Positions 1-64,000 of a DNA stretch of 64,000 nt are shown here, piece after piece. Location: positions 1 through 64,000 of the forward strand of contig JAQWJE010000014.1 of assembly GCA_029248525.1 (NCBI GenBank), given 5' to 3'. The position numbers were made by a program, and so were the translations under genes. The notes beneath the pieces are model-generated. The model saw nothing but the letters and a program-made list of their open reading frames with translations, made no database searches and was not told where the DNA came from. Source of the DNA: Candidatus Binatia bacterium. Its GTDB lineage: Bacteria > Desulfobacterota > Binatia > UBA12015. The stretch's first letter is position 1. The number at the start of each line of letters is the position of its first letter.

Positions 1-1
1 C

Positions 2-676
2 GCCGCCCTCGCCGCAACCGACGAGGAAAAGTGCGAGAAGAAGAAGCTTCTGGCGCTGGGCAAACGCGAACTGTGCCTCCAGAAGGAGCGAGCGAAGGAG
101 GTCCTGGGCAAGACGCCGAACGTGGCCGGGTGCGCGGAGAAGTTCGACAAGGGGATCGCGGCGGCGGAGAAGAAGGCGACCTGCCGCTGGCTGGAGAACG
201 GCGACGGGACGGCCACGGACCTGAACTCGGGGCTTCAGTGGGAGCTCAAGACGGACGACGGCTCGATCCACGACAAGGACGACACGTACGTCTGGGGCGG
301 TCTCCTCGGTGGTGGTCTGTTTAAGCCGGACGGCACAGCGTTCGTGGACTTCCTGGGGACCCTCAACGGGGGCAAGATGATGCCAAGCGCCGTGACGACG
401 ACGGGATGCTTCGCGGAAAAGTGTGACTGGCGGCTTCCGAAGATCGAGGAGTTGCTGGGGCTTCTGAGCCACCGCGCCCCCTGGATCGACGCACCTTGCG
501 AAACTTCGCCGTGCACGACGATTCCGGGCGAGACCGTTTTGTCGTTCTACTGGTCGTCCTCTACCATTGGGGACGACTCTTCCAGCGTGTGGGTCGCGAA
601 CTTCGACCATGGCGGCTTAACCGACCGCGGTAAGTGGGGCGACCTTCATGTTCGTGCCGTCCGCGGCGGCTCGTGA
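2..676 (+). CDS. DUF1566 (Lcl C-terminal domain) protein, 5'-truncated
   Basis: The reading frame is open from base 2, so the N-terminus lies off the left edge; 224 residues are visible. The first 50 or so residues are Lys/Glu/Cys-rich and look like a spacer. The rest matches the DUF1566/Lcl C-terminal fold, known from secreted proteins of Gram-negative bacteria: a Cys-Arg-Trp entry, then DLNSGLQWE, then CDWRLPKIEELLGLL, then YWSSST, then a C-terminal HVRAVRGG. That order (W-E, WRLPT-like, YWSS, RAVRGG) is typical of the family. Paired Cys residues around the domain suggest an exported, disulphide-containing protein. The molecular function of the family is unknown. A GTG at 122 could be read as a start, but continuous coding-like sequence upstream argues for a longer protein. 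Confidence 0.8.
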   Translation, partial: AALAATDEEKCEKKKLLALGKRELCLQKERAKEVLGKTPNVAGCAEKFDKGIAAAEKKATCRWLENGDGTATDLNSGLQWELKTDDGSIHDKDDTYVWGGLLGGGLFKPDGTAFVDFLGTLNGGKMMPSAVTTTGCFAEKCDWRLPKIEELLGLLSHRAPWIDAPCETSPCTTIPGETVLSFYWSSSTIGDDSSSVWVANFDHGGLTDRGKWGDLHVRAVRGGS

Positions 677-923
677 GGTCGATGATTCCGCTACACGCCG
701 CGTTGACCGCTAGAAGTGGCCTGGGCCAAAAAGGACCTTGATGTCGGCTACCGTCCTTCAGCTCGATCCAGGCAGCTTTGCCGCCCGCGCAGATATGGAC
801 GTCCGGCACGCCAGGGCTAGTGGCGCTTTCGATCCGCGTCGCATGGACGCCGCCCAGGCGCCGTTTCAGGGCAGCCCAGAGGTTCGCTTCAGCAGGCATT
901 TTGAGCCCCATTTTGAGCCCCAC
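561..923 (-). pseudogene. VRR-NUC domain nuclease remnant
   Basis: Only about the first 57 residues (about 923 down to 750) look like a protein. They read PAEANLW, then GVPDVH, then WIELKDG, which is the start of the VRR-NUC nuclease fold (acidic helix, G-x-PD, then the E-x-K catalytic strand). This domain is common in phage and mobile-element nucleases. After the ELK motif the frame turns into low-quality sequence and runs into the end of the preceding gene, so the C-terminal half is missing. The N-terminus carries a tandem 12-nt duplication (899-922) giving MGLKMGLKM. A tRNA 3' fragment about 100 bp away supports a decayed integrative element. Domain assignment is by eye. Confidence 0.55.
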
Positions 924-1020
924 GGCAGTGATAAACCGAGCAATGTGGTGAGACTCGCTGGAATTGATAGTTCAATGAAACCGGGCGTAATCTGACTCGA
1001 TGTGACGCCACGCACGCCCT

Positions 1021-1083
1021 TTTAGCGGACTTGAAATCCTCTGGGGCGTAAGCCCCGTGCGGGTTCAAGTCCCGCCCCCGGCA
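1021..1083 (+). pseudogene. 3' fragment of a class II tRNA (Ser-UGA/Leu-like), possible att scar
   Basis: The sequence folds as the 3' two-thirds of a long-variable-arm tRNA. There is an anticodon loop at 1030-1036 (loop bases read TGA in the anticodon position), a 5-bp variable stem GGGGC/GCCCC at 1043-1056, a T-arm GCGGG-TTCAAGT-CCCGC at 1059-1075, an acceptor 3' strand CCCCGGC at 1076-1082 and a discriminator A. No D-arm and no matching 5' acceptor strand are found upstream, and CCA is not encoded. The anticodon stem has one mismatch (C1026 against T1040), as expected if the 5' half was replaced by recombination inside the anticodon arm. Probably not functional; it may mark an integration junction. 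Confidence 0.65.
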
Positions 1084-1236
1084 TTGATTAGGGTCTGGTT
1101 TCCAGGGGTGTTTCAGGGTCCCGGACTTCCATTGGCTCCCAGCCACAGGGTGCTGAGGAAATTGGCTCGTGAAGCCCATTTGGAGGCTTGTTTACATTCC
1201 AAGTACCGCCCGACCGTCCTCTGGACGGAAGTGGCA

Positions 1237-1716
1237 TCAGTCGAGCGCGGGACAAGATTTGGGCTTGATCTCGTTCGGGTTTTGCTCACCCAGATAGATC
1301 CCGATGATCTGCACCTCTTTGTCGCCGACAGCGGAGCCGACGTGGCACCAGTCGATGGCCTCGACATAGGCCTCACCCGCCGAAAAAGATCGCTTGCCTC
1401 GGCTTCCGTAGTCGACCCCCAGCGTTCCCGATATCACGTACGCGAGCAACGGAATGGCGTGCTTGTGAGGTCCGGTCTTCATGCCTGGCTCGATAGTGAT
1501 CTTGAACGTCTGGATCAGAGGCGTACCAGCCGGAAATGAATATGGCTGGCCGAGAACGGTCTTCGATGCCTCCTCTATGGGGATCGGTTCGGCACGGATG
1601 GCCTGATAGGGCTCGGTACCCGATTGGTGATCGATGGCAACGGCTGTGGAAGCGCTCGAAGCGACGATCACCAGGATCGCAAAGCGAATAATGAGGTTGC
1701 GGTCTTTACGAATCAT
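1237..1716 (-). CDS. Exported cupin-domain protein
   Basis: 159 residues starting MIRKDRNLII, with a hydrophobic segment (about residues 8-27) ending near AVA, typical of a Sec signal peptide. The mature part has a single cupin barrel: FKITIEPGMKTGPHKH supplies the first motif with an H-x-H metal pair, AYVISGTLGVDYG follows, and WCHVGSA provides the second motif with a further His. Such small periplasmic cupins bind a metal and may sense or modify small ligands; the substrate is not evident. The start codon overlaps the end of the decayed GNAT gene by 11 nt on the same strand, so the two were once cotranscribed. Confidence 0.8.
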   Translation of the reverse strand: MIRKDRNLIIRFAILVIVASSASTAVAIDHQSGTEPYQAIRAEPIPIEEASKTVLGQPYSFPAGTPLIQTFKITIEPGMKTGPHKHAIPLLAYVISGTLGVDYGSRGKRSFSAGEAYVEAIDWCHVGSAVGDKEVQIIGIYLGEQNPNEIKPKSCPALD

Positions 1717-2060
1717 CTGCTCTCTTTTCCATGTTTCGAGTCCATGCGTCGAGTCGTCGGATTATTTGGACGCGAATGACGAAGCCCTGCTTTGCGTGGG
1801 TGTCGAAGCCGAGCCGTTCGTAGAATTCATGAGCCCCGTCGCGGTGGGTGCCAGACATCACCATATAACAATTCGCGCCCCAACAGCAGTCGAGCATCGC
1901 CCTCAGAAGTGCCGAGCCCAGCCCTTCACACCGACGGTCGGGCGCCGTCCATACGTTTTCAATCACGGAGTACGGGCGGCCGCCTCGGTGAGATTGGGGA
2001 CGACGACGGCGTTATATGTCGACAGGAGCGGTAGCCCATCGAAGGCTCCCGGCGGGATTC
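1706..2060 (-). pseudogene. GNAT acetyltransferase, frameshifted
   Basis: The intact downstream frame (1966-1706) reads SVIENVWTAPDRR, then EGLGSALLRAML, then HEFYERLGF, which is the acetyl-CoA-binding half of a GNAT N-acetyltransferase (R-x-x-G-x-G/A pocket, FYER-GF C-terminal strand). The preceding strand, VVVPNLTEAAAR, with AFDGLP before it, lies in the other frame immediately upstream, so joining the halves needs a 1-nt shift near 1972-1976. In GNAT proteins these pieces are contiguous (NLT...RPYxVIENV). A recognisable N-terminal strand is also lacking. Either a true pseudogene or a sequencing indel; no intact alternative start restores the frame. Confidence 0.65.
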
Positions 2061-2153
2061 CCGGGGCTATGCTGAAATTATTCTACCAAGACATGTGCGG
2101 GCAAGTGATGTGATGGATTTGATTGAATCAATCCTTTTATTTGGGAGCCCTGT

Positions 2154-2594
2154 TTATGCGTCCGGCTGCAGTTGAAGCCCGTTTAGAAATTGCAGCAACA
2201 GTTCATCGCTGCAGGCGCGAAAGTTTTTGCTGCCGGGTTTGCGAAAGAGTCCACTAAATTCACCGCGAGACAGCTTTGCACCACCTTTTTCAAATTTTAT
2301 CAGCATGTCATCTTGCTGAAGGTTGAAAGCAATCCGCAGTTTTTTGAGGACTTCGTTGTTCGAAATATCCCTCTCGTCGAGACTCGGAGGCTCTCCGTCC
2401 TGGCGCGGACCCCGCTTCGAAAGAATCAGGCCTTCGAGTACGCATCGCATTTGCTCATTGCTGCATTCGGCTAGTAACTCAGCTGACGGGCCTGCGGCCA
2501 AGGGTCGATCGCAAAGTTGGAATAGCCCGCATAAATCCTGCTCACTCAGCGTGAGAGCCCGACATATAGTTTGTAGTAACGCGTTGTTCTCCAT
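2154..2594 (-). CDS. DUF1456 (YehS-like) protein
   Basis: 146 residues from the ATG at 2594; an upstream in-frame start at 2627 exists, but the family begins at MENN. The protein has two tandem DUF1456 repeats. The first (residues 1-63) is more divergent. The second reads ISNNEVLKKLRIAFNL, then DDML, then GSKNFRACSDELLLQFLNGL, which is nearly the E. coli YehS consensus. Family members are small cytosolic proteins of unknown function. The gene stands alone, divergent from the GAF gene. The local sequence is more AT-rich than the surroundings, hinting at recent acquisition. Confidence 0.85.
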   Translation of the reverse strand: MENNALLQTICRALTLSEQDLCGLFQLCDRPLAAGPSAELLAECSNEQMRCVLEGLILSKRGPRQDGEPPSLDERDISNNEVLKKLRIAFNLQQDDMLIKFEKGGAKLSRGEFSGLFRKPGSKNFRACSDELLLQFLNGLQLQPDA

Positions 2595-2842
2595 GCTGGG
2601 GAGTAGTCTTAATGGAGTCCGAGACAACTTGACAGTCTCTCCACCTCCGCCAGAGCAGAGGCCCAGTTGCCAGGCACGATCGGAGCAGGTGCGGCTGCGA
2701 CTCTCAGGTGGCCGTGGCCCGGTCTCGGTTATCGCCAGCCCGGAGGAAACTCCGATTTTAGTCGAATCCGCTCATGTCTGCATCCCGACGCTTTGGCCCG
2801 AGCCTTCGAACAGGTAGAGCAGGGAAGCGATCCGGAGGCCCG

Positions 2843-3316
2843 ATGCGTGTCGACTATGCCCAGCTGAACAAGACTATCGTTGCACTGCTTCAACGCGAGA
2901 CCGATGAGGTCGCCATCATGGCGACGTTGGCCTGCGAGGTGCATCATAGCGACGATCGTTTTGATTGGACCGGGTTCTACCGAGTCACTGCGGGGGAGTT
3001 GCTGAAAATCGGTCCCTACCAGGGCGGTCACGGCTGTTTGGTCATCCCCTTCGCCCGGGGCGTCTGTGGCGCGGCAGCCCGGACCGGTCAGGTGCAGTTG
3101 GTGCCCGATGTCGAGGCATTCCCGGGCCATATCGCCTGTGCCGCCTCGACGCGGTCGGAATTGGTGCTGCCGGTCCGCAGCGGGGCGGGGCACCTCGTCG
3201 GCGTCCTGGACATCGACAGCGATCAGCCTGACGCCTTCACACGAGAGGACGCCGACCAATTGGCGGACATCCTCTCAATCAGCTTCAGAAACTCAAAGCC
3301 GGACGGTCCGTTATAG
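2843..3316 (+). CDS. msrC: Free methionine-(R)-sulfoxide reductase (GAF type)
   Basis: 157 residues; the ATG at 2843 follows a GGAGG ribosome site at 2832-2836. The protein is a single GAF domain with the family signature: FDWTGFY, then GPYQG, then GVCGAAARTG, then FPGHIACAA. Cys65, Cys75 and Cys99 show the same spacing (10 and 24 residues) as the three redox Cys of E. coli fRMsr, so the catalytic disulphide chemistry should be intact. It reduces free Met-R-sulfoxide in the cytosol using thioredoxin-type electrons. The gene is monocistronic by its spacing. Confidence 0.85.
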   Translation: MRVDYAQLNKTIVALLQRETDEVAIMATLACEVHHSDDRFDWTGFYRVTAGELLKIGPYQGGHGCLVIPFARGVCGAAARTGQVQLVPDVEAFPGHIACAASTRSELVLPVRSGAGHLVGVLDIDSDQPDAFTREDADQLADILSISFRNSKPDGPL

Positions 3317-3513
3317 GTGACCAAATCGTCCTCCAAATCCGGTTTCGCGTCCATACGAGCCCTTTCCGGAACTCGTTTTCGATCAAATTGCCGCCGCAGT
3401 CGGATGTCCGTCCGAAACCGCTGCAACGGGCGATCTGCCCTCGATCCTCCAGACCCGCCAATCGGAGGGGGCGACAGGTGGCAGTCGGCCTGTCGTTGGT
3501 TATCGATGAGTTG

Positions 3514-5511
3514 ATGCGGATTTTCGCCTTTCTTCTGAGCTTGCTTCTGGCGGCCTGTACCGAAGGTGGTGCCGACAGGAAACCTTCGGGTTTAAGTCGT
3601 CCCTCGCCGGACCAGCCATTTGCTCTGGATCCATCGCGTCTCGATCGCCCGGTACCCCTCTTTCCTGCCAATGACATGGACCGCGATCCGCAGAAACGGG
3701 CGTACTTCGGCGACCTTCATGTCCATACAAAATGGTCGATGGACGCTTTTATCTTTGGCGGTACCGTAACCCCGGACGAGGCCTACCTGTACGCCCAAGG
3801 CGAGGCCCTGGCGCATCCGGCCGGGTTTACCATGCAACTCCGGGAGCCTCTCGATTTCTATGCCGTCACTGATCATGCGCTTTTTCTGGGCTTGAGTGCG
3901 GCAGCTGCCGACCGGGAGCACCCGTTTTCCAGCTATCCGGCAGCGGAGCCGCTACACGACCTGAATCGGGATGGGAATCGGACCCTTTTATCCATTCCGG
4001 GACGGCTGGGCTTGTTCTCCAAATTTGTGCCCGGAGTCCTCGATGGGCTGCGCGACGAGTCGATTCCGCAAGACGACGTAGCGGCCATCAGCAAAAGCGC
4101 CTGGCTGGATATCGTCACGGCCGCAGACGCGCATTATCAGCCTGGTTCGTTCACCACCTTTGTTGCCTATGAATATACTTCCGGCGGAGGTGATGGCGGC
4201 AGTCTGCATCGCAATGTGATCTTTCGCGACTCGGTGGGACTCCCCGCCGAGCCATTCTCCCGTTTTCATTCGCGCGACCCCGAGGGACTGTGGGACTGGC
4301 TGGACGGTCTGCGCGCCGACGGGGTCGAAGCATTGGCGATTCCCCACAACTCCAATGCTTCGGACGGGCAGATGTTCTCGCTGGTCGATTGGGCCGGCGA
4401 TCCCTTCGATCGCGATTATATCGCCAAGCGGATGCGCAACGAGCCGTTATTTGAAATCAGTCAGGTAAAAGGCACCTCCGAGACGCACCCGTCGCTTTCG
4501 GACACCGACGAGTGGGCGTCTTTTGAAATCAAGCCTTTTATCGGTAGCAGTTTCGAGATTAGCGAGCCGAAAGGAAGCTACGTCCGGCAAGCTCTGCGAG
4601 ACGGTTTGGTGATGGCCGATCAAGATTTGGGGAACCCCTACGCGCTGGGCTTCGTTGCGGCCAGCGATTCACATACGGGAGCCACCACGGATAATGAGGC
4701 CGACTTCTATTCCAAGATCGGCCTACTCGACGCGACCCCCGAACTACGGGGCTCGGTACCCTTGCCGTGGTGGCAATCGCTGGCGATCGGCTGGATCCTG
4801 CCCAAGCGCGTGGTCGAGCTCGAGGGGCAAACCTATGCCCGCACGCCGACCACTACTTTCGGGGCGTCCGGACTCGCTGGTGTCTGGGCGGAGGAGAATA
4901 CCCGAGAGGCCCTCTATAGCGCGTTTCGGCGCAAGGAGACCTTTGCGACATCCGGGCCCCGACTGCGAGTCCGGCTCTATGCCGGCTATGGTCTGGGTCC
5001 GGATGTCCTGGAGGATCCGGCGCGATGTGCCACCGAATGTCCTTCCGCTGTACCCATGGGCGGCGAGTTTGAAACGAGGCCCGGAGAAGCCCCGCAATTT
5101 CTGGCATGGGCGGTCCGCGACCCTTTGAGCGCCCCGCTGCAACGATTGCAGATCGTCAAGGGCTGGAGCCATAACGGTATATCGGGAGAGGAAGTCCATG
5201 ATGTCGCCTGTGCTGTGGGCGTCCCCGACCCCGAAACGCACCGGTGTCCACAGGTGGCGGCGCCGGTCGACCTGGGCGATTGTTCCTACACCGAGAGGCC
5301 AGGCGCCGGAGAGCTTCGAGCCCTCTGGTCGGACCCTGACTTCAACGCGGAGGAAAGAGCCTTCTACTATGTTCGGGTTCTCGAGAATCCGACTTGCCGA
5401 TGGTCAACATGGGACGCTCTGCGCGCGGGGCTTCCGCCGCGGTCGGACCTGCCCGTCACCGTTCAGGAGCGGGCCTGGTCTTCCCCTGTCTGGCGATTGC
5501 CTCTGTCCTGA
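3514..5511 (+). CDS. DUF3604 lipoprotein (PHP-like)
   Basis: 665 residues from the ATG at 3514. The open frame extends 126 nt upstream, but the signal sequence starts here: MRIFAFLLSLLLAAC is a lipoprotein signal with the lipobox ending at Cys15. The mature protein carries DUF3604 motifs: AYFGDLHVHTKWSMDAF near the start, FYAVTDHALFLG, IPHNSN, and AASDSHTG, which resemble the metal-binding His/Asp clusters of PHP-type hydrolases. DUF3604 proteins are large, often exported, and their substrate is unknown. Probably outer-membrane or periplasm anchored. It is the first of several lipoprotein genes in this region. Confidence 0.85.
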   Translation: MRIFAFLLSLLLAACTEGGADRKPSGLSRPSPDQPFALDPSRLDRPVPLFPANDMDRDPQKRAYFGDLHVHTKWSMDAFIFGGTVTPDEAYLYAQGEALAHPAGFTMQLREPLDFYAVTDHALFLGLSAAAADREHPFSSYPAAEPLHDLNRDGNRTLLSIPGRLGLFSKFVPGVLDGLRDESIPQDDVAAISKSAWLDIVTAADAHYQPGSFTTFVAYEYTSGGGDGGSLHRNVIFRDSVGLPAEPFSRFHSRDPEGLWDWLDGLRADGVEALAIPHNSNASDGQMFSLVDWAGDPFDRDYIAKRMRNEPLFEISQVKGTSETHPSLSDTDEWASFEIKPFIGSSFEISEPKGSYVRQALRDGLVMADQDLGNPYALGFVAASDSHTGATTDNEADFYSKIGLLDATPELRGSVPLPWWQSLAIGWILPKRVVELEGQTYARTPTTTFGASGLAGVWAEENTREALYSAFRRKETFATSGPRLRVRLYAGYGLGPDVLEDPARCATECPSAVPMGGEFETRPGEAPQFLAWAVRDPLSAPLQRLQIVKGWSHNGISGEEVHDVACAVGVPDPETHRCPQVAAPVDLGDCSYTERPGAGELRALWSDPDFNAEERAFYYVRVLENPTCRWSTWDALRAGLPPRSDLPVTVQERAWSSPVWRLPLS

Positions 5512-5608
5512 AAAGCGTGGCTCAGAGCCCCCGAACGCACCCGAGGGGCATCTTGGGGCGGGCATGCGGGTTTCGGATCCGAGACGTTCAGGAACTCGAG
5601 TTTCCAAG

Positions 5609-6085
5609 TCATTCCTCAATACTGCGCCGGGTGAGGCGGAAGACGAGGATTTTTCTTTCCGTGCGGGTTTCGTAGGTATCCATCTGTGGAATCGTCTTCT
5701 TGATTTGAGGCCAGAGTCGGCTTTTTTCTTCTTCGCCGAGGACACGAGCCCGGGCCGAAAAACGCTCTCCGCGCACCTGCACCTCCACCTCAGGGTCGGC
5801 CTCGATGTTATAGCGCCAGCCAGGATGACGCTCCTGGCCCATGGCACTTGCAACGACCAGGAAGTCGTCACCGTCTTGATGGAAGGCAAGTTGCACGTGC
5901 CGTGGCTCGCCCGACTTCCGGCCGGTCGCCGAGAGCGTCAGCATGGGCAGAGTCGGGATTCCGGTCGAGGTGAACCGACCACCTGTCGCACGGAAAAGGA
6001 TCGGATCGACTTTGGTAGCAAAGTTGCGGACGATCCAGGACCCGGCCCGTGTCGCCGAAAAAGCGTTGATCAATTTCGAGTACAC
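5609..6085 (-). CDS. Nitroreductase family deazaflavin-dependent oxidoreductase (DDN-like)
   Basis: About 158 residues; the start is placed at the GTG at 6085 because an AGGA ribosome site sits 8 nt upstream, though the frame is open to 6196. The motifs GRFTSTGIPTLPMLTLSATGRKSG and RHVQLAFHQDGDDFLVVASAMGQERHPGWRYNI match the F420H2-dependent quinone reductase/Ddn split-barrel family (LxTTGRKSG, then ASxGGxxxHPxWxxNL). Known members use coenzyme F420 to reduce quinones or nitro compounds. It lies convergent with the DUF3604 gene. If functional, it implies that the host makes F420. Confidence 0.85.
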   Translation of the reverse strand: MYSKLINAFSATRAGSWIVRNFATKVDPILFRATGGRFTSTGIPTLPMLTLSATGRKSGEPRHVQLAFHQDGDDFLVVASAMGQERHPGWRYNIEADPEVEVQVRGERFSARARVLGEEEKSRLWPQIKKTIPQMDTYETRTERKILVFRLTRRSIEE

Positions 6086-6400
6086 AAGCACTTTCCTAGC
6101 ATTGGTTTTGCCGCGAGGCTCGCACGATCGCGAAATGGAACCCCCTCGCAAACCCCGATTGCGTGAGCCGATACGTTGGAGGCGGGGACGGGCCAATCAC
6201 AGGTTTTCTGATCGACTCCTTGTCCCGCTCGCGCGCCAGCGCTCCGTTGGCGCCCGTGATAACCGGTCGCTGCCGCGTCCCTCTCCTCTGCCGGGCATGG
6301 GAGATCCGGCGGGCGAGCAGGAGGTTCAGGAAAACGGCCCCGAGCCTGCCACTCGAATCGTCTATGTCTTTTTCTGTCTCGTCAGGATAGGAATTTTTCC
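6086..6400. other. Intergenic region between divergent genes
   Basis: 315 bp separating the DDN-like gene (minus) from the FkbM lipoprotein gene (plus). It should contain both promoters. I see no convincing long open frame with protein-like composition, no tRNA, and no strong hairpin. Confidence 0.5.
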
Positions 6401-7333
6401 ATGCTCCTCAAACGCACATCGCAGAAAGTCGCCGGCCCGATTCTCGCCGCGCTTGGTTCGCTGACTCTGTGCAGCTTGGGCTGCTCGGATCCAGCCACCA
6501 CCTCAGGCACTATTCCTGCCGCCACTCCTGAAACGGGTATTGTGGAAACCGATAGAGACGTGATCGAGCGCGGGCACCGTGAGAAACAGATGGCGGCCGA
6601 TATCGAACCCAATGAAGTCACGGCGACGGTCACACGGGCGATCGCCCGTGAGACCGAGCGGATTCAATCGCTGCCAGGTCGGACCGGAATTCTCGCCGAA
6701 CGCTGGCAGTATTCGGTTTTCGCCGAGGAAGTCATCATTCGTGATTTCTTTCAGGACCGGAAAGAGGGTTTCTTCCTGGATGTCGGGGCCGCCTGGCCCG
6801 TTTACGGGAGCAACACCTACTATCTCGAAAAGCACCTGGGTTGGACGGGCATCGGTATTGATGCGCTCGCCGACTACGCGCCCCACTGGGCGAAGTTGCG
6901 GCCGAAATCGACCTTCCTCGTCTCTCTCGTGACCGACAAAACCGGCGGCAGTGGAAAATTCTTCAAGTCGGCGGGGCTGGGAATTTCCTCGACCGACCGC
7001 GAGCATGCCGCTGGTCGAATGTTCGGGGTCGATGTGGAACCCGAGGAGATTTCGGTACCGATGGCCACGTTGAACGATCTCCTTGATCGTGAGGGCATCA
7101 CGAAGGTGGACCTGGTTTCCATGGATATTGAGGGCCACGAACTCAAGGCACTGCGGGGTTTCGACATCGAACGGTTCCAGCCGGAATTACTCGTGATCGA
7201 AGGGAATCGCCCCGAAGTCCGTCGGTACTTCGAGCGTCGCGGCTACGAACAGATCGACCGCTATCTGGAGATAGATCGTGGCAACCGATACTTCCAGCGC
7301 AAACAGAGCGCGGCGAACGCGCAGGGGGATTGA
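6401..7333 (+). CDS. FkbM-family methyltransferase with lipoprotein signal
   Basis: 310 residues. The N-terminus has a basic MLLKRTSQK, a hydrophobic stretch and a lipobox SLGC with Cys28, i.e. a predicted lipoprotein signal. From about residue 110 the FkbM/Methyltransf_21 fold follows: GFFLDVGAAWP (SAM-binding loop), NTYYLEKHLGWTGIGID, VDLVSMDIEGHELKALRGF, and PELLVIEGN. FkbM enzymes O-methylate sugars or polyketides using SAM. An exported version is odd because SAM is cytosolic; either the signal is a false positive or the fold has been reused in the envelope. It sits between a DUF3604 lipoprotein and a sulfatase-fold lipoprotein. Confidence 0.8.
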   Translation: MLLKRTSQKVAGPILAALGSLTLCSLGCSDPATTSGTIPAATPETGIVETDRDVIERGHREKQMAADIEPNEVTATVTRAIARETERIQSLPGRTGILAERWQYSVFAEEVIIRDFFQDRKEGFFLDVGAAWPVYGSNTYYLEKHLGWTGIGIDALADYAPHWAKLRPKSTFLVSLVTDKTGGSGKFFKSAGLGISSTDREHAAGRMFGVDVEPEEISVPMATLNDLLDREGITKVDLVSMDIEGHELKALRGFDIERFQPELLVIEGNRPEVRRYFERRGYEQIDRYLEIDRGNRYFQRKQSAANAQGD

Positions 7334-7740
7334 GGTCCAACGGTGATGAACCTCGGAGCGGACCGCACCGGCGATGATGGTGCGAGTGCCTCCCCTCAGG
7401 CCTTGCTGGAGCACCAGGAGCTGATCTCCAGTACCCGAGAAATGGTACTTGCCAATGCCCGGACCACGAGCCGCGAGAGGCGGGTTTTCCAGGCTCGAAC
7501 GGAGCGGGGAAGGGTGGATCAAAAGGCTCGCTCGGGAAAAAAGTGTCGCGGCCGAGAAGGCAAGTCGAAGCGCCCAGTGGGCCGGGTCGGGCTTGACGAA
7601 TGGAACGTCGTTGAGGCAAAATGAGACACTATGTCTTGCAAGCACCGCTTCCCCTTGTCCCGAAAAATGAAAGACGGATGGACGCGGGACCCAGCAAGAG
7701 GCCCGGTCCGTCGGACCGACGCGGCGAGCCCCTCCAGGGC
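7334..7740. other. Intergenic region with no recognised gene
   Basis: About 400 bp after the FkbM gene. Open frames on both strands (93 aa on plus, longer on minus) have no recognisable motifs and look like GC-driven shadows. The region ends at a terminator-like hairpin just before the sulfatase-fold gene. Confidence 0.45.
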
Positions 7741-7760
7741 AGGCCATCCGGCCTTTTTTT
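7741..7760 (+). terminator. Rho-independent terminator/attenuator-like hairpin
   Basis: AGGCC (7741-7745), a 4-nt loop, GGCCT (7750-7754), then a run of seven T ending at 7760. The shape is an intrinsic terminator for plus-strand transcription. It ends only 15 nt before the ATG of the sulfatase-fold gene, so it could either end the FkbM transcript or attenuate the downstream gene. Confidence 0.6.
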
Positions 7761-7775
7761 GCATCTGAACGAATC

Positions 7776-9236
7776 ATGGCTGGCGTGCGAGATTTCATAT
7801 CGATCCTGGCCTTTGGCCTCTTTCTGCTCGGTGGATGCACCGAGCCCCCCAAACCACCCAATATCCTACTCATCTCGATCGACAGCCTTCGCAGTGACCA
7901 TCTGGGGGCCTACGGATACTTTCGTGACACGAGTCCTAATCTCGACGAGCTGGCTGAAGGTGGCGCGCGATTTGAAACAGCGATTGCCCCAAGCCCTTGG
8001 ACTCTTCCTTCTCATGTCACGATGATGACGGGGAGGCACCCTGCCGCCCACGGAGTGACCACGAACCTGCGCCGACTCGGAGAAGACATACCGACTCTCG
8101 CCGAAGCCCTCAGGAACGCAGGGTATGCGACCGCAGGCTTCGTCTCGGGGCCCTACCTGCGGAACGTCTTCGGGTACGACCGTGGCTTTGACCTCTACGA
8201 CCAATCCATGGCCGACGTTACGCCGGAAGCCTCGCGGACGGGAATTTCCTCTCCCCAGCTGATAGCCGCGGTCCGGGATTGGCTTGAGCAACATCGTCGG
8301 AACTCGCGTCACCAGCCGTTCTTCATTTTTCTGCACCTTTGGGATGTGCATTACGACTTCCTTCCTCCGCCCCCTTGGGACAGCCTTTTCGACCCAAACT
8401 ACGCTGGATCGATCGACGGTCGCGATATCGAGGGTCTCAGCCCCGATATTAGCGAACAAGACCTCGCCCATGTCGTTGCGCTCTATGATGGCGAGATCGC
8501 TTTCACCGACAGCCAACTGGGCGTCCTCTTCGACTCGATGGAGGAACGCGGCCTTCGCCAGGACACGCTCATCGTCGTGACCGCAGACCACGGCGAAGAA
8601 TTTCTGGAACACGGCAGAATAGGGCACGCCATGCAGGTCTTTGACGAGTCCCTGCGGGTTCCGCTGATCATTTCCTTTCCCGGGAGAATCGAGCCGGGAT
8701 TGGTGATCGAGGAACAGGTCCGGCTGATGGACTTGCCCCAAACCGTCCTTGGGCTGACTGGGATCAAAGCACCACAGATTGGAATGCCGGCCGACGCGCC
8801 GATCCGGAGCATGGATTTGAGCCCCTGGTTGCGAGACGACTTCCTGAAGGGGTCTTTTCCCGAGTTGGTGGCTTTTCCCGAAAACCGCATCTGGGGTTCG
8901 GGAAGAACCAGCGTTCGAACGTCCACGGACAAGCTTATTCGGGACGGCGCGTTGGACTACTACGAAGTCTTTGACCTCGGGGCCGATCCCGAGGAAAGAA
9001 GCAAAAGGACAGGACACGGCGATGACCTTGCGCGTACCTTGTTCGAACTGCTCGAACTGGAGCGAGGCTGGCAGGAATGGCTGGCGGCGACGCCCGTCGA
9101 TGCCCCCTTCAGCCGCATCGACGGTGGACTGCGCGCACAGCTCGAAGCTCTCGGTTACGTCGAGTCCGAGCCCGGGACCGTCGCCCCGCCCGCAACCAAC
9201 CCGCCGGGGCCGAGCAAGCCTGCTCCTTCCCGCTGA
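7776..9236 (+). CDS. Sulfatase-fold lipoprotein with Thr at the nucleophile position
   Basis: 486 residues beginning MAGVRDFISILAFGLFLLGGC: a lipoprotein signal with the lipobox at LGGC. The sulfatase/alkaline-phosphatase superfamily core follows: NILLISIDSLRSDHLGAYGY (metal Asp pair), SPWTLPSHVTMMTGRHP, VVTADHGEEFLEHGRIGH (DHGE, GH metal ligands). In true sulfatases the nucleophile is Cys or Ser in C/S-x-P-S-R. Here the aligned motif is T-L-P-S-H, so formylglycine cannot form. That favours a phosphodiesterase or phospho-group transferase over a sulfatase. The C-terminus is Pro-rich. No clear ribosome site precedes the ATG. Confidence 0.85.
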   Translation: MAGVRDFISILAFGLFLLGGCTEPPKPPNILLISIDSLRSDHLGAYGYFRDTSPNLDELAEGGARFETAIAPSPWTLPSHVTMMTGRHPAAHGVTTNLRRLGEDIPTLAEALRNAGYATAGFVSGPYLRNVFGYDRGFDLYDQSMADVTPEASRTGISSPQLIAAVRDWLEQHRRNSRHQPFFIFLHLWDVHYDFLPPPPWDSLFDPNYAGSIDGRDIEGLSPDISEQDLAHVVALYDGEIAFTDSQLGVLFDSMEERGLRQDTLIVVTADHGEEFLEHGRIGHAMQVFDESLRVPLIISFPGRIEPGLVIEEQVRLMDLPQTVLGLTGIKAPQIGMPADAPIRSMDLSPWLRDDFLKGSFPELVAFPENRIWGSGRTSVRTSTDKLIRDGALDYYEVFDLGADPEERSKRTGHGDDLARTLFELLELERGWQEWLAATPVDAPFSRIDGGLRAQLEALGYVESEPGTVAPPATNPPGPSKPAPSR

Positions 9237-9365
9237 CGCCTGAAGCCACTCGGACCAGTTCCGCGGCAACCTACCGTCGGGCCCACCAGCGGCTCCGCCC
9301 CCGAGAATCGCCGCGCAAGACGTACAGAGATTTAGGAATGCCGTCAGTTGTGCGAAGATAGACAC

Positions 9366-11399
9366 ATGTTGCGCGCCGACAAGCCTGCCTTTTTCTGGGC
9401 GCTCGGACTTCTCGTGCTCTCCCTCGTGGTCTATCGATCCATCCTGCCGGCACCGGCGACCCTCTCCCCGTACCCGGCAGATACCTTCAGCCGGCTGGGC
9501 CAGTCTTCGTTCAACCCCGTGAATCTCAGCTTCGGAGATCGATCGATGGTCATGGCTTCGCTCGCCGCCAACGGCGACCGAATTCTCAGAAACCCGCTCC
9601 AACCGTTGGGCGAAGGGCAATGCTTTCCGACCCCGGACGCCTTCACCCTTGGCGAACCCATGTTGACGACCTCCTACATGGCTGTGCCTTTTTATGCTGC
9701 CACGGGCGAACCGATCCTGAGCTATAATATCCTCTTGATCCTCCGCCTCTGGCTCGCCGGACTCATGATGTTTTTTCTTTGTCGGAGACTCGGGCTCGGA
9801 GATCCTGCGTCGTTCCTTGCCGGTGCCGCATTTGCACTGCAGGCGCCCCGACTCGCCGACACCGATCACCCTTACGTGTTTGGCGACCTTTGGTTTCCGC
9901 TCATTCTCCTGGGCACAATTCGGTTGATGGCAAAGGGCGGACTGGTAAATTTCGTTCTCCTCCTCAGTGCAGCCCTTCTGCTCCTTGGAGAGTCGATCTA
10001 TCCGATCCTGGGCAGTTGCTTGCTCCTCGCAGCCTACGGTCCTTTCCTGATCTGGGAATACCGCACGCGAATGCACCGATGGATACTCCCGCTCGGCGCG
10101 GCTCTTGGGCTTACTCTTGCCGCGGCCTTCCTGCTCCTGAACCCATGGCTGATCGCGGCCGAGACCTGGGGGACCGTGGGAAGCCGTTTCTCGTACCCCG
10201 CGGGACTGGACAAGCTCCTTCCAGGAGGATTGGTTTTCTGCGGCCCAATCGTGCTGGGGCTTGCCTTTCTCGGGACCATGTCGCCATCCCGTGATTCGTT
10301 CCGACCTGACTTACGGAAGGCCTCGATTTTCGCCTTTCTGCTGATATTGTGGAGCAGTCTCTATCGAACCCAGATCCCCGGAACCGAAATCCATATTCCT
10401 TCCCTGCTGAGCATCGTCCGGGCCGTGGTGCCCGGTGCAGATTCAGTTCGAGCCCTGGCTGCCGTGGCCAACCAGGCAGGCTTTCCCGCGGCGCTGCTTG
10501 CCGGCTATGGCGCACACGTGCTCCTGTCCCGCGTCAACGTTCGGCAGGCAGGAGTGCTGACGCTCCTGCTCGCTCTCCTGATCCTTGGCGTGCGCTCCTA
10601 TGGTCCCGTCACGAGACCCCTCTTTGGACACCTGCTCCGGATCGACGCCATATCGATGCGACCCGCCGAGGAAGATCTACAGATCTATGGCAGCGATCTC
10701 GACGGTCCAATTCTGGAAGTCCCGACCTACTTCAAATCGGGCCAATTACAGCGTCTGGATCCGGGCCGATTCCTCCTGATGGGCGCCTGGAACCCCAAGG
10801 TCACGAGCACTTGCTACAATTCCTTCGCTACGCCTCTGCAGCAGCAGATCGCGGATATCGCGGAAACTCTTTCTGACCCGCGATCCGCTCAGGCCCTTGC
10901 GTCGCTGGGATTCCGAACGCTGGTCGTTCACGAATCAGCCGACCGGGCGATCCAGATGCCTTCGGACGCCGAGCTTGCCGAGGCGGGGTTCGACTTCATC
11001 TCCCAGGGAGAAACTGTGCGCGTGTTTCGCATGCCGGCGGCGCCGGCCACGATCCAGGACCCACGCAATCTCGAGCTCACGAAGGTCTCTCTCCAACCGG
11101 GCAAGCCGGCCGGTCAAAACATCCTGAATACCCGCTTCCGAAACTCTTCAGATCATTCCTGGCTTCACCCGCAACCCTTCCGACCCACTGGCGTCGTCGC
11201 GCATTGGACCTCCCTCGAGAGCGATGAGGATTTTCAAGCCGAAGCCGTCGGGATGCTTCCGGTAGCCCTCGGCCCTGGCCAGTCGAGCGAGGTCCAGTGG
11301 GAGACCGAACTGCCGGACGAGGGAAGCTGGCAACTGGAGCTGAGCCTTCGCGACGGCCAATTCCTTGGAATCGGCAGGCTGGACTTCCAAAACCGGTAA
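9366..11399 (+). CDS. Large polytopic membrane protein, GT-C/YfhO-like
   Basis: 677 residues from the ATG at 9366 (a GTG at 9348 is also in frame). Roughly ten or more hydrophobic helices occupy the first 420 residues, including FWALGLLVLSLVVY, ILLILRLWLAGLMMFFLC and LLLSAALLLLGESIYPILG. The C-terminal 250 residues are soluble, probably periplasmic. The pattern (first loop after helix 1, many helices, C-terminal soluble domain) is that of GT-C glycosyltransferases or YfhO-like proteins, but no diagnostic motif is certain. With the sulfatase-fold gene 130 bp upstream on the same strand it may modify an envelope glycan or lipid. Confidence 0.7.
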   Translation: MLRADKPAFFWALGLLVLSLVVYRSILPAPATLSPYPADTFSRLGQSSFNPVNLSFGDRSMVMASLAANGDRILRNPLQPLGEGQCFPTPDAFTLGEPMLTTSYMAVPFYAATGEPILSYNILLILRLWLAGLMMFFLCRRLGLGDPASFLAGAAFALQAPRLADTDHPYVFGDLWFPLILLGTIRLMAKGGLVNFVLLLSAALLLLGESIYPILGSCLLLAAYGPFLIWEYRTRMHRWILPLGAALGLTLAAAFLLLNPWLIAAETWGTVGSRFSYPAGLDKLLPGGLVFCGPIVLGLAFLGTMSPSRDSFRPDLRKASIFAFLLILWSSLYRTQIPGTEIHIPSLLSIVRAVVPGADSVRALAAVANQAGFPAALLAGYGAHVLLSRVNVRQAGVLTLLLALLILGVRSYGPVTRPLFGHLLRIDAISMRPAEEDLQIYGSDLDGPILEVPTYFKSGQLQRLDPGRFLLMGAWNPKVTSTCYNSFATPLQQQIADIAETLSDPRSAQALASLGFRTLVVHESADRAIQMPSDAELAEAGFDFISQGETVRVFRMPAAPATIQDPRNLELTKVSLQPGKPAGQNILNTRFRNSSDHSWLHPQPFRPTGVVAHWTSLESDEDFQAEAVGMLPVALGPGQSSEVQWETELPDEGSWQLELSLRDGQFLGIGRLDFQNR

Positions 11400-11473
11400 A
11401 GAAAGTATGATCCGAAACTCCAGCGCCAGATCAAATGGCCCCGCGAACCACGTGCACCAATGCAGGGTTCCTC

Positions 11474-11497
11474 AGCCGGAGCGGGAGGCTCCGGTTT
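11474..11497 (+). terminator. Weak hairpin between convergent genes
   Basis: CCGGAGC (11476-11482) pairs with GCTCCGG (11488-11494) around a 5-nt loop, followed by TTTCT on the plus strand. The stem is strong but the T-run is short. It lies about 75 bp past the membrane protein stop and faces the monooxygenase from the other strand. Confidence 0.4.
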
Positions 11498-11609
11498 CTG
11501 CTTCCGCGGGCATATCCCGAAGGAGGATCGTCAGCGCAGAGGACTCTCGGCGCCCGGGTTGGGCTCGCCGAGAGAAGAAATATGGCGGCACGCGGCCTCG
11601 GCTCTCGTA

Positions 11610-13094
11610 TCAGGATCGTTTGGGTCGACTGGACGCTTCGCCGGTTTCCCACGCCTCGGGGTCGATCGCATGCAGCATATCGCGGTGTGCGCCCATCGTC
11701 CGCGGCCACTGGGTAACGATGCGACCGCTCGGTCCACGGTAATAGTCGCTACATCCGGCAAACCAGACGCCGATGGTTTCGATCTCTTTTTGCAGAAGGT
11801 CGTTGTAATCGGCCATCACGTTCGGCTTGACGTCGATCCAGTCGATATCGTCGGTGGCGAGTCGTTCGATATGCAGCATCGCATGCTCGACGTGGTACTC
11901 GATCATGGTGATCAGGGAGTCGCTGTTGGTGTTTGGGCCATAGAGCATGAAGAGATTCGGAAAGCCCGCGGTGGTCACGCCCTGGTAGGCGATCGCTCCG
12001 TCGGTCCACGCATCGCCGATGCTGCGGCCTTCACGTCCACGAACATCGATGGCTGAAAGATAGCGCGTGGTCTTGAACCCGGTCGCGAGGACCAGCGTAT
12101 CGATTTCACGATCTGTGCCGTCGGCGGTGCGGATCGAGGAAGGAGTGATCCGATCGATTGGTTCAGTCACCAATTCAAGATTCGGTCGATTGAAGGCTGC
12201 GTAGTAATCGTTGGAAAAGAGAGGCCGTTTGCAGCCCCATGGATGGGTGGGGACCAGATTTTCGCGTACCTTCAGGTCTTTTACCACCGACATATTCTGG
12301 TGGCCGGCCGCTTCCATATCCGGGCGGAGCATGTCGAAAATGCCCGGTCCGCCAGCATTCAGCTGATTGAAGATTTGGTCGCGAATCTCCTGGGCTGCGT
12401 TGGGATCCTTTCGAAAATGGTCGAGCACTTCATCGGGATAGGGCGTGTCCTCCTTGGGCAGCACCCAATTGGCCGTGCGTTGGAAGTAATGCACCTGGGC
12501 TGCGTCCTTCACGATCTCGGGCACGAACTGCACGGCGCTGGCCGCACTGCCGATTACCCCGACACGCTTGCCCGCCAGATCGTGTTCCCAATCCCAGCGC
12601 GCAGAATGAAACTGCTTGCCGGCGAAGGTATCGAGGCCCTCGATCTCGGGGTAATTCAGGTCATTGAACATCCCGATGGCGCTGACGACCGCATCGCATC
12701 GGATCTCTTCGCCGGAGGCCAGCGCCAAAGTCCATTGGGCCTGATCTTCAGCCCAGCTCACGCGTTTCACCTCTGCGCCGAAGCGACAGTGGCGTCGCAG
12801 GTCGTATTTATCCGCGCAATCCTCGAGGTATTGGAGAATTTCGGGCTGCGGCGCGTAAGGACGGGACCAATCCTTTTTGACCTCGAACGAGTACGAGTAG
12901 AGATGCGAGGGGATGTCACAGGCACAACCCGGATAGCGGTTGTGGTACCACGTACCGCCTAGCCCGGGCGCCTTCTCGAGGATTTCGAAGTTCTCGAATC
13001 CGGCTCGACGCAGATGAACCCCCATGCACAACCCACCTGGGCCCGCCCCGATAATTACAATACGCAGATCGCGCTTTTTTGCCGTTTTCGTCAT
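11610..13094 (-). CDS. Flavin-containing (Baeyer-Villiger-type) monooxygenase
   Basis: 494 residues with two Rossmann fingerprints: IVIIGAGPGGLCMGVHLRRAG for FAD near residue 12, and GVIGSAASAVQFVPEI for NADPH near residue 185. Between them is FAGKQFHSARWDW, matching the Baeyer-Villiger signature FxGxxxHxxxW, and GGTWYHNRYPGCACD, typical of the same class. Late LATGFKTTRY is the conserved ATG segment. Expected reaction: NADPH- and O2-dependent insertion of oxygen next to a ketone carbonyl, or S/N oxidation. It stands alone, so the substrate is unknown; neighbouring catabolic genes suggest ketone or sterol-like compounds. Confidence 0.9.
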   Translation of the reverse strand: MTKTAKKRDLRIVIIGAGPGGLCMGVHLRRAGFENFEILEKAPGLGGTWYHNRYPGCACDIPSHLYSYSFEVKKDWSRPYAPQPEILQYLEDCADKYDLRRHCRFGAEVKRVSWAEDQAQWTLALASGEEIRCDAVVSAIGMFNDLNYPEIEGLDTFAGKQFHSARWDWEHDLAGKRVGVIGSAASAVQFVPEIVKDAAQVHYFQRTANWVLPKEDTPYPDEVLDHFRKDPNAAQEIRDQIFNQLNAGGPGIFDMLRPDMEAAGHQNMSVVKDLKVRENLVPTHPWGCKRPLFSNDYYAAFNRPNLELVTEPIDRITPSSIRTADGTDREIDTLVLATGFKTTRYLSAIDVRGREGRSIGDAWTDGAIAYQGVTTAGFPNLFMLYGPNTNSDSLITMIEYHVEHAMLHIERLATDDIDWIDVKPNVMADYNDLLQKEIETIGVWFAGCSDYYRGPSGRIVTQWPRTMGAHRDMLHAIDPEAWETGEASSRPKRS

Positions 13095-13454
13095 TTCGAC
13101 TCTTCTCCCTCGACCAAATGCTTACCCCATCAGAACACGACAAGGTGCCCTTGCTCAACTCCTGATGCTCTCCGCGCTCTCGGGCATTTGTGACTTCAGC
13201 TTGGCATTTGAGCTCCCTGCTCGCCGGAAGGCAGTCTTGGCGGCCGCCGCTTGGAGCAGCCCCCCCCTCGGCACCCCGATGCTGTCTACGGATGGCAGTC
13301 CCGCAAACTAAAGTTAGCTTGAAATGCCCTTTGGAGGTCCTTTTTCGCTGTTTTGGGTGCATGCGGGGGCGGCACGGAAGCTGCTCTTACCAAGGCAGCA
13401 CCCGATGATCCGAATACCCGGAGTCTGGAGGATGCACGAAAAGGAATGATGAAA
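13095..13454. other. Divergent intergenic region
   Basis: 360 bp between the monooxygenase (minus) and the large secreted protein (plus); should hold both promoters. The plus-strand frame of the secreted protein stays open back to 13353, but that part has no signal-peptide character. No hairpin or RNA gene is recognised. Confidence 0.45.
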
Positions 13455-16400
13455 ATGGTTAAAAAGGAATCGATCGCAAGCAACCTCGACTGCACTTCGG
13501 GGCAACGTAAAACAATCAGCACGGCCTTCTCTGGCTTCCTGCGTCATACCATAGCGGGCGCGGTCGTGGGAGCGACCCTGCTCGCGCAACCGTTGGCCGC
13601 AATGGCGGTCCCGGGGGGCCTCGATACCGCTTTCGGACCGGGACCCTGCCTGCCGGGGTATCCCGGCTTCACATCTGTCACCTTTAACGGACCGGGCGGC
13701 TCCTGTCCGGACGATCAGGTGATGGGTATTTCCGGATCGGGCCGCGCTCTCCTCTGGCAGTCCGCCGTCGGCTCGGCGGAAGAGGCGAACGAGGGTGCAT
13801 CGACCGAGATTGTTGTGGGCGGATCAATCAATCTGGGCTTTGAGAGCGAAACAGGCGAAATCCAGACAGCATTTACCTCGGTAGACCTCAACGGAGACCT
13901 TGTGCCGGAATTTCGGGATGGCGGAGCGGCAACTTCACGCGATGGCAAAATGACTGATATGTACGGTGAGGTCGCGGACCTTCTGGGGCGCGACAATGGT
14001 GCCGGGAAGCGTGACTTTATCGCTCTGGTGGAATCGGGTGGTGGTAGCGGTTTTTCGCTGGCGAAGTTCGGTCAGGACGGCTCGAACAAGGGACGCAGCT
14101 TTCGTTCCTACATCGCGCGTAACGGAGTGGCCGGCATGGCGGATGTCGATGGGAGCGATTTTCTCGTCGTTGCTACTGACCGTGATGCCAGCGGCAAGTC
14201 CGAGGTTCTCGTTCGTCGTTTCGATGCGACCTTTGGGCATGTCGCGCTGGGCGGTGCCACAGAGTACCGGATTGGAAATAGTGCCCTGGCGTCCACCGGG
14301 AAATCCTATAACGCAAGCTCCGTGTTCGTCGATCAGGACTCTGGCAGCCTCTACATCGGTGGATCGGTAAACTATATCGTTGGCCGGATTGGTGTTCTGC
14401 ACATTGACCCTGTCGTGTTCAAGGTAGATTTGGCTACGGGAAAACTGGATGCGACCTTTGGCACCAACGGCATGGCCGCCTTCTCTTTTGGGGGAGGCTA
14501 TAGTACGGTCGCTGCGGTCAATCAGTTGAGCGACGGTACGCTCGTGGTTGGCGGCAACACGCAGGTTCCCGCCATGTCGGGCGGCTTCTTCAACGGCATG
14601 GTGGTGGCCATGCTCGACAGTGCCTCCGGCTCAATGGTGAACGTCCGTCAGATCACACTTTCCAATGGCAAGATCGCTGCGATTGCGGTCGACAGTGTCG
14701 ACCGTGTCGTGGTCGCAGGTAGCGCGGATGGCCCGACCGCCCAACAGAGCCCGGCTGTGGCGGTTGCACGGCTGATGCCTGACCTCTCCATGGATCCTCT
14801 GTTCGGCGTTGGCGGCATCACGGTAGCGCCGGCTTCCGACGATGAGAGCCGCGCCCTCGACGTGATTGTCGATCCCGTGATGGGTGATATCTACGTTGCT
14901 GCCGAAGCAGAGTTTCCGGGCTTCATGGGCACGCAATATCCGCAATTGACCCTTGGACGTTTCTTCGGTGGTCCGAATTGCTTCGATGGTCGGATCGATC
15001 CCAGCGAAGCGGATACAGACGGTGATGGCATCGAGGATCGTTGCGATAACTGCCTTTCGACTCCCAACCCGGATCAGTCCGATCTGGATGGTGATGGGCT
15101 CGGTGATGCCTGTGACAACTGCGATGACGTTCCTAACCTCGACCAGTTGGACAGGGACGGCGACGGCGCCGGTGATGTCTGCGACAACTGCGTCGACACT
15201 CCGAACCTGGACCAATCAGATGTTGATAGTGACGGTTTTGGAGATGTCTGCGATAACTGCATGGACGTTTGCAACCCAGACCAGGCAGACACCGATGGTG
15301 ACTGTTCGATCCACGCGCAGGGGCCCAATCAATGCGGCGACGTCTGTGATGTATGCCCGAACACCGATGTGGAAAGCACGATGTGCAACAGCATTCGCAG
15401 CGGCAGCAACCCAGAACGTGCGAACGTGGACTGCTGCCTTTCGGATCCCGATTCGGCACCTGTCGTAGAGGGTATCTCCGTTGGCCCTGATGGCGAGTCT
15501 TGCACGCTCTCGATGGTTGACGAGTATATCGAATCTCAAAACGATATGGTCGAGCTCAAGTTGCCTCACGGCGTCGTCACCGCCGACACCAGCTTCTCGA
15601 TCGAGGAACAAACTCGCAGCAAGCTGGAGCGGGTAGCCACCGGCGACTACGGACACTACTGGGGGGGGCTCGGCGAAAACTCCGGCGCGACCCACGTGGT
15701 GAACGTGGAATTCAACCCGGATGCGGGATCTTCGGCGATGACATTCGCCAAGAACGTCGTGATCAAGCTGAAGTGGGAAAACAAGACGGGTACAGACAAG
15801 GTGGTTGGTACGAACAAGAGCGAGAAGAAGTTCGCGCCTCGCTGGATCGATGCCGATCCCGGTACCAGCTCGACCTCCCCGGCGACGAACAATCTCATTG
15901 CGGGCATGTGCGAAGACCAGCAGTGTGGCTCCGTCGACGCTGATGGTTTTCCGCTGGACTGGGGAACCGACAAAGACGGAAATCCTAACGTCCGGTTCGA
16001 TGATGCAAGTCTGCGGGCGTGTTGCGATATGGCCAGGAACTTCTACGCCTTCGAGACCTCCCACTTCAGCAGCTACGCGGGAATGACGAAGAATTGCTCG
16101 GAAGCGGTGCGACCGTCGATGAAAATCAAGAACCTGCACCGTTCAGGTGCCCAGCAGAAGCTCGATCTGCGATTCGACATGGTGGTCGACCCAGAGGAGG
16201 AATTGACCTGGAACCCGGCAGAGACGGGCATCCGAGTTCGACTTCAGGCCGACGGCAATGCAGTCCCTGTGGACCTGGAAGTTCCCGGAGGGCTTTACAG
16301 CCGCGAAACCGGCGAAGGTTGGAAGGCGATCAGGGGTGGCTTCAAATGGGCGAGCAAGCAGGGACCCGGCGGTCTCTCCAAGGTTATCCTGAAGGATCGC

Positions 16401-16589
16401 GGTCAGGGTCAGATTCAGGTCAAGGTGCAGGGCAAGGCGATGCTCCTTGCCACTTCCATCGGGAATGCCCTCAAGGCAAGTGTCGACCTGACGCCCAAAT
16501 CCTTCTCTCCCTTCTGCGCGGAAGCCGGAGAAGGTGATTCCTGGAGTTGTGTCATGAATCGAGGGGGTACGACCATGACCTGCCGCTAA
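13455..16589 (+). CDS. Large secreted protein with delta-60-like repeats and thrombospondin type-3 repeats
   Basis: 1044 residues from the ATG at 13455 (AGGA at 13442-13445; ATGs at 13446 and 13449 are alternatives). A long N-terminal region precedes a hydrophobic HTIAGAVVGATLLAQPLAAMA, an extended signal peptide. Residues about 55-510 contain propeller-like stretches: GGLDTAFG, GKLDATFGTNG and LSMDPLFGVGG resemble delta-60/DUF5122 repeats. About 15000-15350 encodes four to five thrombospondin type-3 Ca-binding repeats (DxDGDGxGDxCDNC). The C-terminal 350 residues are Cys-rich and end in TMTCR. Likely an extracellular or surface protein stabilised by Ca and disulphides. A terminator follows directly. 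The C-terminal part has a broken paralogue immediately downstream. Confidence 0.85.
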   Translation: MVKKESIASNLDCTSGQRKTISTAFSGFLRHTIAGAVVGATLLAQPLAAMAVPGGLDTAFGPGPCLPGYPGFTSVTFNGPGGSCPDDQVMGISGSGRALLWQSAVGSAEEANEGASTEIVVGGSINLGFESETGEIQTAFTSVDLNGDLVPEFRDGGAATSRDGKMTDMYGEVADLLGRDNGAGKRDFIALVESGGGSGFSLAKFGQDGSNKGRSFRSYIARNGVAGMADVDGSDFLVVATDRDASGKSEVLVRRFDATFGHVALGGATEYRIGNSALASTGKSYNASSVFVDQDSGSLYIGGSVNYIVGRIGVLHIDPVVFKVDLATGKLDATFGTNGMAAFSFGGGYSTVAAVNQLSDGTLVVGGNTQVPAMSGGFFNGMVVAMLDSASGSMVNVRQITLSNGKIAAIAVDSVDRVVVAGSADGPTAQQSPAVAVARLMPDLSMDPLFGVGGITVAPASDDESRALDVIVDPVMGDIYVAAEAEFPGFMGTQYPQLTLGRFFGGPNCFDGRIDPSEADTDGDGIEDRCDNCLSTPNPDQSDLDGDGLGDACDNCDDVPNLDQLDRDGDGAGDVCDNCVDTPNLDQSDVDSDGFGDVCDNCMDVCNPDQADTDGDCSIHAQGPNQCGDVCDVCPNTDVESTMCNSIRSGSNPERANVDCCLSDPDSAPVVEGISVGPDGESCTLSMVDEYIESQNDMVELKLPHGVVTADTSFSIEEQTRSKLERVATGDYGHYWGGLGENSGATHVVNVEFNPDAGSSAMTFAKNVVIKLKWENKTGTDKVVGTNKSEKKFAPRWIDADPGTSSTSPATNNLIAGMCEDQQCGSVDADGFPLDWGTDKDGNPNVRFDDASLRACCDMARNFYAFETSHFSSYAGMTKNCSEAVRPSMKIKNLHRSGAQQKLDLRFDMVVDPEEELTWNPAETGIRVRLQADGNAVPVDLEVPGGLYSRETGEGWKAIRGGFKWASKQGPGGLSKVILKDRGQGQIQVKVQGKAMLLATSIGNALKASVDLTPKSFSPFCAEAGEGDSWSCVMNRGGTTMTCR

Positions 16590-16648
16590 AGCAAAAGGGA
16601 GGGGCAGTCACCGGCGCTGCTTCCTCCAGCATCACCATCCGTCGGAGG

Positions 16649-16687
16649 GGTCCCCGCGAGAGCAATCTGGCGGGGATCCTTTTTTTT
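16649..16687 (+). terminator. Rho-independent terminator
   Basis: Nine-base-pair stem formed by 16649-16657 and 16670-16678 (core CCCCGC/GCGGGG), 12-nt loop, followed by eight T at 16680-16687. It lies 60 bp beyond the stop of the thrombospondin-repeat protein and is the strongest intrinsic terminator in the window. Confidence 0.85.
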
Positions 16688-16800
16688 GGACGGCGCATCG
16701 AAGCCGTACCGCGGGCCACGCACGGACACGATGTACCAGGGCCCGCGGTGACGCGGGACCGCCAGGCCTCGCGGTTCAGCCTGTCGGTCGGGAACCGCTT

Positions 16801-17695
16801 CCAGGGTGCGCAATTCGGGCACGCATACCCAACGAAAACGACGCGCATAAGGACGGCTGGCTGCGGAAAGTGGAGGGAGACCAGTACCAAATCAAGGAAG
16901 CGAATATCGCGCCTTATCATGTCGATGCGACGCTTCCCGACCATCGGCTGGCGGATAAATGCAGTCTGGTTCCTGCACCTCGTTTGATGCCGACGGATTC
17001 CCGGACGATTGGGGTGGAAACACCCGTTGCGACGAAGCCTCAACAGGAACTGTGGATGAGTCGACGTTGGGAGCCTGCTGTGGGGCAACCGAGAACAAAT
17101 ATTGTTTCGAGGTCGTCCACTTCAGTACCTATGCGATTCTTGATCCGAACTGCGGGCTGACAATCTGGACCGCAGCAAGCTCAAAGTCCTGAAATTGGAA
17201 AAGGAGGTCGGCCAGCAGAAAATCGTCTTCTCGACGGAATTCACAGTTCCGATCGATGATACCAGCGGCGAGCCCGATCCGGCCATCGACCCGCTGAACA
17301 ATGGATTCCGGATCGCGTTGGTTGATGAAGACGAGGTTGCCGCGCCCACTCTCTGGTCCGGTAGCGTGGAAGGCGGAGCCTATGACAAGGCCACCAAGAC
17401 GGGGTGGAAGGTGAACAAGGCCGGCACGACCTGGACCTTCAAGGGGCGGGACCGCGAGGACGGGATTATCAAGGTGGTTGTAAAGACCCTCTACCGCAAG
17501 GAGCCCGGTCTTGTGAAGGTGAAGGTAGTGGCGAAAAATGCCGCCGTGGCGGGGGTGGACGGGCCCGTGCAGGGGGAGATCAGCCTCCATCCGGCGGGCT
17601 TCTGTGATCGATGTGCGCAGACGGCCTTCAGTGTGCCGCCAGCTGCGGAATTCTGCGTGGCGAACGGGGCTGGCACGGGTTTGATCTGTCGCTAA
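16801..17695 (+). pseudogene. Frameshifted paralogue of the C-terminal part of the upstream secreted protein
   Basis: Three pieces in three frames line up with the end of the 13455-16589 protein. Frame 1 (to about 16960) is short and weakly similar. Frame 3 (16959-17192) reads CTSFDADGFPDDWGG, then LGACCGATENKYCFEVVHFSTYA, against VDADGFPLDWG and LRACCDMARNFYAFETSHFSSYA upstream. Frame 2 (about 17160-17695) reads QQKIVFSTEFTVPIDD, then GWKVNKAGTTWTFKGRD, and ends FCVANGAGTGLICR, against the GWKAIRGGFKWASK and TMTCR region. At least two indels are needed, near 16960 and 17158. No signal peptide or repeat region is present, so this is a truncated duplicate. Confidence 0.75.
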
Positions 17696-17838
17696 GCCAT
17701 GGATCCGGTGCGCCAGACCATAGACTCGTTTCGCCTGCTCGAGTGCGGGAGTGCCGAAGTCTCGGCTCAGCACGTTGAAGTTGATCAATCGCGTTTTTAT
17801 TGACGGATCAATGGCCAAAAGGCAAAACAGGATTTCTT

Positions 17839-20703
17839 ATGTCGACTTATTCCTATCTGCGAAATCTCCTTATCGTTATGCTGGTATGCTCTGCGGTGCC
17901 GAGCTCGGCCCAGATTTGCGCCGGTGATCCCTGCGTTGTCAGCGGGGAGCATCGTGTTGCGGCAGGCGAGATTCTGGATCTGGGCGATTCGGTGACCTTG
18001 AGGATCGCTTCCGATGCCAGAATTATTCTCGAATTCGGCGGCAGCGAACCGGCCACGATTCGAGCAGGGAGCATTCTGGTGGACGCGGGTGCTCGTTTTT
18101 TGATGGAACCCTCAACGATAGTTCAGGCCCGCAGGCAGTGGGTGTCGGACTTGCATCTTTCCGCAACCAACGCGATCCAGATCGGCGCGCCGTCCGGGCC
18201 ACCGGTAATGGGCCTGCGGGGGCCCTCGCTGAAGCTAACGGCAGGCGGGGATTTGAGCGTTCTGGGGCCTTTTGAATTGCGGGGAGTGGAGACGGATGCA
18301 GGAAGTCTCGATGCGGTTGCCGGTGGGAATCTTCAGATCATTGGCTCGCTCGATCTCTCGGCCGATGGGAAACCCCAGGGGCTTGAGTTTGCCCCAGAAA
18401 GCGGTGGTCTGACTCTGGATGCTGGCGGCTTCGTGTCCGTACCCGGCGATCTCCATCTCGGCAGCGTTGATGGGTCCGCTGGAACCCTCGACGTCGAGGC
18501 CGGGGGCAATATCCAGATTTCAGGCGCAATTTCGATTGCAGGCGGGAAGAAAGACGAGGGCGATGGGGGTGCTATTTTCCTGCATTCACTCGGTGGAGAC
18601 ATCCGCCTTGCCGGCAGCATTACGGGATCGCCGGGTAGCAGCGCCGAGGACTGCGGAAGTGCGGTCGAAATCGAGCTCAACGCCTCTCCTTTCGCGAACA
18701 TCGATTTATGCAGTCGCAGTCGGGCAAAGGGGCCAGGCAACATTTACCTGGACGGAGTCCTGAACGTACCGGGGGATGGAAGTGCGGAATGTGAAGGCGC
18801 CTCGGTATCGGCCTGCGCGGGGGGCCGGATCGAGCAGGGACCGCTGGGCGAATTGCACGCGAGTTCCAAGCGTGGCGTGGGCGGAAGTCTGACGATGCAG
18901 GCGGCGGGTGGGATCCTGCTCGGAGCGGTGGATCTTTCCTCGGCCAATGGCACCGGCGGCTTTGTCGATACCATCGCGACTTCCGGTGAGATTCGGTTTG
19001 CCGGAGATCTGGACACCAGTGGGAAGCGGTCGCAATTCGATTTTGGTGGTATCATCTACGCGACTGCTTGCCGCATAGCGATAGAACCCGAGAGCGAATT
19101 ACTGGCAGGTGGCAGCACGAACGGTTGTTTTCCGTCAGATCCCGACTGCCCAAAAATCTTCGCCGTAGCCAACCTTGCTGCGGGAGATCAACTTCGCGTC
19201 GGGGGCCGGGTAGCAGCAGGCCATGCGGTTCGGCTGGCGACGAGCGGTCTTGCTCCCGAAATCACCGGATCGGTTTCCCCAACTCCGGAGATATCCGTGC
19301 TGCCGGATTTACCGACCTGCGGCGATCTGCCTGGGGAGTGCGGCGACGGAACCCTCGATCCTGAAGAGATCTGTGACGATGGCAATACATTGGACTGCGA
19401 CGGTTGCCGTGGGGATTGCCGCGCGACGGATGCAGTCTGTGGCGATTCGATTCTCGAATGCGACGAACAGTGCGACGATGGAAATGAGGAAGACGGCGAC
19501 GGCTGCTCGGCGCAATGCCGACTGCCTACGGGGGAGGGCTTGCGCATACCTGGACCGATCGCGCGAAGCGGCTGTCTCGCCGCCTGGAACCTCCGGGGCA
19601 ATTCTCTAAGCGTGGTCGGGTCGGGTGTGGCCTCTCGACGCCAATTCTGCACCGACGGGGATCCGGGTTGTGATCAGGATGGTATAAGCAATGGCCAATG
19701 CGAGGTCGCGGCCGCGGTCTGCTTTGGCTCGGCGGCCCCGGCCTTTCCTCAGTGTGCGGAGGCGCAAGTGGCTCGCGCGACTCTCAAGAGCCCCCGATTC
19801 CCCAAGCGCTCCGGTCTGATTGATGCCAATGCGATCACGATCAGCGATGCTTTCAAGGACACCGGAGTGACGGTCTTTGCGGGCACTCGCGAGCTCCATT
19901 CTGGAACTTCGATCGCGTCAGGCACGTGTACGAGCGAATTTTCCTTGGAGATTGCAGCCGGCCGCCGCGCCCGTTTCGACATCGGGGCACGGACCGGACC
20001 TGGCGATCGTCGCAAGATGGTGCGCAATCCACTCGATATAGAATGCGTCGTCAACACAGCTAGTTGCGGCAACGGACAGATCGAAACCGGCGAATCCTGC
20101 GATGACGGGAACACAGCGAACTGCGACGGATGCTCCTCTCGCTGTGTCCAGGAGGCCTGCGGGAACGGAATTCTCGAGTGTACCGAAGAATGTGAATCGG
20201 GAACGGGCGATGACGGCCGATGCTCCGATACCTGCCTACTTGAAGCTCCAGCAGTGCGTATTCCAGGAGGTCTTCGCCGAACCGATTGTCGTTTGAGTTG
20301 GGCGCTTGAGCATGGGGCCGAGGCGATTGCCATGGACCGCTCCGGGATTCCCTCGCGAGTGCAGGAATGCACGGACGGTGATCCGGAATGCGATTTCGAT
20401 GCGGCCTCAGGCGTCTGTGGCTTCCGTGTCTGGGCATGTCTGGGTGAGGCGGACGAGCGGATTTCATGCGCGGCCGAGGAAATTGACGGGGTTCGCGCCC
20501 TGGGGTCCTGGAGACAGCCGGCAACTCTGAAGATCGCCGGCGTGCTCGCCGGGCTGGAGTTCCCCCTCGAGCCGGGTGGAGAGTGCACGCGAATGGCAAC
20601 GATCCCTGTTCCTGCCGGTGGCAGGCCTGCATTGGTTGGTGCGCGTGCCCAAGCTGGTAGTGGCGGTGATCGGGACCGTATACGACTCAGCTGCCGTCCC
20701 TAG
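17839..20703 (+). CDS. Large secreted protein with DUF4215 Cys-rich repeats and a duplicated module
   Basis: 954 residues from the ATG at 17839. The signal peptide is LLIVMLVCSAVPSSAQ. Residues about 20-490 are Gly-rich beta-helix-like sequence with repeated VxAGGNIQIxG elements, as in filamentous adhesins. Then come two copies of a larger unit: a pair of DUF4215 (myxococcal Cys-rich) repeats (CGDGTLDPEEICDDGN and CGDSILECDEQCDDGN; later CGNGQIETGESCDDGN and CGNGILECTEEC), each followed by about 150 residues with RIPG, CTDGDPxCD and paired Cys. The protein ends LSCRP, close to the CR endings of the two upstream relatives. Probably a surface or released structural protein. Confidence 0.85.
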   Translation: MSTYSYLRNLLIVMLVCSAVPSSAQICAGDPCVVSGEHRVAAGEILDLGDSVTLRIASDARIILEFGGSEPATIRAGSILVDAGARFLMEPSTIVQARRQWVSDLHLSATNAIQIGAPSGPPVMGLRGPSLKLTAGGDLSVLGPFELRGVETDAGSLDAVAGGNLQIIGSLDLSADGKPQGLEFAPESGGLTLDAGGFVSVPGDLHLGSVDGSAGTLDVEAGGNIQISGAISIAGGKKDEGDGGAIFLHSLGGDIRLAGSITGSPGSSAEDCGSAVEIELNASPFANIDLCSRSRAKGPGNIYLDGVLNVPGDGSAECEGASVSACAGGRIEQGPLGELHASSKRGVGGSLTMQAAGGILLGAVDLSSANGTGGFVDTIATSGEIRFAGDLDTSGKRSQFDFGGIIYATACRIAIEPESELLAGGSTNGCFPSDPDCPKIFAVANLAAGDQLRVGGRVAAGHAVRLATSGLAPEITGSVSPTPEISVLPDLPTCGDLPGECGDGTLDPEEICDDGNTLDCDGCRGDCRATDAVCGDSILECDEQCDDGNEEDGDGCSAQCRLPTGEGLRIPGPIARSGCLAAWNLRGNSLSVVGSGVASRRQFCTDGDPGCDQDGISNGQCEVAAAVCFGSAAPAFPQCAEAQVARATLKSPRFPKRSGLIDANAITISDAFKDTGVTVFAGTRELHSGTSIASGTCTSEFSLEIAAGRRARFDIGARTGPGDRRKMVRNPLDIECVVNTASCGNGQIETGESCDDGNTANCDGCSSRCVQEACGNGILECTEECESGTGDDGRCSDTCLLEAPAVRIPGGLRRTDCRLSWALEHGAEAIAMDRSGIPSRVQECTDGDPECDFDAASGVCGFRVWACLGEADERISCAAEEIDGVRALGSWRQPATLKIAGVLAGLEFPLEPGGECTRMATIPVPAGGRPALVGARAQAGSGGDRDRIRLSCRP

Positions 20704-20930
20704 GTCGGCGCCGCCCCTGTTGGATGCCCCTCTGGCCGCTAAATGCGGGGCTCTTCGTTGCGAGTTTGACGAAGGGCGGCAGATTGCGCCAGAAGGAGCC
20801 CTAATGGCCTCGCTGGTCTGGTGAGATTAGCTCGTAGACGTAATCTCGGGCATCGACGGTGCCCGTGGCCCTGTTCGCGACCATGACCAAGCAACAATGC
20901 AAAACGCCTAGCGCTGGACGGAGAGTAACT

Positions 20931-22637
20931 GTGGCAAAAGACCCCCTGACCGATAGCCTGGCGGAAGATCTGCCGCCCTATGAGCCCCAGCGCATCATCG
21001 ATGCCTCATTCCCCGAGCGGATTCGATTGGCCTGCACCACGTGGGCGGACTCGAGTCCGAACCGGCCGAGCGTAATGGCGCTTTACTGGGGCAAATACTT
21101 CATCGGCCTGATCGGGATCTGGGCCTTTTGGTGCAGCTTCAACGTTGGCTACCCCGGATTCCTTCAGTTCGGGGAATGGGCGTTTACGGCCGAGGCCTTC
21201 AAGAAGGCGATCGTCTGGTCGATGACCTGGGAGCTTTTGGGGTTCGGGTGCGGTTGGGGGCCGATGAATGCGCGTTTCGACAAGTTTTTCGGTGGCTATC
21301 GCCATTTCGCACGCCCCGGCACCATCAAGCTGCCGCTATTTCGCGGGGCACCGCTGATTGGTGGCGACACGCGGAACTATATCGATGTGATCGCCTATGT
21401 TCTGGCGCAGCTTTCTCTGTTTCGGGTGCTCTTTGCCCCTGAGGTCACACCCGCTTTGCTGCTTCCCTGTTTCGTGCTCGTCGCCCTGAACGGAGTGCTC
21501 GACAAGACGCTCTTTCTCGCCGCCCGCTACGAACACTATTGGGTCGTGATGGGCGCGATGATCTTTGCCGCCGCCAATGATCTCTGGATTGCCGGTGCGA
21601 TGCTGACCTGGTCATTCATCTGGATCTGGGCTGCGGTATCGAAGTGGAACGGCCACTTCCCCTCGGTGATCATGTTCATGATGAACAACGGTCCTTTTTT
21701 TCCGAAAGTCCTGAAGAAGCGGCTTTTCCGGAATTTTCCCGACGATCTCCGTCCCTCTGCGATGGCCAAGAAAATCGCAATCTTCGGCCATATCTCCGAA
21801 ATCGCGATTCCCTTCATCCTTCTTGCCGCGGCGCTTACCGGAAGCACTGAGCTGCTGCTCGCCGGTTGCATTCTCTTGACCGGCTTCCACGGATTCATCG
21901 GCCTGAACAACCCCAATGGGATGCCGGTGGAGTGGAACATCCTCATGATCTATGGCGGTTGGTTTCTCTTCTGGTTCCACCCCGAAATGTCGGTACTGGA
22001 CATGAGTGGGATGCCGCTGCTGCTGGCGGTGATGCTTTTCTCGCTGGCGGTGGTGCCGGCATATGGCAATCTGGTGCCCTCGCGCGTCTCGTTCCTGCCC
22101 TCGATGCGCTATTACGCTGGCAACTGGGCGTATAATGTCTGGCTCTTTCGGAAGAATGGATCGGTCGAGAAGCTGAAAAAGCTCAAGAAGGTCGGCGGCA
22201 CGGTCAACGACCAACTGGCCGATCTGCTCGAAGACCCCAAGGAATTTGAAGTCGCCAAGGTGATGATGGGCGTGAGCAGGTTCATGCATTTCGAAGGCCG
22301 TCCGCTTTTCGAGGCGCTGCCTGTCGCGGTGGACCAGATCGACGAATACGAATGGTACGAGGGCGAGGTTCTCGGCGGCACGATTCTCGGTTGGAACTTC
22401 GGTGATGGCCACCTGAACGGCCATCAATTGGTCCGCGCTATCCAGCCCCTCTGCGAATTTGAGGAAGGCGAACTCCGGGTCATTTCCGTCGAAGGTCAGC
22501 CGCTCTTCGGTGAGACGATGCACTGGACCGTCTACGACGCCGCCTCCGGCGAGGTCGCAAACGGCGAGACCCAGATGTCCGATTATGAAGAGCACCAGCC
22601 CTGGCCCGTCGGGGACGTGGCCAAGGCTCTGGAGTAG
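20931..22637 (+). CDS. DUF3556 integral membrane protein
   Basis: 568 residues from the GTG at 20931, which has a GGAGAG site just upstream; ATG 20883 and GTG 20859 are alternatives. The sequence matches the DUF3556 family: FNVGYPGFLQFGEWAFTAEAF, then ELLGFGCGWGPMNARF, then RPGTIKLPLF, then PSVIMFMMNNGPFFPK, then LKKRLFRNFPDDLRPS. About nine hydrophobic helices occupy residues 50-410, and the last 150 residues are soluble. The family is known mainly from mycobacteria and related actinobacteria and has no assigned function; the layout resembles vitamin-K-carboxylase/HTTM-type membrane proteins. Convergent with the small Cys-rich gene, 6 bp apart. Confidence 0.8.
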   Translation: MAKDPLTDSLAEDLPPYEPQRIIDASFPERIRLACTTWADSSPNRPSVMALYWGKYFIGLIGIWAFWCSFNVGYPGFLQFGEWAFTAEAFKKAIVWSMTWELLGFGCGWGPMNARFDKFFGGYRHFARPGTIKLPLFRGAPLIGGDTRNYIDVIAYVLAQLSLFRVLFAPEVTPALLLPCFVLVALNGVLDKTLFLAARYEHYWVVMGAMIFAAANDLWIAGAMLTWSFIWIWAAVSKWNGHFPSVIMFMMNNGPFFPKVLKKRLFRNFPDDLRPSAMAKKIAIFGHISEIAIPFILLAAALTGSTELLLAGCILLTGFHGFIGLNNPNGMPVEWNILMIYGGWFLFWFHPEMSVLDMSGMPLLLAVMLFSLAVVPAYGNLVPSRVSFLPSMRYYAGNWAYNVWLFRKNGSVEKLKKLKKVGGTVNDQLADLLEDPKEFEVAKVMMGVSRFMHFEGRPLFEALPVAVDQIDEYEWYEGEVLGGTILGWNFGDGHLNGHQLVRAIQPLCEFEEGELRVISVEGQPLFGETMHWTVYDAASGEVANGETQMSDYEEHQPWPVGDVAKALE

Positions 22638-22643
22638 TCGCGC

Positions 22644-23000
22644 CTAGCCCTGCAAGCAGAGACGCTGGTAGCGTCGCATCAAGTTGAACGCGGAAGAAGA
22701 TCGGCGATCGAGGCGAGTCACGCGGGCTGCAGCTTCATCGTAGGCCTTCCCACCAGCTTCTGTGGCAGCGCATCCGGACGACTCCCGGGTCACCTTGGTC
22801 CAGCCCGCGGCGTCGAGTCCGTCGACACCGCAGGCACCCGCCCGATCACAATCAACCTTTTCAGCAGGAACGCACCTGCCATCTTCCCATACGCGACTGG
22901 AAGCCTCGCAATCAGCCTTTGTCCCCGCCGCTGCGTTTGCCCGCGCCTCGGTCAGGCCAAGGGCCAGCAACATTCCCAGAACGACTATTGAGTACTTCAT
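22644..23000 (-). CDS. Small secreted Cys-rich protein, unknown
   Basis: 118 residues. MKYSIVVLGMLLALGLTEARANA is a clear Sec signal peptide. The mature protein has seven Cys (CEAS, RCVP, VDCDR, ACG, GCAA, LCLQG), compatible with disulphide bonding in the periplasm. No known family recognised. Confidence 0.65.
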   Translation of the reverse strand: MKYSIVVLGMLLALGLTEARANAAAGTKADCEASSRVWEDGRCVPAEKVDCDRAGACGVDGLDAAGWTKVTRESSGCAATEAGGKAYDEAAARVTRLDRRSSSAFNLMRRYQRLCLQG

Positions 23001-23204
23001 CCGATCCCTCCTTGCTATCTGGCCCCGACGTGGGCGGCCAGAGTACCCGCTCGCAGCAGGTCCTTCTGGAGGTGCAGACGTTCGACTCCCTCAATGATTA
23101 CCGGATCGCTGAAAAAAAGGAGGGTTTATCTGAAAATGATCTTTTTCGAATTTTCGGATCGCCAACCACCAAGCCCCACCGACTGGTTCGGTGCAATGGC
23201 CGGT

Positions 23205-23630
23205 CTAGGATGAGGCGGGGCGGAAACGCGGCACGGCAAGGTCCTCGCTCATATCTTCCCAGACAACTTCGACGGGCATGCCGATCTCGATCTTCTCCGG
23301 ATCGACGTCCACCAGATTCGACATGATGCGCAAGCCACCGGAGCCTTCGAGGGAGATGACCGCAATTACGGTCGGCAGCGGCTGATCGGGTGCGATGGCG
23401 CGGTGGACGGCCGTGAAGGTGTAGACCTCACCGCGGCCGGTGACTTCCTGCCACTCGGACTCTTCCGAGCGACAGGTCGCACAGACCGGCGAGGGCGGAA
23501 TCCGCGTCGCCCCACAGGCGGTGCAGCGCTGAACGACCAATCGATGTTCGGCGGCATGTTGCCACCAGGGCAGGGTGATATTGTCGGCCATCGGCGACGG
23601 CATTGCATCCGGAAAGAATCTCTCGCTCAT
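23205..23630 (-). CDS. Zn-ribbon/OB-fold (DUF35) acyl-CoA partner protein
   Basis: 141 residues. The N-terminal half holds a rubredoxin-like zinc ribbon, CTACGATRIPPSPVCATC; the C-terminal half is an OB-fold (GRGEVYTFTAVHRA, then LPTVIAVISLEG). This is the DUF35 pair found with non-canonical thiolases. In steroid side-chain degradation the ChsH2 DUF35 domain binds the Ltp2 thiolase-fold protein to make a retro-aldolase. The thiolase-fold gene lies 2 bp upstream on the same strand, so the two proteins very likely form a complex. Confidence 0.85.
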   Translation of the reverse strand: MSERFFPDAMPSPMADNITLPWWQHAAEHRLVVQRCTACGATRIPPSPVCATCRSEESEWQEVTGRGEVYTFTAVHRAIAPDQPLPTVIAVISLEGSGGLRIMSNLVDVDPEKIEIGMPVEVVWEDMSEDLAVPRFRPASS

Positions 23631-23632
23631 TT

Positions 23633-24850
23633 CTATTTCCTTCCCAACAGCACGGCGCTCGAAGGAACGCAGGCACCGCTTGTCACCAGGCAGACCTCGG
23701 CATTGTCGACCGGGCTGGTGCTCTCGCCGCGCAGGGATCTCACGCCCTCGACGACATGGTTGAGTCCGTGGATGTAGGCCTCGCTGAGGCTGCCGCCGTG
23801 AGTATTGGTCGGCAGACTGCCGCCGTCCCAGGCAAGGGCACCCGACTCGATGAAGGGGCCGCCTTCACCACGCTCGCAGAATCCGTAGTCTTCCAGTTGC
23901 ATGACTACGCAGCCTGTAAAGTGATCATAGATCTGGGCCACATCGACGTCCTTGGGCTGCAGGCCGGCCTTGCCCCAGAGACGACCGGCCATCTCTTCGC
24001 AGGCACCGGTAGCATAAATCTCGTCGGCGACATTGGCGTTGGTAAACGGGCCGAAGGCAAATCCCTCGGGCGCGCCTTGCTCACTTGCGAGGATCTCCAC
24101 GCGAGCCGCTCTGAGGTCGCGGGCACGTTCCTCGGTCGTGACCACCACCGCACACGCACCGTCGCTCTCGAGACAGCAATCGAAGAGCCGGTGCGGATCA
24201 GCGATCATCGGGGAGGCAAAATAATCATCGATATTCATCGGCTTGTGCCCCATCACGGCTCGCGGATTGCGACTGGCATGCTCGCGGAACGTTACAGCGA
24301 GCTGTCCGAGGTGTTCCGGGCGGGTGCCGTAGAGGTGCATATGACGACGAGTCGGCAAGGCATAGGCAGCGGCGGCCATGAGCATTCCGTAGGGCATCGC
24401 GAAGCCCATCGATGCGGCCATGGGATTCTGGGCCTGCGTCACGGTGGGCGTCGGCGTCTGGGCGCCCCAATCGTCCACGCCAGCGTTACCGAAACGGAAG
24501 AACTGCCCCTGACACAGAGAGCGGTAAACAACCACAACCTCCGCCTGTCCGGTTTCGACCGCCATGGCAGCGTTGCCGACGGCCGCGCAGCCACCGCCGC
24601 CACCCGGGAGCCAGACCATGTTGGCGTAGCGCAAAGTCGGAAGACCGAGTTCAGCGGCTAGAAAGACGGCCTCATTTCGATCCTCGGCGAACGAGGACAT
24701 CCCGTCGACGTCGTCGATGGTCAAGCCAGCATCGTCAACGGCATTCAGGATGGCCCGAATGGCTAAAGTGTGTTCGGGGGTATCGGTGATCTTGCCCCAA
24801 CGGGCGTATTGCGTTTCTCCGACTCCCACGATGTGCGCTCGGCGACTCAT
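23633..24850 (-). CDS. Thiolase-fold lipid-transfer/SCP2-type protein (Ltp2-like)
   Basis: 405 residues from the ATG at 24850, preceded by AGGAGAG. Thiolase fold: AHIVGVGETQYARWG at the start, LPGGGGGCAAVGNAAMAVETG around the canonical nucleophile region, YDHFTGCVVMQLEDYGFC, and NTHGGSLSEAYIHGLNHVVE near the end. The residues differ from biosynthetic or degradative thiolases (no CxH/GHP pair) and match the Ltp2/SCP-x group that works with DUF35 proteins as retro-aldolase. Likely role: C-C cleavage of a 3-hydroxyacyl-CoA with a branched or cyclic acyl group. Confidence 0.8.
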   Translation of the reverse strand: MSRRAHIVGVGETQYARWGKITDTPEHTLAIRAILNAVDDAGLTIDDVDGMSSFAEDRNEAVFLAAELGLPTLRYANMVWLPGGGGGCAAVGNAAMAVETGQAEVVVVYRSLCQGQFFRFGNAGVDDWGAQTPTPTVTQAQNPMAASMGFAMPYGMLMAAAAYALPTRRHMHLYGTRPEHLGQLAVTFREHASRNPRAVMGHKPMNIDDYFASPMIADPHRLFDCCLESDGACAVVVTTEERARDLRAARVEILASEQGAPEGFAFGPFTNANVADEIYATGACEEMAGRLWGKAGLQPKDVDVAQIYDHFTGCVVMQLEDYGFCERGEGGPFIESGALAWDGGSLPTNTHGGSLSEAYIHGLNHVVEGVRSLRGESTSPVDNAEVCLVTSGACVPSSAVLLGRK

Positions 24851-25154
24851 GCTGCTTGCTCTCCTTTCAATCTGCTCGGCCGCGGCAGGCCGAGGGTCGT
24901 CCGACGCCCGGAGAGCTCCCTGTGAACACCCGGATCCATTTGGCAACGACGCCTGATGATGCAACCGCAAGGCACTCAATAGACCCGTCCGGGCGAACGA
25001 TCAAGCGACATCGCGCCGTTCGGCCGCCTGAAGCTCGCCAAACCAGCATGGAATCCAGGCAGCCTCGCAGTTGACGGCCGGAAGCGAATTGGGGCAGAAA
25101 TATCCTCGATGTCGGCGGTCATGGTCGGCCCGTGTTTCAACTCAGGAGGTCCAG
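24851..25154. other. Divergent intergenic region
   Basis: 304 bp between the thiolase-fold gene (minus) and the dihydrodipicolinate-reductase-like gene (plus). It should carry both promoters. Nothing else is recognised. Confidence 0.4.
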
Positions 25155-26198
25155 ATGCCCTACCGTGTTATCCAATGGTACACCGGCTCCATTGCCAGTG
25201 AGCAGATCCGGCTGATCGCGCAGCATCCCGAACTGACGCTGGTTGGCGCGGTTGTGCATCACGCCGACAAGGTCGGCCGCGACGCAGGCGAGATTGCCGG
25301 CATTGCTCCCCTTGGCGTAAAGGCCGTCGGCAATGGCGAAGAAGCCTTCGGGGTCGATGCCGACGTCGTGCTCTATAATTCACCGTTTGAGCGTTACGAC
25401 GAAATTCTGCAGATTCTGGCTGCGGGCAAGAACGTGATCACGCCAAGTGCCGCTTTCTATCCGAAGAGTCGTCCGGAATTCGCGGATTTGCAGGCGGCAT
25501 GCACGAAGGGGCAATCTTCCCTTCTGGGCACAGGGGTGAACCCCGGCTTCGGAGGTGATCTGTTGCCGCTGGTTGCATCGTCCCTTTGCGCCCGCGTGCG
25601 CGGCGTACATATACGCGAAAACGGCGATCTGCGCGGGTGGGACCCCTTCCTGCTGACGGAGGTGATGCGGTTTGGCCGCCAAGTCGAGGCGCTCGAGGCC
25701 GATCCGGACTACTTTGACTTCATGACCAATTCCTTTCAGCAAGCGTGCCGGATGCTTGCCGAAGCGCTCGCATTCGATGTCGAGTCGGTAGGTACCCGTC
25801 CCGCATTTGCCCGGGCGCGCGAAGATATGCTCGGAGGGCGCGTGAAGGCCGGTACAGTGGGTGGGATCCACCTTCAGGTCTCGGTCATGGCTGCGGGAAA
25901 TGCGGTGGTGACCGAAGACCTGATGTGGCGGGTAGGCGATGCGCTCGACCCCGATTGGTCAGTCGAGCCTCATGCGGGCGTCTGGAAGGTGCATGTCGAT
26001 GGCGATCCGGGGGTACACCTGAACGTGGGGCTCTCGGGCAGCGGCAGCGATGCCGGGGCCGGCACGCTGGGCACAGCCGCACGGATGATCAATTCGATCC
26101 CGGATGTCTGTACCGCGGCACCCGGGCTCCTGACGGTTGCAAACGCGCCCATGCCGCGGTGTTGGAACGTACCCGGTCAGCTCGAGACCGCGACCTGA
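25155..26198 (+). CDS. NAD(P)-dependent dehydrogenase, dihydrodipicolinate-reductase N-terminal family
   Basis: 347 residues; the ATG at 25155 follows a perfect AGGAGGT at 25144-25150. MPYRVIQWYTGSIASEQIRLIAQHPELTLVGAVVH starts a Rossmann fold with the G-x-x-G-like WYTGSIA turn; DVVLYNSPFE and GVNPGFGGDLLPL follow. This matches the 2,4-diaminopentanoate dehydrogenase/DapB N-terminal-like family widespread in actinobacteria and environmental proteobacteria, usually of unknown substrate. Adjacent genes suggest lipid or ketone catabolism. Confidence 0.8.
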   Translation: MPYRVIQWYTGSIASEQIRLIAQHPELTLVGAVVHHADKVGRDAGEIAGIAPLGVKAVGNGEEAFGVDADVVLYNSPFERYDEILQILAAGKNVITPSAAFYPKSRPEFADLQAACTKGQSSLLGTGVNPGFGGDLLPLVASSLCARVRGVHIRENGDLRGWDPFLLTEVMRFGRQVEALEADPDYFDFMTNSFQQACRMLAEALAFDVESVGTRPAFARAREDMLGGRVKAGTVGGIHLQVSVMAAGNAVVTEDLMWRVGDALDPDWSVEPHAGVWKVHVDGDPGVHLNVGLSGSGSDAGAGTLGTAARMINSIPDVCTAAPGLLTVANAPMPRCWNVPGQLETAT

Positions 26199-26237
26199 CG
26201 TTCGCCAACGGGCACTGTGGTATGGCATAGCAGGGCC

Positions 26238-27128
26238 ATGCTGATGCGAAATAGCCTGCTCGCCTTGTGTACCGCCATGATCGTTGCCGCCTGCGGGGAT
26301 AGCGGTAGCCCCGGTCCCGATCCCACCCCCACACCGACCCCGGGGCCGACGCCGACGCCGCTTCTCTGCAACGGAGGGAGCCAGCTATGTGATCGCGCGT
26401 ACGACGAAGTCGCCTATGCGACGACTCATAATGCATACTCGAATGCCACGGATGGATTCATTGGACCCAATCAGGAGTTTGCGGTCCCGCGGCAGTTGTC
26501 CGATGGCATCCGCGGGTTGATGCTCGACGCGTATATCCTCGACGGAGAAGTGGTTCAGTATCACGCGCTGGCGGACCTGGGCACTTATCCGCTGCTCTCC
26601 ACCCTCACGGAGATCCGCGAATTCCTGCAAGCGAATCCCCGCGAGGTCGTGACGATTATCTTCGAAAGCTATGTGGATGGTGATGATATCGCGGACGTTT
26701 TCGCCGAGGCGGGCCTTGTCGAATATGCGCATGCGCAGTCCCTCGAGGATCCCTGGCCCACCCTGGGAGAGATGATCGAGAGTGGCAAACGACTCGTTGT
26801 ATTTACCGATTTGGATGGAGGTGCACGCGACTGGTACTTGCCGGTTTGGGATTTCGCCTTTGAGACACCCTATTCGTTTTCTGTGCCGGAAGACTTGAGT
26901 TGTGAGCCGAATCGCGGCAACCCGGAGAATTCGCTCTTTATCCTGAATCACTTCCTGACGCAGACCCTGGGCTCCCCGGAGCTGGCGGAGCAGATCAATT
27001 TCAACCCACTTCTTGGATCTCGAATCGAGGAATGCATGCTCCGCAATGATCGAATGGCCAACTTCGTCACGGTGGACTTCTATAATATCGGGGACACGCT
27101 CGTCGATGTCGCGGCCCTGAACGAATAG
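26238..27128 (+). CDS. PI-PLC X-domain-like lipoprotein
   Basis: About 296 residues; ATG 26238 or 26244. The signal is LLALCTAMIVAAC with the lipobox Cys. A low-complexity Pro/Thr/Gly linker (TPTPTPGPTPTP) follows, then a domain with ATTHNAYS (first catalytic His), QLSDGIRGLMLDAY, YHALADLG (second His), FLQANPREVVTIIFE and LVVFTDLDG. This is the phosphatidylinositol-specific phospholipase C X-domain fold as found in secreted bacterial proteins. It could cleave a phosphodiester lipid headgroup. Probably outer-membrane anchored. Confidence 0.8.
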   Translation: MLMRNSLLALCTAMIVAACGDSGSPGPDPTPTPTPGPTPTPLLCNGGSQLCDRAYDEVAYATTHNAYSNATDGFIGPNQEFAVPRQLSDGIRGLMLDAYILDGEVVQYHALADLGTYPLLSTLTEIREFLQANPREVVTIIFESYVDGDDIADVFAEAGLVEYAHAQSLEDPWPTLGEMIESGKRLVVFTDLDGGARDWYLPVWDFAFETPYSFSVPEDLSCEPNRGNPENSLFILNHFLTQTLGSPELAEQINFNPLLGSRIEECMLRNDRMANFVTVDFYNIGDTLVDVAALNE

Positions 27129-27220
27129 GAGATGGACTGCAGCGAGATCGTCTCGACCGATCGGCTGGACGCGGACCGGCTCTGCTCGCACGCGCACGCG
27201 GCTTTCCTTAGGCTGTTCGG

Positions 27221-28087
27221 GTGAGTGAAAGCCGGTATTTCGAGACGCGAGGACTGCGCCTGCACTATCTGGATTGGGGCGGGGAAGGGCCGGTGGTTGT
27301 TCTCGCCCATGGACTTCTGGAACATGCGCATGCCTTCGACGGGCTGGCGCCACTCCTGCGCGACGCGGGCTATCACCCGGTCGCCCTCGATTGGCGCGGG
27401 CATGGAGACTCGGATTGGGGCGGCGCCGGGGCCTACTATCATTTTGCGGAATACGTGGCCGATCTGGGCTTTCTGGTCCGCCACCTCGGCGACAAGGTCT
27501 GCCTTGTCGGCCATTCCATGGGCGGCAATGTGTCGGTGCAATATGCGGGAACCGAACCGGAGCGGGTCCTGGCGATGGTCAATATCGAAGGCTTGGGCCC
27601 CCCCGGCGCAGATTTCTCGGTCGCACCGGAGAAGTTTGCCAAATGGATCGATGATCTCGAGCGGATCGAGGGCCGCATCCTGAAGCCTTTTGCTCGTGAA
27701 GCCGCCGTGCGTCGATTGCACGAAGGTTTTCCTCTTCTCGATGAGAATTCTGCTCGTCATATGGTGTTGCATGGGACGCGCGCGGTGGAGGGCGGCTATC
27801 TCTGGAAATACGACCCATTACACCGGACCACGTCGCCGCAGCCGTACTATTCTCAACAGGCCTGGGAATTCTGGAAACGAGTCCAGTGTCCGATGCTCTA
27901 TATCGACGGCGGCTCCAGCGCGGTTGCGATGTCGATGGCCGAGATCGCCGGCCGCGTTGAGGCAACGGGTGCGCAGCGGGTGACAATGCCCGGAGTGAGG
28001 CATCATCCTCATCTTGAGTGCCCGGAGGATTTGGCCGCCTTGATTGCGGACTTTCTGCGCCAATCGATAGCGGGCGGCACGGCCTAG
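27221..28087 (+). CDS. Alpha/beta hydrolase
   Basis: 288 residues from the GTG at 27221. Motifs: VVVLAHGLLEHAHAFD (oxyanion HG), LDWRGHGDSDW, VGHSMGGNVSVQYA (nucleophile Ser in GxSxG), YIDGGSS (likely acid strand) and GVRHHPHLECP (His). Cytosolic ester or epoxide-type hydrolase; substrate not predictable. Its TAG stop shares four bases (CTAG) with the convergent membrane protein gene. Confidence 0.85.
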   Translation: MSESRYFETRGLRLHYLDWGGEGPVVVLAHGLLEHAHAFDGLAPLLRDAGYHPVALDWRGHGDSDWGGAGAYYHFAEYVADLGFLVRHLGDKVCLVGHSMGGNVSVQYAGTEPERVLAMVNIEGLGPPGADFSVAPEKFAKWIDDLERIEGRILKPFAREAAVRRLHEGFPLLDENSARHMVLHGTRAVEGGYLWKYDPLHRTTSPQPYYSQQAWEFWKRVQCPMLYIDGGSSAVAMSMAEIAGRVEATGAQRVTMPGVRHHPHLECPEDLAALIADFLRQSIAGGTA

Positions 28088-29109
28088 GCAAGAAACATAT
28101 GCAGAAGGGTGATCAGCAAGGCCAGAGGCAGGCTGGCCCGGAACCAATGCGCTCCTCGGGCTTGCTGGATCGTCGCGACCGACAGGCCGAGCATTCCGAA
28201 AGCGAGAAGCATGGTCAGAATACCGTGATTGCGTAGTCCTCCGAATCCTTCCTGCCAGAGGTTCCGGAGTTTCTCGGGCAAGACCGTCTCGACAGGAGCG
28301 ACCATGGCGCTCAGCAACAGGAACGCGATGATCAGTCCGATGGCAGCGACGATCTCCATATTCAGTCGGACCATCCGCCGGGGCAGTTTTCCTTCGGGTC
28401 CAGGCCCGAGCGTCAAACCGGCAATCAATGCCAATGGCGGCAGAATCGGCAGTATCATGTTGCCAAGCTCAACCGACCAGAGGGTTGCGGTGACGATCAG
28501 GGACAGCCAGAAGACCACCAGCGCCCAGCTCGCAATAAATCCCCAGCCGGGAGGGCTCACGCCGCGGCCGATTTTCCAGGAGGCCACAGCGATCAGGATC
28601 AAAAGCCATGGGAATATGGCAAAAAGACCCTGAGCGAGATTCTCGCCGCCCCGGGAAGGATCATCGGTCATTGCCGCGAAAAGCTTCACGGCAATACCCA
28701 GGAGAGCGAGGAGAGCCGCGCCCTTCCAAAGAAGTCCGATAGCCCGCGGCGGGAGAGTCGTATCAACTCCCGATGACCGCTGCAGAACAAGGGCAGCCGC
28801 AAGCGTAGCGCCAAAGGTTGTCAGAAAGGGCGCCAAAGATCCTTGCAGCCCGATCATCCATCCGAAACTGGAGCAAAGGAACAGGGCAGCCAGCCATCCC
28901 GATCGGATCCGTCCGATCCGCGCACCGATGTGGAAAACCAGCAGGGCTGTGCCGACGGAAAGGGCCGCGATCGGGATTTGGCCGCCGACCAACGACAGAT
29001 CACACGAGTCTCGCATGCAGCCTCCGGCAATCCTTCCTGCAGGCAGGCTGAGTGCGAAGCCACCGCTCGCGAGGGCTCCCAGCAGTACGTTGCGGTTCCG
29101 GGATTGCAT
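28084..29109 (-). CDS. Polytopic membrane protein, unknown
   Basis: About 341 residues from the ATG at 29109 (the frame is open to 29196). About ten hydrophobic segments, for example IPIAALSVGTALLVFHIGA, LLWKGAALLALLGIAVKLF and WALVVFWLSLIVTATLW. A Cys-x5-Cys in the first loop (GCMRDSC) is the only notable motif. No family recognised. Divergent from the amidohydrolase gene. Confidence 0.6.
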   Translation of the reverse strand: MQSRNRNVLLGALASGGFALSLPAGRIAGGCMRDSCDLSLVGGQIPIAALSVGTALLVFHIGARIGRIRSGWLAALFLCSSFGWMIGLQGSLAPFLTTFGATLAAALVLQRSSGVDTTLPPRAIGLLWKGAALLALLGIAVKLFAAMTDDPSRGGENLAQGLFAIFPWLLILIAVASWKIGRGVSPPGWGFIASWALVVFWLSLIVTATLWSVELGNMILPILPPLALIAGLTLGPGPEGKLPRRMVRLNMEIVAAIGLIIAFLLLSAMVAPVETVLPEKLRNLWQEGFGGLRNHGILTMLLAFGMLGLSVATIQQARGAHWFRASLPLALLITLLHMFLA

Positions 29110-29185
29110 GCGTGGAGGAGTATACTCTGGCGCGGTGTGTCCGCGCAAAGGATCCTGCTTGCGTTCTGCGCAGAGGAACCGCAGG

Positions 29186-30202
29186 ATGTCGTTCATGCCT
29201 GAGAGTGGAACCCCTGAATGGCTCGCCCAAGTCGCCGAGGAAGTCCTCGATCCGCAGGTCGAGATTGTGGACCCGCACCATCACCTTTGGCCCGCCGGCT
29301 CGATGTTCAACTACTCGGGTGACGAACTAGCGTCAGATACAACCAGCAGCCACAACGTGGTCGCAACGATGTTCATGGAGTGCCAGTCGGCTTACCGAGA
29401 GGATGGCCCCGAACACTTGCGGTCGGTGGGCGAGACCGAGTTTGTGGTTGCCGAGGAAGCCCGGATGCAAGCCCAAAATCCCGCTGCGCCGCCGATCGCC
29501 GGGATCGTTGCGCACGCCGACCTGGCAAGCCCCGCGCTCGACGAAATCCTCGACGCCCATATCGCGGCAGCGGCCGGCAAGTTCCGCGGTATTCGCGATG
29601 CCCTATGCAGCTGTGACGATCCCGCCCTCATGATCCCACCGCCGGCACCGCCGGAGAAGTTCAAGGGTGAGGCTTTTCGCAAAGGCGTGCGACGGTTGGC
29701 CGAGCGCGGCTTCACCTACGACTCGTGGCATTATCACTATCAGAACGCCGAATTTGCCGAGCTGGCACGGGCCTGCCCGGATACGGTGATGGTTCTCGAC
29801 CATTTCGGAACACCGCTCGGTGTCGGCCGCTACGCGGGAATGCGGGATGCGATTTTCGAGGAATGGAAGATCGGCATCGCCGACGCGGCCTCCTGCGAGA
29901 ACACCGTGCTCAAAGCGGGCGGCCTGGCCATGCCGGATAACGGGTTCCCGTGGTTTCGTGGCGAGCGCCCTCCAACCTCGGATGAGTTCATCGAACTGCA
30001 GGAACGCTACTACCATTACGCAATCGAACAATTCGGGCCCGAGCGCTGCATGTTCGAAAGCAACTTCCCGGTCGATCGCCTCTCCGTAGGCTATGGCGTC
30101 CTCTGGAATGCCCTGAAGAAAATCGCCTCGCGCTACAGCGCCAGCGAGCAATCTGCGATGTTCGCGGGAACCGCTCGACGCATCTACAGCCTCGAGACGT
30201 GA
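29186..30202 (+). CDS. Amidohydrolase family 2 (TIM-barrel metal hydrolase)
   Basis: 338 residues; the ATG at 29186 has GAGGA at 29173-29177. EIVDPHHHLWPAG is the H-x-H metal site at the start of the barrel. The rest shows GIVAHADLASP, FRGIRDALCSC, TVMVLDHFG and CMFESNFPVD (final metal Asp), matching the amidohydrolase-2 family of decarboxylases and lactonases such as LigI. It is followed 10 bp later by the TauD-type gene on the same strand, so the two are probably cotranscribed. Confidence 0.85.
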   Translation: MSFMPESGTPEWLAQVAEEVLDPQVEIVDPHHHLWPAGSMFNYSGDELASDTTSSHNVVATMFMECQSAYREDGPEHLRSVGETEFVVAEEARMQAQNPAAPPIAGIVAHADLASPALDEILDAHIAAAAGKFRGIRDALCSCDDPALMIPPPAPPEKFKGEAFRKGVRRLAERGFTYDSWHYHYQNAEFAELARACPDTVMVLDHFGTPLGVGRYAGMRDAIFEEWKIGIADAASCENTVLKAGGLAMPDNGFPWFRGERPPTSDEFIELQERYYHYAIEQFGPERCMFESNFPVDRLSVGYGVLWNALKKIASRYSASEQSAMFAGTARRIYSLET

Positions 30203-30212
30203 AAGGAAACTC

Positions 30213-31055
30213 ATGTCCGGAATCCCGCGAACCAAATATCAGACGATCTCGGTGGACCCGCTATCCCCGACCGTCGGCGCCGAAGTCGCCGGCTTTCGTA
30301 TGGATGGAAATTGCTCACCTTCGTGTATCGCCGAAATTCGGCAGGCTTTGCTGGATTGGAAGGTGATTTTTTTCCGCGATCAGGACGTCAGCCGCGAGGA
30401 CCATATCGCCTTCGGGCGATCCTTTGGAGAACTGGAGATTCATCCGTTCGCCACCAACCATCCCGACCACCCCGAGATCGTGGTCATTCATCACGACGAG
30501 AGATCGAAATCAGGTCAAAACAGCTGGCATAGTGATGTCACCTGGCGCGAGGAGCCCTCGCTAGGCTCGATCCTGCGGGGACGAGTGATCCCGGACGTCG
30601 GCGGCGACACTCTTTTTGCGGATATGCAGGCTGGCTACGACGGGCTCTCCGCCGACATACGCGAACAGATCGACGGGATGACGGCCGTCCATTCCTACAC
30701 GCGGGTTTTTGGACAAAACCTCTCGCCGGATGAGCAGGTCCGCATGCGTGAGAAGTACCCCGACGTGCGACATCCCGTTGTCCGCACGCATCCCGAGACA
30801 GGGGCACGTTCGCTCTACGTCAATTTCTCCTTTGTCTCTCATATCGAGGGTCTGGAGGAGGTCGCGAGCCATCGCTTGCTGCGCAAACTCTACCGACAAG
30901 CCACGATTCCGGAATATCAGTGTCGGTTCCGCTGGAAGCAGGACTCGGTTGCCTTCTGGGACAATCGAGCCGTCCAGCACTATGCTGCCTTTGATTACCG
31001 CCCGGCGACCCGCCGCGTCGAGCGAGTCACAGTGGTCGGCGATCGACCCGTCTGA
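30213..31055 (+). CDS. TauD/TfdA-type Fe(II)/2-oxoglutarate dioxygenase
   Basis: 280 residues. The iron-binding facial triad is visible: WHSDVTW (H-x-D) and VQHYA (distal His), with TRRVERVTV supplying the 2-oxoglutarate Arg. GGDTLFADMQAGYDGL and DNRAVQHYA are family hallmarks. Expected reaction: 2-oxoglutarate-dependent hydroxylation of a sulfonate, aryloxyacid or similar substrate. Downstream of the amidohydrolase in the same transcript. Confidence 0.9.
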   Translation: MSGIPRTKYQTISVDPLSPTVGAEVAGFRMDGNCSPSCIAEIRQALLDWKVIFFRDQDVSREDHIAFGRSFGELEIHPFATNHPDHPEIVVIHHDERSKSGQNSWHSDVTWREEPSLGSILRGRVIPDVGGDTLFADMQAGYDGLSADIREQIDGMTAVHSYTRVFGQNLSPDEQVRMREKYPDVRHPVVRTHPETGARSLYVNFSFVSHIEGLEEVASHRLLRKLYRQATIPEYQCRFRWKQDSVAFWDNRAVQHYAAFDYRPATRRVERVTVVGDRPV

Positions 31056-31078
31056 ACCCGAAAGCCCGGACCGTCTGC

Positions 31079-31747
31079 ATGGGGGAATCGAGAAAGGATC
31101 GCTGGGCTCGCCAACGGCAGGAGACGCTCGTGCGCGAGAAAGTCTTCTGGTCGAGCGGCCAAACCAGAATAGCCGGCGTGGACGAGGTCGGTGTTGGTCC
31201 GCTGGCCGGCCCATTGATGGCAGCGGCCGTCATCCTCCCGCCGAGCATTGCGATTGACGGCGTTCGGGACTCCAAAAAAGTGAGCCCCAAGCGACGGGAA
31301 GAACTATTCGAAGAAATCACCGCTGCGGCGGTGGCCTGGAGCGTCGGCGAAGTGACCCCCGCCGAAGTCGACCAACTCAACCCATATCACGGAGCCCTCG
31401 AGGCAATGCGTCGCGCAGTGACGGGACTTCCGGAGGCACCTGAGCATGTTTTGGTGGATGCCCGCACCATCCCGGAAATCAGTTTTCCTCAGACAGCGAT
31501 CGTTCGGGGCGACGCGTCCGTTTATTCGATCGCGGCGGCCTCGATTGTGGCCAAGGTGAGTCGAGATCGCCGAATGGCGGTGCTCGATCAAACCTATCCC
31601 GGATACGGGTTTAGTCGACATGCCGGCTACGGCACTCCCGAGCATTTCCGGGCATTGGATGATTTGGGGCCTTGTCCGGCCCACCGGCGATCCTTCGCTC
31701 CGGTCCGTGCCCGGCTGATAGATGCTCCGGGAGCCTCGACGCGCTAG
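31079..31747 (+). CDS. rnhB: Ribonuclease HII
   Basis: 222 residues. RIAGVDEVGVGPLAGP carries the DE catalytic pair (Asp35, Glu36), RDSKKVSPKRREEL follows, then VDARTIPEI, and GDASVYSIAAASIVAKVSRDR with the remaining catalytic acid. The usual Arg/Lys in GVDEaGRG is Val here, an uncommon change. Removes RNA from RNA/DNA hybrids and single ribonucleotides. Starts 23 bp after the dioxygenase. Confidence 0.92.
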   Translation: MGESRKDRWARQRQETLVREKVFWSSGQTRIAGVDEVGVGPLAGPLMAAAVILPPSIAIDGVRDSKKVSPKRREELFEEITAAAVAWSVGEVTPAEVDQLNPYHGALEAMRRAVTGLPEAPEHVLVDARTIPEISFPQTAIVRGDASVYSIAAASIVAKVSRDRRMAVLDQTYPGYGFSRHAGYGTPEHFRALDDLGPCPAHRRSFAPVRARLIDAPGASTR

Positions 31748-31791
31748 AGTCATATAGGGAACGGAAATCCGAACTCCGACAAGAAACATCT

Positions 31792-32634
31792 ATGGACAAT
31801 CGAAAGCACGGAACGGAAGGCCCCAACGGGCCCGGTGGGGCCTCAAGCGAACCGCCTCGCGGGGAGGGTGGCCCGATCCGCGTCGATCGCTCGCCTCCCG
31901 GATTCTCGGCGTCCGCGGTGGCGCCGCTGCCCGCCAGCGAGGTGCATCGGATTCCGGTCTCCGGAATGCGGGCTGCAATCGCCCGACGGATGCACCAAAG
32001 CCAACGCGAAGTGCCGCTCTTTCATGTCGAGCGCGAGATTCTCATGGACCGCGCCCTGGAACTCTGTGCGAGGCTGCGCGACGAGGGCCACCAGATATCC
32101 TGCGGCCATATATTTCTGAAAGCAGCAGCAGACGCGCTCGTTGCTCAGCCCGAATTGAACGCTCGCTTTGTCGGGGATGCAATCGAAGTTCTCCGACGGA
32201 TTCATCTTGCGATCGCAATTGCCCTCCCGGAGGGACTGATCTTTCCGGTACTGCACGATGCGCCGGGATTGAACCTGCTCCAGATAGCCGAGCGCACAGC
32301 CAATTTACGCAGCCAGGCCGAGGCCAAGACGCTCGCATCGGAAGACCTTGCCGGTGCATCCTTTACCGTCTCCAATCTCGGCAAGCGCGGCGTCGACCGG
32401 TTCACCACGGTCGTTCATCCGCCGCAGGCGGCCAGTCTGGCACTCGGGATGGTTGCCCACCGACCGGTGGTCGAGAAGAACGCCGTCCGCGCGGCCGCCA
32501 CCGTGCACGCGACCTTGTCCTGCGATCACCGGGCGGTAGACGGCCAGCAGGCGGCGGCATATCTCGAGGCGCTCCGTCTCCTTTTGGAGGATCCCGAAAA
32601 GCTCCTCACGGGAATCCATCTCGGAGAGACGTGA
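31792..32634 (+). CDS. Stand-alone 2-oxoacid dehydrogenase E2-type acyltransferase domain
   Basis: 280 residues from the ATG at 31792. A Gly/Pro-rich tail of about 45 residues leads into VHRIPVSGMRAAIARRMHQSQREVPLFHVER, the start of the E2 catalytic domain. LASEDLAGASFTVSNLGKRGVDRFTTVVHPPQAASLALGM and CDHRAVDGQQAA (H-x-x-x-D-G active site) follow. No lipoyl domain and no clear E1/E3-binding domain are present, unlike normal E2 proteins of 400 residues or more. Its last bases overlap the lipB start (GTGA), so translation is coupled to lipoate metabolism. Could transfer acyl groups from a lipoyl protein encoded elsewhere. Confidence 0.85.
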   Translation: MDNRKHGTEGPNGPGGASSEPPRGEGGPIRVDRSPPGFSASAVAPLPASEVHRIPVSGMRAAIARRMHQSQREVPLFHVEREILMDRALELCARLRDEGHQISCGHIFLKAAADALVAQPELNARFVGDAIEVLRRIHLAIAIALPEGLIFPVLHDAPGLNLLQIAERTANLRSQAEAKTLASEDLAGASFTVSNLGKRGVDRFTTVVHPPQAASLALGMVAHRPVVEKNAVRAAATVHATLSCDHRAVDGQQAAAYLEALRLLLEDPEKLLTGIHLGET

Positions 32635-33335
32635 CCAGCGCCGATCCCACCCTCGGGAGGGCACCCAAAGCCCTATGGGACCGGGACGAAGGTACTCTCC
32701 GTTGCCGCTTTCTGGGGCGGGTGGAATACACCCGGGCCCTGCAGCTCCAGGAATCATTGATCGAGACCAGTCGGGCGGGAGAGGATCAACTTCTGCTCCT
32801 CGAACACCCGCCGGTCTACACGACGGGCCGCAGCGGGGATCCGGCGAATCTCCCGGCTGACGCGGCCGGGGTCCCTGTGATTCGCACCGGCCGCGGCGGC
32901 GATGCTACCTTTCACGGCCCCGGCCAGTTGGTTGGCTACCCGATCGTGGACCTCCGACGTCGAGGCAGCGACGTCCACCGCTACCTCCGGCAGATCGAGG
33001 CCGGTCTCCTCGCTGCGTTGGCCTCCTACGAGATCGACGCGCACAGAGAGTCGGGCCGCACGGGCATTTGGGTCCGGCGCCCCGACGATATGGAATCGGC
33101 CAAGATCGCCTCGATCGGTATCGCCGTGCGACGCGGTGTCGCCTGGCATGGGTTTGCCCTCAACGTCGACAACGACGTCCGTGGATTCGAGCGGATTACC
33201 GCCTGCGGGATTCCCGGAATCCGCATGACCTCGATCATGGAGGCCGGTTCCGGCGCCAGACCGAGCCTGCCGGACGTGGCGGAGACGGTCGCCCGGGCGA
33301 TGGCCAGCGCCCTGGGAGCGCCCGCTCCTAGTTGA
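32631..33335 (+). CDS. lipB: Octanoyl-[acyl-carrier-protein] transferase LipB
   Basis: 234 residues from the GTG at 32631, overlapping the E2-like stop by 4 nt. Motifs: LLLLEHPPVYTTGR, RTGRGGDATFHGPGQLVGYPIVD, SAKIASIGIAVRR (catalytic Lys) and HGFALNVDND with ACGIPG (catalytic Cys). Transfers octanoate from ACP to lipoyl domains, the first step of lipoate assembly. A lipA gene is not next to it. Confidence 0.93.
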   Translation: MTSADPTLGRAPKALWDRDEGTLRCRFLGRVEYTRALQLQESLIETSRAGEDQLLLLEHPPVYTTGRSGDPANLPADAAGVPVIRTGRGGDATFHGPGQLVGYPIVDLRRRGSDVHRYLRQIEAGLLAALASYEIDAHRESGRTGIWVRRPDDMESAKIASIGIAVRRGVAWHGFALNVDNDVRGFERITACGIPGIRMTSIMEAGSGARPSLPDVAETVARAMASALGAPAPS

Positions 33336-33437
33336 TTTCATGATAGTTTTGGCCGCTATATTGCTTCGCGAACCCGTTTCCCGTAGCAATCTGTACGGCC
33401 GGATCTGATGGTCCGGTGTGGTTTCGGAGGAGAGGCG

Positions 33438-34076
33438 ATGCTCAAGCTATACGATTATATGCAGTGTCCGTTTGGCCAGAAGGCCCGGATCGTGCTGGCC
33501 GAGAAGCAGCTCGATTACGAGTTGGTGCCGGTCGACCTGCGGAAAAATGAGCAGTTCGAGGCCGCTTTCGTCGAAATGAGCCCATTTCACAAGGTTCCCG
33601 TCCTCGTCGACGAGGAGGGCGCTGATGACCCCGAACGTATTGTTGTCTATGACTCGACGACAATTGGCGAATACCTCGAAGACGAGTATCCGGAGCCTGC
33701 TCTGTTGCCTCCCGCCGAGGAAGCCGCAGACCGCGCGAGGATCCGCAGTCTCGAGGATTTTGCCGATCAGGCCTTCGTTCTACCGGCAGGAAACTACCTG
33801 ACCGAGTATATCAAGGAAGAGAACGGCGATCCCGACAGACTGGGGCGCGCCAAGGACGAACTGGATCGAGCCTTTTTCCGCCTCGAGCGGGAACTTCAAG
33901 GCGGTCGCAAATACCTCGGAGGCGATCTCTTCACGCTTGCGGATGCCGCTTTCGCCCCGCGCTTGCTTCTGCTGGCTGGTCGCGGTGTCGAGCTCCCGGC
34001 CGAGACGAGGGCGCTTCGAGGCTATATCGACAGGCTCCGTCAACGCGAGAGCATTCGCGGTCTGCAAGGGATCTGA
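33438..34076 (+). CDS. Glutathione S-transferase family protein
   Basis: 212 residues; the ATG at 33438 is preceded by GGAGGAGAGG. N-terminal thioredoxin-like domain: LKLYDYMQCPFGQKARIVLAEK, with CPFGQK at the usual active-site position, FHKVPVLVDE (cis-Pro) and VYDSTTIGEYLEDEYP (GSH gamma-glutamyl site). Then an all-helical C-terminal domain, with LGGDLFTLADAAFAPRL. Likely conjugation, reduction or stringent-starvation-like function. Confidence 0.85.
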   Translation: MLKLYDYMQCPFGQKARIVLAEKQLDYELVPVDLRKNEQFEAAFVEMSPFHKVPVLVDEEGADDPERIVVYDSTTIGEYLEDEYPEPALLPPAEEAADRARIRSLEDFADQAFVLPAGNYLTEYIKEENGDPDRLGRAKDELDRAFFRLERELQGGRKYLGGDLFTLADAAFAPRLLLLAGRGVELPAETRALRGYIDRLRQRESIRGLQGI

Positions 34077-34135
34077 TCCCGAGCCGCGAACCATGCTGAC
34101 TCCGGAGCCGTGGTTCAGGAAGGCAGGCAACGCGG

Positions 34136-34357
34136 ATGACGCCTGAAGAGGAAGAAGCGAAGAGACTCGCGATCGTGAAGTCCTTCCGGGTGGTCTGCCT
34201 CTGCAACAAGATCAAACGGGGCATCATTGAGAAGGCGATCGACTCCGGTGCAACGACGATCACCGAAGTACGAATGCGAACGCGGGCCGCGACCGGCCCT
34301 TGTGGGGCCAAACGATGCGGGCCCGTCATCACTCGGATGCTTCGCGGGGAGGACTGA
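34136..34357 (+). CDS. BFD-like [2Fe-2S]-binding protein
   Basis: 73 residues. Four Cys in the bacterioferritin-associated ferredoxin arrangement: Cys21 and Cys23 (VCLCNK), Cys56 and Cys61 (GPCGAKRCGP). Small stand-alone BFD proteins donate electrons, for example in iron release, or act as modules of oxidoreductases. No ferritin gene is near. Starts 60 bp after the GST gene on the same strand. Confidence 0.8.
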   Translation: MTPEEEEAKRLAIVKSFRVVCLCNKIKRGIIEKAIDSGATTITEVRMRTRAATGPCGAKRCGPVITRMLRGED

Positions 34358-34428
34358 CGTCTTGCCTGCCGCTTATCGAGTGATACCCTCGGAGGCTGCC
34401 GACCAAGACCGGACGGCCGAGGTTGCCT

Positions 34429-35082
34429 ATGAACGAGATTGAATTGCCCGCGAGCATTCCCCTTTTTCCCCTTCCGAATGCCATTCTTTTCCCTGGGCTC
34501 AGCTTGCCCCTGCATATTTTCGAACCGCGCTACCGAGAGATGGCCGCCGACGCACGCGCCGGTGAGGGCATGATCGGGATGGTATTGCTCAATCCGGCCG
34601 ACAAGCCGAGCCCCGACGGGGATCCGGCTGTATTCCCGATCGGCTGCGCCGGCAAAATAGACCAATTCGAACTCCTCGAAGATGGACGTTCCAATCTCCT
34701 GTTGAAAGGGTTCCGACGTTTTCGAATTCGCCTCGAGCAGGGCGAGAAACCCTATCGCATTGCCGAGATTGAATGGCTCGACGGCGAGGGAATCGACGAG
34801 AGTCTGTCTGCAATTCCCGCAGAACTTGTCCCGAAACTAGAGGAACTCCTGAAACGCGAAGGACGTAACTTTGAAGGGAGCCTCGTCGATCACCTTCCGG
34901 ATGACCCCGCGATCGCGATCAATACGCTCGCTTTCGCGATGGATCTGAATATGGTCGAAAAAATGGCTTTGCTGGAATGCGACACGGCCCTCCTGCGAGC
35001 GGACCGCCTGCTTGAGTTCGTCGAGTTCCGGCTTGCCGGCACCGTCCAGGGCTTGTCGGACGCCGAAAGGATCGTGCACTGA
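34429..35082 (+). CDS. Lon N-terminal (LON substrate-binding) domain protein
   Basis: 217 residues from the ATG at 34429. IPLFPLPNAILFPGLSLPLHIFEPRYREM is the signature of the Lon N-terminal domain; FPIGCAGKI and GFRRFRI continue it. There is no AAA or protease domain. Such stand-alone LonN proteins are widespread and of unclear function, perhaps substrate binding. Confidence 0.88.
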   Translation: MNEIELPASIPLFPLPNAILFPGLSLPLHIFEPRYREMAADARAGEGMIGMVLLNPADKPSPDGDPAVFPIGCAGKIDQFELLEDGRSNLLLKGFRRFRIRLEQGEKPYRIAEIEWLDGEGIDESLSAIPAELVPKLEELLKREGRNFEGSLVDHLPDDPAIAINTLAFAMDLNMVEKMALLECDTALLRADRLLEFVEFRLAGTVQGLSDAERIVH

Positions 35083-35083
35083 G

Positions 35084-35383
35084 ATGATGGCCCAAATCCC
35101 GGCGCTGCTTGCGCTTATCGCGCTCATCTCCGCAATCGTCACGATGGTAATCGGAGTTTCAGTCGGACATGAGAATGCGTCCGTGGAGACATTGATCTAT
35201 GCGGGCATGGCAACGATCTTTCTCCAGGTTTTCGCATTGGCGGTGACCTTTATTCACAGCCGCCTGGTGACCCAGGATATCGCGGAGTTGATGTTGGCCG
35301 TCAAGGCGGCCGAGGAGGGCGCTTCCCCCGCCTCGGATGGGATAAGGCAGCCCATAGATTCACATGCTAGTAAATCGAGGTAA
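35084..35383 (+). CDS. Small membrane protein, unknown
   Basis: 99 residues. The ATG at 35084 lies 1 nt after the LonN stop, so the genes are coupled. Two hydrophobic helices: IPALLALIALISAIVTMVIGV and IYAGMATIFLQVFALAVTFI, followed by a polar tail. No family recognised. Confidence 0.6.
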   Translation: MMAQIPALLALIALISAIVTMVIGVSVGHENASVETLIYAGMATIFLQVFALAVTFIHSRLVTQDIAELMLAVKAAEEGASPASDGIRQPIDSHASKSR

Positions 35384-35397
35384 ATTCGAGGTGAATC

Positions 35398-36564
35398 ATG
35401 AAACGCAGCCTGCAAGATGTACTCAAGGATGCCCGCGCCATCGTGCCCGAGGTATCGACAGACGAGGTATCCGCCAGAATAGCCGAGGGACTCGGTAAGG
35501 CGGTCCTTCTCGACGTTCGTGAAAAAGAAGAGTTTCGGGAAGGCCACCTCCCCGAGGCAGTCTCGGTTCCCCGGGGTTTTCTTGAAATTCAGATCGAAAC
35601 CGCCATTCCGGATCGAGACACGCCGATCGTCGCCTATTGTCAGGGAGGGACGCGATCATTGATCGCCGGGCGCGCCCTCAAGGAAATGGGCTACACCGAT
35701 GTGGTATCGATGGCAGGGGGCTACGGCGTCTGGAAGGGAGCCGGGCACCCATGGACACAAGACCATCAATTCACGCCCGACCAGTTGCAGCGATACAGCC
35801 GCCACTTTCTTCTGCCTGAGGTAGGCGAAGAGGGACAGGCAAAACTTCTCGATGCCAAAGTCCTTCTGATCGGCGCAGGCGGTCTCGGTTCGCCGACGGC
35901 CTACTATCTCGCTGCGGCCGGAGTGGGCACCATCGGTATCGTCGACGACGATACCGTGGATCGATCCAACCTCCAGCGCCAGATCCTGCATACCGAAGAG
36001 CGAGTCGGGATGCCCAAGGTCGAATCAGCTCAATTGACGCTGCAGGGCCTGAACCCGGACGTCAAAGTCGTGCCCTATCAGGAGCGCATCAGCTCCGAAA
36101 ACGTCATGAGCCTCTTTGCTGACTACGACATCATCGTGGATGGATGCGACAACTTTCCCACCCGGTATCTCGTCAATGACGCCTGCGTGTTTTTGAACAA
36201 GACAAACGTTCACGGCAGCATTTTTCAGTTCGAAGGCCAGACGACGGTTTTCAAGCCCCACGAAGGCCCCTGCTACCGATGCCTGTTCCCCGAGCCACCA
36301 CCTCCGGGAGCTGCTCCTTCATGCGCCGAGGCCGGCGTACTTGGCGTCCTGCCCGGTCTGATCGGCTGCATTCAGGCGGTTGAGACGGTAAAGTTGATCC
36401 TGGGGGCTGGACGAGGCCTTATGGGCCGGCTCCTGCATCTGGATACCCTCGCCATGGAAATCAACACCATGAAGCTTCGTCGCGATCCGGAGTGCCCGGT
36501 TTGCGGCGAATCCCCGACCATAACCGAACTCATCGACTACGAAGAGTTTTGCGGCCTGCACTGA
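35398..36564 (+). CDS. moeB: Rhodanese-MoeB/ThiF fusion, sulfur-carrier adenylyltransferase
   Basis: 388 residues. Residues 15-120 are a rhodanese domain with active-site Cys81 in AYCQGGTRS. Residues about 130-385 are the ThiF/MoeB E1-like domain: RYSRHFLLPEVG, GAGGLGSP (159-164), DRSNLQRQ, DGCDNFPTRY, and two CxxC zinc pairs (CYRC and CPVC). It adenylates the C-terminal Gly of a MoaD/ThiS carrier and can pass sulfur from its rhodanese. In the better-known MoeBR/MoeZ the rhodanese is C-terminal; here it is N-terminal. The carrier gene is 10 bp downstream. Confidence 0.9.
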   Translation: MKRSLQDVLKDARAIVPEVSTDEVSARIAEGLGKAVLLDVREKEEFREGHLPEAVSVPRGFLEIQIETAIPDRDTPIVAYCQGGTRSLIAGRALKEMGYTDVVSMAGGYGVWKGAGHPWTQDHQFTPDQLQRYSRHFLLPEVGEEGQAKLLDAKVLLIGAGGLGSPTAYYLAAAGVGTIGIVDDDTVDRSNLQRQILHTEERVGMPKVESAQLTLQGLNPDVKVVPYQERISSENVMSLFADYDIIVDGCDNFPTRYLVNDACVFLNKTNVHGSIFQFEGQTTVFKPHEGPCYRCLFPEPPPPGAAPSCAEAGVLGVLPGLIGCIQAVETVKLILGAGRGLMGRLLHLDTLAMEINTMKLRRDPECPVCGESPTITELIDYEEFCGLH

Positions 36565-36574
36565 GACGGACCAA

Positions 36575-36811
36575 ATGAAAGTCACAATCAAACTCTTCGC
36601 AGGCCTGCGAAAATTCGCTCCCGAGGGCGGAAGCGACGAAATCGAGTTGGAGCTTCCCGAGGGAGCCACGGCCGAGGACGCCGTCAGCGCACTCGGGATT
36701 CCCGAAGGTCATGCGGGTGCAGCCTTCATCAACAATGAACGCGCAGACCTGACGGTATCTCTGGCCGAGGGGCAGGTCGTTGGACTGATCCCGCCTCTGG
36801 GCGGCGGCTGA
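36575..36811 (+). CDS. MoaD/ThiS-family sulfur carrier
   Basis: 78 residues: MKVTIKLFAGLRKFAP, a beta-grasp fold (AAFINNERADLTVSLAEGQVVGLIPPLGGG) ending in Gly-Gly-Gly, ready for adenylation by the upstream MoeB-like enzyme. It could serve molybdopterin, thiamine, or another thiocarboxylate pathway; no MoaE or ThiG lies in the window to decide. Confidence 0.88.
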   Translation: MKVTIKLFAGLRKFAPEGGSDEIELELPEGATAEDAVSALGIPEGHAGAAFINNERADLTVSLAEGQVVGLIPPLGGG

Positions 36812-37390
36812 GCCCAGACATCACTCTCTCCGGTGCGTCCGACGGCGAGAGCTCTGATGTTCCGAGTGCTCACGGGGCCGCCTCCACAGACAGCGGGCAT
36901 AAAAAAACCCCGAGGACGTTTTCTCGCGCGTGTTCCGACGACTAGCGTCAAAGGCGCGGGCCCTGCCGGTTGTACAGGGCGCCCCCGGGGCCGATGGTGC
37001 CTGGATCTCCAGGCCACCACGATATTACCGTGACTGGCCTAGGAGGCCACCACCTCACAGATCACCGTGTATGTACTATCAGCCAATTTGGACCACCTCC
37101 ATTCTCGGCGCCGTCGCACCGTCAAAACGGTCCGACTCTTCCGCGGGACCAGACCCGCCCGCACGTCCCAGCCGCCGTTCCTGTGCCGTGCGCATGATTC
37201 ACCAGATCCACGCGGCTTCACCGCGTCATCCAGATCCCCGGGCGCTGTGTTTCGCCCGAACCATCACCACCAGAATACGCCCTAACCAAACTCTTGTAAA
37301 TCGACGGTGTTTCTTTCTTCGTAAAAAAGTCCGAGGCTACATCCCGTGTCGAAAACCGGATATACCCCGACCATGGAAGAAGGGACTGCG
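36812..37390. other. Long intergenic region with palindromes
   Basis: About 580 bp without a convincing gene. The 155-aa plus-strand frame (36930-37394) has no motif or amino-acid pattern of a protein. It contains a cluster of inverted and direct repeats at 36975-37070, and the last 100 bp before the crotonase is distinctly AT-rich. Confidence 0.5.
37000..37069. repeat. Palindromes and imperfect direct repeat
   Basis: Perfect inverted repeat CCTGGA-TC-TCCAGG (37000-37013) and GGCCT-AGG-AGGCC (37036-37048). They flank or overlap a direct repeat: GGCCACCAC...ACCGTG at 37012-37032 and again at 37045-37069. A CCCCGGGG palindrome lies just upstream. Could be an operator array or a structured RNA; no T-run follows, so not a terminator. 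Confidence 0.55.
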
Positions 37391-38173
37391 ATGATGAGCA
37401 ATTTCATAGAAACGGAAACTAAAGAACGAGTGCTTTGGATCACGATCAATCGCCCCGAGGTCATGAACTCCCTGCATCCACCTTGCCACGAAGAATTACA
37501 CGAGGTGTGGAACAACTTTCGCGACGATCCCGATCTCTGGATTGCTGTTTTGACGGGAGCAGGGACGAAGGCATTTTCGGCAGGCAACGATCTGAAATGG
37601 ACTGCCGAAAACCAGGGGAAGCTAGCGGCGCCACCCGAAAGCGGATTTGGTGGTTTGACCAACAGGTTTGACCTGAACAAACCGGTGATCGCCATGGTCA
37701 ACGGCTTCGCTCTTGGTGGAGGCTTCGAAATGGCTCTGAGTTGCGATCTGATCATCGCTGCCGAAAGTGCGAGCTTTGCACTCCCCGAGCCGAAAGTCGG
37801 CCTCTACGCTGCGGCCGGTGGCACCCAAAGATTGCTGCGGCATGTTCCACTCAAGATGGCGATGGGCATGATGCTCACAGGCAAGCGAATCAGCGCCACG
37901 GAGGCACAGAATCTCGGCTTGGTGAACGAGGTGGCCGCAGCTGAGGATCTTCGCGCCACCACCGAGAGATGGGTCGCCGAAATTCTGGCGTGTTCTCCCT
38001 TGAGCATTCGAGCAACCAAGGAAACCGCCATGGGCAGCCTGGACCGGCCGCTGCAGGAGTCTATCAATCCGGGTCAATACCCGTCGGTGCGGGCGCTGTT
38101 CAGCTCCGAGGATATGATTGAAGGGCCGCTCGCATTCGCGCAGAAGCGCGCCCCCGCATGGAAAGGCCGATAG
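37391..38173 (+). CDS. Enoyl-CoA hydratase/isomerase family protein
   Basis: 260 residues from the ATG at 37391 (ATG 37373 and GTG 37346 are in frame). Crotonase fold: VLWITINRPEVMNSL, TGAGTKAFSAGNDLKW (oxyanion hole), NKPVIAMVNGFALGGGFEMALSCDLIIAAESASFALPE with Glu in the catalytic loop, and LTGKRISATEAQNLGLVNEV. Acts on an acyl-CoA; hydration or isomerisation not distinguishable. Similar to the crotonase at 51532. Confidence 0.88.
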   Translation: MMSNFIETETKERVLWITINRPEVMNSLHPPCHEELHEVWNNFRDDPDLWIAVLTGAGTKAFSAGNDLKWTAENQGKLAAPPESGFGGLTNRFDLNKPVIAMVNGFALGGGFEMALSCDLIIAAESASFALPEPKVGLYAAAGGTQRLLRHVPLKMAMGMMLTGKRISATEAQNLGLVNEVAAAEDLRATTERWVAEILACSPLSIRATKETAMGSLDRPLQESINPGQYPSVRALFSSEDMIEGPLAFAQKRAPAWKGR

Positions 38174-38200
38174 CCTGCGAGGCGCGTCTCCTGCTGCCGC

Positions 38201-38767
38201 TCAATCCTTGGCGCGGGAGACGTAGTCGCCGGTCTCGGTCGCGACTCGAATCACATCGTCTACCGAGATGAAGCTTGGCACCTGCACGACCAGACCGGTT
38301 TCGGTCGTGGCGGGCTTGAGCTGTGCTGCTGCCGTGGCGCCCTTGATCGCCGGAGCCGTCTCCTCGACCTTGAGGTCGACGTTTTTGGGCAGCGACACGC
38401 CGAGGGGTCGCCCCTCGAAACTTTCCACATCGATTTTCATATTCGCGAGCAAGAATTTGCGTGCGTCTCCGAGGTCGTCGACAGTCAACTCGATCTGATC
38501 GTAGGTCTCGGTGTTCATGAAATGGAAAGTCTCCCCATCCGCGTAGAGAAACTCCATCTCGTTCTGCTCGAGCGTTGCCCGATCGACTTTGTCGCTGGAG
38601 CTGAATCGGTGTTCCGCCGTGTTGCCCGAACGCAGGTTCCGTAGCTTGGTCTGAACCATGCCGCGCCAGTTTCCCGGAGTGACGTGCATGACGTGAAATA
38701 CCCGATGCAGTTCCTTGTTATGCATGATCACCATGCCGACGCGTAATTGTGTTGCAGGAATTAACAT
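38201..38767 (-). CDS. efp: Elongation factor P
   Basis: 188 residues from the ATG at 38767, full family length. MLIPATQLRVGMVIMHNKEL, KLRNLRSGNTAEHRF, EMEFLYADGETFHFMN and VPSFISVDDVIRVATETGDYVSR show the three beta-barrel domains. Rescues ribosomes stalled at polyproline. The modified residue at the domain I loop tip (Lys34 in E. coli, PGKG) is Asn33 here (PGNWRG), so Lys or Arg modification cannot occur at that position. Confidence 0.93.
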   Translation of the reverse strand: MLIPATQLRVGMVIMHNKELHRVFHVMHVTPGNWRGMVQTKLRNLRSGNTAEHRFSSSDKVDRATLEQNEMEFLYADGETFHFMNTETYDQIELTVDDLGDARKFLLANMKIDVESFEGRPLGVSLPKNVDLKVEETAPAIKGATAAAQLKPATTETGLVVQVPSFISVDDVIRVATETGDYVSRAKD

Positions 38768-38795
38768 TGGTTTCTCTCCCACCGGCAAAGCCGGT

Positions 38796-39260
38796 TCATG
38801 ACCTGATTGATATCCAGACGGTAGCGAGGGTCAGCAGGACCGTCGTCCAGGCAGCGCCTCCGAGGCGACCGAGCCGACTTTTCAGCAGCTTTTCGTCCAC
38901 ATCCTCACCCCATTCCTCTTCTCGAACCACCCGATGCCCAATGCCCATGGAAACCCAGGTGCCCGACATCACCACCAAAAAAGCGAGGGTGAGCTTTCCA
39001 GCAAGAAAAGTGGCGAAGGTGGAAAAATAGGCCTCACCCAATTCCGCCTTCAGGCCGGTGATACTCCAGGCGCCAGTCATCACCATCAAACCGAGAAGGG
39101 CGATCGCCAGAGGATCATAAATTTTCAGAACATGAGCAAGACGCGCCCGGCAATGCCTTGGGTCAGGCGCACGCCGAGCGTGCCCGACGGTAAATAGGGC
39201 CAAGCCAAGGGTCGAACCGAGAAATCCGCCTGTCGCGAGAAGGTGTATCCAGAAGAGCAC
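38796..39260 (-). CDS. Four-helix membrane protein, unknown
   Basis: 154 residues with about four hydrophobic segments: IHLLATGGFLGSTLGLALFTV, PLAIALLGLMVMTGAWSI, LAGKLTLAFLVVMSGTWVSMG and AAWTTVLLTLATVWISI. The first helix has an early His. General layout resembles CopD/DUF2269-type small membrane proteins, but this is not secure. 28 bp upstream of efp on the same strand. Confidence 0.6.
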   Translation of the reverse strand: MLFWIHLLATGGFLGSTLGLALFTVGHARRAPDPRHCRARLAHVLKIYDPLAIALLGLMVMTGAWSITGLKAELGEAYFSTFATFLAGKLTLAFLVVMSGTWVSMGIGHRVVREEEWGEDVDEKLLKSRLGRLGGAAWTTVLLTLATVWISIRS

Positions 39261-39340
39261 ATAAACAAACTACAGAATTCGGAAGACAATCGCATCTACG
39301 GGATTGCGTGCCGGAAGATTCGCTGGTTGTGTACCGGCCT

Positions 39341-39679
39341 ATGTCTGACATCGCGCCCGCCGAGCTGTTCTACCGCGGCACTGTCGTGCGCCTTTCGCAC
39401 GCCACCCGACGAGGCCTCCTGCGCAGTGCGACAGGTCGTGAGGTCGAATTCGACCTGCAATTCGTCACCTTGGCCAAGGCGTTCCGCGGCAAGCCCCCCG
39501 AAATAGCGCTGAAGGAAGGTCTTGAAGTCGGTTTCGATGTCGGCTGGACGTCACGAGGCCTGCGGGCATCTCGGCTCTTTCCCGCGCCTCTCGATTCAGA
39601 GAGGAAATCCGGTCAGGAAGGTGATGTACCGGCCGATAAAAGCTCCGGTGAGAACGAATATCAGCTCGATATAGAATAA
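39341..39679 (+). CDS. Cold-shock-domain-like small protein
   Basis: 112 residues from the ATG at 39341 (GTG 39308 is an alternative). FYRGTVVRLSHATRRGLLRSATGREVEFDLQFV and EGLEVGFDVGWTSRGLRASRLFP have the spacing of an OB/cold-shock domain (G-V-x-R-L...G-L/F-I...V.FD...L..G..V.FD...G..A). RNP aromatic motifs are weak. The last 84 bp overlap the 3' end of the membrane protein gene on the other strand, so one 3' end may be mispredicted. Confidence 0.5.
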   Translation: MSDIAPAELFYRGTVVRLSHATRRGLLRSATGREVEFDLQFVTLAKAFRGKPPEIALKEGLEVGFDVGWTSRGLRASRLFPAPLDSERKSGQEGDVPADKSSGENEYQLDIE

Positions 39680-40399
39680 GCCGGTTGCGGCCATGGTCTG
39701 CGGGATGACCAAGACACGATAGACCATCAGCGCAATCCCGAGAGCGGGCAGAGGACCGAGGAGCACTCGGAGGGCCACAGCCGTCGAGTACCCAAAGAAG
39801 CGCTCTTCACCGGAGCCTCCGAGCAGCCACATGCCGAAGATGCCGATGGCGAGGACCGCAGTCTCGAAAATCAGGGTTCCCAGAAAAAACCGAAAGCACT
39901 TCCGAAAGGGCTCGATATCCATTTCGATATCGATCAAATACCAATGGCCGAACCACATTCCGGTCCAAACGCCCCCGAGGACGCCCGCGCCGGCAAAGCT
40001 CGTCAGAACGGCAAGAACCTGAACCGCAAAACCGAATTCGGACGACAGGGACACGGCGCTCACGCCCAAGGCCAGAAATCCGAGCCCCAGGCCGAGCGGG
40101 AAGAGTCGCGCCCGCGCCAACTCCGCCTCGCCCCAAAGGGTCGATACATAGAGAGCCATCACCGGGAGGAAGGCCATCCACAAGGCCGTCTCTCCGGCCC
40201 CGATCGAGCTCTCCGGCCGGGAAAAATATAGATAAATGGTACCGCCAGCCCCGAGCAGACCGAAAAGAAAGTAGATGACCCCTGTGGACTTGTAGAATCC
40301 GCGCTCCACATCCCTGAAGGGCGGGACGGCAAGCGAAAGCATCCCGCCGACCGCGCTTTGGCAGAGCACCAACAAAAAGCATCGAGCAAATTCCGTCAT
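39596..40399 (-). CDS. Polytopic membrane protein, unknown
   Basis: 267 residues from the ATG at 40399 (the frame is open to 40543). About eight hydrophobic helices, for example CFLLVLCQSAVGGMLSLAV, GVIYFLFGLLGAGGTIYLYF and FGFAVQVLAVLTSFAGAGVLGG. FGHWYLIDIEMDIEPFRK lies in the middle. No known family recognised with confidence. Confidence 0.6.
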   Translation of the reverse strand: MTEFARCFLLVLCQSAVGGMLSLAVPPFRDVERGFYKSTGVIYFLFGLLGAGGTIYLYFSRPESSIGAGETALWMAFLPVMALYVSTLWGEAELARARLFPLGLGLGFLALGVSAVSLSSEFGFAVQVLAVLTSFAGAGVLGGVWTGMWFGHWYLIDIEMDIEPFRKCFRFFLGTLIFETAVLAIGIFGMWLLGGSGEERFFGYSTAVALRVLLGPLPALGIALMVYRVLVIPQTMAATGLFYIELIFVLTGAFIGRYITFLTGFPL

Positions 40400-40577
40400 A
40401 AAAGGGTCGACCGACGCAAAGGGTAGCGCACGGGTCCCCCTCCGCAAGGATAGGCGGTAAAGATTACGAAGGTCTTGCTGCCAAACCCTTGAAAATGCCC
40501 CGAAAAATCTGGAGGGCTTGATCCAGAGCACCGTAGCGGGCAAGCTTGGAAAGGAATTCCGACTCGGAGAGGAAAAA

Positions 40578-41132
40578 ATGATTCAAGAACCGACCAGACC
40601 GACCGTCCGCCCTCAGGCAATCTCGAAGCGCCTGATCCTCAGCCTTTGCCTCGCAGGGGCGGCAGTGACGTTCCTTCCCGCGGCTGCCGCAGCCGACGCT
40701 CTCGCCGTTGCCGAGGACGAAGTCTTGACCGTGGAAAAAGCTGGTAACGTGGAGGCCGTGATTGTCGGGGCCCCCATCAAATCGACCGAGGGAGCCCGTG
40801 GCGGAGATCTCGGGAAATGGTCCAATTATGCCGAGCCCGGCGAGCTCGAGTCTCGCGGCCAGCAGCCGAGGAGCGACTCGCCCAATCTTGACCGAACAAA
40901 GCGAGCTTTGCTGGCGGTAGGCTCCACCATCGGCAGTATTTTATACTTTCCCGTGAAATTGGTCGTTGGCGTTACCGGGGCCTTCGTGGGCGGGATCGCA
41001 GGTGCGGTCTCGGGCGGAGACCAGGCAACCGCGTCCGGAATCTGGAATGTCACAACCGACGGGGATTATTTCGTGAGCCCCGAGGAACTCGACGGTACGA
41101 CCGAATTTCGGTTCACCGGGGACCATCGCTAG
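40578..41132 (+). CDS. Exported protein with glycine-zipper segment, unknown
   Basis: 184 residues; the ATG at 40578 has GGAGAGGA upstream. Signal peptide ISKRLILSLCLAGAAVTFLPAAAAADA. A second hydrophobic stretch, ILYFPVKLVVGVTGAFVGGIAGAVSGG, is a glycine-zipper type segment often found in outer-membrane-associated proteins. The end, GDYFVSPEELDGTTEFRFTG, is polar. Function unknown. Confidence 0.6.
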   Translation: MIQEPTRPTVRPQAISKRLILSLCLAGAAVTFLPAAAAADALAVAEDEVLTVEKAGNVEAVIVGAPIKSTEGARGGDLGKWSNYAEPGELESRGQQPRSDSPNLDRTKRALLAVGSTIGSILYFPVKLVVGVTGAFVGGIAGAVSGGDQATASGIWNVTTDGDYFVSPEELDGTTEFRFTGDHR

Positions 41133-41227
41133 ACAACCTTTCCCCGGCGGCACGGTCCCGGAATCGAGGGCCGAGCAACGGCCCGTTTGGGGCTTGCGCA
41201 CGCCTGTTTCGGGCTTATCGTAAAGGT

Positions 41228-41389
41228 ATGGAAAATACCTTCAGCGAAGCTGATATGGCTATGCTCCTGCTGGACCAGAAAGATCTGGTCCACCTTGGAG
41301 CCATACTCGGACTGCAAGCCCGGTTCGGAACGCAACCCGAGGAAGCCACGACCCCGACAAACCCCTTACCTCTGGAGTTCGACGCCTGA
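41228..41389 (+). CDS. Small ORF, 53 residues
   Basis: ATG at 41228 preceded by AAAGG; stop TGA at 41387-41389. The product starts MENTFSEADMAMLLLDQKDL and is acidic and amphipathic, with no signal peptide. Protein-like composition, but no homologue is recognised and short length makes it uncertain. Confidence 0.4.
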   Translation: MENTFSEADMAMLLLDQKDLVHLGAILGLQARFGTQPEEATTPTNPLPLEFDA

Positions 41390-41594
41390 GCAGGACCTGG
41401 GGCCGGAACGGAGTTGACGGCCCGCCGACGTAACCTCCTGTTCAAGTCCCGTACCCGAGCAAGATCGCCGGTAATCACAGAACCCCAAACAAGATATCAA
41501 CCCGGCCTCACGCGCCCTCGGATCACCTCCGCCGCTCGCGCTGTCGGCCGGGCCGGCCGAAAGCCTCAGATTCTTCCGAGGTCCGTAATCCTTT

Positions 41595-41825
41595 TCAGTC
41601 TCCTGACGGGAACCTCGCGGGTCTGTGGGGTGCCGCGACCACCACGCCATGACGGGAGGCCATTCGCTCCAGAGTGGCTCGCGCCAGTTTACTCGGGTTG
41701 GAATGTCCGTTTTCCCATCGGTTCACGGTACTGACGGTGATTCCGAGTTCCTGAGCGAATTCTTCCTGAGTCATCTCGAGTTGATGACGCATATCACGAA
41801 CCTTGATATCATTTTTTATTTGCAT
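41595..41825 (-). CDS. XRE-family helix-turn-helix regulator (small)
   Basis: 76 residues from the ATG at 41825, with GGAGG upstream. MTQEEFAQELGITVSTVNRWENGHSNPSKLA is a complete Cro/CI-type HTH, and the remainder is a short basic tail. No effector domain. Divergent from the mevalonate operon with a 230-bp gap, so it is a candidate regulator of that operon or of itself. Confidence 0.85.
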   Translation of the reverse strand: MQIKNDIKVRDMRHQLEMTQEEFAQELGITVSTVNRWENGHSNPSKLARATLERMASRHGVVVAAPHRPARFPSGD

Positions 41826-42056
41826 TTCTGTATCCTCCGCCGGACGCACCTCCGGCTGACTTGAGGTAAGACGGGCGAACGCCATAGATATTCGAGAGCC
41901 CTCCAACCCTTGCTCTTCACAGTTACGCAAATGCCGTGCCCTGTTCTGCATCACCGAAATTGGACCAGCCTCGGTCCCGATCGGCGAAAAGTTGCCACTT
42001 CTCCGTTTGATCGGCGGAGATTTGCCACCGAGCGAGGGGCAGAGTAACTGCAGAGG

Positions 42057-43058
42057 GTGGACAATACGGAACGAGTGACCAAAGCTTGCGCGTGTGCCAA
42101 CGTGGCGCTCGTGAAGTACTGGGGCAAGCGCGACCCCGAAGCGAATTTGCCGGCAGTCGGGAGCATTTCCCTGACGCTCGAAGGGCTCGAGGCCGAGGCG
42201 ACCATTTCGATGCGTCCCGCCGATCGCTTTACGAGCCGCGGCAAGACGGTCCCTGGAAGGGCATACGACCAAATGGTCAGTTTTCTGGACTGGGTCGCCA
42301 GAACGTACGATAGCGAGACCCCGCTGGCAGTAAATATAGAGACGAATTTTCCGGTCGCGGCCGGTCTGGCGTCCTCCGCAGCCATCTACTGCGCAACAGC
42401 CACTGCCGCGCTTTCGTTCCTCGAGGTATCTGCATCCCGTCGCGAACTCTCGGCGATCGCTCGACGGGGATCCGGCTCCGCCTCTCGTTCGGTTTTCGGA
42501 GGCCTCGTCGAATGGCACCGTGGCACCGACCCTGGCGGCGACGACTCCTTCGCGGATCCTCTCCTGCCAGCCGAAGACTGGGCGCTCGGAATGGTCGTTG
42601 CGATCCTGGACGAAGGCCAAAAGAAAACATCCTCTCGCGATGCGATGCAGCACGTCGCCGAAACCTCACCTCTCTACTCTGGATGGCTGGCCGCACAGGA
42701 AGATGACCTCGAATCGATGCGTCACGCGATTCATGCCCGGGATTTTCCGACCGTCGGCAGAATCACCGAGGAAAGCACGCTGCGCATGCACGCAGTCACC
42801 ATGGCCGCTCGACCGGCCGTCCTTTATTGGCAACCGGCAACCTTGCACGTCATGGAAGCGGTACGCGAACTGCGCGCGACGGGCCTCGACGCCTACTTCA
42901 CAATGGACGCAGGGCCTCAAGTCAAAGTTCTCTGTCAACAACAAGATATGGGGGCCGTGGCAGCGAAGCTCGAATCGGTCCCCGCCGTCCTGCGGGTTTT
43001 ACAAGCTCGCGCCGGCAGTGGTGTTCGTGTTCTTGAGGGCAAGGCCCCTTGGAAATAA
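42057..43058 (+). CDS. mvaD: Diphosphomevalonate decarboxylase
   Basis: 333 residues from the GTG at 42057. GHMP fold: NVALVKYWGKRDPEANLPAVGSISLTL, AAGLASSAAIYCAT (phosphate loop), GSGSASRSVFGGLVEW and YFTMDAGPQVKVL (C-terminal catalytic Asp region). Converts mevalonate 5-diphosphate to isopentenyl diphosphate with ATP. First gene of the mevalonate operon; its end overlaps the next start by 10 nt. Confidence 0.93.
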   Translation: MDNTERVTKACACANVALVKYWGKRDPEANLPAVGSISLTLEGLEAEATISMRPADRFTSRGKTVPGRAYDQMVSFLDWVARTYDSETPLAVNIETNFPVAAGLASSAAIYCATATAALSFLEVSASRRELSAIARRGSGSASRSVFGGLVEWHRGTDPGGDDSFADPLLPAEDWALGMVVAILDEGQKKTSSRDAMQHVAETSPLYSGWLAAQEDDLESMRHAIHARDFPTVGRITEESTLRMHAVTMAARPAVLYWQPATLHVMEAVRELRATGLDAYFTMDAGPQVKVLCQQQDMGAVAAKLESVPAVLRVLQARAGSGVRVLEGKAPWK

Positions 43059-44140
43059 GCGCCAGCGCTCCCGGAAAGCTATTCCTGCTCGGCGAGTACG
43101 CCGTGACGGCCGGTGAGCCCGCCGTTCTTTGCGCAACGGACAGGCGGTTGGAATGCCAGATTTCCGCGCGCTCCGGGTCCGGTCAGATCCGGATCATCCG
43201 CAAAGGTGGGGAATCCTACCTTTGTCCTCCGAATTTGGAAGAAGTGAACAGAGCCCCCGAGAGCATGCGCTTCGCCGTGGCCGCAGTGCAGGTCGGGTGT
43301 CGCGCAGCAGGGATCGCAGATCTGGACCTCGAAATTGCCCCCGCCGAAACCCTGGACCGAGGCACCCCAAAAGTCGGCCTTGGAGGCAGCGCCGCGATCA
43401 CGGCGGCGATTCTCGCCGGAGTCGCCGAACTCCCGGGCGCGGCATCGATTCGAGACCAAACTCGCCGCATCACGCTCGGAGTTCAGGCACACCGACTGGC
43501 ACAGCAGGGAGGCTCCGGTGCCGACGTCGCGGCCATCACCACAGGCGGGTTGGCCTGGGTGGAAGGCATTGGCGACGCACCACCGCCCCGCAATATCAGC
43601 GAAGCGGCGCGTACGAATCTGCCTGATCTTTCGGTCGCCCCACTCGAGCTCCCGGCGGGTTTGGACCTCCGGGCCCTGGCGACCGGACGACCCGCGCGCA
43701 GCGGCCCACGCGCAGCACATTTTCGCCACGCACTTGCAGGACACGGCCCCCTGAGCGAGGCGGGCGCGCAAGCCCTGCGCGCCTGGAACACGTGCATGAC
43801 CGAGGCCACCCAGGATTTCCGGAAGGCTTGCTTGAACAACAACGCGGATCTCGCACTTCGAGCACTCGCAGACGGTGGGGAACTCTTCGCACGCCTTCCG
43901 GTGATTTCCGGCATACCGGTCTGGAGCCCGGAACTGCGTCGATTGCAAGCGCGTAGTCGCGCAGAGAGCGCATTGTCCATCAAGCCCTCGGGAGCGGGCG
44001 GCGGTGATTGCGCCGTTGCGCTCATCCGTGCACCGGAGCCGCCGTTCTGGCAAAAGGACACGGTGATTAATTCCCTTGGAACCGTTGCTCTGAAAACCAC
44101 CGGAAACGGTGCTGTAGCGCAACAGGAGAGCACACGATGA
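43049..44140 (+). CDS. Phosphomevalonate kinase
   Basis: 363 residues; the start is a TTG at 43049 inside the mvaD coding end, giving MEISASAPGKLFLLGEYAVTAGEPAVL. VGLGGSAAITAAIL (ATP loop, with Gly in place of the usual Ser) and KPSGAGGGDCAVAL are GHMP motifs 2 and 3. Position and motifs fit phosphomevalonate kinase. A TTG start within an overlap suggests translational coupling and lower yield. Confidence 0.88.
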   Translation: MEISASAPGKLFLLGEYAVTAGEPAVLCATDRRLECQISARSGSGQIRIIRKGGESYLCPPNLEEVNRAPESMRFAVAAVQVGCRAAGIADLDLEIAPAETLDRGTPKVGLGGSAAITAAILAGVAELPGAASIRDQTRRITLGVQAHRLAQQGGSGADVAAITTGGLAWVEGIGDAPPPRNISEAARTNLPDLSVAPLELPAGLDLRALATGRPARSGPRAAHFRHALAGHGPLSEAGAQALRAWNTCMTEATQDFRKACLNNNADLALRALADGGELFARLPVISGIPVWSPELRRLQARSRAESALSIKPSGAGGGDCAVALIRAPEPPFWQKDTVINSLGTVALKTTGNGAVAQQESTR

Positions 44141-45228
44141 GCGGCCGAAAAAAATCCACCGCGGAAGACCTTCTGGCCGAACGCAAGCAGGACCATCTGG
44201 ACCTATGCCTGCGCGAAGATGTCGGCACCGAGCACAAAACCACCCTTTTGGAAGAGGTCGAACTCATCCACGAAGCCTTGCCGGATGTCTCCTATGATCA
44301 ACTCGACACCACCAGAAAGTGGTTGGGCAAGACGTTGGCGGTGCCTCTGATCATTACAGGAATGACGGGGGGCACACGTCAGGCCTTCGCGGTGAATCGC
44401 GATATGGCGAAAGTCGCAGAAGCCTGCGGAATCGCATTCGGAGTGGGAAGCCAACGAGCAATGCAAAGCCGTCCCGACTCGGCCTGGACCTACGAGGTCC
44501 GCAAATACGCACCGACGACCATCGTCCTTGCGAATATCGGGCTTGGGCAGGCCTGCACCATGAAACTTCCGGAATATACTCCGCTGATCGATTCTCTTGA
44601 GGCAGACGGCCTCTGCCTCCATCTCAATGTAGGTCAGGAAATGATCCAAACCGAGGGCGATCGAGATTTCCGTGGAGGCCTGCAAGCTTTCCGTCGCTTG
44701 AAGAGAGGCCTTCAAGTTCCCGTGATCGCCAAGGAAACGGGCTGCGGAATCTCCCGTGCCACCGCCGTTCGGCTCAAGGAGGCCGGGATCCGCAACCTCG
44801 ACCTTTCCGGGGCAGGAGGAACCTCCTGGATCCGGATCGAGGCCCTGCGCGAAACTCCTGGTCAGGGCCCCGGCGAAGTGTACCGCGAGTGGGGCATCCC
44901 GACGGCCGGCAGTCTTGTGCAGGTGCAGGGTCTGGGCCTGACCACGATCGCCAGCGGTGGAATTCGTACCGGCCTCGATATCGCTCGCGCCATCGCGCTC
45001 GGAGCGAACATCGCCGGCGTCGCTCTCCCGGTGTATCAGGCCTACCGAGCGGGTGGGGTCCCGGGCGCGATGGAATTTGTCGAACAGTTGGTACACGAAC
45101 TCAAGATCGCGATGCTCTTGACGGGTAGCAAGAACCTGCGAGAGCTGGGCAAGGCCGACCACATCCGGGGGCCCAAGCTTCGGCAGTGGGAGACCGCCCC
45201 CTCCAAGCGGGGGAAAGGCGCTCGATGA
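44137..45228 (+). CDS. fni: Type 2 isopentenyl-diphosphate delta-isomerase
   Basis: 363 residues; the ATG overlaps the upstream TGA (ATGA). RKQDHLDLCL, PLIITGMTGGT, FGVGSQRA, LANIGLGQ, LHLNVGQEMIQTEGDRDFRGG, ETGCGIS, DLSGAGGTSW and IASGGIRTGLDIARAIALGA are the FMN- and substrate-binding segments. Interconverts IPP and DMAPP using FMN and NADPH. Confidence 0.94.
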   Translation: MSGRKKSTAEDLLAERKQDHLDLCLREDVGTEHKTTLLEEVELIHEALPDVSYDQLDTTRKWLGKTLAVPLIITGMTGGTRQAFAVNRDMAKVAEACGIAFGVGSQRAMQSRPDSAWTYEVRKYAPTTIVLANIGLGQACTMKLPEYTPLIDSLEADGLCLHLNVGQEMIQTEGDRDFRGGLQAFRRLKRGLQVPVIAKETGCGISRATAVRLKEAGIRNLDLSGAGGTSWIRIEALRETPGQGPGEVYREWGIPTAGSLVQVQGLGLTTIASGGIRTGLDIARAIALGANIAGVALPVYQAYRAGGVPGAMEFVEQLVHELKIAMLLTGSKNLRELGKADHIRGPKLRQWETAPSKRGKGAR

Positions 45229-46514
45229 AACACAAACAAGAGTCTAGAATCTCGGGCTTTCACAGGCTTTCCATTGCCGACCGCCAGGAGGAATTGGCCA
45301 GACGTTGGGATTTGAACCCGGAAGAAATGGCGGATCTGCGCAATGAAGCGCCGCTCGCCCTGTCGCGCGCGGCACAACTGACCGAAAACACCGTGGGCAT
45401 TTATGCACTCCCAATGGGGGTCGCACTGAATTTTCGAGTGGATGGCGAGGACCGTTTGGTCCCGATGGTTACCGAAGAGCCCTCCGTCATCGCTGCAGCC
45501 TCGAACGCGGCCCGTCTGGCACTTGATGGAGGTGGCTTTCGAGCCGAGAGCGACCCATCCTCCATGATCGCCCAAATCCAACTGGTCGATGTCCCCGACC
45601 CAGAACAAGCCAAGGCTTCGATCGAAGCCGCCAGTGGCACTTTGATGGCGCGGATCGACGCGCTGGCGCCGGGCATGGCGCGACGCGGTGGGGGCGCGCG
45701 GAGCATCGACGTCCGGATTCTGCCCGCGCCCATGGAGCATACCTTTGTCGTGGTCCATCTCCATATCGATGTTGGCGACGCGATGGGCGCAAATGCAATC
45801 AATACCATCGCCGAGGAATTGGCACCGGAAATCGCGGCGCTTTCAGGTGGCAGGGCCCACCTCCGCATCCTCTCCAACTTGCCGGACCGGCGAGTCTCGC
45901 GAGCCGAGGCCCTCTATACGTTTGCAGCTCTGGAGATGCCGGATCGCTCCGGTGCCGAAGTCGCCCGCGCTATCGAACTGGCGAGCCTCTTTGCCGAGGC
46001 CGACCCCTATCGCGCAGCCACCCATAATAAAGGCATCATGAATGGCATTGATGCGGTCGCCATTGCCACCGGGAACGACTGGCGCGCCCTGGAAGCCAGC
46101 GCCCATGCCTTCGCGGCACAGAAAGGCAGCTATACAGCGCTGTCTACATGGCGGGTAACGGAGCAGGGACTCCGCGGCCGAATCGAAATTCCGATCGCCG
46201 TAGGCGTGGTCGGCGCGACGGTCGACGGCAATCCACGAGCGCGCCTCGCACTGAAACTTCTTGGCTGCGAGAAGGCCACCGAACTCGCTTCCGTGATGGC
46301 CGCGGTCGGCCTCGCACAGAACTTCGGGGCTCTTCGCGCCCTGGCGACCGAAGGCATCCAGAAAGGTCATATGGCGCGGCACGCGCGAGCAGTCGCATCT
46401 GGGGCCGGGGTGCCCGACGATCGCGTCGAGGAGATCGCCGAGCTCCTGATCCAAAAGGGCGAGATCAAAATTGAGGCTGCGCGACGCTTGCTTGCCGAGG
46501 ATGCGAAGGCCTGA
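45225..46514 (+). CDS. mvaA: Hydroxymethylglutaryl-CoA reductase, class II
   Basis: 429 residues; ATGA overlap with fni. SGFHRLSIADRQEEL, TENTVGIYALPMGVALNF, EEPSVIAAASNAAR (catalytic Glu), VGDAMGANAINTI, HNKGIMNGIDAVAIATGND (catalytic Lys and Asp) and QKGHMARHAR (catalytic His) match the bacterial class II enzyme. In this operon it should run in the biosynthetic direction, making mevalonate. Confidence 0.94.
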   Translation: MKHKQESRISGFHRLSIADRQEELARRWDLNPEEMADLRNEAPLALSRAAQLTENTVGIYALPMGVALNFRVDGEDRLVPMVTEEPSVIAAASNAARLALDGGGFRAESDPSSMIAQIQLVDVPDPEQAKASIEAASGTLMARIDALAPGMARRGGGARSIDVRILPAPMEHTFVVVHLHIDVGDAMGANAINTIAEELAPEIAALSGGRAHLRILSNLPDRRVSRAEALYTFAALEMPDRSGAEVARAIELASLFAEADPYRAATHNKGIMNGIDAVAIATGNDWRALEASAHAFAAQKGSYTALSTWRVTEQGLRGRIEIPIAVGVVGATVDGNPRARLALKLLGCEKATELASVMAAVGLAQNFGALRALATEGIQKGHMARHARAVASGAGVPDDRVEEIAELLIQKGEIKIEAARRLLAEDAKA

Positions 46515-46533
46515 CGGCCCCCGTTCGACCCGG

Positions 46534-47457
46534 ATGTCACAATTCAGAGCGGAGAGAGCAACGGGGTGGGCTTCGGGCAAAGTCATCCTCCTGGGCGAGC
46601 ATGCAGTCGTCCACGGCAGCCCCGCAATCGCGGCAGGGCTGGAGCAGGGCGTCGAAATCTCCTTGCAGCCGGCAAGGGAACAGGCACGCGATGTGCCCAC
46701 GGGTGCTGATCCGCGTCTGGCGGAGGCATTCCGACAAGCCGCCTCTCTTACCGGAATCCCCGATAGCATCGGTCTTTCCTTGTCGATCCGGAGCGAGTTA
46801 CCCGAGGCGGTCGGCTTCGGCAGCTCCGCAGCGCTCGCGGTCGGTCTCGTGCGAGCCTGTCTGGCCGGGCAAGAGGAGATCTGGTCGAATGCAGAGGTGG
46901 CCGTGGCCGCCAATAGCATCGAGAAAATCTTTCACGGCCGGCCCTCGGGGATTGACGCGACAACAGCGGCGATGGGAGGCGTGCTGCGCTTCCAGATCGG
47001 TCCGCCGCTCGCCTACGAGAACGTGCCCCTGGGCGCTGAACTGGTTTTACTGCTCGTGGAGACCGGCACCCGGCACACAACCTCATCGACAGTCGGTGCG
47101 CTGGGGGACCGGGCACGCGCGCAGCCCGCAATCTATCAGCCAGTCTTCGATGCCATCACCGCGCTAGTTGGCGAGGCTGATCAAGCGCTCCGTGCCGGGA
47201 ACCTCGCTTTCCTCGGCGATGCCATGACCATGAATCACGGATTGCTCCGCGCGCTCGGGGTTTCGACGAGCGAACTGGACGACGCGGTCGAAGTCGCTCT
47301 CGAGGGAGGCGCGCTCGGCGCCAAACTGACAGGTGCCGGCGGTGGCGGCGCGATCCTCGCGCTCTGCGGCGAAAACGCCGCAGAGATCCAGCAAATTCTG
47401 CAGCAAGCCGGCTACAGGACCAGCCTGTCTCGATTTGCAGCAAGCCCCGGTGCATGA
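46534..47457 (+). CDS. mvk: Mevalonate kinase
   Basis: 307 residues from the ATG at 46534, 19 bp after mvaA. GKVILLGEHAVVHGSPAIAAG, VGFGSSAALAVGLV, FHGRPSGIDATTAA and KLTGAGGGGAILAL are the mevalonate-kinase GHMP motifs. With the four preceding genes it completes HMG-CoA to IPP/DMAPP. HMG-CoA synthase is absent from the window. Confidence 0.93.
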   Translation: MSQFRAERATGWASGKVILLGEHAVVHGSPAIAAGLEQGVEISLQPAREQARDVPTGADPRLAEAFRQAASLTGIPDSIGLSLSIRSELPEAVGFGSSAALAVGLVRACLAGQEEIWSNAEVAVAANSIEKIFHGRPSGIDATTAAMGGVLRFQIGPPLAYENVPLGAELVLLLVETGTRHTTSSTVGALGDRARAQPAIYQPVFDAITALVGEADQALRAGNLAFLGDAMTMNHGLLRALGVSTSELDDAVEVALEGGALGAKLTGAGGGGAILALCGENAAEIQQILQQAGYRTSLSRFAASPGA

Positions 47458-47470
47458 TTCGAATCAATCC

Positions 47471-47704
47471 ATGGGCAAATCATCGAGAAAGTCAGGACAG
47501 AAGAAACGATCGGCAAAGCCTGAGGCCACCGAGCCCGAGGCCTCGAATCCGGACGCCGATCGATTCGTCCTTCCGATCGTGGTTGCCGTGAGTGCGCTGG
47601 TTCTGGTCACCGCCGCGCTCACCGATCAATGGCGTGGGGCGGTGATCACCGAGATCCAGGTCCTTGTCGTCGGGGCCGTGGCCTGGTGGGGCCTGCGGGC
47701 CTGA
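47471..47704 (+). CDS. Small membrane protein, unknown
   Basis: 77 residues from the ATG at 47471. Basic, Lys/Ser-rich N-terminus, then two adjacent hydrophobic segments: FVLPIVVAVSALVLVTAAL and TEIQVLVVGAVAWWGLRA. 13 bp after mvk on the same strand, probably in the same transcript. No family recognised. Confidence 0.5.
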   Translation: MGKSSRKSGQKKRSAKPEATEPEASNPDADRFVLPIVVAVSALVLVTAALTDQWRGAVITEIQVLVVGAVAWWGLRA

Positions 47705-47705
47705 T

Positions 47706-47722
47706 CCCCTCCGCTTGAGGGG
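47706..47722 (+). other. Hairpin after the mevalonate operon
   Basis: CCCCTC (47706-47711), 5-nt loop, GAGGGG (47717-47722), one base past the stop of the small membrane protein. No T-run, so either a Rho-type end, an mRNA-stabilising stem, or chance. Confidence 0.4.
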
Positions 47723-47819
47723 CTCCGTCGAGGCCATTTTCGCCCACATGGAAGCAAACAGCTTGCTCTGCTAAAGGTCGGGCAGGGAGCTCCATGAATT
47801 CGGGGCCTTTGAGCAACGA

Positions 47820-49310
47820 ATGAACGAAGAAACAACTGAAGCCCCATCCATCCCGGTCGCGACCCACCGCTCTGAGGAGGTAGAAATCGTCCGCTTTGAC
47901 GAGCTGGACCTGCCCGACGAAATGCAAAAGGGTATCGCGAAAGCCGGATTCGAGAATTGCACCCCAATTCAGGCCAAAACGCTGCCAATCACGCTTGGTG
48001 GGAAAGATGTCGCTGGTCAGGCACAAACCGGCACCGGCAAAACGGCGGCCTTCCTGATCAGCGTATTCTCTCGACTGCTGCTCAACAAACGTGAGCGCAA
48101 AAAAGGAGCGCCACGCGCTCTGGTCATCGCGCCCACCCGCGAGTTGGCCATCCAGATCGGAAACGACGCGAAACTTCTGGGAGCGGAAACCGGATTTAAA
48201 GTTCAGGTCGTTTACGGCGGAGTGGATTATCGCAAGCAGCGCGAAGATCTCGCCGAGGAAGTCGATCTTCTGATCGGAACGCCGGGCCGCTTGATCGACT
48301 ATTACAAGCAGCACGTCTACGATCTTCGCTCAATCGAAACCGTCGTAGTTGACGAAGCCGATCGCATGTTCGACATGGGCTTCATCAAGGACCTGCGTTT
48401 TTTGATGAAACGTTGCCCACCCCCGGAGGAGCGCCAGTCCCTGCTATTTTCGGCCACACTCTCGTTCGATGTGATGGAGCTCGCCTTCGTCTTCATGAAT
48501 GACGCGGTCAAGGTCGAGATTCAGCCGGAACAGGTCACCGCCGAAAAAGTCGAGCACGTACTTTACCACGTGGGCCAAGACGAAAAGTTCCCGACACTTT
48601 TCGGCCTCTTGAAAAAGGAACAACCCGAGCGCACGCTTGTCTTTACGAATATGCGCCGCATGGCCGACGACATCGTCCGAACTCTGGAACTGAACGGCTA
48701 TCGAGCCGAACAGATCACCGGCGATATCGACCAGCGCAAGCGGATGCGAATTCTTGAGGAGTTTCGCGAAGGGACCGTGCCCATTCTTGTCGCTACGGAC
48801 GTCGCCTCACGCGGGCTCCATATCGAAGATGTCTCGCATGTCATCAACTTCGATCTTCCCCTCGACGCCGAAGACTATGTGCACCGCGTCGGGCGCACAG
48901 CACGCGCAGGCGCTTCAGGTACAGCGATCTCTCTGGCGTGTGAACGTTACGTCGAGGGACTTGAAGCGATCGAAAAGTACGTCGGTTTCAAATTGCCATA
49001 CGACTTCCCGGACAGCGAACTTCTGGTCGAATTCAAGCGCGCGCCTCGTCGACCGCGCAAGCCTGGCCCCGGTGGGCGAGGAGGACGCCCCGGCGACTCG
49101 CGTGGACGCGGCGGCAGTAGCGGCGGCAATCGTCGTGATAGCCGGGGTGGAAACCCCCGCAGTAAAAGCGCCTCAAGCGCATCATCATCTGGCTCGGCAA
49201 CGACGGGGGCGGGTGAAGAAGGGGGCAAGAAGAAGCGCCGTCGGCGCAAACGACGCTCTTCCGACTCCGGCGGAGCGGAAGCCAGCCCCAAACCTGAATC
49301 AGGCGAGTGA
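47820..49310 (+). CDS. DEAD-box RNA helicase (RhlB/RhlE-like)
   Basis: 496 residues. All motifs present: Q motif (CTPIQ), AQTGTGKT, PTRELAIQ, TPGRL, DEADRMFDMGF, SATL, FTNMRR, ATDVASRGLHI, HRVGRTARAG. The last 90 residues are a low-complexity Arg/Gly/Ser and Lys-rich tail, as in RNA-binding helicases. The stop overlaps the next gene's GTG by 4 nt. Confidence 0.92.
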   Translation: MNEETTEAPSIPVATHRSEEVEIVRFDELDLPDEMQKGIAKAGFENCTPIQAKTLPITLGGKDVAGQAQTGTGKTAAFLISVFSRLLLNKRERKKGAPRALVIAPTRELAIQIGNDAKLLGAETGFKVQVVYGGVDYRKQREDLAEEVDLLIGTPGRLIDYYKQHVYDLRSIETVVVDEADRMFDMGFIKDLRFLMKRCPPPEERQSLLFSATLSFDVMELAFVFMNDAVKVEIQPEQVTAEKVEHVLYHVGQDEKFPTLFGLLKKEQPERTLVFTNMRRMADDIVRTLELNGYRAEQITGDIDQRKRMRILEEFREGTVPILVATDVASRGLHIEDVSHVINFDLPLDAEDYVHRVGRTARAGASGTAISLACERYVEGLEAIEKYVGFKLPYDFPDSELLVEFKRAPRRPRKPGPGGRGGRPGDSRGRGGSSGGNRRDSRGGNPRSKSASSASSSGSATTGAGEEGGKKKRRRRKRRSSDSGGAEASPKPESGE

Positions 49311-51535
49311 CCAGAAAGCTGCCGAGAAAGTTGGTTCTGGCCGGGGGAGGCCACGCGCAGTTAGCGGTCCTGCGGTCCCTGATCATGGCGCCCATTCCCG
49401 GCAATGAAATCACGCTGGTGAACCCACATCGGGAAACCTTCTACTCAGGGATGCTGCCCGGCATGCTTGCGGGCCTGTTCCCGCGCGATGCATGTACCAT
49501 CGATGTTGCCGCGCTGGCCGCTCGTGCGCGTGTGCGTTTCCTCGAAGATGCCGTCGCAGCGGTTGATAGCGGCGAACGAACGATACGCCTTGTGTCCGGC
49601 GCAAATCTGGATTTCGACGTCCTCTCTCTCGACATCGGAGCCCGGATGCAGGATATGCCTGACGGCGCCACGAACCCGGGGATTATTCCGGTGCGGCCAC
49701 TGACCAGCGCGCTCACTCGAATTCAGCACGCTGTCGCGGAGATTCGCGCCGGCACACGGGACCCTGAGCTTCTGGTCATCGGTGGTGGCGCTGCCGGAGT
49801 CGAACTGGCCTTCGCCTTCCGTGCCGCTTTGCGGGATGTCCCCGAAGCGAACATCTCCCTTCTCCAATCTGCGTCCCAGGTTCTCCCGGACGTTTCTCGG
49901 GCCGCACAGCAGCGAGCGTTGGATCTGCTCGAGCAATACGGGATCGAGGTAAGGCGCGGCCTGGGTCGTCTCGAACCGGATGCCAGCGGCGTGCGTACAG
50001 CCGCGGGCGAGATTTTCCGCGGCCAGACAATTCTTTGGGCGACGGGAGCTGCTCCATTCTCGTGGCTACCCACGAGCGGATTGGTCACCACGGCTGACGG
50101 CTTTCTGCTCACCGGCCGGGATTTAAGATGTCGCGGAACCGATTCTGTTTTCGCAGCCGGCGACACGGCCCAAATCGACCAGTTTCCCATGACACCCCGC
50201 TCCGGGGTCCACGCCGTGCGCCAGGGCCCTGTCCTCAACCAAAATCTTCGTGCTGCCATGCGGGGAAGGGGGCGATTGCAGCCCTACCGACCCCAGAAAG
50301 ATTTCCTGCGACTTCTCTCGACCGGCGACGGACGCGCCCTCGCCATTTATCGAGGCCGGACCCGTCATGGGAAGATCTGGTGGCAACTCAAAAAGCAGAT
50401 CGATACACGGTTCCTGAGCCAGCATCGGCCCCCCAGAGTCGACTCGTTTACCGGCCCCGACCCCCGAATGCAGGAAGAGATGGGCGACTGCGGAGGGTGC
50501 TCGGCAAAAGTCGCGCCCGAGATCCTGGATCAAGCGATCTTCAAGAGCACAGGCAACGAGCCGTCCGACCCAACCGGCCGCGAACAGGGCCGTGTGACGA
50601 TTACGCTCGCCGACCGCGACGATGCTGCGATTTTCACAGCCGCCGCCAACCGTCGGGTCGTCGTCACAACGGACGCCTTCCCGCCCTTCGCCGACGACCT
50701 GGCCTTGGTGGCGGAGATCGGTGCGATCAATGCAGCCAGTGATATTTATGCGATGGGAGCAACGCCCCGACAAGCATTGGTTCTCGCGGGACTGCCCGCC
50801 CAAGGGACCGCCAACGATCTCGCGGCCCTTCAGCGAGGCGCGCAAAAAGCCTTCGCCGAACTTGGCGTTGAAATTCTCGGGGGCCACTCGGTAAAAGTCG
50901 AAACGCCGCTGATCGGCTTTACCGTATTCGGTGAAATCGGTGACGATCCGCTGACAAAGGGCGGCGCGCAACCCGGCGACCTCCTCGTATTGAGCAAGCC
51001 TCTGGGTACCGGGATTCTGCTCGCGGCCGCTCGCGGGGGCGAGTGTCCCGCCAATTGGTGGGCATCGAGTATCGCCTCGATGCGCCAAAGCAATGCTTCT
51101 GCGGCCGAGGTATTCCGGCAGACCGGAGCTCATGCGTGCACTGATATCAGCGGGTTTGGTCTTCTCGGGCATGCGCTGGAGATGCTGGCTGCCGGCGAGG
51201 TTCGGGCGCGGTTGGATCTAGCCAAACTGCCCGCACTGCCGGGCGCTCGCGAACTCGCCGCAGTCGGTTGGTCTGCCACCGGCAGCGAGGCCTTGCAGCC
51301 CTATCTCGAAGAGGTCGAACTCGAGGCGAAGGGGGTCCACGCCGCAGGAGGGATCGCACTCCTACTCGACCCCCAGACTTCCGGAGGACTGCTCGCCGCG
51401 GTCCCTCCGGAGAAAGCCGTGGGTCTGATCCAGGCGGATCCAATCGAAGGCACTGACTTCCAAATCATAGGCGAAGTCCTGCCGGCATCCTTTCAGAGCC
51501 CGCGGGTGATCCTCGACGACGGGGCCCGCGCCTAG
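49307..51535 (+). CDS. selD: FAD oxidoreductase-selenophosphate synthetase (SelD) fusion
   Basis: 742 residues from the GTG at 49307. Residues 1-370 are an NADH-dehydrogenase-like pyridine nucleotide oxidoreductase (LVLAGGGHAQLAVLRSL, GGGAAGVELAFAF, FAAGDTAQI). Residues about 390-735 are SelD: GDCGGCSAKV, TTDAFPPFADDLALVAEIGAINAASDIYAMGA, GGHSVKVE, LVLSKPLGTGILLAA, DISGFGLLGHALEM and DPQTSGGLLAAV. Makes selenophosphate from selenide. The first active-site Cys is retained; the second position (Cys/Sec in E. coli SelD, GCGCK) is Ala. The same fusion is known in some cyanobacteria and other bacteria. Confidence 0.88.
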   Translation: MTRKLPRKLVLAGGGHAQLAVLRSLIMAPIPGNEITLVNPHRETFYSGMLPGMLAGLFPRDACTIDVAALAARARVRFLEDAVAAVDSGERTIRLVSGANLDFDVLSLDIGARMQDMPDGATNPGIIPVRPLTSALTRIQHAVAEIRAGTRDPELLVIGGGAAGVELAFAFRAALRDVPEANISLLQSASQVLPDVSRAAQQRALDLLEQYGIEVRRGLGRLEPDASGVRTAAGEIFRGQTILWATGAAPFSWLPTSGLVTTADGFLLTGRDLRCRGTDSVFAAGDTAQIDQFPMTPRSGVHAVRQGPVLNQNLRAAMRGRGRLQPYRPQKDFLRLLSTGDGRALAIYRGRTRHGKIWWQLKKQIDTRFLSQHRPPRVDSFTGPDPRMQEEMGDCGGCSAKVAPEILDQAIFKSTGNEPSDPTGREQGRVTITLADRDDAAIFTAAANRRVVVTTDAFPPFADDLALVAEIGAINAASDIYAMGATPRQALVLAGLPAQGTANDLAALQRGAQKAFAELGVEILGGHSVKVETPLIGFTVFGEIGDDPLTKGGAQPGDLLVLSKPLGTGILLAAARGGECPANWWASSIASMRQSNASAAEVFRQTGAHACTDISGFGLLGHALEMLAAGEVRARLDLAKLPALPGARELAAVGWSATGSEALQPYLEEVELEAKGVHAAGGIALLLDPQTSGGLLAAVPPEKAVGLIQADPIEGTDFQIIGEVLPASFQSPRVILDDGARA

Positions 51536-52335
51536 CGACCCTTCCAACGAGGAGGACGTTTCTCCGCAAAGGCGCGCGGGCCTTCCGCGTGGTCCTCGGT
51601 CTGCTCGCCGATCTCGAGATACCCCGCAGCGATCTCTTCCGCTTGCTCCACGGGCAAGCCCAGCCCGCGGACGATCCCCATCTTGGTTGCCCAGACCGCG
51701 AGCGGTGCGTTCTCGCAAACCAGACCCGCCAACTCTCGAGCACGCGCCATCAGATCGTCGTGCGGCACGACCTCGGTGATCAGCCCCAACTGCAAAGCGC
51801 GATCAGCCGGCATCTTTTCCTTCGCGCCTAACAGTGCCATCCGCATTGCCGCGGCAACCGGAATTCGACGTGCCAAATTAACAACCTCATGAGACGAGAC
51901 AAATCCAAGCGAGACATGAGAGTCCATGAAAGTGGCCCGATCGGAGGCGATCGGAATATCGGACTCCGTCACCAGGTCGAGGAGGTTACCGTTACAGACG
52001 CCATTGACCGCTGCGATTACCGGCTTCATCACTCCGAGCCGCCGCGGCGTCGGCAGGTCGCGAATCGTTTCGATCATGGCCAGTTCACGAAACCGATCCG
52101 GCTTGGTGAACTTTTTCTTCTCCAGCGAGGACACGTCTGCGCCGCTGGAGAACGCCCGGCCAGCGCCTGTGATGATCGTGCACCAAATATCGGGATCGTC
52201 ACGAACCTCGATCCACGCCGCTCGCAGCTCATCCTTCATCGCCTGGTTATAGGCGTTGAGCTTCTCCGGTCGATTCAATGTGATGGTCAGGATCCGACCC
52301 TCGCGCTCCACCAAGACCGTCTTCTGCGTTGCCAT
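51532..52335 (-). CDS. Enoyl-CoA hydratase/isomerase family protein
   Basis: 267 residues from the ATG at 52335. ILTITLNRPEKLNAYN, TGAGRAFSSGADVSS, KPVIAAVNGVCNGNLLDLVTESDIPIASDRATFMDS, GFVSSHEVVNLARRI and ALQLGLITEVV match crotonases. The usual Gly-Gly in NGVAxGGG is replaced by NGVCNGN, a deviation in the oxyanion loop. Convergent with selD; stop codons share CTAG. Confidence 0.87.
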   Translation of the reverse strand: MATQKTVLVEREGRILTITLNRPEKLNAYNQAMKDELRAAWIEVRDDPDIWCTIITGAGRAFSSGADVSSLEKKKFTKPDRFRELAMIETIRDLPTPRRLGVMKPVIAAVNGVCNGNLLDLVTESDIPIASDRATFMDSHVSLGFVSSHEVVNLARRIPVAAAMRMALLGAKEKMPADRALQLGLITEVVPHDDLMARARELAGLVCENAPLAVWATKMGIVRGLGLPVEQAEEIAAGYLEIGEQTEDHAEGPRAFAEKRPPRWKGR

Positions 52336-52581
52336 CACTGCGCTTTCTCATATCCGGCATTCCGTCACAAGCTCTCGCCGTTCGGGACGCCAGGCAAGCT
52401 ATGACAATGAATTCCGTGCACCTGCGGCCGTCCGTATGACCCGCCTTGGGGAAACGCCGCGCAACGGGGACACAGCTCTGCGGGCCTCTCGCTACGCCGT
52501 GGCCGGTTCGGGCAACAGGAGATTCGGACACTCTCGAGCAGGGCTGATTGACGTAACCCTGTTGCCGTGGGAAGGAGCCAC

Positions 52582-53622
52582 ATGAAGCAGGATAGCCCCA
52601 GCGTCGTCGCGGATCTGCAAATCCAGACCACATGCCAGTTGCTGATCGCGGCCGTCGTCGTGGGGGGGGCCCTGTATTGGCTCCAATCTGTCGTAATTCC
52701 GTTTGTTCTCGCCGCATTTCTGGCACTGGGGCTGGCCCCGATAACGGATCTGATGATGCGATGGATGCGCCTCCCGAAAGCCTTGGCCGTATTCATCACG
52801 CTGGTTCTGGCAGCGGGACTTTGCGTACTCGGCTTCACGATCGTGTCGAGTGCCGTCACCCAACTGGCGGCGAGCGCTGGCGAATACCAGAAGGGCATGA
52901 ATCAACTTCTGGACTGGGCCACCAAGGTGCTGCCTTTGGAGCGATTCGGCATTACCGAAGCCGAAATTCGGAAACCTCTCGCCAAGATTCCGCTCGAAAC
53001 CGTCAGCGGCATGTTGGTTGGCACGACTACGGCGATTCTCGACCTCTTGTCGCAGGCTTTGCTGGTATCGGTCTTTTCCATATTCCTTCTGATCGGCTTC
53101 AGCGGCCGGCAAGCTCGAGCCGGCGTGTGGGGGCAGGCGGAACAACAGGTCAAGAGTTTTCTCGTCGCCAAGGTGATCGTGTCTGCGATCACCGGCCTGC
53201 TCGTGGGTGCCTGCCTGAACCTGCTTGGGGTAGAGTTGGCGCTTGTGTTTGGGCTCTTTGCCTTCCTTCTGAACTTCATCCCGACAGTCGGGTCGGTGAT
53301 TTCAACACTTCTACCGCTCCCGATCCTCTTGCTGAATCCGGAAATCGGTCTCGGCACAGGCCTCGCGGCGATCTTGATTCCCGGGACGATTCACTTCGGC
53401 ATCGGAAACGTCGTGGAACCCTTGGTGATGGGTGATTCACTGGAATTGCATCCCGTCGCCATTCTCGTGGCGCTGATGGTTTGGGGCGTTCTTTGGGGCG
53501 TTGTCGGCATGTTACTGGCCACACCGATCACCGCCGTGATGCGAATTCTCTTCGGTCGAATGACGCAAACCCGCCCTCTCGCACAGCTTCTTTCGGGCAA
53601 CTTCGCCGACGCCAAGCCTTAG
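52582..53622 (+). CDS. AI-2E family permease-like membrane protein
   Basis: 346 residues; GGAAGGAG precedes the ATG at 52582. Two helices at the N-terminus, a soluble region (about residues 85-145), then six helices with FLLNFIPTVGSVISTLLPLPILL and MVWGVLWGVVGMLLATPITAVMRIL, the AI-2E/YdiK/PerM signature. Family roles include autoinducer export or Na+/H+ exchange; not assignable here. Stop overlaps the convergent hydrolase by 4 nt. Confidence 0.9.
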   Translation: MKQDSPSVVADLQIQTTCQLLIAAVVVGGALYWLQSVVIPFVLAAFLALGLAPITDLMMRWMRLPKALAVFITLVLAAGLCVLGFTIVSSAVTQLAASAGEYQKGMNQLLDWATKVLPLERFGITEAEIRKPLAKIPLETVSGMLVGTTTAILDLLSQALLVSVFSIFLLIGFSGRQARAGVWGQAEQQVKSFLVAKVIVSAITGLLVGACLNLLGVELALVFGLFAFLLNFIPTVGSVISTLLPLPILLLNPEIGLGTGLAAILIPGTIHFGIGNVVEPLVMGDSLELHPVAILVALMVWGVLWGVVGMLLATPITAVMRILFGRMTQTRPLAQLLSGNFADAKP

Positions 53623-54500
53623 GCGTCAGGTCGGCACTCGGGGAGCTCCGTCAGAAAATCCGCGATCGCTGCGGCCACAGCCTCAGGCTGTTCCAGATGC
53701 AGGCTATGCGTCGCTTCAGGAAGCGTGACGCCGCGCCCCTCGGGCAGCCGCCTGACCATTTCCGCATGATCCTCGGCTGAGAGAATCGTGGAATCCCCCC
53801 CGCGAACAGCGAGTACCGGGCAAGAGATACGACGGAACTGCTCAGGGAAATCCTCGAGCAAGCCCGCATCGTGTTCGCGGAGCGCGCGCATCCTCGTCCA
53901 ATGAAATTTCGAGTAGAAACCGCCATCCCCCGACGGACGAAAACTTCGGTCGGCGAGATATTTCACGACGTTGTCGGGAGCTCGATGGGGCAGGGGGTAT
54001 GGCTGGAAGCCGCGCTTGGCGGTGGCCTCGGAGGGATAACGAATTTGCGGAATCCGCCGCAATCGATCCCCGGTCTTGCGCATCTCCGGAGCCATCGGGT
54101 CGTAGGGGATGTCCAGGAGGACGGCGCCGGCAATCGGCAGATTGTCGCGGAGCAGGGTCGGGACCGTCAAGACCCCCCCTTGCGAATGGCCCACGAGAAT
54201 CCAGGGGCCCGGGTCGAGTTGGGTGCAGGCCTCCTCGAGATCCTCGACATCCCGTCGAAACCCGTAGTTCTCCTTCTCGGTCCAATCGCTATCCCCGTGG
54301 CCTCGCCGATCCATCGAGAACGGACGCGTCACGGAGGTCAGGAAAGACGCCAATGGGTCGAAGAATGCGGTATGCGCCATGCCGCCATGCAGAAACATCA
54401 AGGCCGGCGTGCCGACGTTGCCGCCATAAGAGCGTGCGTGCAGCTTCAGTCCATCGATCGCCAGACTATGAGCCTGACCCGCCTCGAACGCCACGGGCAT
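53619..54500 (-). CDS. Alpha/beta hydrolase
   Basis: 293 residues from the ATG at 54500. PALMFLHGGMAHTAFFDPLA, MDRRGHGDSDW, LVGHSQGGVLTVPTLL (nucleophile Ser), VRGGDSTILS (acid) and EATHSLHLEQP (His). Similar general layout to the hydrolase at 27221. Five bp after the rhodanese gene, in the parE-led transcript. Confidence 0.87.
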   Translation of the reverse strand: MPVAFEAGQAHSLAIDGLKLHARSYGGNVGTPALMFLHGGMAHTAFFDPLASFLTSVTRPFSMDRRGHGDSDWTEKENYGFRRDVEDLEEACTQLDPGPWILVGHSQGGVLTVPTLLRDNLPIAGAVLLDIPYDPMAPEMRKTGDRLRRIPQIRYPSEATAKRGFQPYPLPHRAPDNVVKYLADRSFRPSGDGGFYSKFHWTRMRALREHDAGLLEDFPEQFRRISCPVLAVRGGDSTILSAEDHAEMVRRLPEGRGVTLPEATHSLHLEQPEAVAAAIADFLTELPECRPDA

Positions 54501-54505
54501 GGGCC

Positions 54506-54826
54506 TCAATACCGCGGCAGTGATTCGTCGACGAAGATTGCCCACGCATCGATTCCGCCGCGGACATTCCGGACTTTCTCGAAACCCTGCTGCACGAGAA
54601 ATCCGGCCACTTGGGCGCTCCTCATCCCATGGTGGCAAAGACAATAAATCTCGGTATCCGGATCCAACTCGGCGATCCGGCCGGGAATATCACCCATCGG
54701 GATATGCGTTGCCCCCTCGACCGCCACGATACGCAGCTCTTCATCCTCGCGCACATCCAGAAGAACTGCACCGGGAGTGGCCGCAATCCGCTCGGCCGCG
54801 TCTTTTGCCTCAACTTCCTCGATCAT
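54506..54826 (-). CDS. Rhodanese-domain protein
   Basis: 106 residues, single domain. VLLDVREDEEL, then YCLCHHGMRSAQVAGFL (loop Cys), and VRNVRGGIDAWA, the usual rhodanese motifs. Cytosolic sulfurtransferase of GlpE/PspE size. Lies 39 bp after parE on the same strand. Confidence 0.9.
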   Translation of the reverse strand: MIEEVEAKDAAERIAATPGAVLLDVREDEELRIVAVEGATHIPMGDIPGRIAELDPDTEIYCLCHHGMRSAQVAGFLVQQGFEKVRNVRGGIDAWAIFVDESLPRY

Positions 54827-54865
54827 CCTGAATGGCTAACGCTTCCGCGCGCCACCCTCAATAGA

Positions 54866-56773
54866 TCAAATATCCACGTCAGCGACGGCCGCCGCTCGTT
54901 CCATAATCAGCTCATAGCGCGGCGCGACATCGCGTCCCATCAGCGAGCTGATCATTGTATTGGTCGTGCCGGCGTCATCGATCGTCACGCGCAGCATCGC
55001 ACGCGAATCCGGATTCAGAGTGGTGAGCTTCAACGTGTCGGGGTTCATCTCCCCCAATCCCTTGAATCGGGTGACCTGCGGGATCGCGCGGCTCTTGGAC
55101 TTGGCCACGATCGAAGCCTTCTCCTCTTCGTCCTGCGCCCAGTGCGTCTCTTTCCCGATATCGACACGATAAAGCGGCGGAACCGCCAGAAAGAGGTGCC
55201 CATCCGCAATCAACTGCGGCATATGTCGGTAAAAAAAGGTGAGCAGCAAGGTGGCAATATGGTGCCCGTCGGAATCCGCGTCCATAAGCAAAACGAGTTT
55301 GTGATAGCGCAGCTTATTGGCGTCATAGTCCGAGCCGAGGCCACAGCCCATAGCCTTGACGATGTCTGCGAGCTCCGCATTCGCCAGCACTTTTGCTCGA
55401 CTCGCGGTCTCGGTATTCAGGACCTTGCCCCGCAGAGGCAGGATTGCCTGAAACTTGCGATCCCGCGCCTGCTTGGCGGACCCTCCCGCTGACTCGCCTT
55501 CCACCAAAAAGAGTTCGGACTTTCGCGGATCTGTGGAAGAACAATCCGCAAGCTTCCCGGGAAGATTGAGTCGATGGGATACAGCGCTTTTGCGCGCGAC
55601 TTCTTTGGCCGCTGCACGAGAAGCATTCCGCGCACGGGCTGCGAGGATCACCCGGTTGGAGATCGCCTCTGCCGACGAAGGGTTTCCATTGAGCCAGTTC
55701 TCGACAGCGCTCCTGATAAAGGAGTCCACCGCGGCAGCCACCTCCGGGTTGTTGAGTCGGTCCTTCGTCTGCCCCTGAAACTGCGGCTCCGGCATGAAAC
55801 AGGACAGGATCCCCACGACACCCTCGCGGACATCGTCCGCCGTGATCGCCAGACCCCGAGGCACCAGACTATGAATCTCGAGATAGTTGCGCACCGCCTT
55901 GACGAGGCCCGATTTCAGACCGTTTTCATGAGTCCCGCCGTCGCCGGTCGGAATGCTGTTCACGAACGATGCGAATTCTTCGTTAGGGTCCTCTGTCCAG
56001 GCCAGAGCGCATTCCATTCGGACGCCTTCGCTTTCCTTCGCCGCATGGAAAGTCTCTGCCGGAATTCGCTTCCGCTTGCCTGCCTCGAGTTGTTTTTCGA
56101 GATAGGCGCGAATTCCTTCCTCATAATGGTAGGTCTGCTTGGTGCTGTTCGCCTTGTCCTCAAAAACGACCGTCAGGCCCTGATGCAGATAAGCCTTGGC
56201 CTCCAGGCGATCCGCAATCGTCGTGGGATTGAACTTCACCTTCGAGAAGATCTTGGGATCCGGATGGAATTCGATCGAGGTCCCTGTCCCCCGGATCTTG
56301 CGACCCTTCTTGAGCCGACTGGTCGGCTTCCCGCGCGAGAAGGATTGCACGTGCTCATGCCCGCTACGCTTGATTCGCACAGTCATCTTGTCGGCAAGCG
56401 CGGTCACGACCGAGGCGCCTACTCCGTGCAAACCTCCTGAATGAAGGTAATTTTTAGCCTCGAATTTCCCGCCCGCGTGGAGCGTCGTCAGGATAAGTTC
56501 GACCGCCGGCTTTTTGTACTTTTTATGGATGTCCACCGGAATACCGCGGCCGTCATCGGAAACCATCAGGGTTTCGCCATCCTTGGCAAGGATCACCTCG
56601 ATTCGACTGCAATGACCATTCATCGCCTCGTCGACCGAGTTATCGACCACCTCCCAGAGCAGGTGGTGCAGGCCGGTCGTATCGACCCCCCCGATGTACA
56701 TACCCGGTCGTTTCCGGACGGGTTCCAACCCCTCCAGAACGGTTATATCCTTGGCCGTATAATTCTTCGCCAC
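54866..56773 (-). CDS. parE: DNA topoisomerase IV subunit B (GyrB/ParE)
   Basis: 635 residues; three consecutive GTG codons at 56779-56773, the last best spaced (7 nt) from GGGAGG. ATPase domain: EVVDNSVDEAMNGHC, DDGRGIPVDIH, HSGGLHGVGASVV; TOPRIM: LVEGESAGGSAKQARDR, LMDADSDGHHI. Length is that of ParE (E. coli GyrB is about 800 residues), and a ParC-like gene is 5 kb downstream. Separates linked chromosomes. Confidence 0.9.
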   Translation of the reverse strand: MAKNYTAKDITVLEGLEPVRKRPGMYIGGVDTTGLHHLLWEVVDNSVDEAMNGHCSRIEVILAKDGETLMVSDDGRGIPVDIHKKYKKPAVELILTTLHAGGKFEAKNYLHSGGLHGVGASVVTALADKMTVRIKRSGHEHVQSFSRGKPTSRLKKGRKIRGTGTSIEFHPDPKIFSKVKFNPTTIADRLEAKAYLHQGLTVVFEDKANSTKQTYHYEEGIRAYLEKQLEAGKRKRIPAETFHAAKESEGVRMECALAWTEDPNEEFASFVNSIPTGDGGTHENGLKSGLVKAVRNYLEIHSLVPRGLAITADDVREGVVGILSCFMPEPQFQGQTKDRLNNPEVAAAVDSFIRSAVENWLNGNPSSAEAISNRVILAARARNASRAAAKEVARKSAVSHRLNLPGKLADCSSTDPRKSELFLVEGESAGGSAKQARDRKFQAILPLRGKVLNTETASRAKVLANAELADIVKAMGCGLGSDYDANKLRYHKLVLLMDADSDGHHIATLLLTFFYRHMPQLIADGHLFLAVPPLYRVDIGKETHWAQDEEEKASIVAKSKSRAIPQVTRFKGLGEMNPDTLKLTTLNPDSRAMLRVTIDDAGTTNTMISSLMGRDVAPRYELIMERAAAVADVDI

Positions 56774-56804
56774 CACCACGCCTCCCGTTCGGAACCGCCG
56801 GTAC

Positions 56805-57977
56805 CTAACCCGAATCGCGAGCCATGGCGAGCGTTTCGGCTGCATTCGTGACCGGAAAGCGATCTGGGGCCAATCGTGAGACTTCGAAACGACTACTGCG
56901 GCCCGATACGATCAGATCTGCGGCGATCTGGCCGTAGGCGGGACTGGTCTCGATCCCGGCGCCTCCCTGACCGGCCAGCCAGAAAAAACCTTTTCGGTCG
57001 GGGTCGGGACCGATCACCGGTGCCCCATCCACAGCAAAGGTGCGCAGCCCCGACCAACGGGAACGAATGGAGCGCGGAACCAGAGAGGGGGCCAACTCGC
57101 TCAGTCGCTCGAGCGAGGCAGCGATGGTCTCGTCGTCCGGGCTCGGATCGCAGGGGCCCATCGCAACCTGGTCCATCGGACTCAGCATCATCTCGCCCGC
57201 CTCGGGAACGAAGTATACCTCGTGAGGGTCGCTCCAGACCATGGGCCAGTTGCCGAATTCAACATCAGCCGGTCCTGCAAACGTAAACAAGGATCGACGT
57301 TTGGGCTGGAGCTCCACGGCGCGAGCCTCTGCCATCTGGCCCACCGTCGACGCCCAGGCGCCGGCAGCATTCACGACCAAACCAGCCTCGACCTCTCGGT
57401 CTCGCAGCCGCACACCGCTGATTCGGCCTTGGGAGTGAACGAGCCCGAGAACCTCCGCACCCAGCTCCATCTGCGCCCCGCCAGCGCGCGCATGCCGCAA
57501 ATAGGCCTGCAAGATCCCATGCACATCGAGGCGGCCATCCTGCGGCGCATACAGCGCCCCTCCCATGCCGGGAAAGGTCAGGGCAGGTACCTTGGCGCGA
57601 ACGGCATCGGGTCGCATGAGCTCGAACTCCAGGCCCCGCGCCCGCAGTTCACCTTCCCGGCCTTCCAGCTTCTCGAACCCCGCGACGTCGAAAAGGGACA
57701 GAACACCTACGGACGTAAGCGGCGGGTGATCCGCGAAATCCTCGGGGGGCCGGCGCCAAAATCGCGAACCGAGGATTTTGAGGTCCAAAACGACATCATT
57801 CTCGTCATATTCACTGATGGAGGCCGCACTTCGACCGGTGGAATGGGCCGCCAACTGATTCTCGCGCTCGAGGATCAGAACCTTGCCGATACCCGCCTGC
57901 CCGAGAAAATAAGCCAGGGAGGCTCCAGCGATCCCTCCGCCGACGATGATCACGTCAAATTGTTGCCGTTTGGCCAT
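56805..57977 (-). CDS. FAD-dependent amine/D-amino-acid oxidase family protein
   Basis: 390 residues from the ATG at 57977 (TTG 57983 alternative). FDVIIVGGGIAGASLAYFLGQAG is the FAD Rossmann motif; ILERENQLAAHSTGRSAA follows; VVNAAGAWAS and the C-terminal FFWLAGQGGAGIETSPAYGQIAADLI match glycine/D-amino-acid oxidases (DAO). Oxidises an amine or amino acid. 31 bp upstream of parE on the same strand, hence probably its transcript leader. Confidence 0.88.
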   Translation of the reverse strand: MAKRQQFDVIIVGGGIAGASLAYFLGQAGIGKVLILERENQLAAHSTGRSAASISEYDENDVVLDLKILGSRFWRRPPEDFADHPPLTSVGVLSLFDVAGFEKLEGREGELRARGLEFELMRPDAVRAKVPALTFPGMGGALYAPQDGRLDVHGILQAYLRHARAGGAQMELGAEVLGLVHSQGRISGVRLRDREVEAGLVVNAAGAWASTVGQMAEARAVELQPKRRSLFTFAGPADVEFGNWPMVWSDPHEVYFVPEAGEMMLSPMDQVAMGPCDPSPDDETIAASLERLSELAPSLVPRSIRSRWSGLRTFAVDGAPVIGPDPDRKGFFWLAGQGGAGIETSPAYGQIAADLIVSGRSSRFEVSRLAPDRFPVTNAAETLAMARDSG

Positions 57978-58232
57978 AGCCAACTGTTACCATAAGGCGT
58001 TCGCCAGCTTCTGACCAGATTGCCATCTGAATTTCTCCCATCGAAGTAAATTCGATGATTGAGCCCGGGAGGGGAATGCTGCTAGCCTGCGCTTGGGCGT
58101 CGAAGAGCCTCCGACCCCCAAACGGATTCGGACCAAATCCGATCCCACTCGCGCCGGCTGATGATTTTAGCTTTAGTTGAAGCGAGTGCCTTCCGACCAA
58201 GAGGCCGAAAAACCAGGAAGTTCAGGCAGACT

Positions 58233-59126
58233 ATGAGTATTCACGACGATCAGCTTAAGAAAGTTCAATCCGAGAACGGTTTCCTTGCAGCACTCGACCA
58301 GAGCGGTGGGAGTACGCCCAAGGCTCTCAAGCTCTACGGCGTCGAGGAGTCCGAGTACGCGAACGAAGGCGAAATGTTCGATCTCATTCACGCCATGCGC
58401 TCCCGGATCATGACAAGTCCATCCTTTGGGGGGGACCGCGTCCTTGGCGCCATTCTCTTCGAGATGACCATGGACCGCGAAGTGGAGGGGGTACCCTCGG
58501 CTCGTTATCTCTGGCAGGAAAAAAACGTGGTGCCGTTCCTCAAAGTCGACAAAGGACTTGCCGACGAGGCCGACGGCGTCCAAATCATGAAGCCGATGCC
58601 CGAGCTCGACGCCCTGTGCCAGCGAGCCGTCAAGCATGAGGTTTTCGGGACGAAGATGCGCTCGGTCATCAAGCTCGCGAACCCGAAAGGCATCGCGGAG
58701 ATCGTAAAGCAGCAATTCGAGGTCGGTCGCCAGATTCTGGGGCATGGCCTCTGTCCGATCCTGGAGCCGGAAGTTGATATCAACAGCCCGGAGAAGGCGG
58801 GTGCAGAAGCGATCCTCAAAAAGGAGATGCTGGCCCACCTTGACGCGCTCCCCGAGGGGCAGTCGGTGATGGTAAAGCTCACTCTCCCGGAAGAAAGCGG
58901 CTTCTATGAGGATGTGATTCGGCACCCCAAAATGCTCAAAGTGGTCGCATTGTCCGGCGGCTACTCTCGCGACGAGGCGAATACACGCCTCACTGCGAAT
59001 CACGGCATGATCGCTAGTTTCTCGCGGGCGCTGACGCAAGGCCTCTCCGCGCAGCAGAGTGACAGCGAATTCAACGGACTCCTCGATACAGCGATCGAAT
59101 CGATCTATCAGGCATCCCGTACGTGA
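58233..59126 (+). CDS. Fructose-bisphosphate aldolase class I
   Basis: 297 residues from the ATG at 58233. [63 protein letters not shown] and [12 protein letters not shown] (Schiff-base Lys) match the bacterial class I enzyme (Staphylococcus FdaB type). Cleaves fructose-1,6-bisphosphate. Overlaps the methyltransferase gene by 4 nt (GTGA). Confidence 0.92.
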
Positions 59127-61276
59127 GTGATCGTCGGAGCGACCGCGGGTCGGACCGAACCGACTCGCGGCGCGACGACGGATCAGGCACGCCAAAAGGC
59201 AGAAGTGAAGGACCGGGAGCCGACAGAGGCTCTCCGGGTGGACCTGAACGCCGCGACAACGTGAGCAGCACAACCTCCGGTCGTCGATGGGAGAACCGCT
59301 CGGACGACCATCGTGGACCTCCGCGCGAGGCCCGAGGCGGGCCCGGAAGGAATGACCGACGCGGGCCACCTCGTGATGACCGACGCGGGCCCCCGCGCGA
59401 TGACCGACGCGGGCCCCCGCGCGATGACCGACGCGGACCCGGCAGAGATGACAGGCGCGGCCCTCCCGGCGCGCGAGCCGACGGCCCCCCCAACCGGCGC
59501 TGGGAGAACCGCTCGGACGACCGACGTGGACCTCCGCGCGATGACCGACGCGGGCCCCCGCGCGATGACCGACGTGGACCCGGCAGAGATGACCGGCGCG
59601 GACCTCCCGCCGCGCGTGCCGACGGACCTCCCAACCGACGCTGGGAGAACCGCTCGGATGACCGCCGCGGGCCTCCTCGTGATGACCGACGCGGACCCCC
59701 GCGTGATGACCGACGCGGGCCTCCGCGTGATGACCGACGTGGACCCGGCAGAGATGACCGGCGCGGCCCTCCCGCCGCGCGTGCCGACGGACCTCCCAAC
59801 CGACGCTGGGAGAACCGCTCGGACGACCGACGCGGGCCTCCTCGTGATGATGACCGACGCGGACCTCCGCGCGATGACCGACGCGGACCTCCGCGTGACG
59901 ACCGACGTGGACCTCCGCGCGATGACCGACGCGGACCCGGTAGAGATGACAGGCGCGGCCCGCAAGGAAGTCGAACGGAGAGCGGCGCGGGCCGGACCGA
60001 CTTCAAGCGTGACGGCGGCAGGGGGGACCAACGGACATCACGTCCCCCAAATCGTCGTGTTCCGAAGTCCGAGCAGGTGCAATGTCGTCACTTCCCGGCC
60101 TGTGTCAGCTGTCCCGGGATGGGTCGATCCTACACCAAGCAACTGACCGCGAAGCACGAGCGCGTTTTGGAGATGGTGCGCGAGGCAACCGAATTGGGCG
60201 AGGTCCAGTTCCTCAGCCCCGTTGGAAGCCCGCGCCAAACCGGCTACCGGAACCACGCCAAGCTCGTCTTCCGCCATCGGCGGAACCGCGAAACTCATGA
60301 TCAGGAACTTATTCTCGGTGTCTACAAGCCGGGCACTCACAGCGTCATGCCCGCCGAGAGTTGCATCGTCCATCATAGACGCCTGCAGCCACTGCTGCGG
60401 AGCTTGCTCGAAGAAGTCGAGGCACTCGAGATTCCGATCTACGATGAGCGCACGGGTGAGGGAGCGCTTCGATACGCGCTGGCTCGAACCTCCGACCATA
60501 CCTCCCTGACGCACCTCACTCTCGTTTCCGCTACAGACAAAATTGCCAAGCTCAATACCTTGATTCTGCGCATGCAGCACCGCCACCGCGAATTGGAATC
60601 GGTCTTTCTATGCGTGAACGCAGAGACCGGAAACAATCTCCTCACATCCGATATTCGGCAGATCAAAGGGCCACCCGCGCTGCGGGAAAAATTTGGTGAC
60701 CTCGTGCTGGAATCTCGTGCGGGCGCATTCCTTCAGGCCAACACCGAAATTGCCTCACGGATCTATACGACAGCAGCTAAATGGTTGGATGTGTGGGCGG
60801 CAGATGGGGTCATTGACCTCTACTGCGGGGTAGGCGCCCTTGGACTGTCCTCGATCAATCACAATACGCGCCTGCTCGGCATCGAAGCCTCCGAGGCCGC
60901 GATCGAATGCGCTCAGGCGAATGCCCGGCGCCTCAAGCGCCATCGGGCAGAGTTCGTTGCGGCGCCAGCGGAGAATGTGCTCGAGATCGCAAAAGCGAAA
61001 GGATTTCAGAAACCCTCGGCGCTGATCGTCAATCCGCCACGAAAAGGGCTTAGCCAGGAAGCTGGCGAAGCAATCGTGGAACTCGCCCCGCGCAAGATTC
61101 TATATGTCAGCTGCGAGCCGGAAACATTGGTTCGAGATCTTCGAGGGTTTGCTCGGGAAGGCTGGGCGACGCGCCGAGTTCGTGTTTACGATATGCTCCC
61201 GCAGACCCCCCACGTCGAGGTCATGGCGCTCCTCGAGAAAACAACCGCTCCGATCGGACTCGATAGCGACGACTAA
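59123..61276 (+). CDS. TrmA/RlmC/RlmD-family RNA m5U methyltransferase with Arg/Asp/Gly/Pro repeat arm
   Basis: 717 residues from the GTG at 59123. Residues 1 to about 315 are disordered low-complexity sequence built from octads of the type RRGPPRDD, with four RRWENRSDD spacers. The catalytic part starts at Cys321: [13 protein letters not shown] gives Cys321, Cys327, Cys330 of an FeS site; then [37 protein letters not shown] (SAM), VNPPRKGLS, and Cys664 in [13 protein letters not shown] as nucleophile. Methylates uracil C5 in 23S rRNA or tRNA. Normal relatives lack such an arm. Confidence 0.88.
59280..59950 (+). repeat. 24-nt tandem repeat array coding the octad RRGPPRDD
   Basis: About 670 bp of in-frame 24-nt units (roughly GACCGACGCGGGCCCCCGCG with variants) grouped into four larger blocks that each begin with the RRWENRSDD code (about 59284, 59497, 59638, 59803). 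Blocks contain 4 to 7 octads, so copy number has changed by unequal exchange. All six frames stay open for long stretches here. Confidence 0.85.
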
Positions 61277-63594
61277 CGCCGCCGAAGGCCGATAGCAGTT
61301 CCGCGCTTCACGACCTTGTTGCCCTTGCCACCGCGCTTGATCTTGGGAAAGTCGGCCGCCGCGGAAGGACGCGTCTTTCCGCCACCCATATCCAGCAGCA
61401 GCTTGGACGTGGAGCTCACGGTAATCGCCGCGAGAAGCTTTTCCTTCGGCTCAACCCGCATCAGGATCACCCCGCGGCCAACACCCGAGAGCTCCGCTAC
61501 ATCCTTGAGAGCGAAGCGAAGGCCCTTGCCACCGGAGGCAAGGCAAATGACCTCGCGGCCATCCACCTCTTCACACACAACCAACTCATCGCCCGAAGCG
61601 ACTTTGGCAAATTTGCGTCCGGCCCGAGTCGTGATCGTCAGATCGGGCGCCGCACGGAAACCGTATCCGCGGGCCGATGCAACCAACATTGGACGGCTCT
61701 CCTGGCTCAGCTCAATCACTTCCCCGCGATCGAAGAGTTCAGCCTGCTTTTTCTTTTGCGCAGTCGTTGGCTTCGGCAAATCGCCCACCACCCCATCCCG
61801 GACCATGAGGGAGTGAAGGATCCGCTCTCCGTCCTTGAAGCGGAAGAGCGACTGGACCGGCTCCCCATACCCTGTTGTGGCGGGGACATCGGCCACGCTG
61901 ACGACATAAAGAACGCCGAGCGTGCTGAAAAAGGCGATTCGATCCTTGGTCGAACCCACGTGAGTGACGGCCAACGAATCCCCCTCGCGAAGGCGAGGCT
62001 TGGCGCCTTCCTTCAACTCACGGACTCGCCGAATCCAGCCGTCCTGTGTGACCAGGACGGTCGCTTCCTCGTGCACCACGTACGCTTCCGGATCGTACGC
62101 AAGATCCTGCTTTCCGCTGACGGAAACTTCCGTCCGACGGCGATCCCCATGCGCCTTCTGGAGGTCCACAAGTTCGCCCCGAACCAGTTTCCAGCGTTGC
62201 TTTTCGCTGCGCAGCAAACGATCGACTTCCTTCAGGCGCTTGGTCTTGGCGTCATGCTCCTCACGAATCTTGCCGATCTCGAGTTTCGCCAACTGATAGA
62301 GTCGAATCTCGAGAATCGCATCCGCCTGAATCTCGTCGAGCTTGAAGGCCTTGCGGAGCTTCGCGTTCGCATCAGCCTTGCTTTCGGCAGAACGAATAAT
62401 CCGAATCGCCTTGTCGAGGTCTTTGTAGATGGCCAGGAACGCATTCAGGATATGTAATCGTTCCTTGAGTTTGCGCTGCTCGAATTCAAGCCGACGGGTC
62501 ACCACCTCGAGGCGGAAATCCAGAAAGGATCGACAAAGCTGGAGGAGGGAAACGCGCCCTGGCTGGCCTGCCTCCGACTCGCCGTCCGGCATCAGGCAAG
62601 TCAGATTCACATGAAAATTGACCTGGAGGTCGCAGTGCTTGAACAAATAAGCCATGGCGGCTTCCGGATCCGCTCCCGATTTCAGCTCGAGAACGATTCG
62701 AACATCTGTCGTCGACTCATCACGCACATCGGTGAGCAGGGTGAGTTTGCGGTCCATGATCAAGCCAGCGATCTGCTCGATCAAGGTAGCCTTGTTCACA
62801 CTGTAGGGGATGTTCTGAATGACGATCTGCGTCTTCCCGCGAGGCGCTTTTTCGAGTTTATAGGTTCCACGGAGCTTCACCGGACCATGGCCGGATTCGT
62901 ACACGGCCAGGAGCTCCTTGCGGCTCGAAAGTAGTTCGCCTCCGGTCGGGAAATCCGGCCCCTTGATCGACTTCAACAGGTCCTTCACCTGCGACGAAGG
63001 TTTGTCGATCAAGCCGACGAGTGCGTCACAGACCTCGGTGAGATTATGCGGCGGGATATTGGTGGCCATCCCCACAGCAATTCCGGTCGAGCCATTGACG
63101 AGGAGTTGCGGCAGGCGACTCGGCAATACCACGGGCTCTTCGTTGGTCGCATCGTAGTTCGTGCGCCAGTCAACCGTATCGGAGCCCAGATCCTCGAGGA
63201 TTTCCTCCGCGATGCTGGTGAGCTTGGCTTCCGTGTATCGATAAGCCGCGGCCGAGTCCCCATCCAGCGAGCCAAAATTCCCCTGGCCGTTCACCAGAGG
63301 GTAACGAAGCGAGAAATCCTGGGCCATGCGCACCATGGCTTCGTAGGCCGCCGAATCGCCGTGCGGGTGATATTTGCCGATGACCTCGCCGACGATTTGG
63401 GCAGATTTTCGAGGCTTCGCCGTGGCCGACAATCTCAGATTGCGAAACATTGCGAAGAGAATTCGCCGCTGGACCGGCTTGAGACCGTCGCGCACATCGG
63501 GCAAGGCACGGGAGGTAATCACCGAAAGCGCGTAGCTGAGGTAGCGGTGCTCCGCCGCAGACTGCAGGTCCGCTTCGTTAGCCGATTCGCTCAT
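61273..63594 (-). CDS. parC: DNA topoisomerase IV subunit A (GyrA/ParC)
   Basis: 773 residues. [47 protein letters not shown] (Ser81 and Glu85 at the quinolone-determining sites), [11 protein letters not shown] with catalytic Tyr120, then a coiled-coil and a beta-pinwheel C-terminus ending in a basic tail. No GyrA box (QRRGGKG) is evident in the C-terminal domain, which fits ParC, as does the ParE-length partner nearby. Stop overlaps the convergent methyltransferase by 4 nt. Confidence 0.9.
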
Positions 63595-63733
63595 CTATCC
63601 CCACCTCGCCGGTAAATCCCCACGGCATCCTTGTAGGACGAAGTGACGCTTTTCTCCAGTGCAGGAGGCGACAATTATCGGCGTCCGGCAAAAATCGGAC
63701 GAGACGACCACCCTGATCGAGGGGCTGCAGGAA

Positions 63734-63754
63734 GGAGCCGGACTTGGCGGCTCC
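63734..63754 (+). other. Hairpin upstream of typA
   Basis: GGAGCCG (63734-63740), 7-nt loop, CGGCTCC (63748-63754); 25 bp before the typA start codon. Could fold in the leader and affect translation; no T-run. Confidence 0.4.
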
Positions 63755-63779
63755 AGTCCCCGTCTGCTAACAGCTTTGG

Positions 63780-64000
63780 GTGACTGGAAGTGCTGAACAG
63801 GAATCTTCGTCGGAACGACGCGCGGATGTGCGCAACATAGCGATCATCGCACACGTCGACCACGGCAAGACCACTCTTGTGGATGCCATGCTGCATCAAG
63901 CTGGCACCTTCAGCCAGCATCAGGCGGTCGCCGAGAGGGTGATGGACTCCGGTGCCATCGAGCGTGAACGCGGCCTCACGATTCTAGCCAAGAATACCGC
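63780..64000 (+). CDS. typA: GTP-binding protein TypA/BipA, 3'-truncated
   Basis: Starts at the GTG at 63780 (in-frame stop at 63768 rules out a longer protein) and runs off the right edge; 73 codons seen. [21 protein letters not shown] is the P-loop G1 motif; [23 protein letters not shown] is the switch I/G2 region specific to TypA/BipA. Ribosome-associated GTPase involved in assembly and stress adaptation. Divergent from parC. Confidence 0.93.

Follow-up and report, generated by a model that had tools for sequence, protein, structure and literature searches.

Two adjacent coding sequences of the window (the stretch of 64,000 nucleotides analysed here) end in copies of one C-terminal domain of about 165 residues, hereafter CTD, which on sequence comparison is an undescribed domain common to many secreted proteins of a little-known lineage. 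What the data establish is the family itself, with its distribution, its confinement to C-termini and its characteristic end. We propose, with a probability of about 0.5, that CTD is a C-terminal sorting or surface-retention domain, analogous to the CTDs of type IX secretion (T9SS) and forming a separate family. This reading was preferred because CTD appears to be a folded domain, terminally confined and with a near-fixed end, carried by many unrelated secreted passengers. The features of the window referred to below are:

13455..16589, + strand: P1, with matches below curated cut-offs to delta_60_rpt (E 1.9e-8), TSP_3 (E 4e-4) and DUF5122 (E 0.028)
16095..16586, + strand: CTD of P1, from the conserved first Cys to the C-R at the stop codon
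16548..16586, + strand: probable terminal C-x10-C-R hairpin of P1, from the second-last Cys to the last residue
16837..17695, + strand: remnant of a second CTD gene, in three pieces and three frames (about 16837-16974, 16974-17156 and 17159-17692)
17156..17692, + strand: CTD of the remnant, an open frame ending GLICR
17839..20703, + strand: P3, a DUF4215/myxo_disulf_rpt protein with two A5 copies, outside the CTD family
19477..20013, + strand: A5 domain, internal copy in P3
20197..20700, + strand: A5 domain, terminal copy in P3, ending LSCRP

The open frame of P1 is intact; its N-terminus looks signal-like by eye, and delta-60/DUF5122 propeller-like repeats are followed in it by TSP3-like Asp-rich repeats and then by CTD. 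Its C-terminus (...SCVMNRGGTTMTCR) and that of the middle, GLICR frame (17144-17692; ...FCVANGAGTGLICR) both show the pattern C-x10-C-R-stop, and the final ~165 residues of the two products are homologous (27% identity). The sequence-only reading had described three large secreted proteins with the termini TMTCR, GLICR and LSCRP, sharing a Cys-Arg ending preceded by another Cys at a similar distance, two of them with the same final domain. The last point was borne out, P1 and the middle product being the two that share CTD, and the common ending and the Cys spacing hold for this pair as well; neither extends to the third product, P3. Nor does the description as a large secreted protein apply to the middle product, which by alignment is a 5'-truncated, twice frame-shifted remnant and not an intact protein. 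Positions 16837-17692 of the window aligned to residues 873-1173 of L020 and to about 1157-1440 of L017, a paralog whose frame of 1440 codons lies on a different contig, with identities of at most 89%; the GLICR frame is the last piece of this alignment, and any counterpart of the N-terminal part of the paralog is missing. An intact middle gene was discarded since the paralog match splits into three frames and lacks that part. Because the closest copies of the remnant sit on other contigs, it is not a tandem duplicate of P1, and tandem duplication was rejected as the source of the shared ending. The remnant was also sought in G461, another assembly of this species with a completeness of 63%, where the only match (72% identity over 384 bases) lay on a contig bearing another CTD copy; as this gave no confirmation, the frameshifts rest on one assembly. 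In P1, a second module with a pattern of about DGFP.DW ... CC ... E..HFS.Y (read by eye from alignments) lies directly before CTD, at 15900-16095, and is common to several own-genome copies (L016-L020).

P3 is an intact frame containing three stretches that match DUF4215 or myxo_disulf_rpt. The profiles of the P1-type domain (A1, equivalent to CTD) and of the P3-type domain (A5) did not align (hhalign probability 0.1), and the Cys preceding LSCRP in P3 lies 35 residues upstream, whereas ten residues separate the last two Cys in P1 and in the remnant; for these reasons only two of the three endings in the window belong together. P3 was excluded as a member of the CTD family by this comparison, by the Cys spacing and by its internal A5 copies, and its LSCRP ending is a coincidence in an unrelated domain. 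The segment that had been said to recur within the third product is its own A5 and not the domain of P1. A Pfam match to A5 was absent in all six members scanned.

Profile searches of the genome and its relatives, the check attached to the sequence-only reading, revealed CTD copies far beyond neighbouring duplicates. With P1 as query, 15 matches were obtained in its own 4.27 Mb genome at E up to 1. A 12-row profile at E up to 0.1 gave 14 matches in this genome: 12 strong copies spread over nine contigs, P1 and the remnant included, a weaker copy (L040, E 1.7e-15) and a scrap of 28 residues (L041). Among relatives, CTD was present in 39 of 58 genomes (profile search, E up to 0.001, own genome counted), a set that takes in the 12 other genomes of the same family, and the most matches in one genome were 21 (G019). 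Within the class, a 42-row profile at E up to 1e-8 detected the domain in 54 of 145 genomes. Of 395 genomes sampled across the phylum, 8 carried it, all from the same class, as which 16 of the 395 are listed; no match was obtained in the other 379 (eight candidates scored per genome, 367 matchless genomes being unlisted).

Terminal placement was assessed by a position-blind search, in which all 106 CTD copies whose frame reaches a stop were C-terminal, that is, no more than 20 residues from the stop. These copies were drawn from the own-genome loci, 29 one-per-genome loci, 60 places picked among the stronger matches listed and two loci of the MAG "Deltaproteobacteria bacterium isolate UBA12015"; they contain two remnants (that of the window and L041, as a 40-residue ORF) and near-identical pairs, one frame cut by the edge of its stretch was left out, and an alternative de-duplication gives 105 copies. 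By exact count, the tail beyond the last Cys was of 1 residue in 92 copies, 2 in 10, 3 in 1 and 4 in 3. Directly behind this Cys, 92 of 106 copies carry a basic residue, Lys in 54 and Arg in 38, and the remaining 14 a different residue. An exact C[KR] end was found in 82 of the 106; among 494 other ORFs on either strand of these loci, one ends so. The pattern was retained in less redundant sets: below 60% identity a one-residue tail was present in 72 of 82 copies, Lys/Arg in 72 (K+R background in the domain 10.7%) and both in 64, and below 40% identity the respective figures were 30, 32 and 26 of 36.

The A5 domain, from the same genomes and the same kind of protein and also with a Cys in its last strand, served as control. 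Of 61 A5 copies, 35 were terminal and 26 internal, with tails of 1-8 residues. This control is biased, because the P3 counterparts were fetched for having two A5 copies, and 19 of the 26 internal copies sit in two-copy proteins, mostly P3 and these counterparts. Once the 19 two-copy proteins were removed, 16 of 23 copies were terminal and 7 internal, with a one-residue tail in 1 of the 16 (Fisher test against CTD, uncorrected for relatedness: 2.6e-6 for position and 2e-10 for tail). The contrast between CTD and A5 in terminal placement thus stands after removal of the two-copy proteins.

The modules ahead of CTD were very diverse, including propellers, beta-helices and PETase-like, GH9, trypsin and phosphoesterase domains. 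Scanning of 74 of the 98 eligible N-terminal parts, many of them cut at about 500 residues, gave matches to PF00200 in 36 (named Disintegrin, and by eye looking like Cys-rich repeats), TSP_3 in 13, DUF4215 in 10, DUF5122 in 8, beta-helix in 7, Metallophos and CCP_MauG in 4 each, RCC1-type, Recep_L and Chlorophyllase in 2 each, and PETase, GH9, trypsin and Spherulin4 in one each, besides others. Signal-peptide-like starts were scored with a simple home-made heuristic in 39 of 47 complete CTD frames (at least 300 residues) versus 54 of 189 control frames, the control ORFs coming from both strands and being partly not genes.

All four conserved Cys were present in 99 of the 106 copies and the last two in every copy, with ten residues between these two in 85. 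More distant members were collected from 20 remote places, 18 of which gave a local match at E up to 0.001 (L207 and L219 had none), and 17 of the 18 were terminal. The exception, L218 (ORF 169-4434, a frame of 1422 residues), has a CTD-like stretch followed by a Thr/Pro-rich run and then by several hundred residues. A remote subfamily of six (L206, L208, L211, L214, L215 and L217, from three genomes and with two near-identical pairs among them) is C-terminal, lacks the last two Cys, ends in tails such as FKARSD or FKDKGN, and keeps the Cys before the domain plus the second Cys; one further copy, L209, has no Cys in the domain region. Since the remote subfamily is without both of the last two Cys together, the most likely partner of the last Cys is the one 11 positions before it, and CTD would hold two disulfides, 1-2 and 3-4. 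Such pairing would leave no free Cys for an anchor, which argues against a lipidated or cleaved terminal residue; the last Cys is probably disulfide-bonded.

AlphaFold2, run on four sequences, gave two models with mean pLDDT values of 62.7 and 63.3. Each is rich in beta strands and closes with a strand pair; the last 35 residues of the second model scored below 50. At E up to 0.001, Foldseek returned nothing for the CTD models. The matches from VIA-align were generic, Ig-like or other, with Z up to 6.6, and the absence of a T9SS CTD among them is uninformative. Because the models are weak and the matches generic, "Ig-like beta-sandwich" is used here only as a working description of the predicted fold. 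The unit of sharing is the whole beta-rich domain of ~165 residues and not a short CR motif.

CTD had no meaningful counterpart in Pfam, in NCBIfam or among PDB sequences, the few matches listed being from single members at E 0.012 or worse. T9SS CTD profiles (type A or B) were not among the Pfam/NCBIfam matches of 12 and then of 42 domain sequences, and the best match to a bacterial Ig-like (Big) profile came from one of the 42 members (Big_1, E 0.043). Four chosen machinery families were surveyed in the 58 genomes, and none of them tracked the distribution of CTD. SprA_N (PF14349) was found in 0 of 58, but the control genomes were silent too. MYXO-CTERM (TIGR03901) occurred in six relatives, all CTD-positive, and exosortase (PF09721) in 19 genomes (18 of 39 CTD-positive and 1 of 19 CTD-negative); neither was found in the own genome. 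T2SSG (PF08334) was present in 56 of 58, comprising 39 of 39 positive and 17 of 19 negative genomes, with at least two hits in 32 of the 39 versus 3 of the 19. In the own genome there are two T2SSG hits, each of a different subtype (G000:C46:81874-82191 and G000:C8:239149-239463). A T2SS subtype dedicated to CTD was considered and dropped, since both subtypes occur in negative genomes (tree of 40 picked T2SSG sequences) and G019, CTD-positive with its 21 copies, has a single T2SSG hit. T9SS, MYXO-CTERM and exosortase likewise received no support as CTD machinery in the marker searches. No dedicated neighbour gene stood out in 70 CTD loci, most of only about 5 kb, the widest neighbour cluster (7 of 70 loci) being an ORF judged by eye to resemble a short-chain dehydrogenase. 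These marker and neighbour searches brought up no CTD-specific sorting enzyme or exporter. Literature searches on C-terminal sorting systems did not find CTD in print, and no paper was found joining any two of C-terminal sorting domain, thrombospondin type 3 and DUF4215.

Compared with known systems, CTD proteins resemble T9SS substrates of type A (TIGR04183/Por_Secre_tail) and type B (TIGR04131) in combining a Sec signal peptide with a domain at the C-terminus of many different passengers. For CTDs of type A, Ig-like beta-sandwiches are described, with the signal placed in the last 22 residues (PMC4804311, PMC12618676). The domain reported here differs from type IX CTDs in its lack of a T9SS profile match, its two probable disulfides and its near-fixed C-[KR] end. 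MYXO-CTERM tags, reported from the C-termini of dozens of surface proteins per genome, contain an invariant Cys, and the T2SS is the exporter predicted for these proteins (PMC11980579). CTD is likewise C-terminal with an invariant Cys; the MYXO-CTERM tag, a Cys motif followed by a transmembrane helix and an Arg-rich end, is cleaved, whereas in CTD, apparently a folded domain, no helix follows the Cys and the tail is of only 1-4 residues. The PEP-CTERM domain, C-terminally confined on many proteins and with fewer than 10 residues after it in 87% of cases (PMC1569441), was recognised by the same type of evidence; CTD differs from this exosortase-linked tag in having no PEP motif, helix or basic cluster. 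T2SS substrates are also folded proteins exported across the outer membrane. According to a review they share no common features and their recognition is unresolved (PMC10128026), whereas here one domain is common to many candidate substrates.

Confinement of a domain to the end of many proteins is the pattern that marks PEP-CTERM and T9SS CTDs as sorting elements (PMC1569441, PMC4804311, PMC12618676). Under a sorting or surface-retention role, the shared ending would be the last strand of CTD, probably a beta-sandwich closed by a terminal disulfide hairpin, C-x10-C-[KR]-COOH. Passengers would leave the cytoplasm via Sec signal peptides, as the home-made heuristic suggests in silico, and in the oxidising periplasm the first and second and the third and fourth Cys would be joined, as co-loss implies. 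The folded CTD with its exposed basic C-terminus could then act as a common address label for unrelated passengers, carrying them across the outer membrane and/or retaining them at the cell surface. The exporter would most likely be the T2SS, a marker of which, although not specific, is present in each of the 39 CTD-positive genomes examined. Tentatively, and with some doubt, CTD, including its free C-[KR] carboxyl end, might be the signal recognised by a lineage-specific outer-membrane sorting route (a T2SS variant or another translocon), in which case a T9SS-like division of labour would have arisen independently. The earlier idea of an undescribed sorting or anchoring signal linked to TSP3 and DUF4215 proteins gains from these data for the P1-type domain (all copies terminal, C-[KR] ends, unrelated passengers, signal-like starts, no Pfam/NCBIfam match). 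It fails for the third protein, and for a short CR motif, in place of which stands the whole domain; a lipidated or cleaved terminal Cys is argued against by the co-loss. Against a sorting role are the 14 of 106 copies without Lys/Arg after the last Cys, the internal L218, the remote subfamily without the last Cys pair, the Cys-free L209, the weak structural models with their generic fold matches, and the fact that no partner gene stood out in the CTD loci and none of the markers tested follows CTD; moreover, terminal placement and wide sharing would be compatible with a binding domain too.

The main rival is indeed a binding domain, which we regard as quite possible: CTD would be an extracellular Ig-like module for a surface polysaccharide, the envelope, matrix or substrate, with no export role, and its placement would reflect domain order, as in many carbohydrate-binding modules. 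Enzymes and adhesin-like repeats as passengers, models resembling generic Ig-like sandwiches and the lack of any partner machinery that stood out all suit such a module. Binding modules, however, usually also occur N-terminally, internally or in tandem, whereas none of the 106 strong CTD copies was internal, and a near-fixed last residue is hard to reconcile with ligand binding elsewhere on the domain. Next comes a structural cap, which seems unlikely. Here CTD would do no more than close and stabilise stalks such as TSP3 or Cys-rich repeats, having spread by gene-end duplication together with the ancestral stop, and the basic end would be a packing effect of the final disulfide strand. TSP3-like DGDG..GDACDPC residues are found directly before CTD in roughly 40-70% of copies, column by column, and the terminal hairpin resembles a disulfide clamp; CTD is also found behind enzymes, however, and the stop codon should drift across a class, as in the A5 control, unless the end itself is selected. 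Covalent anchoring through the terminal Cys, as a lipid or cleavage site in the manner of MYXO-CTERM, would suit the invariance of this Cys and the basic residue mostly following it, but is highly improbable given a tail too short for a transmembrane helix or Arg cluster, the joint loss of the last two Cys expected of disulfide partners, and a genome in which MYXO-CTERM was not found.

Known sorting tags of Gram-negative bacteria are few, and cargo recognition by the T2SS is among the questions that the review cited above (PMC10128026) describes as unresolved. If the sorting or surface-retention role is correct, one folded tag with a near-fixed last residue, on up to about 20 different secreted proteins per genome, would offer a testable handle on surface sorting, and the secretome of an obscure lineage could be read from sequence, PETase-like and GH9 proteins included.

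Across the 58 relatives A5 and CTD coincide exactly, both being found in the same 39 and missing from the same 19, an identity of distribution that common ancestry of the positive families may explain. A counterpart of P3 with two A5 domains (940-1065 codons) was present in all 17 genomes to which the A5 search pointed (L170-L186); the genes neighbouring P3 in the window recurred only partly around these counterparts. In four fetched loci of relatives (L111, L125, L128 and L171) a CTD gene adjoins an A5 gene, as P1 and P3 do in the window.
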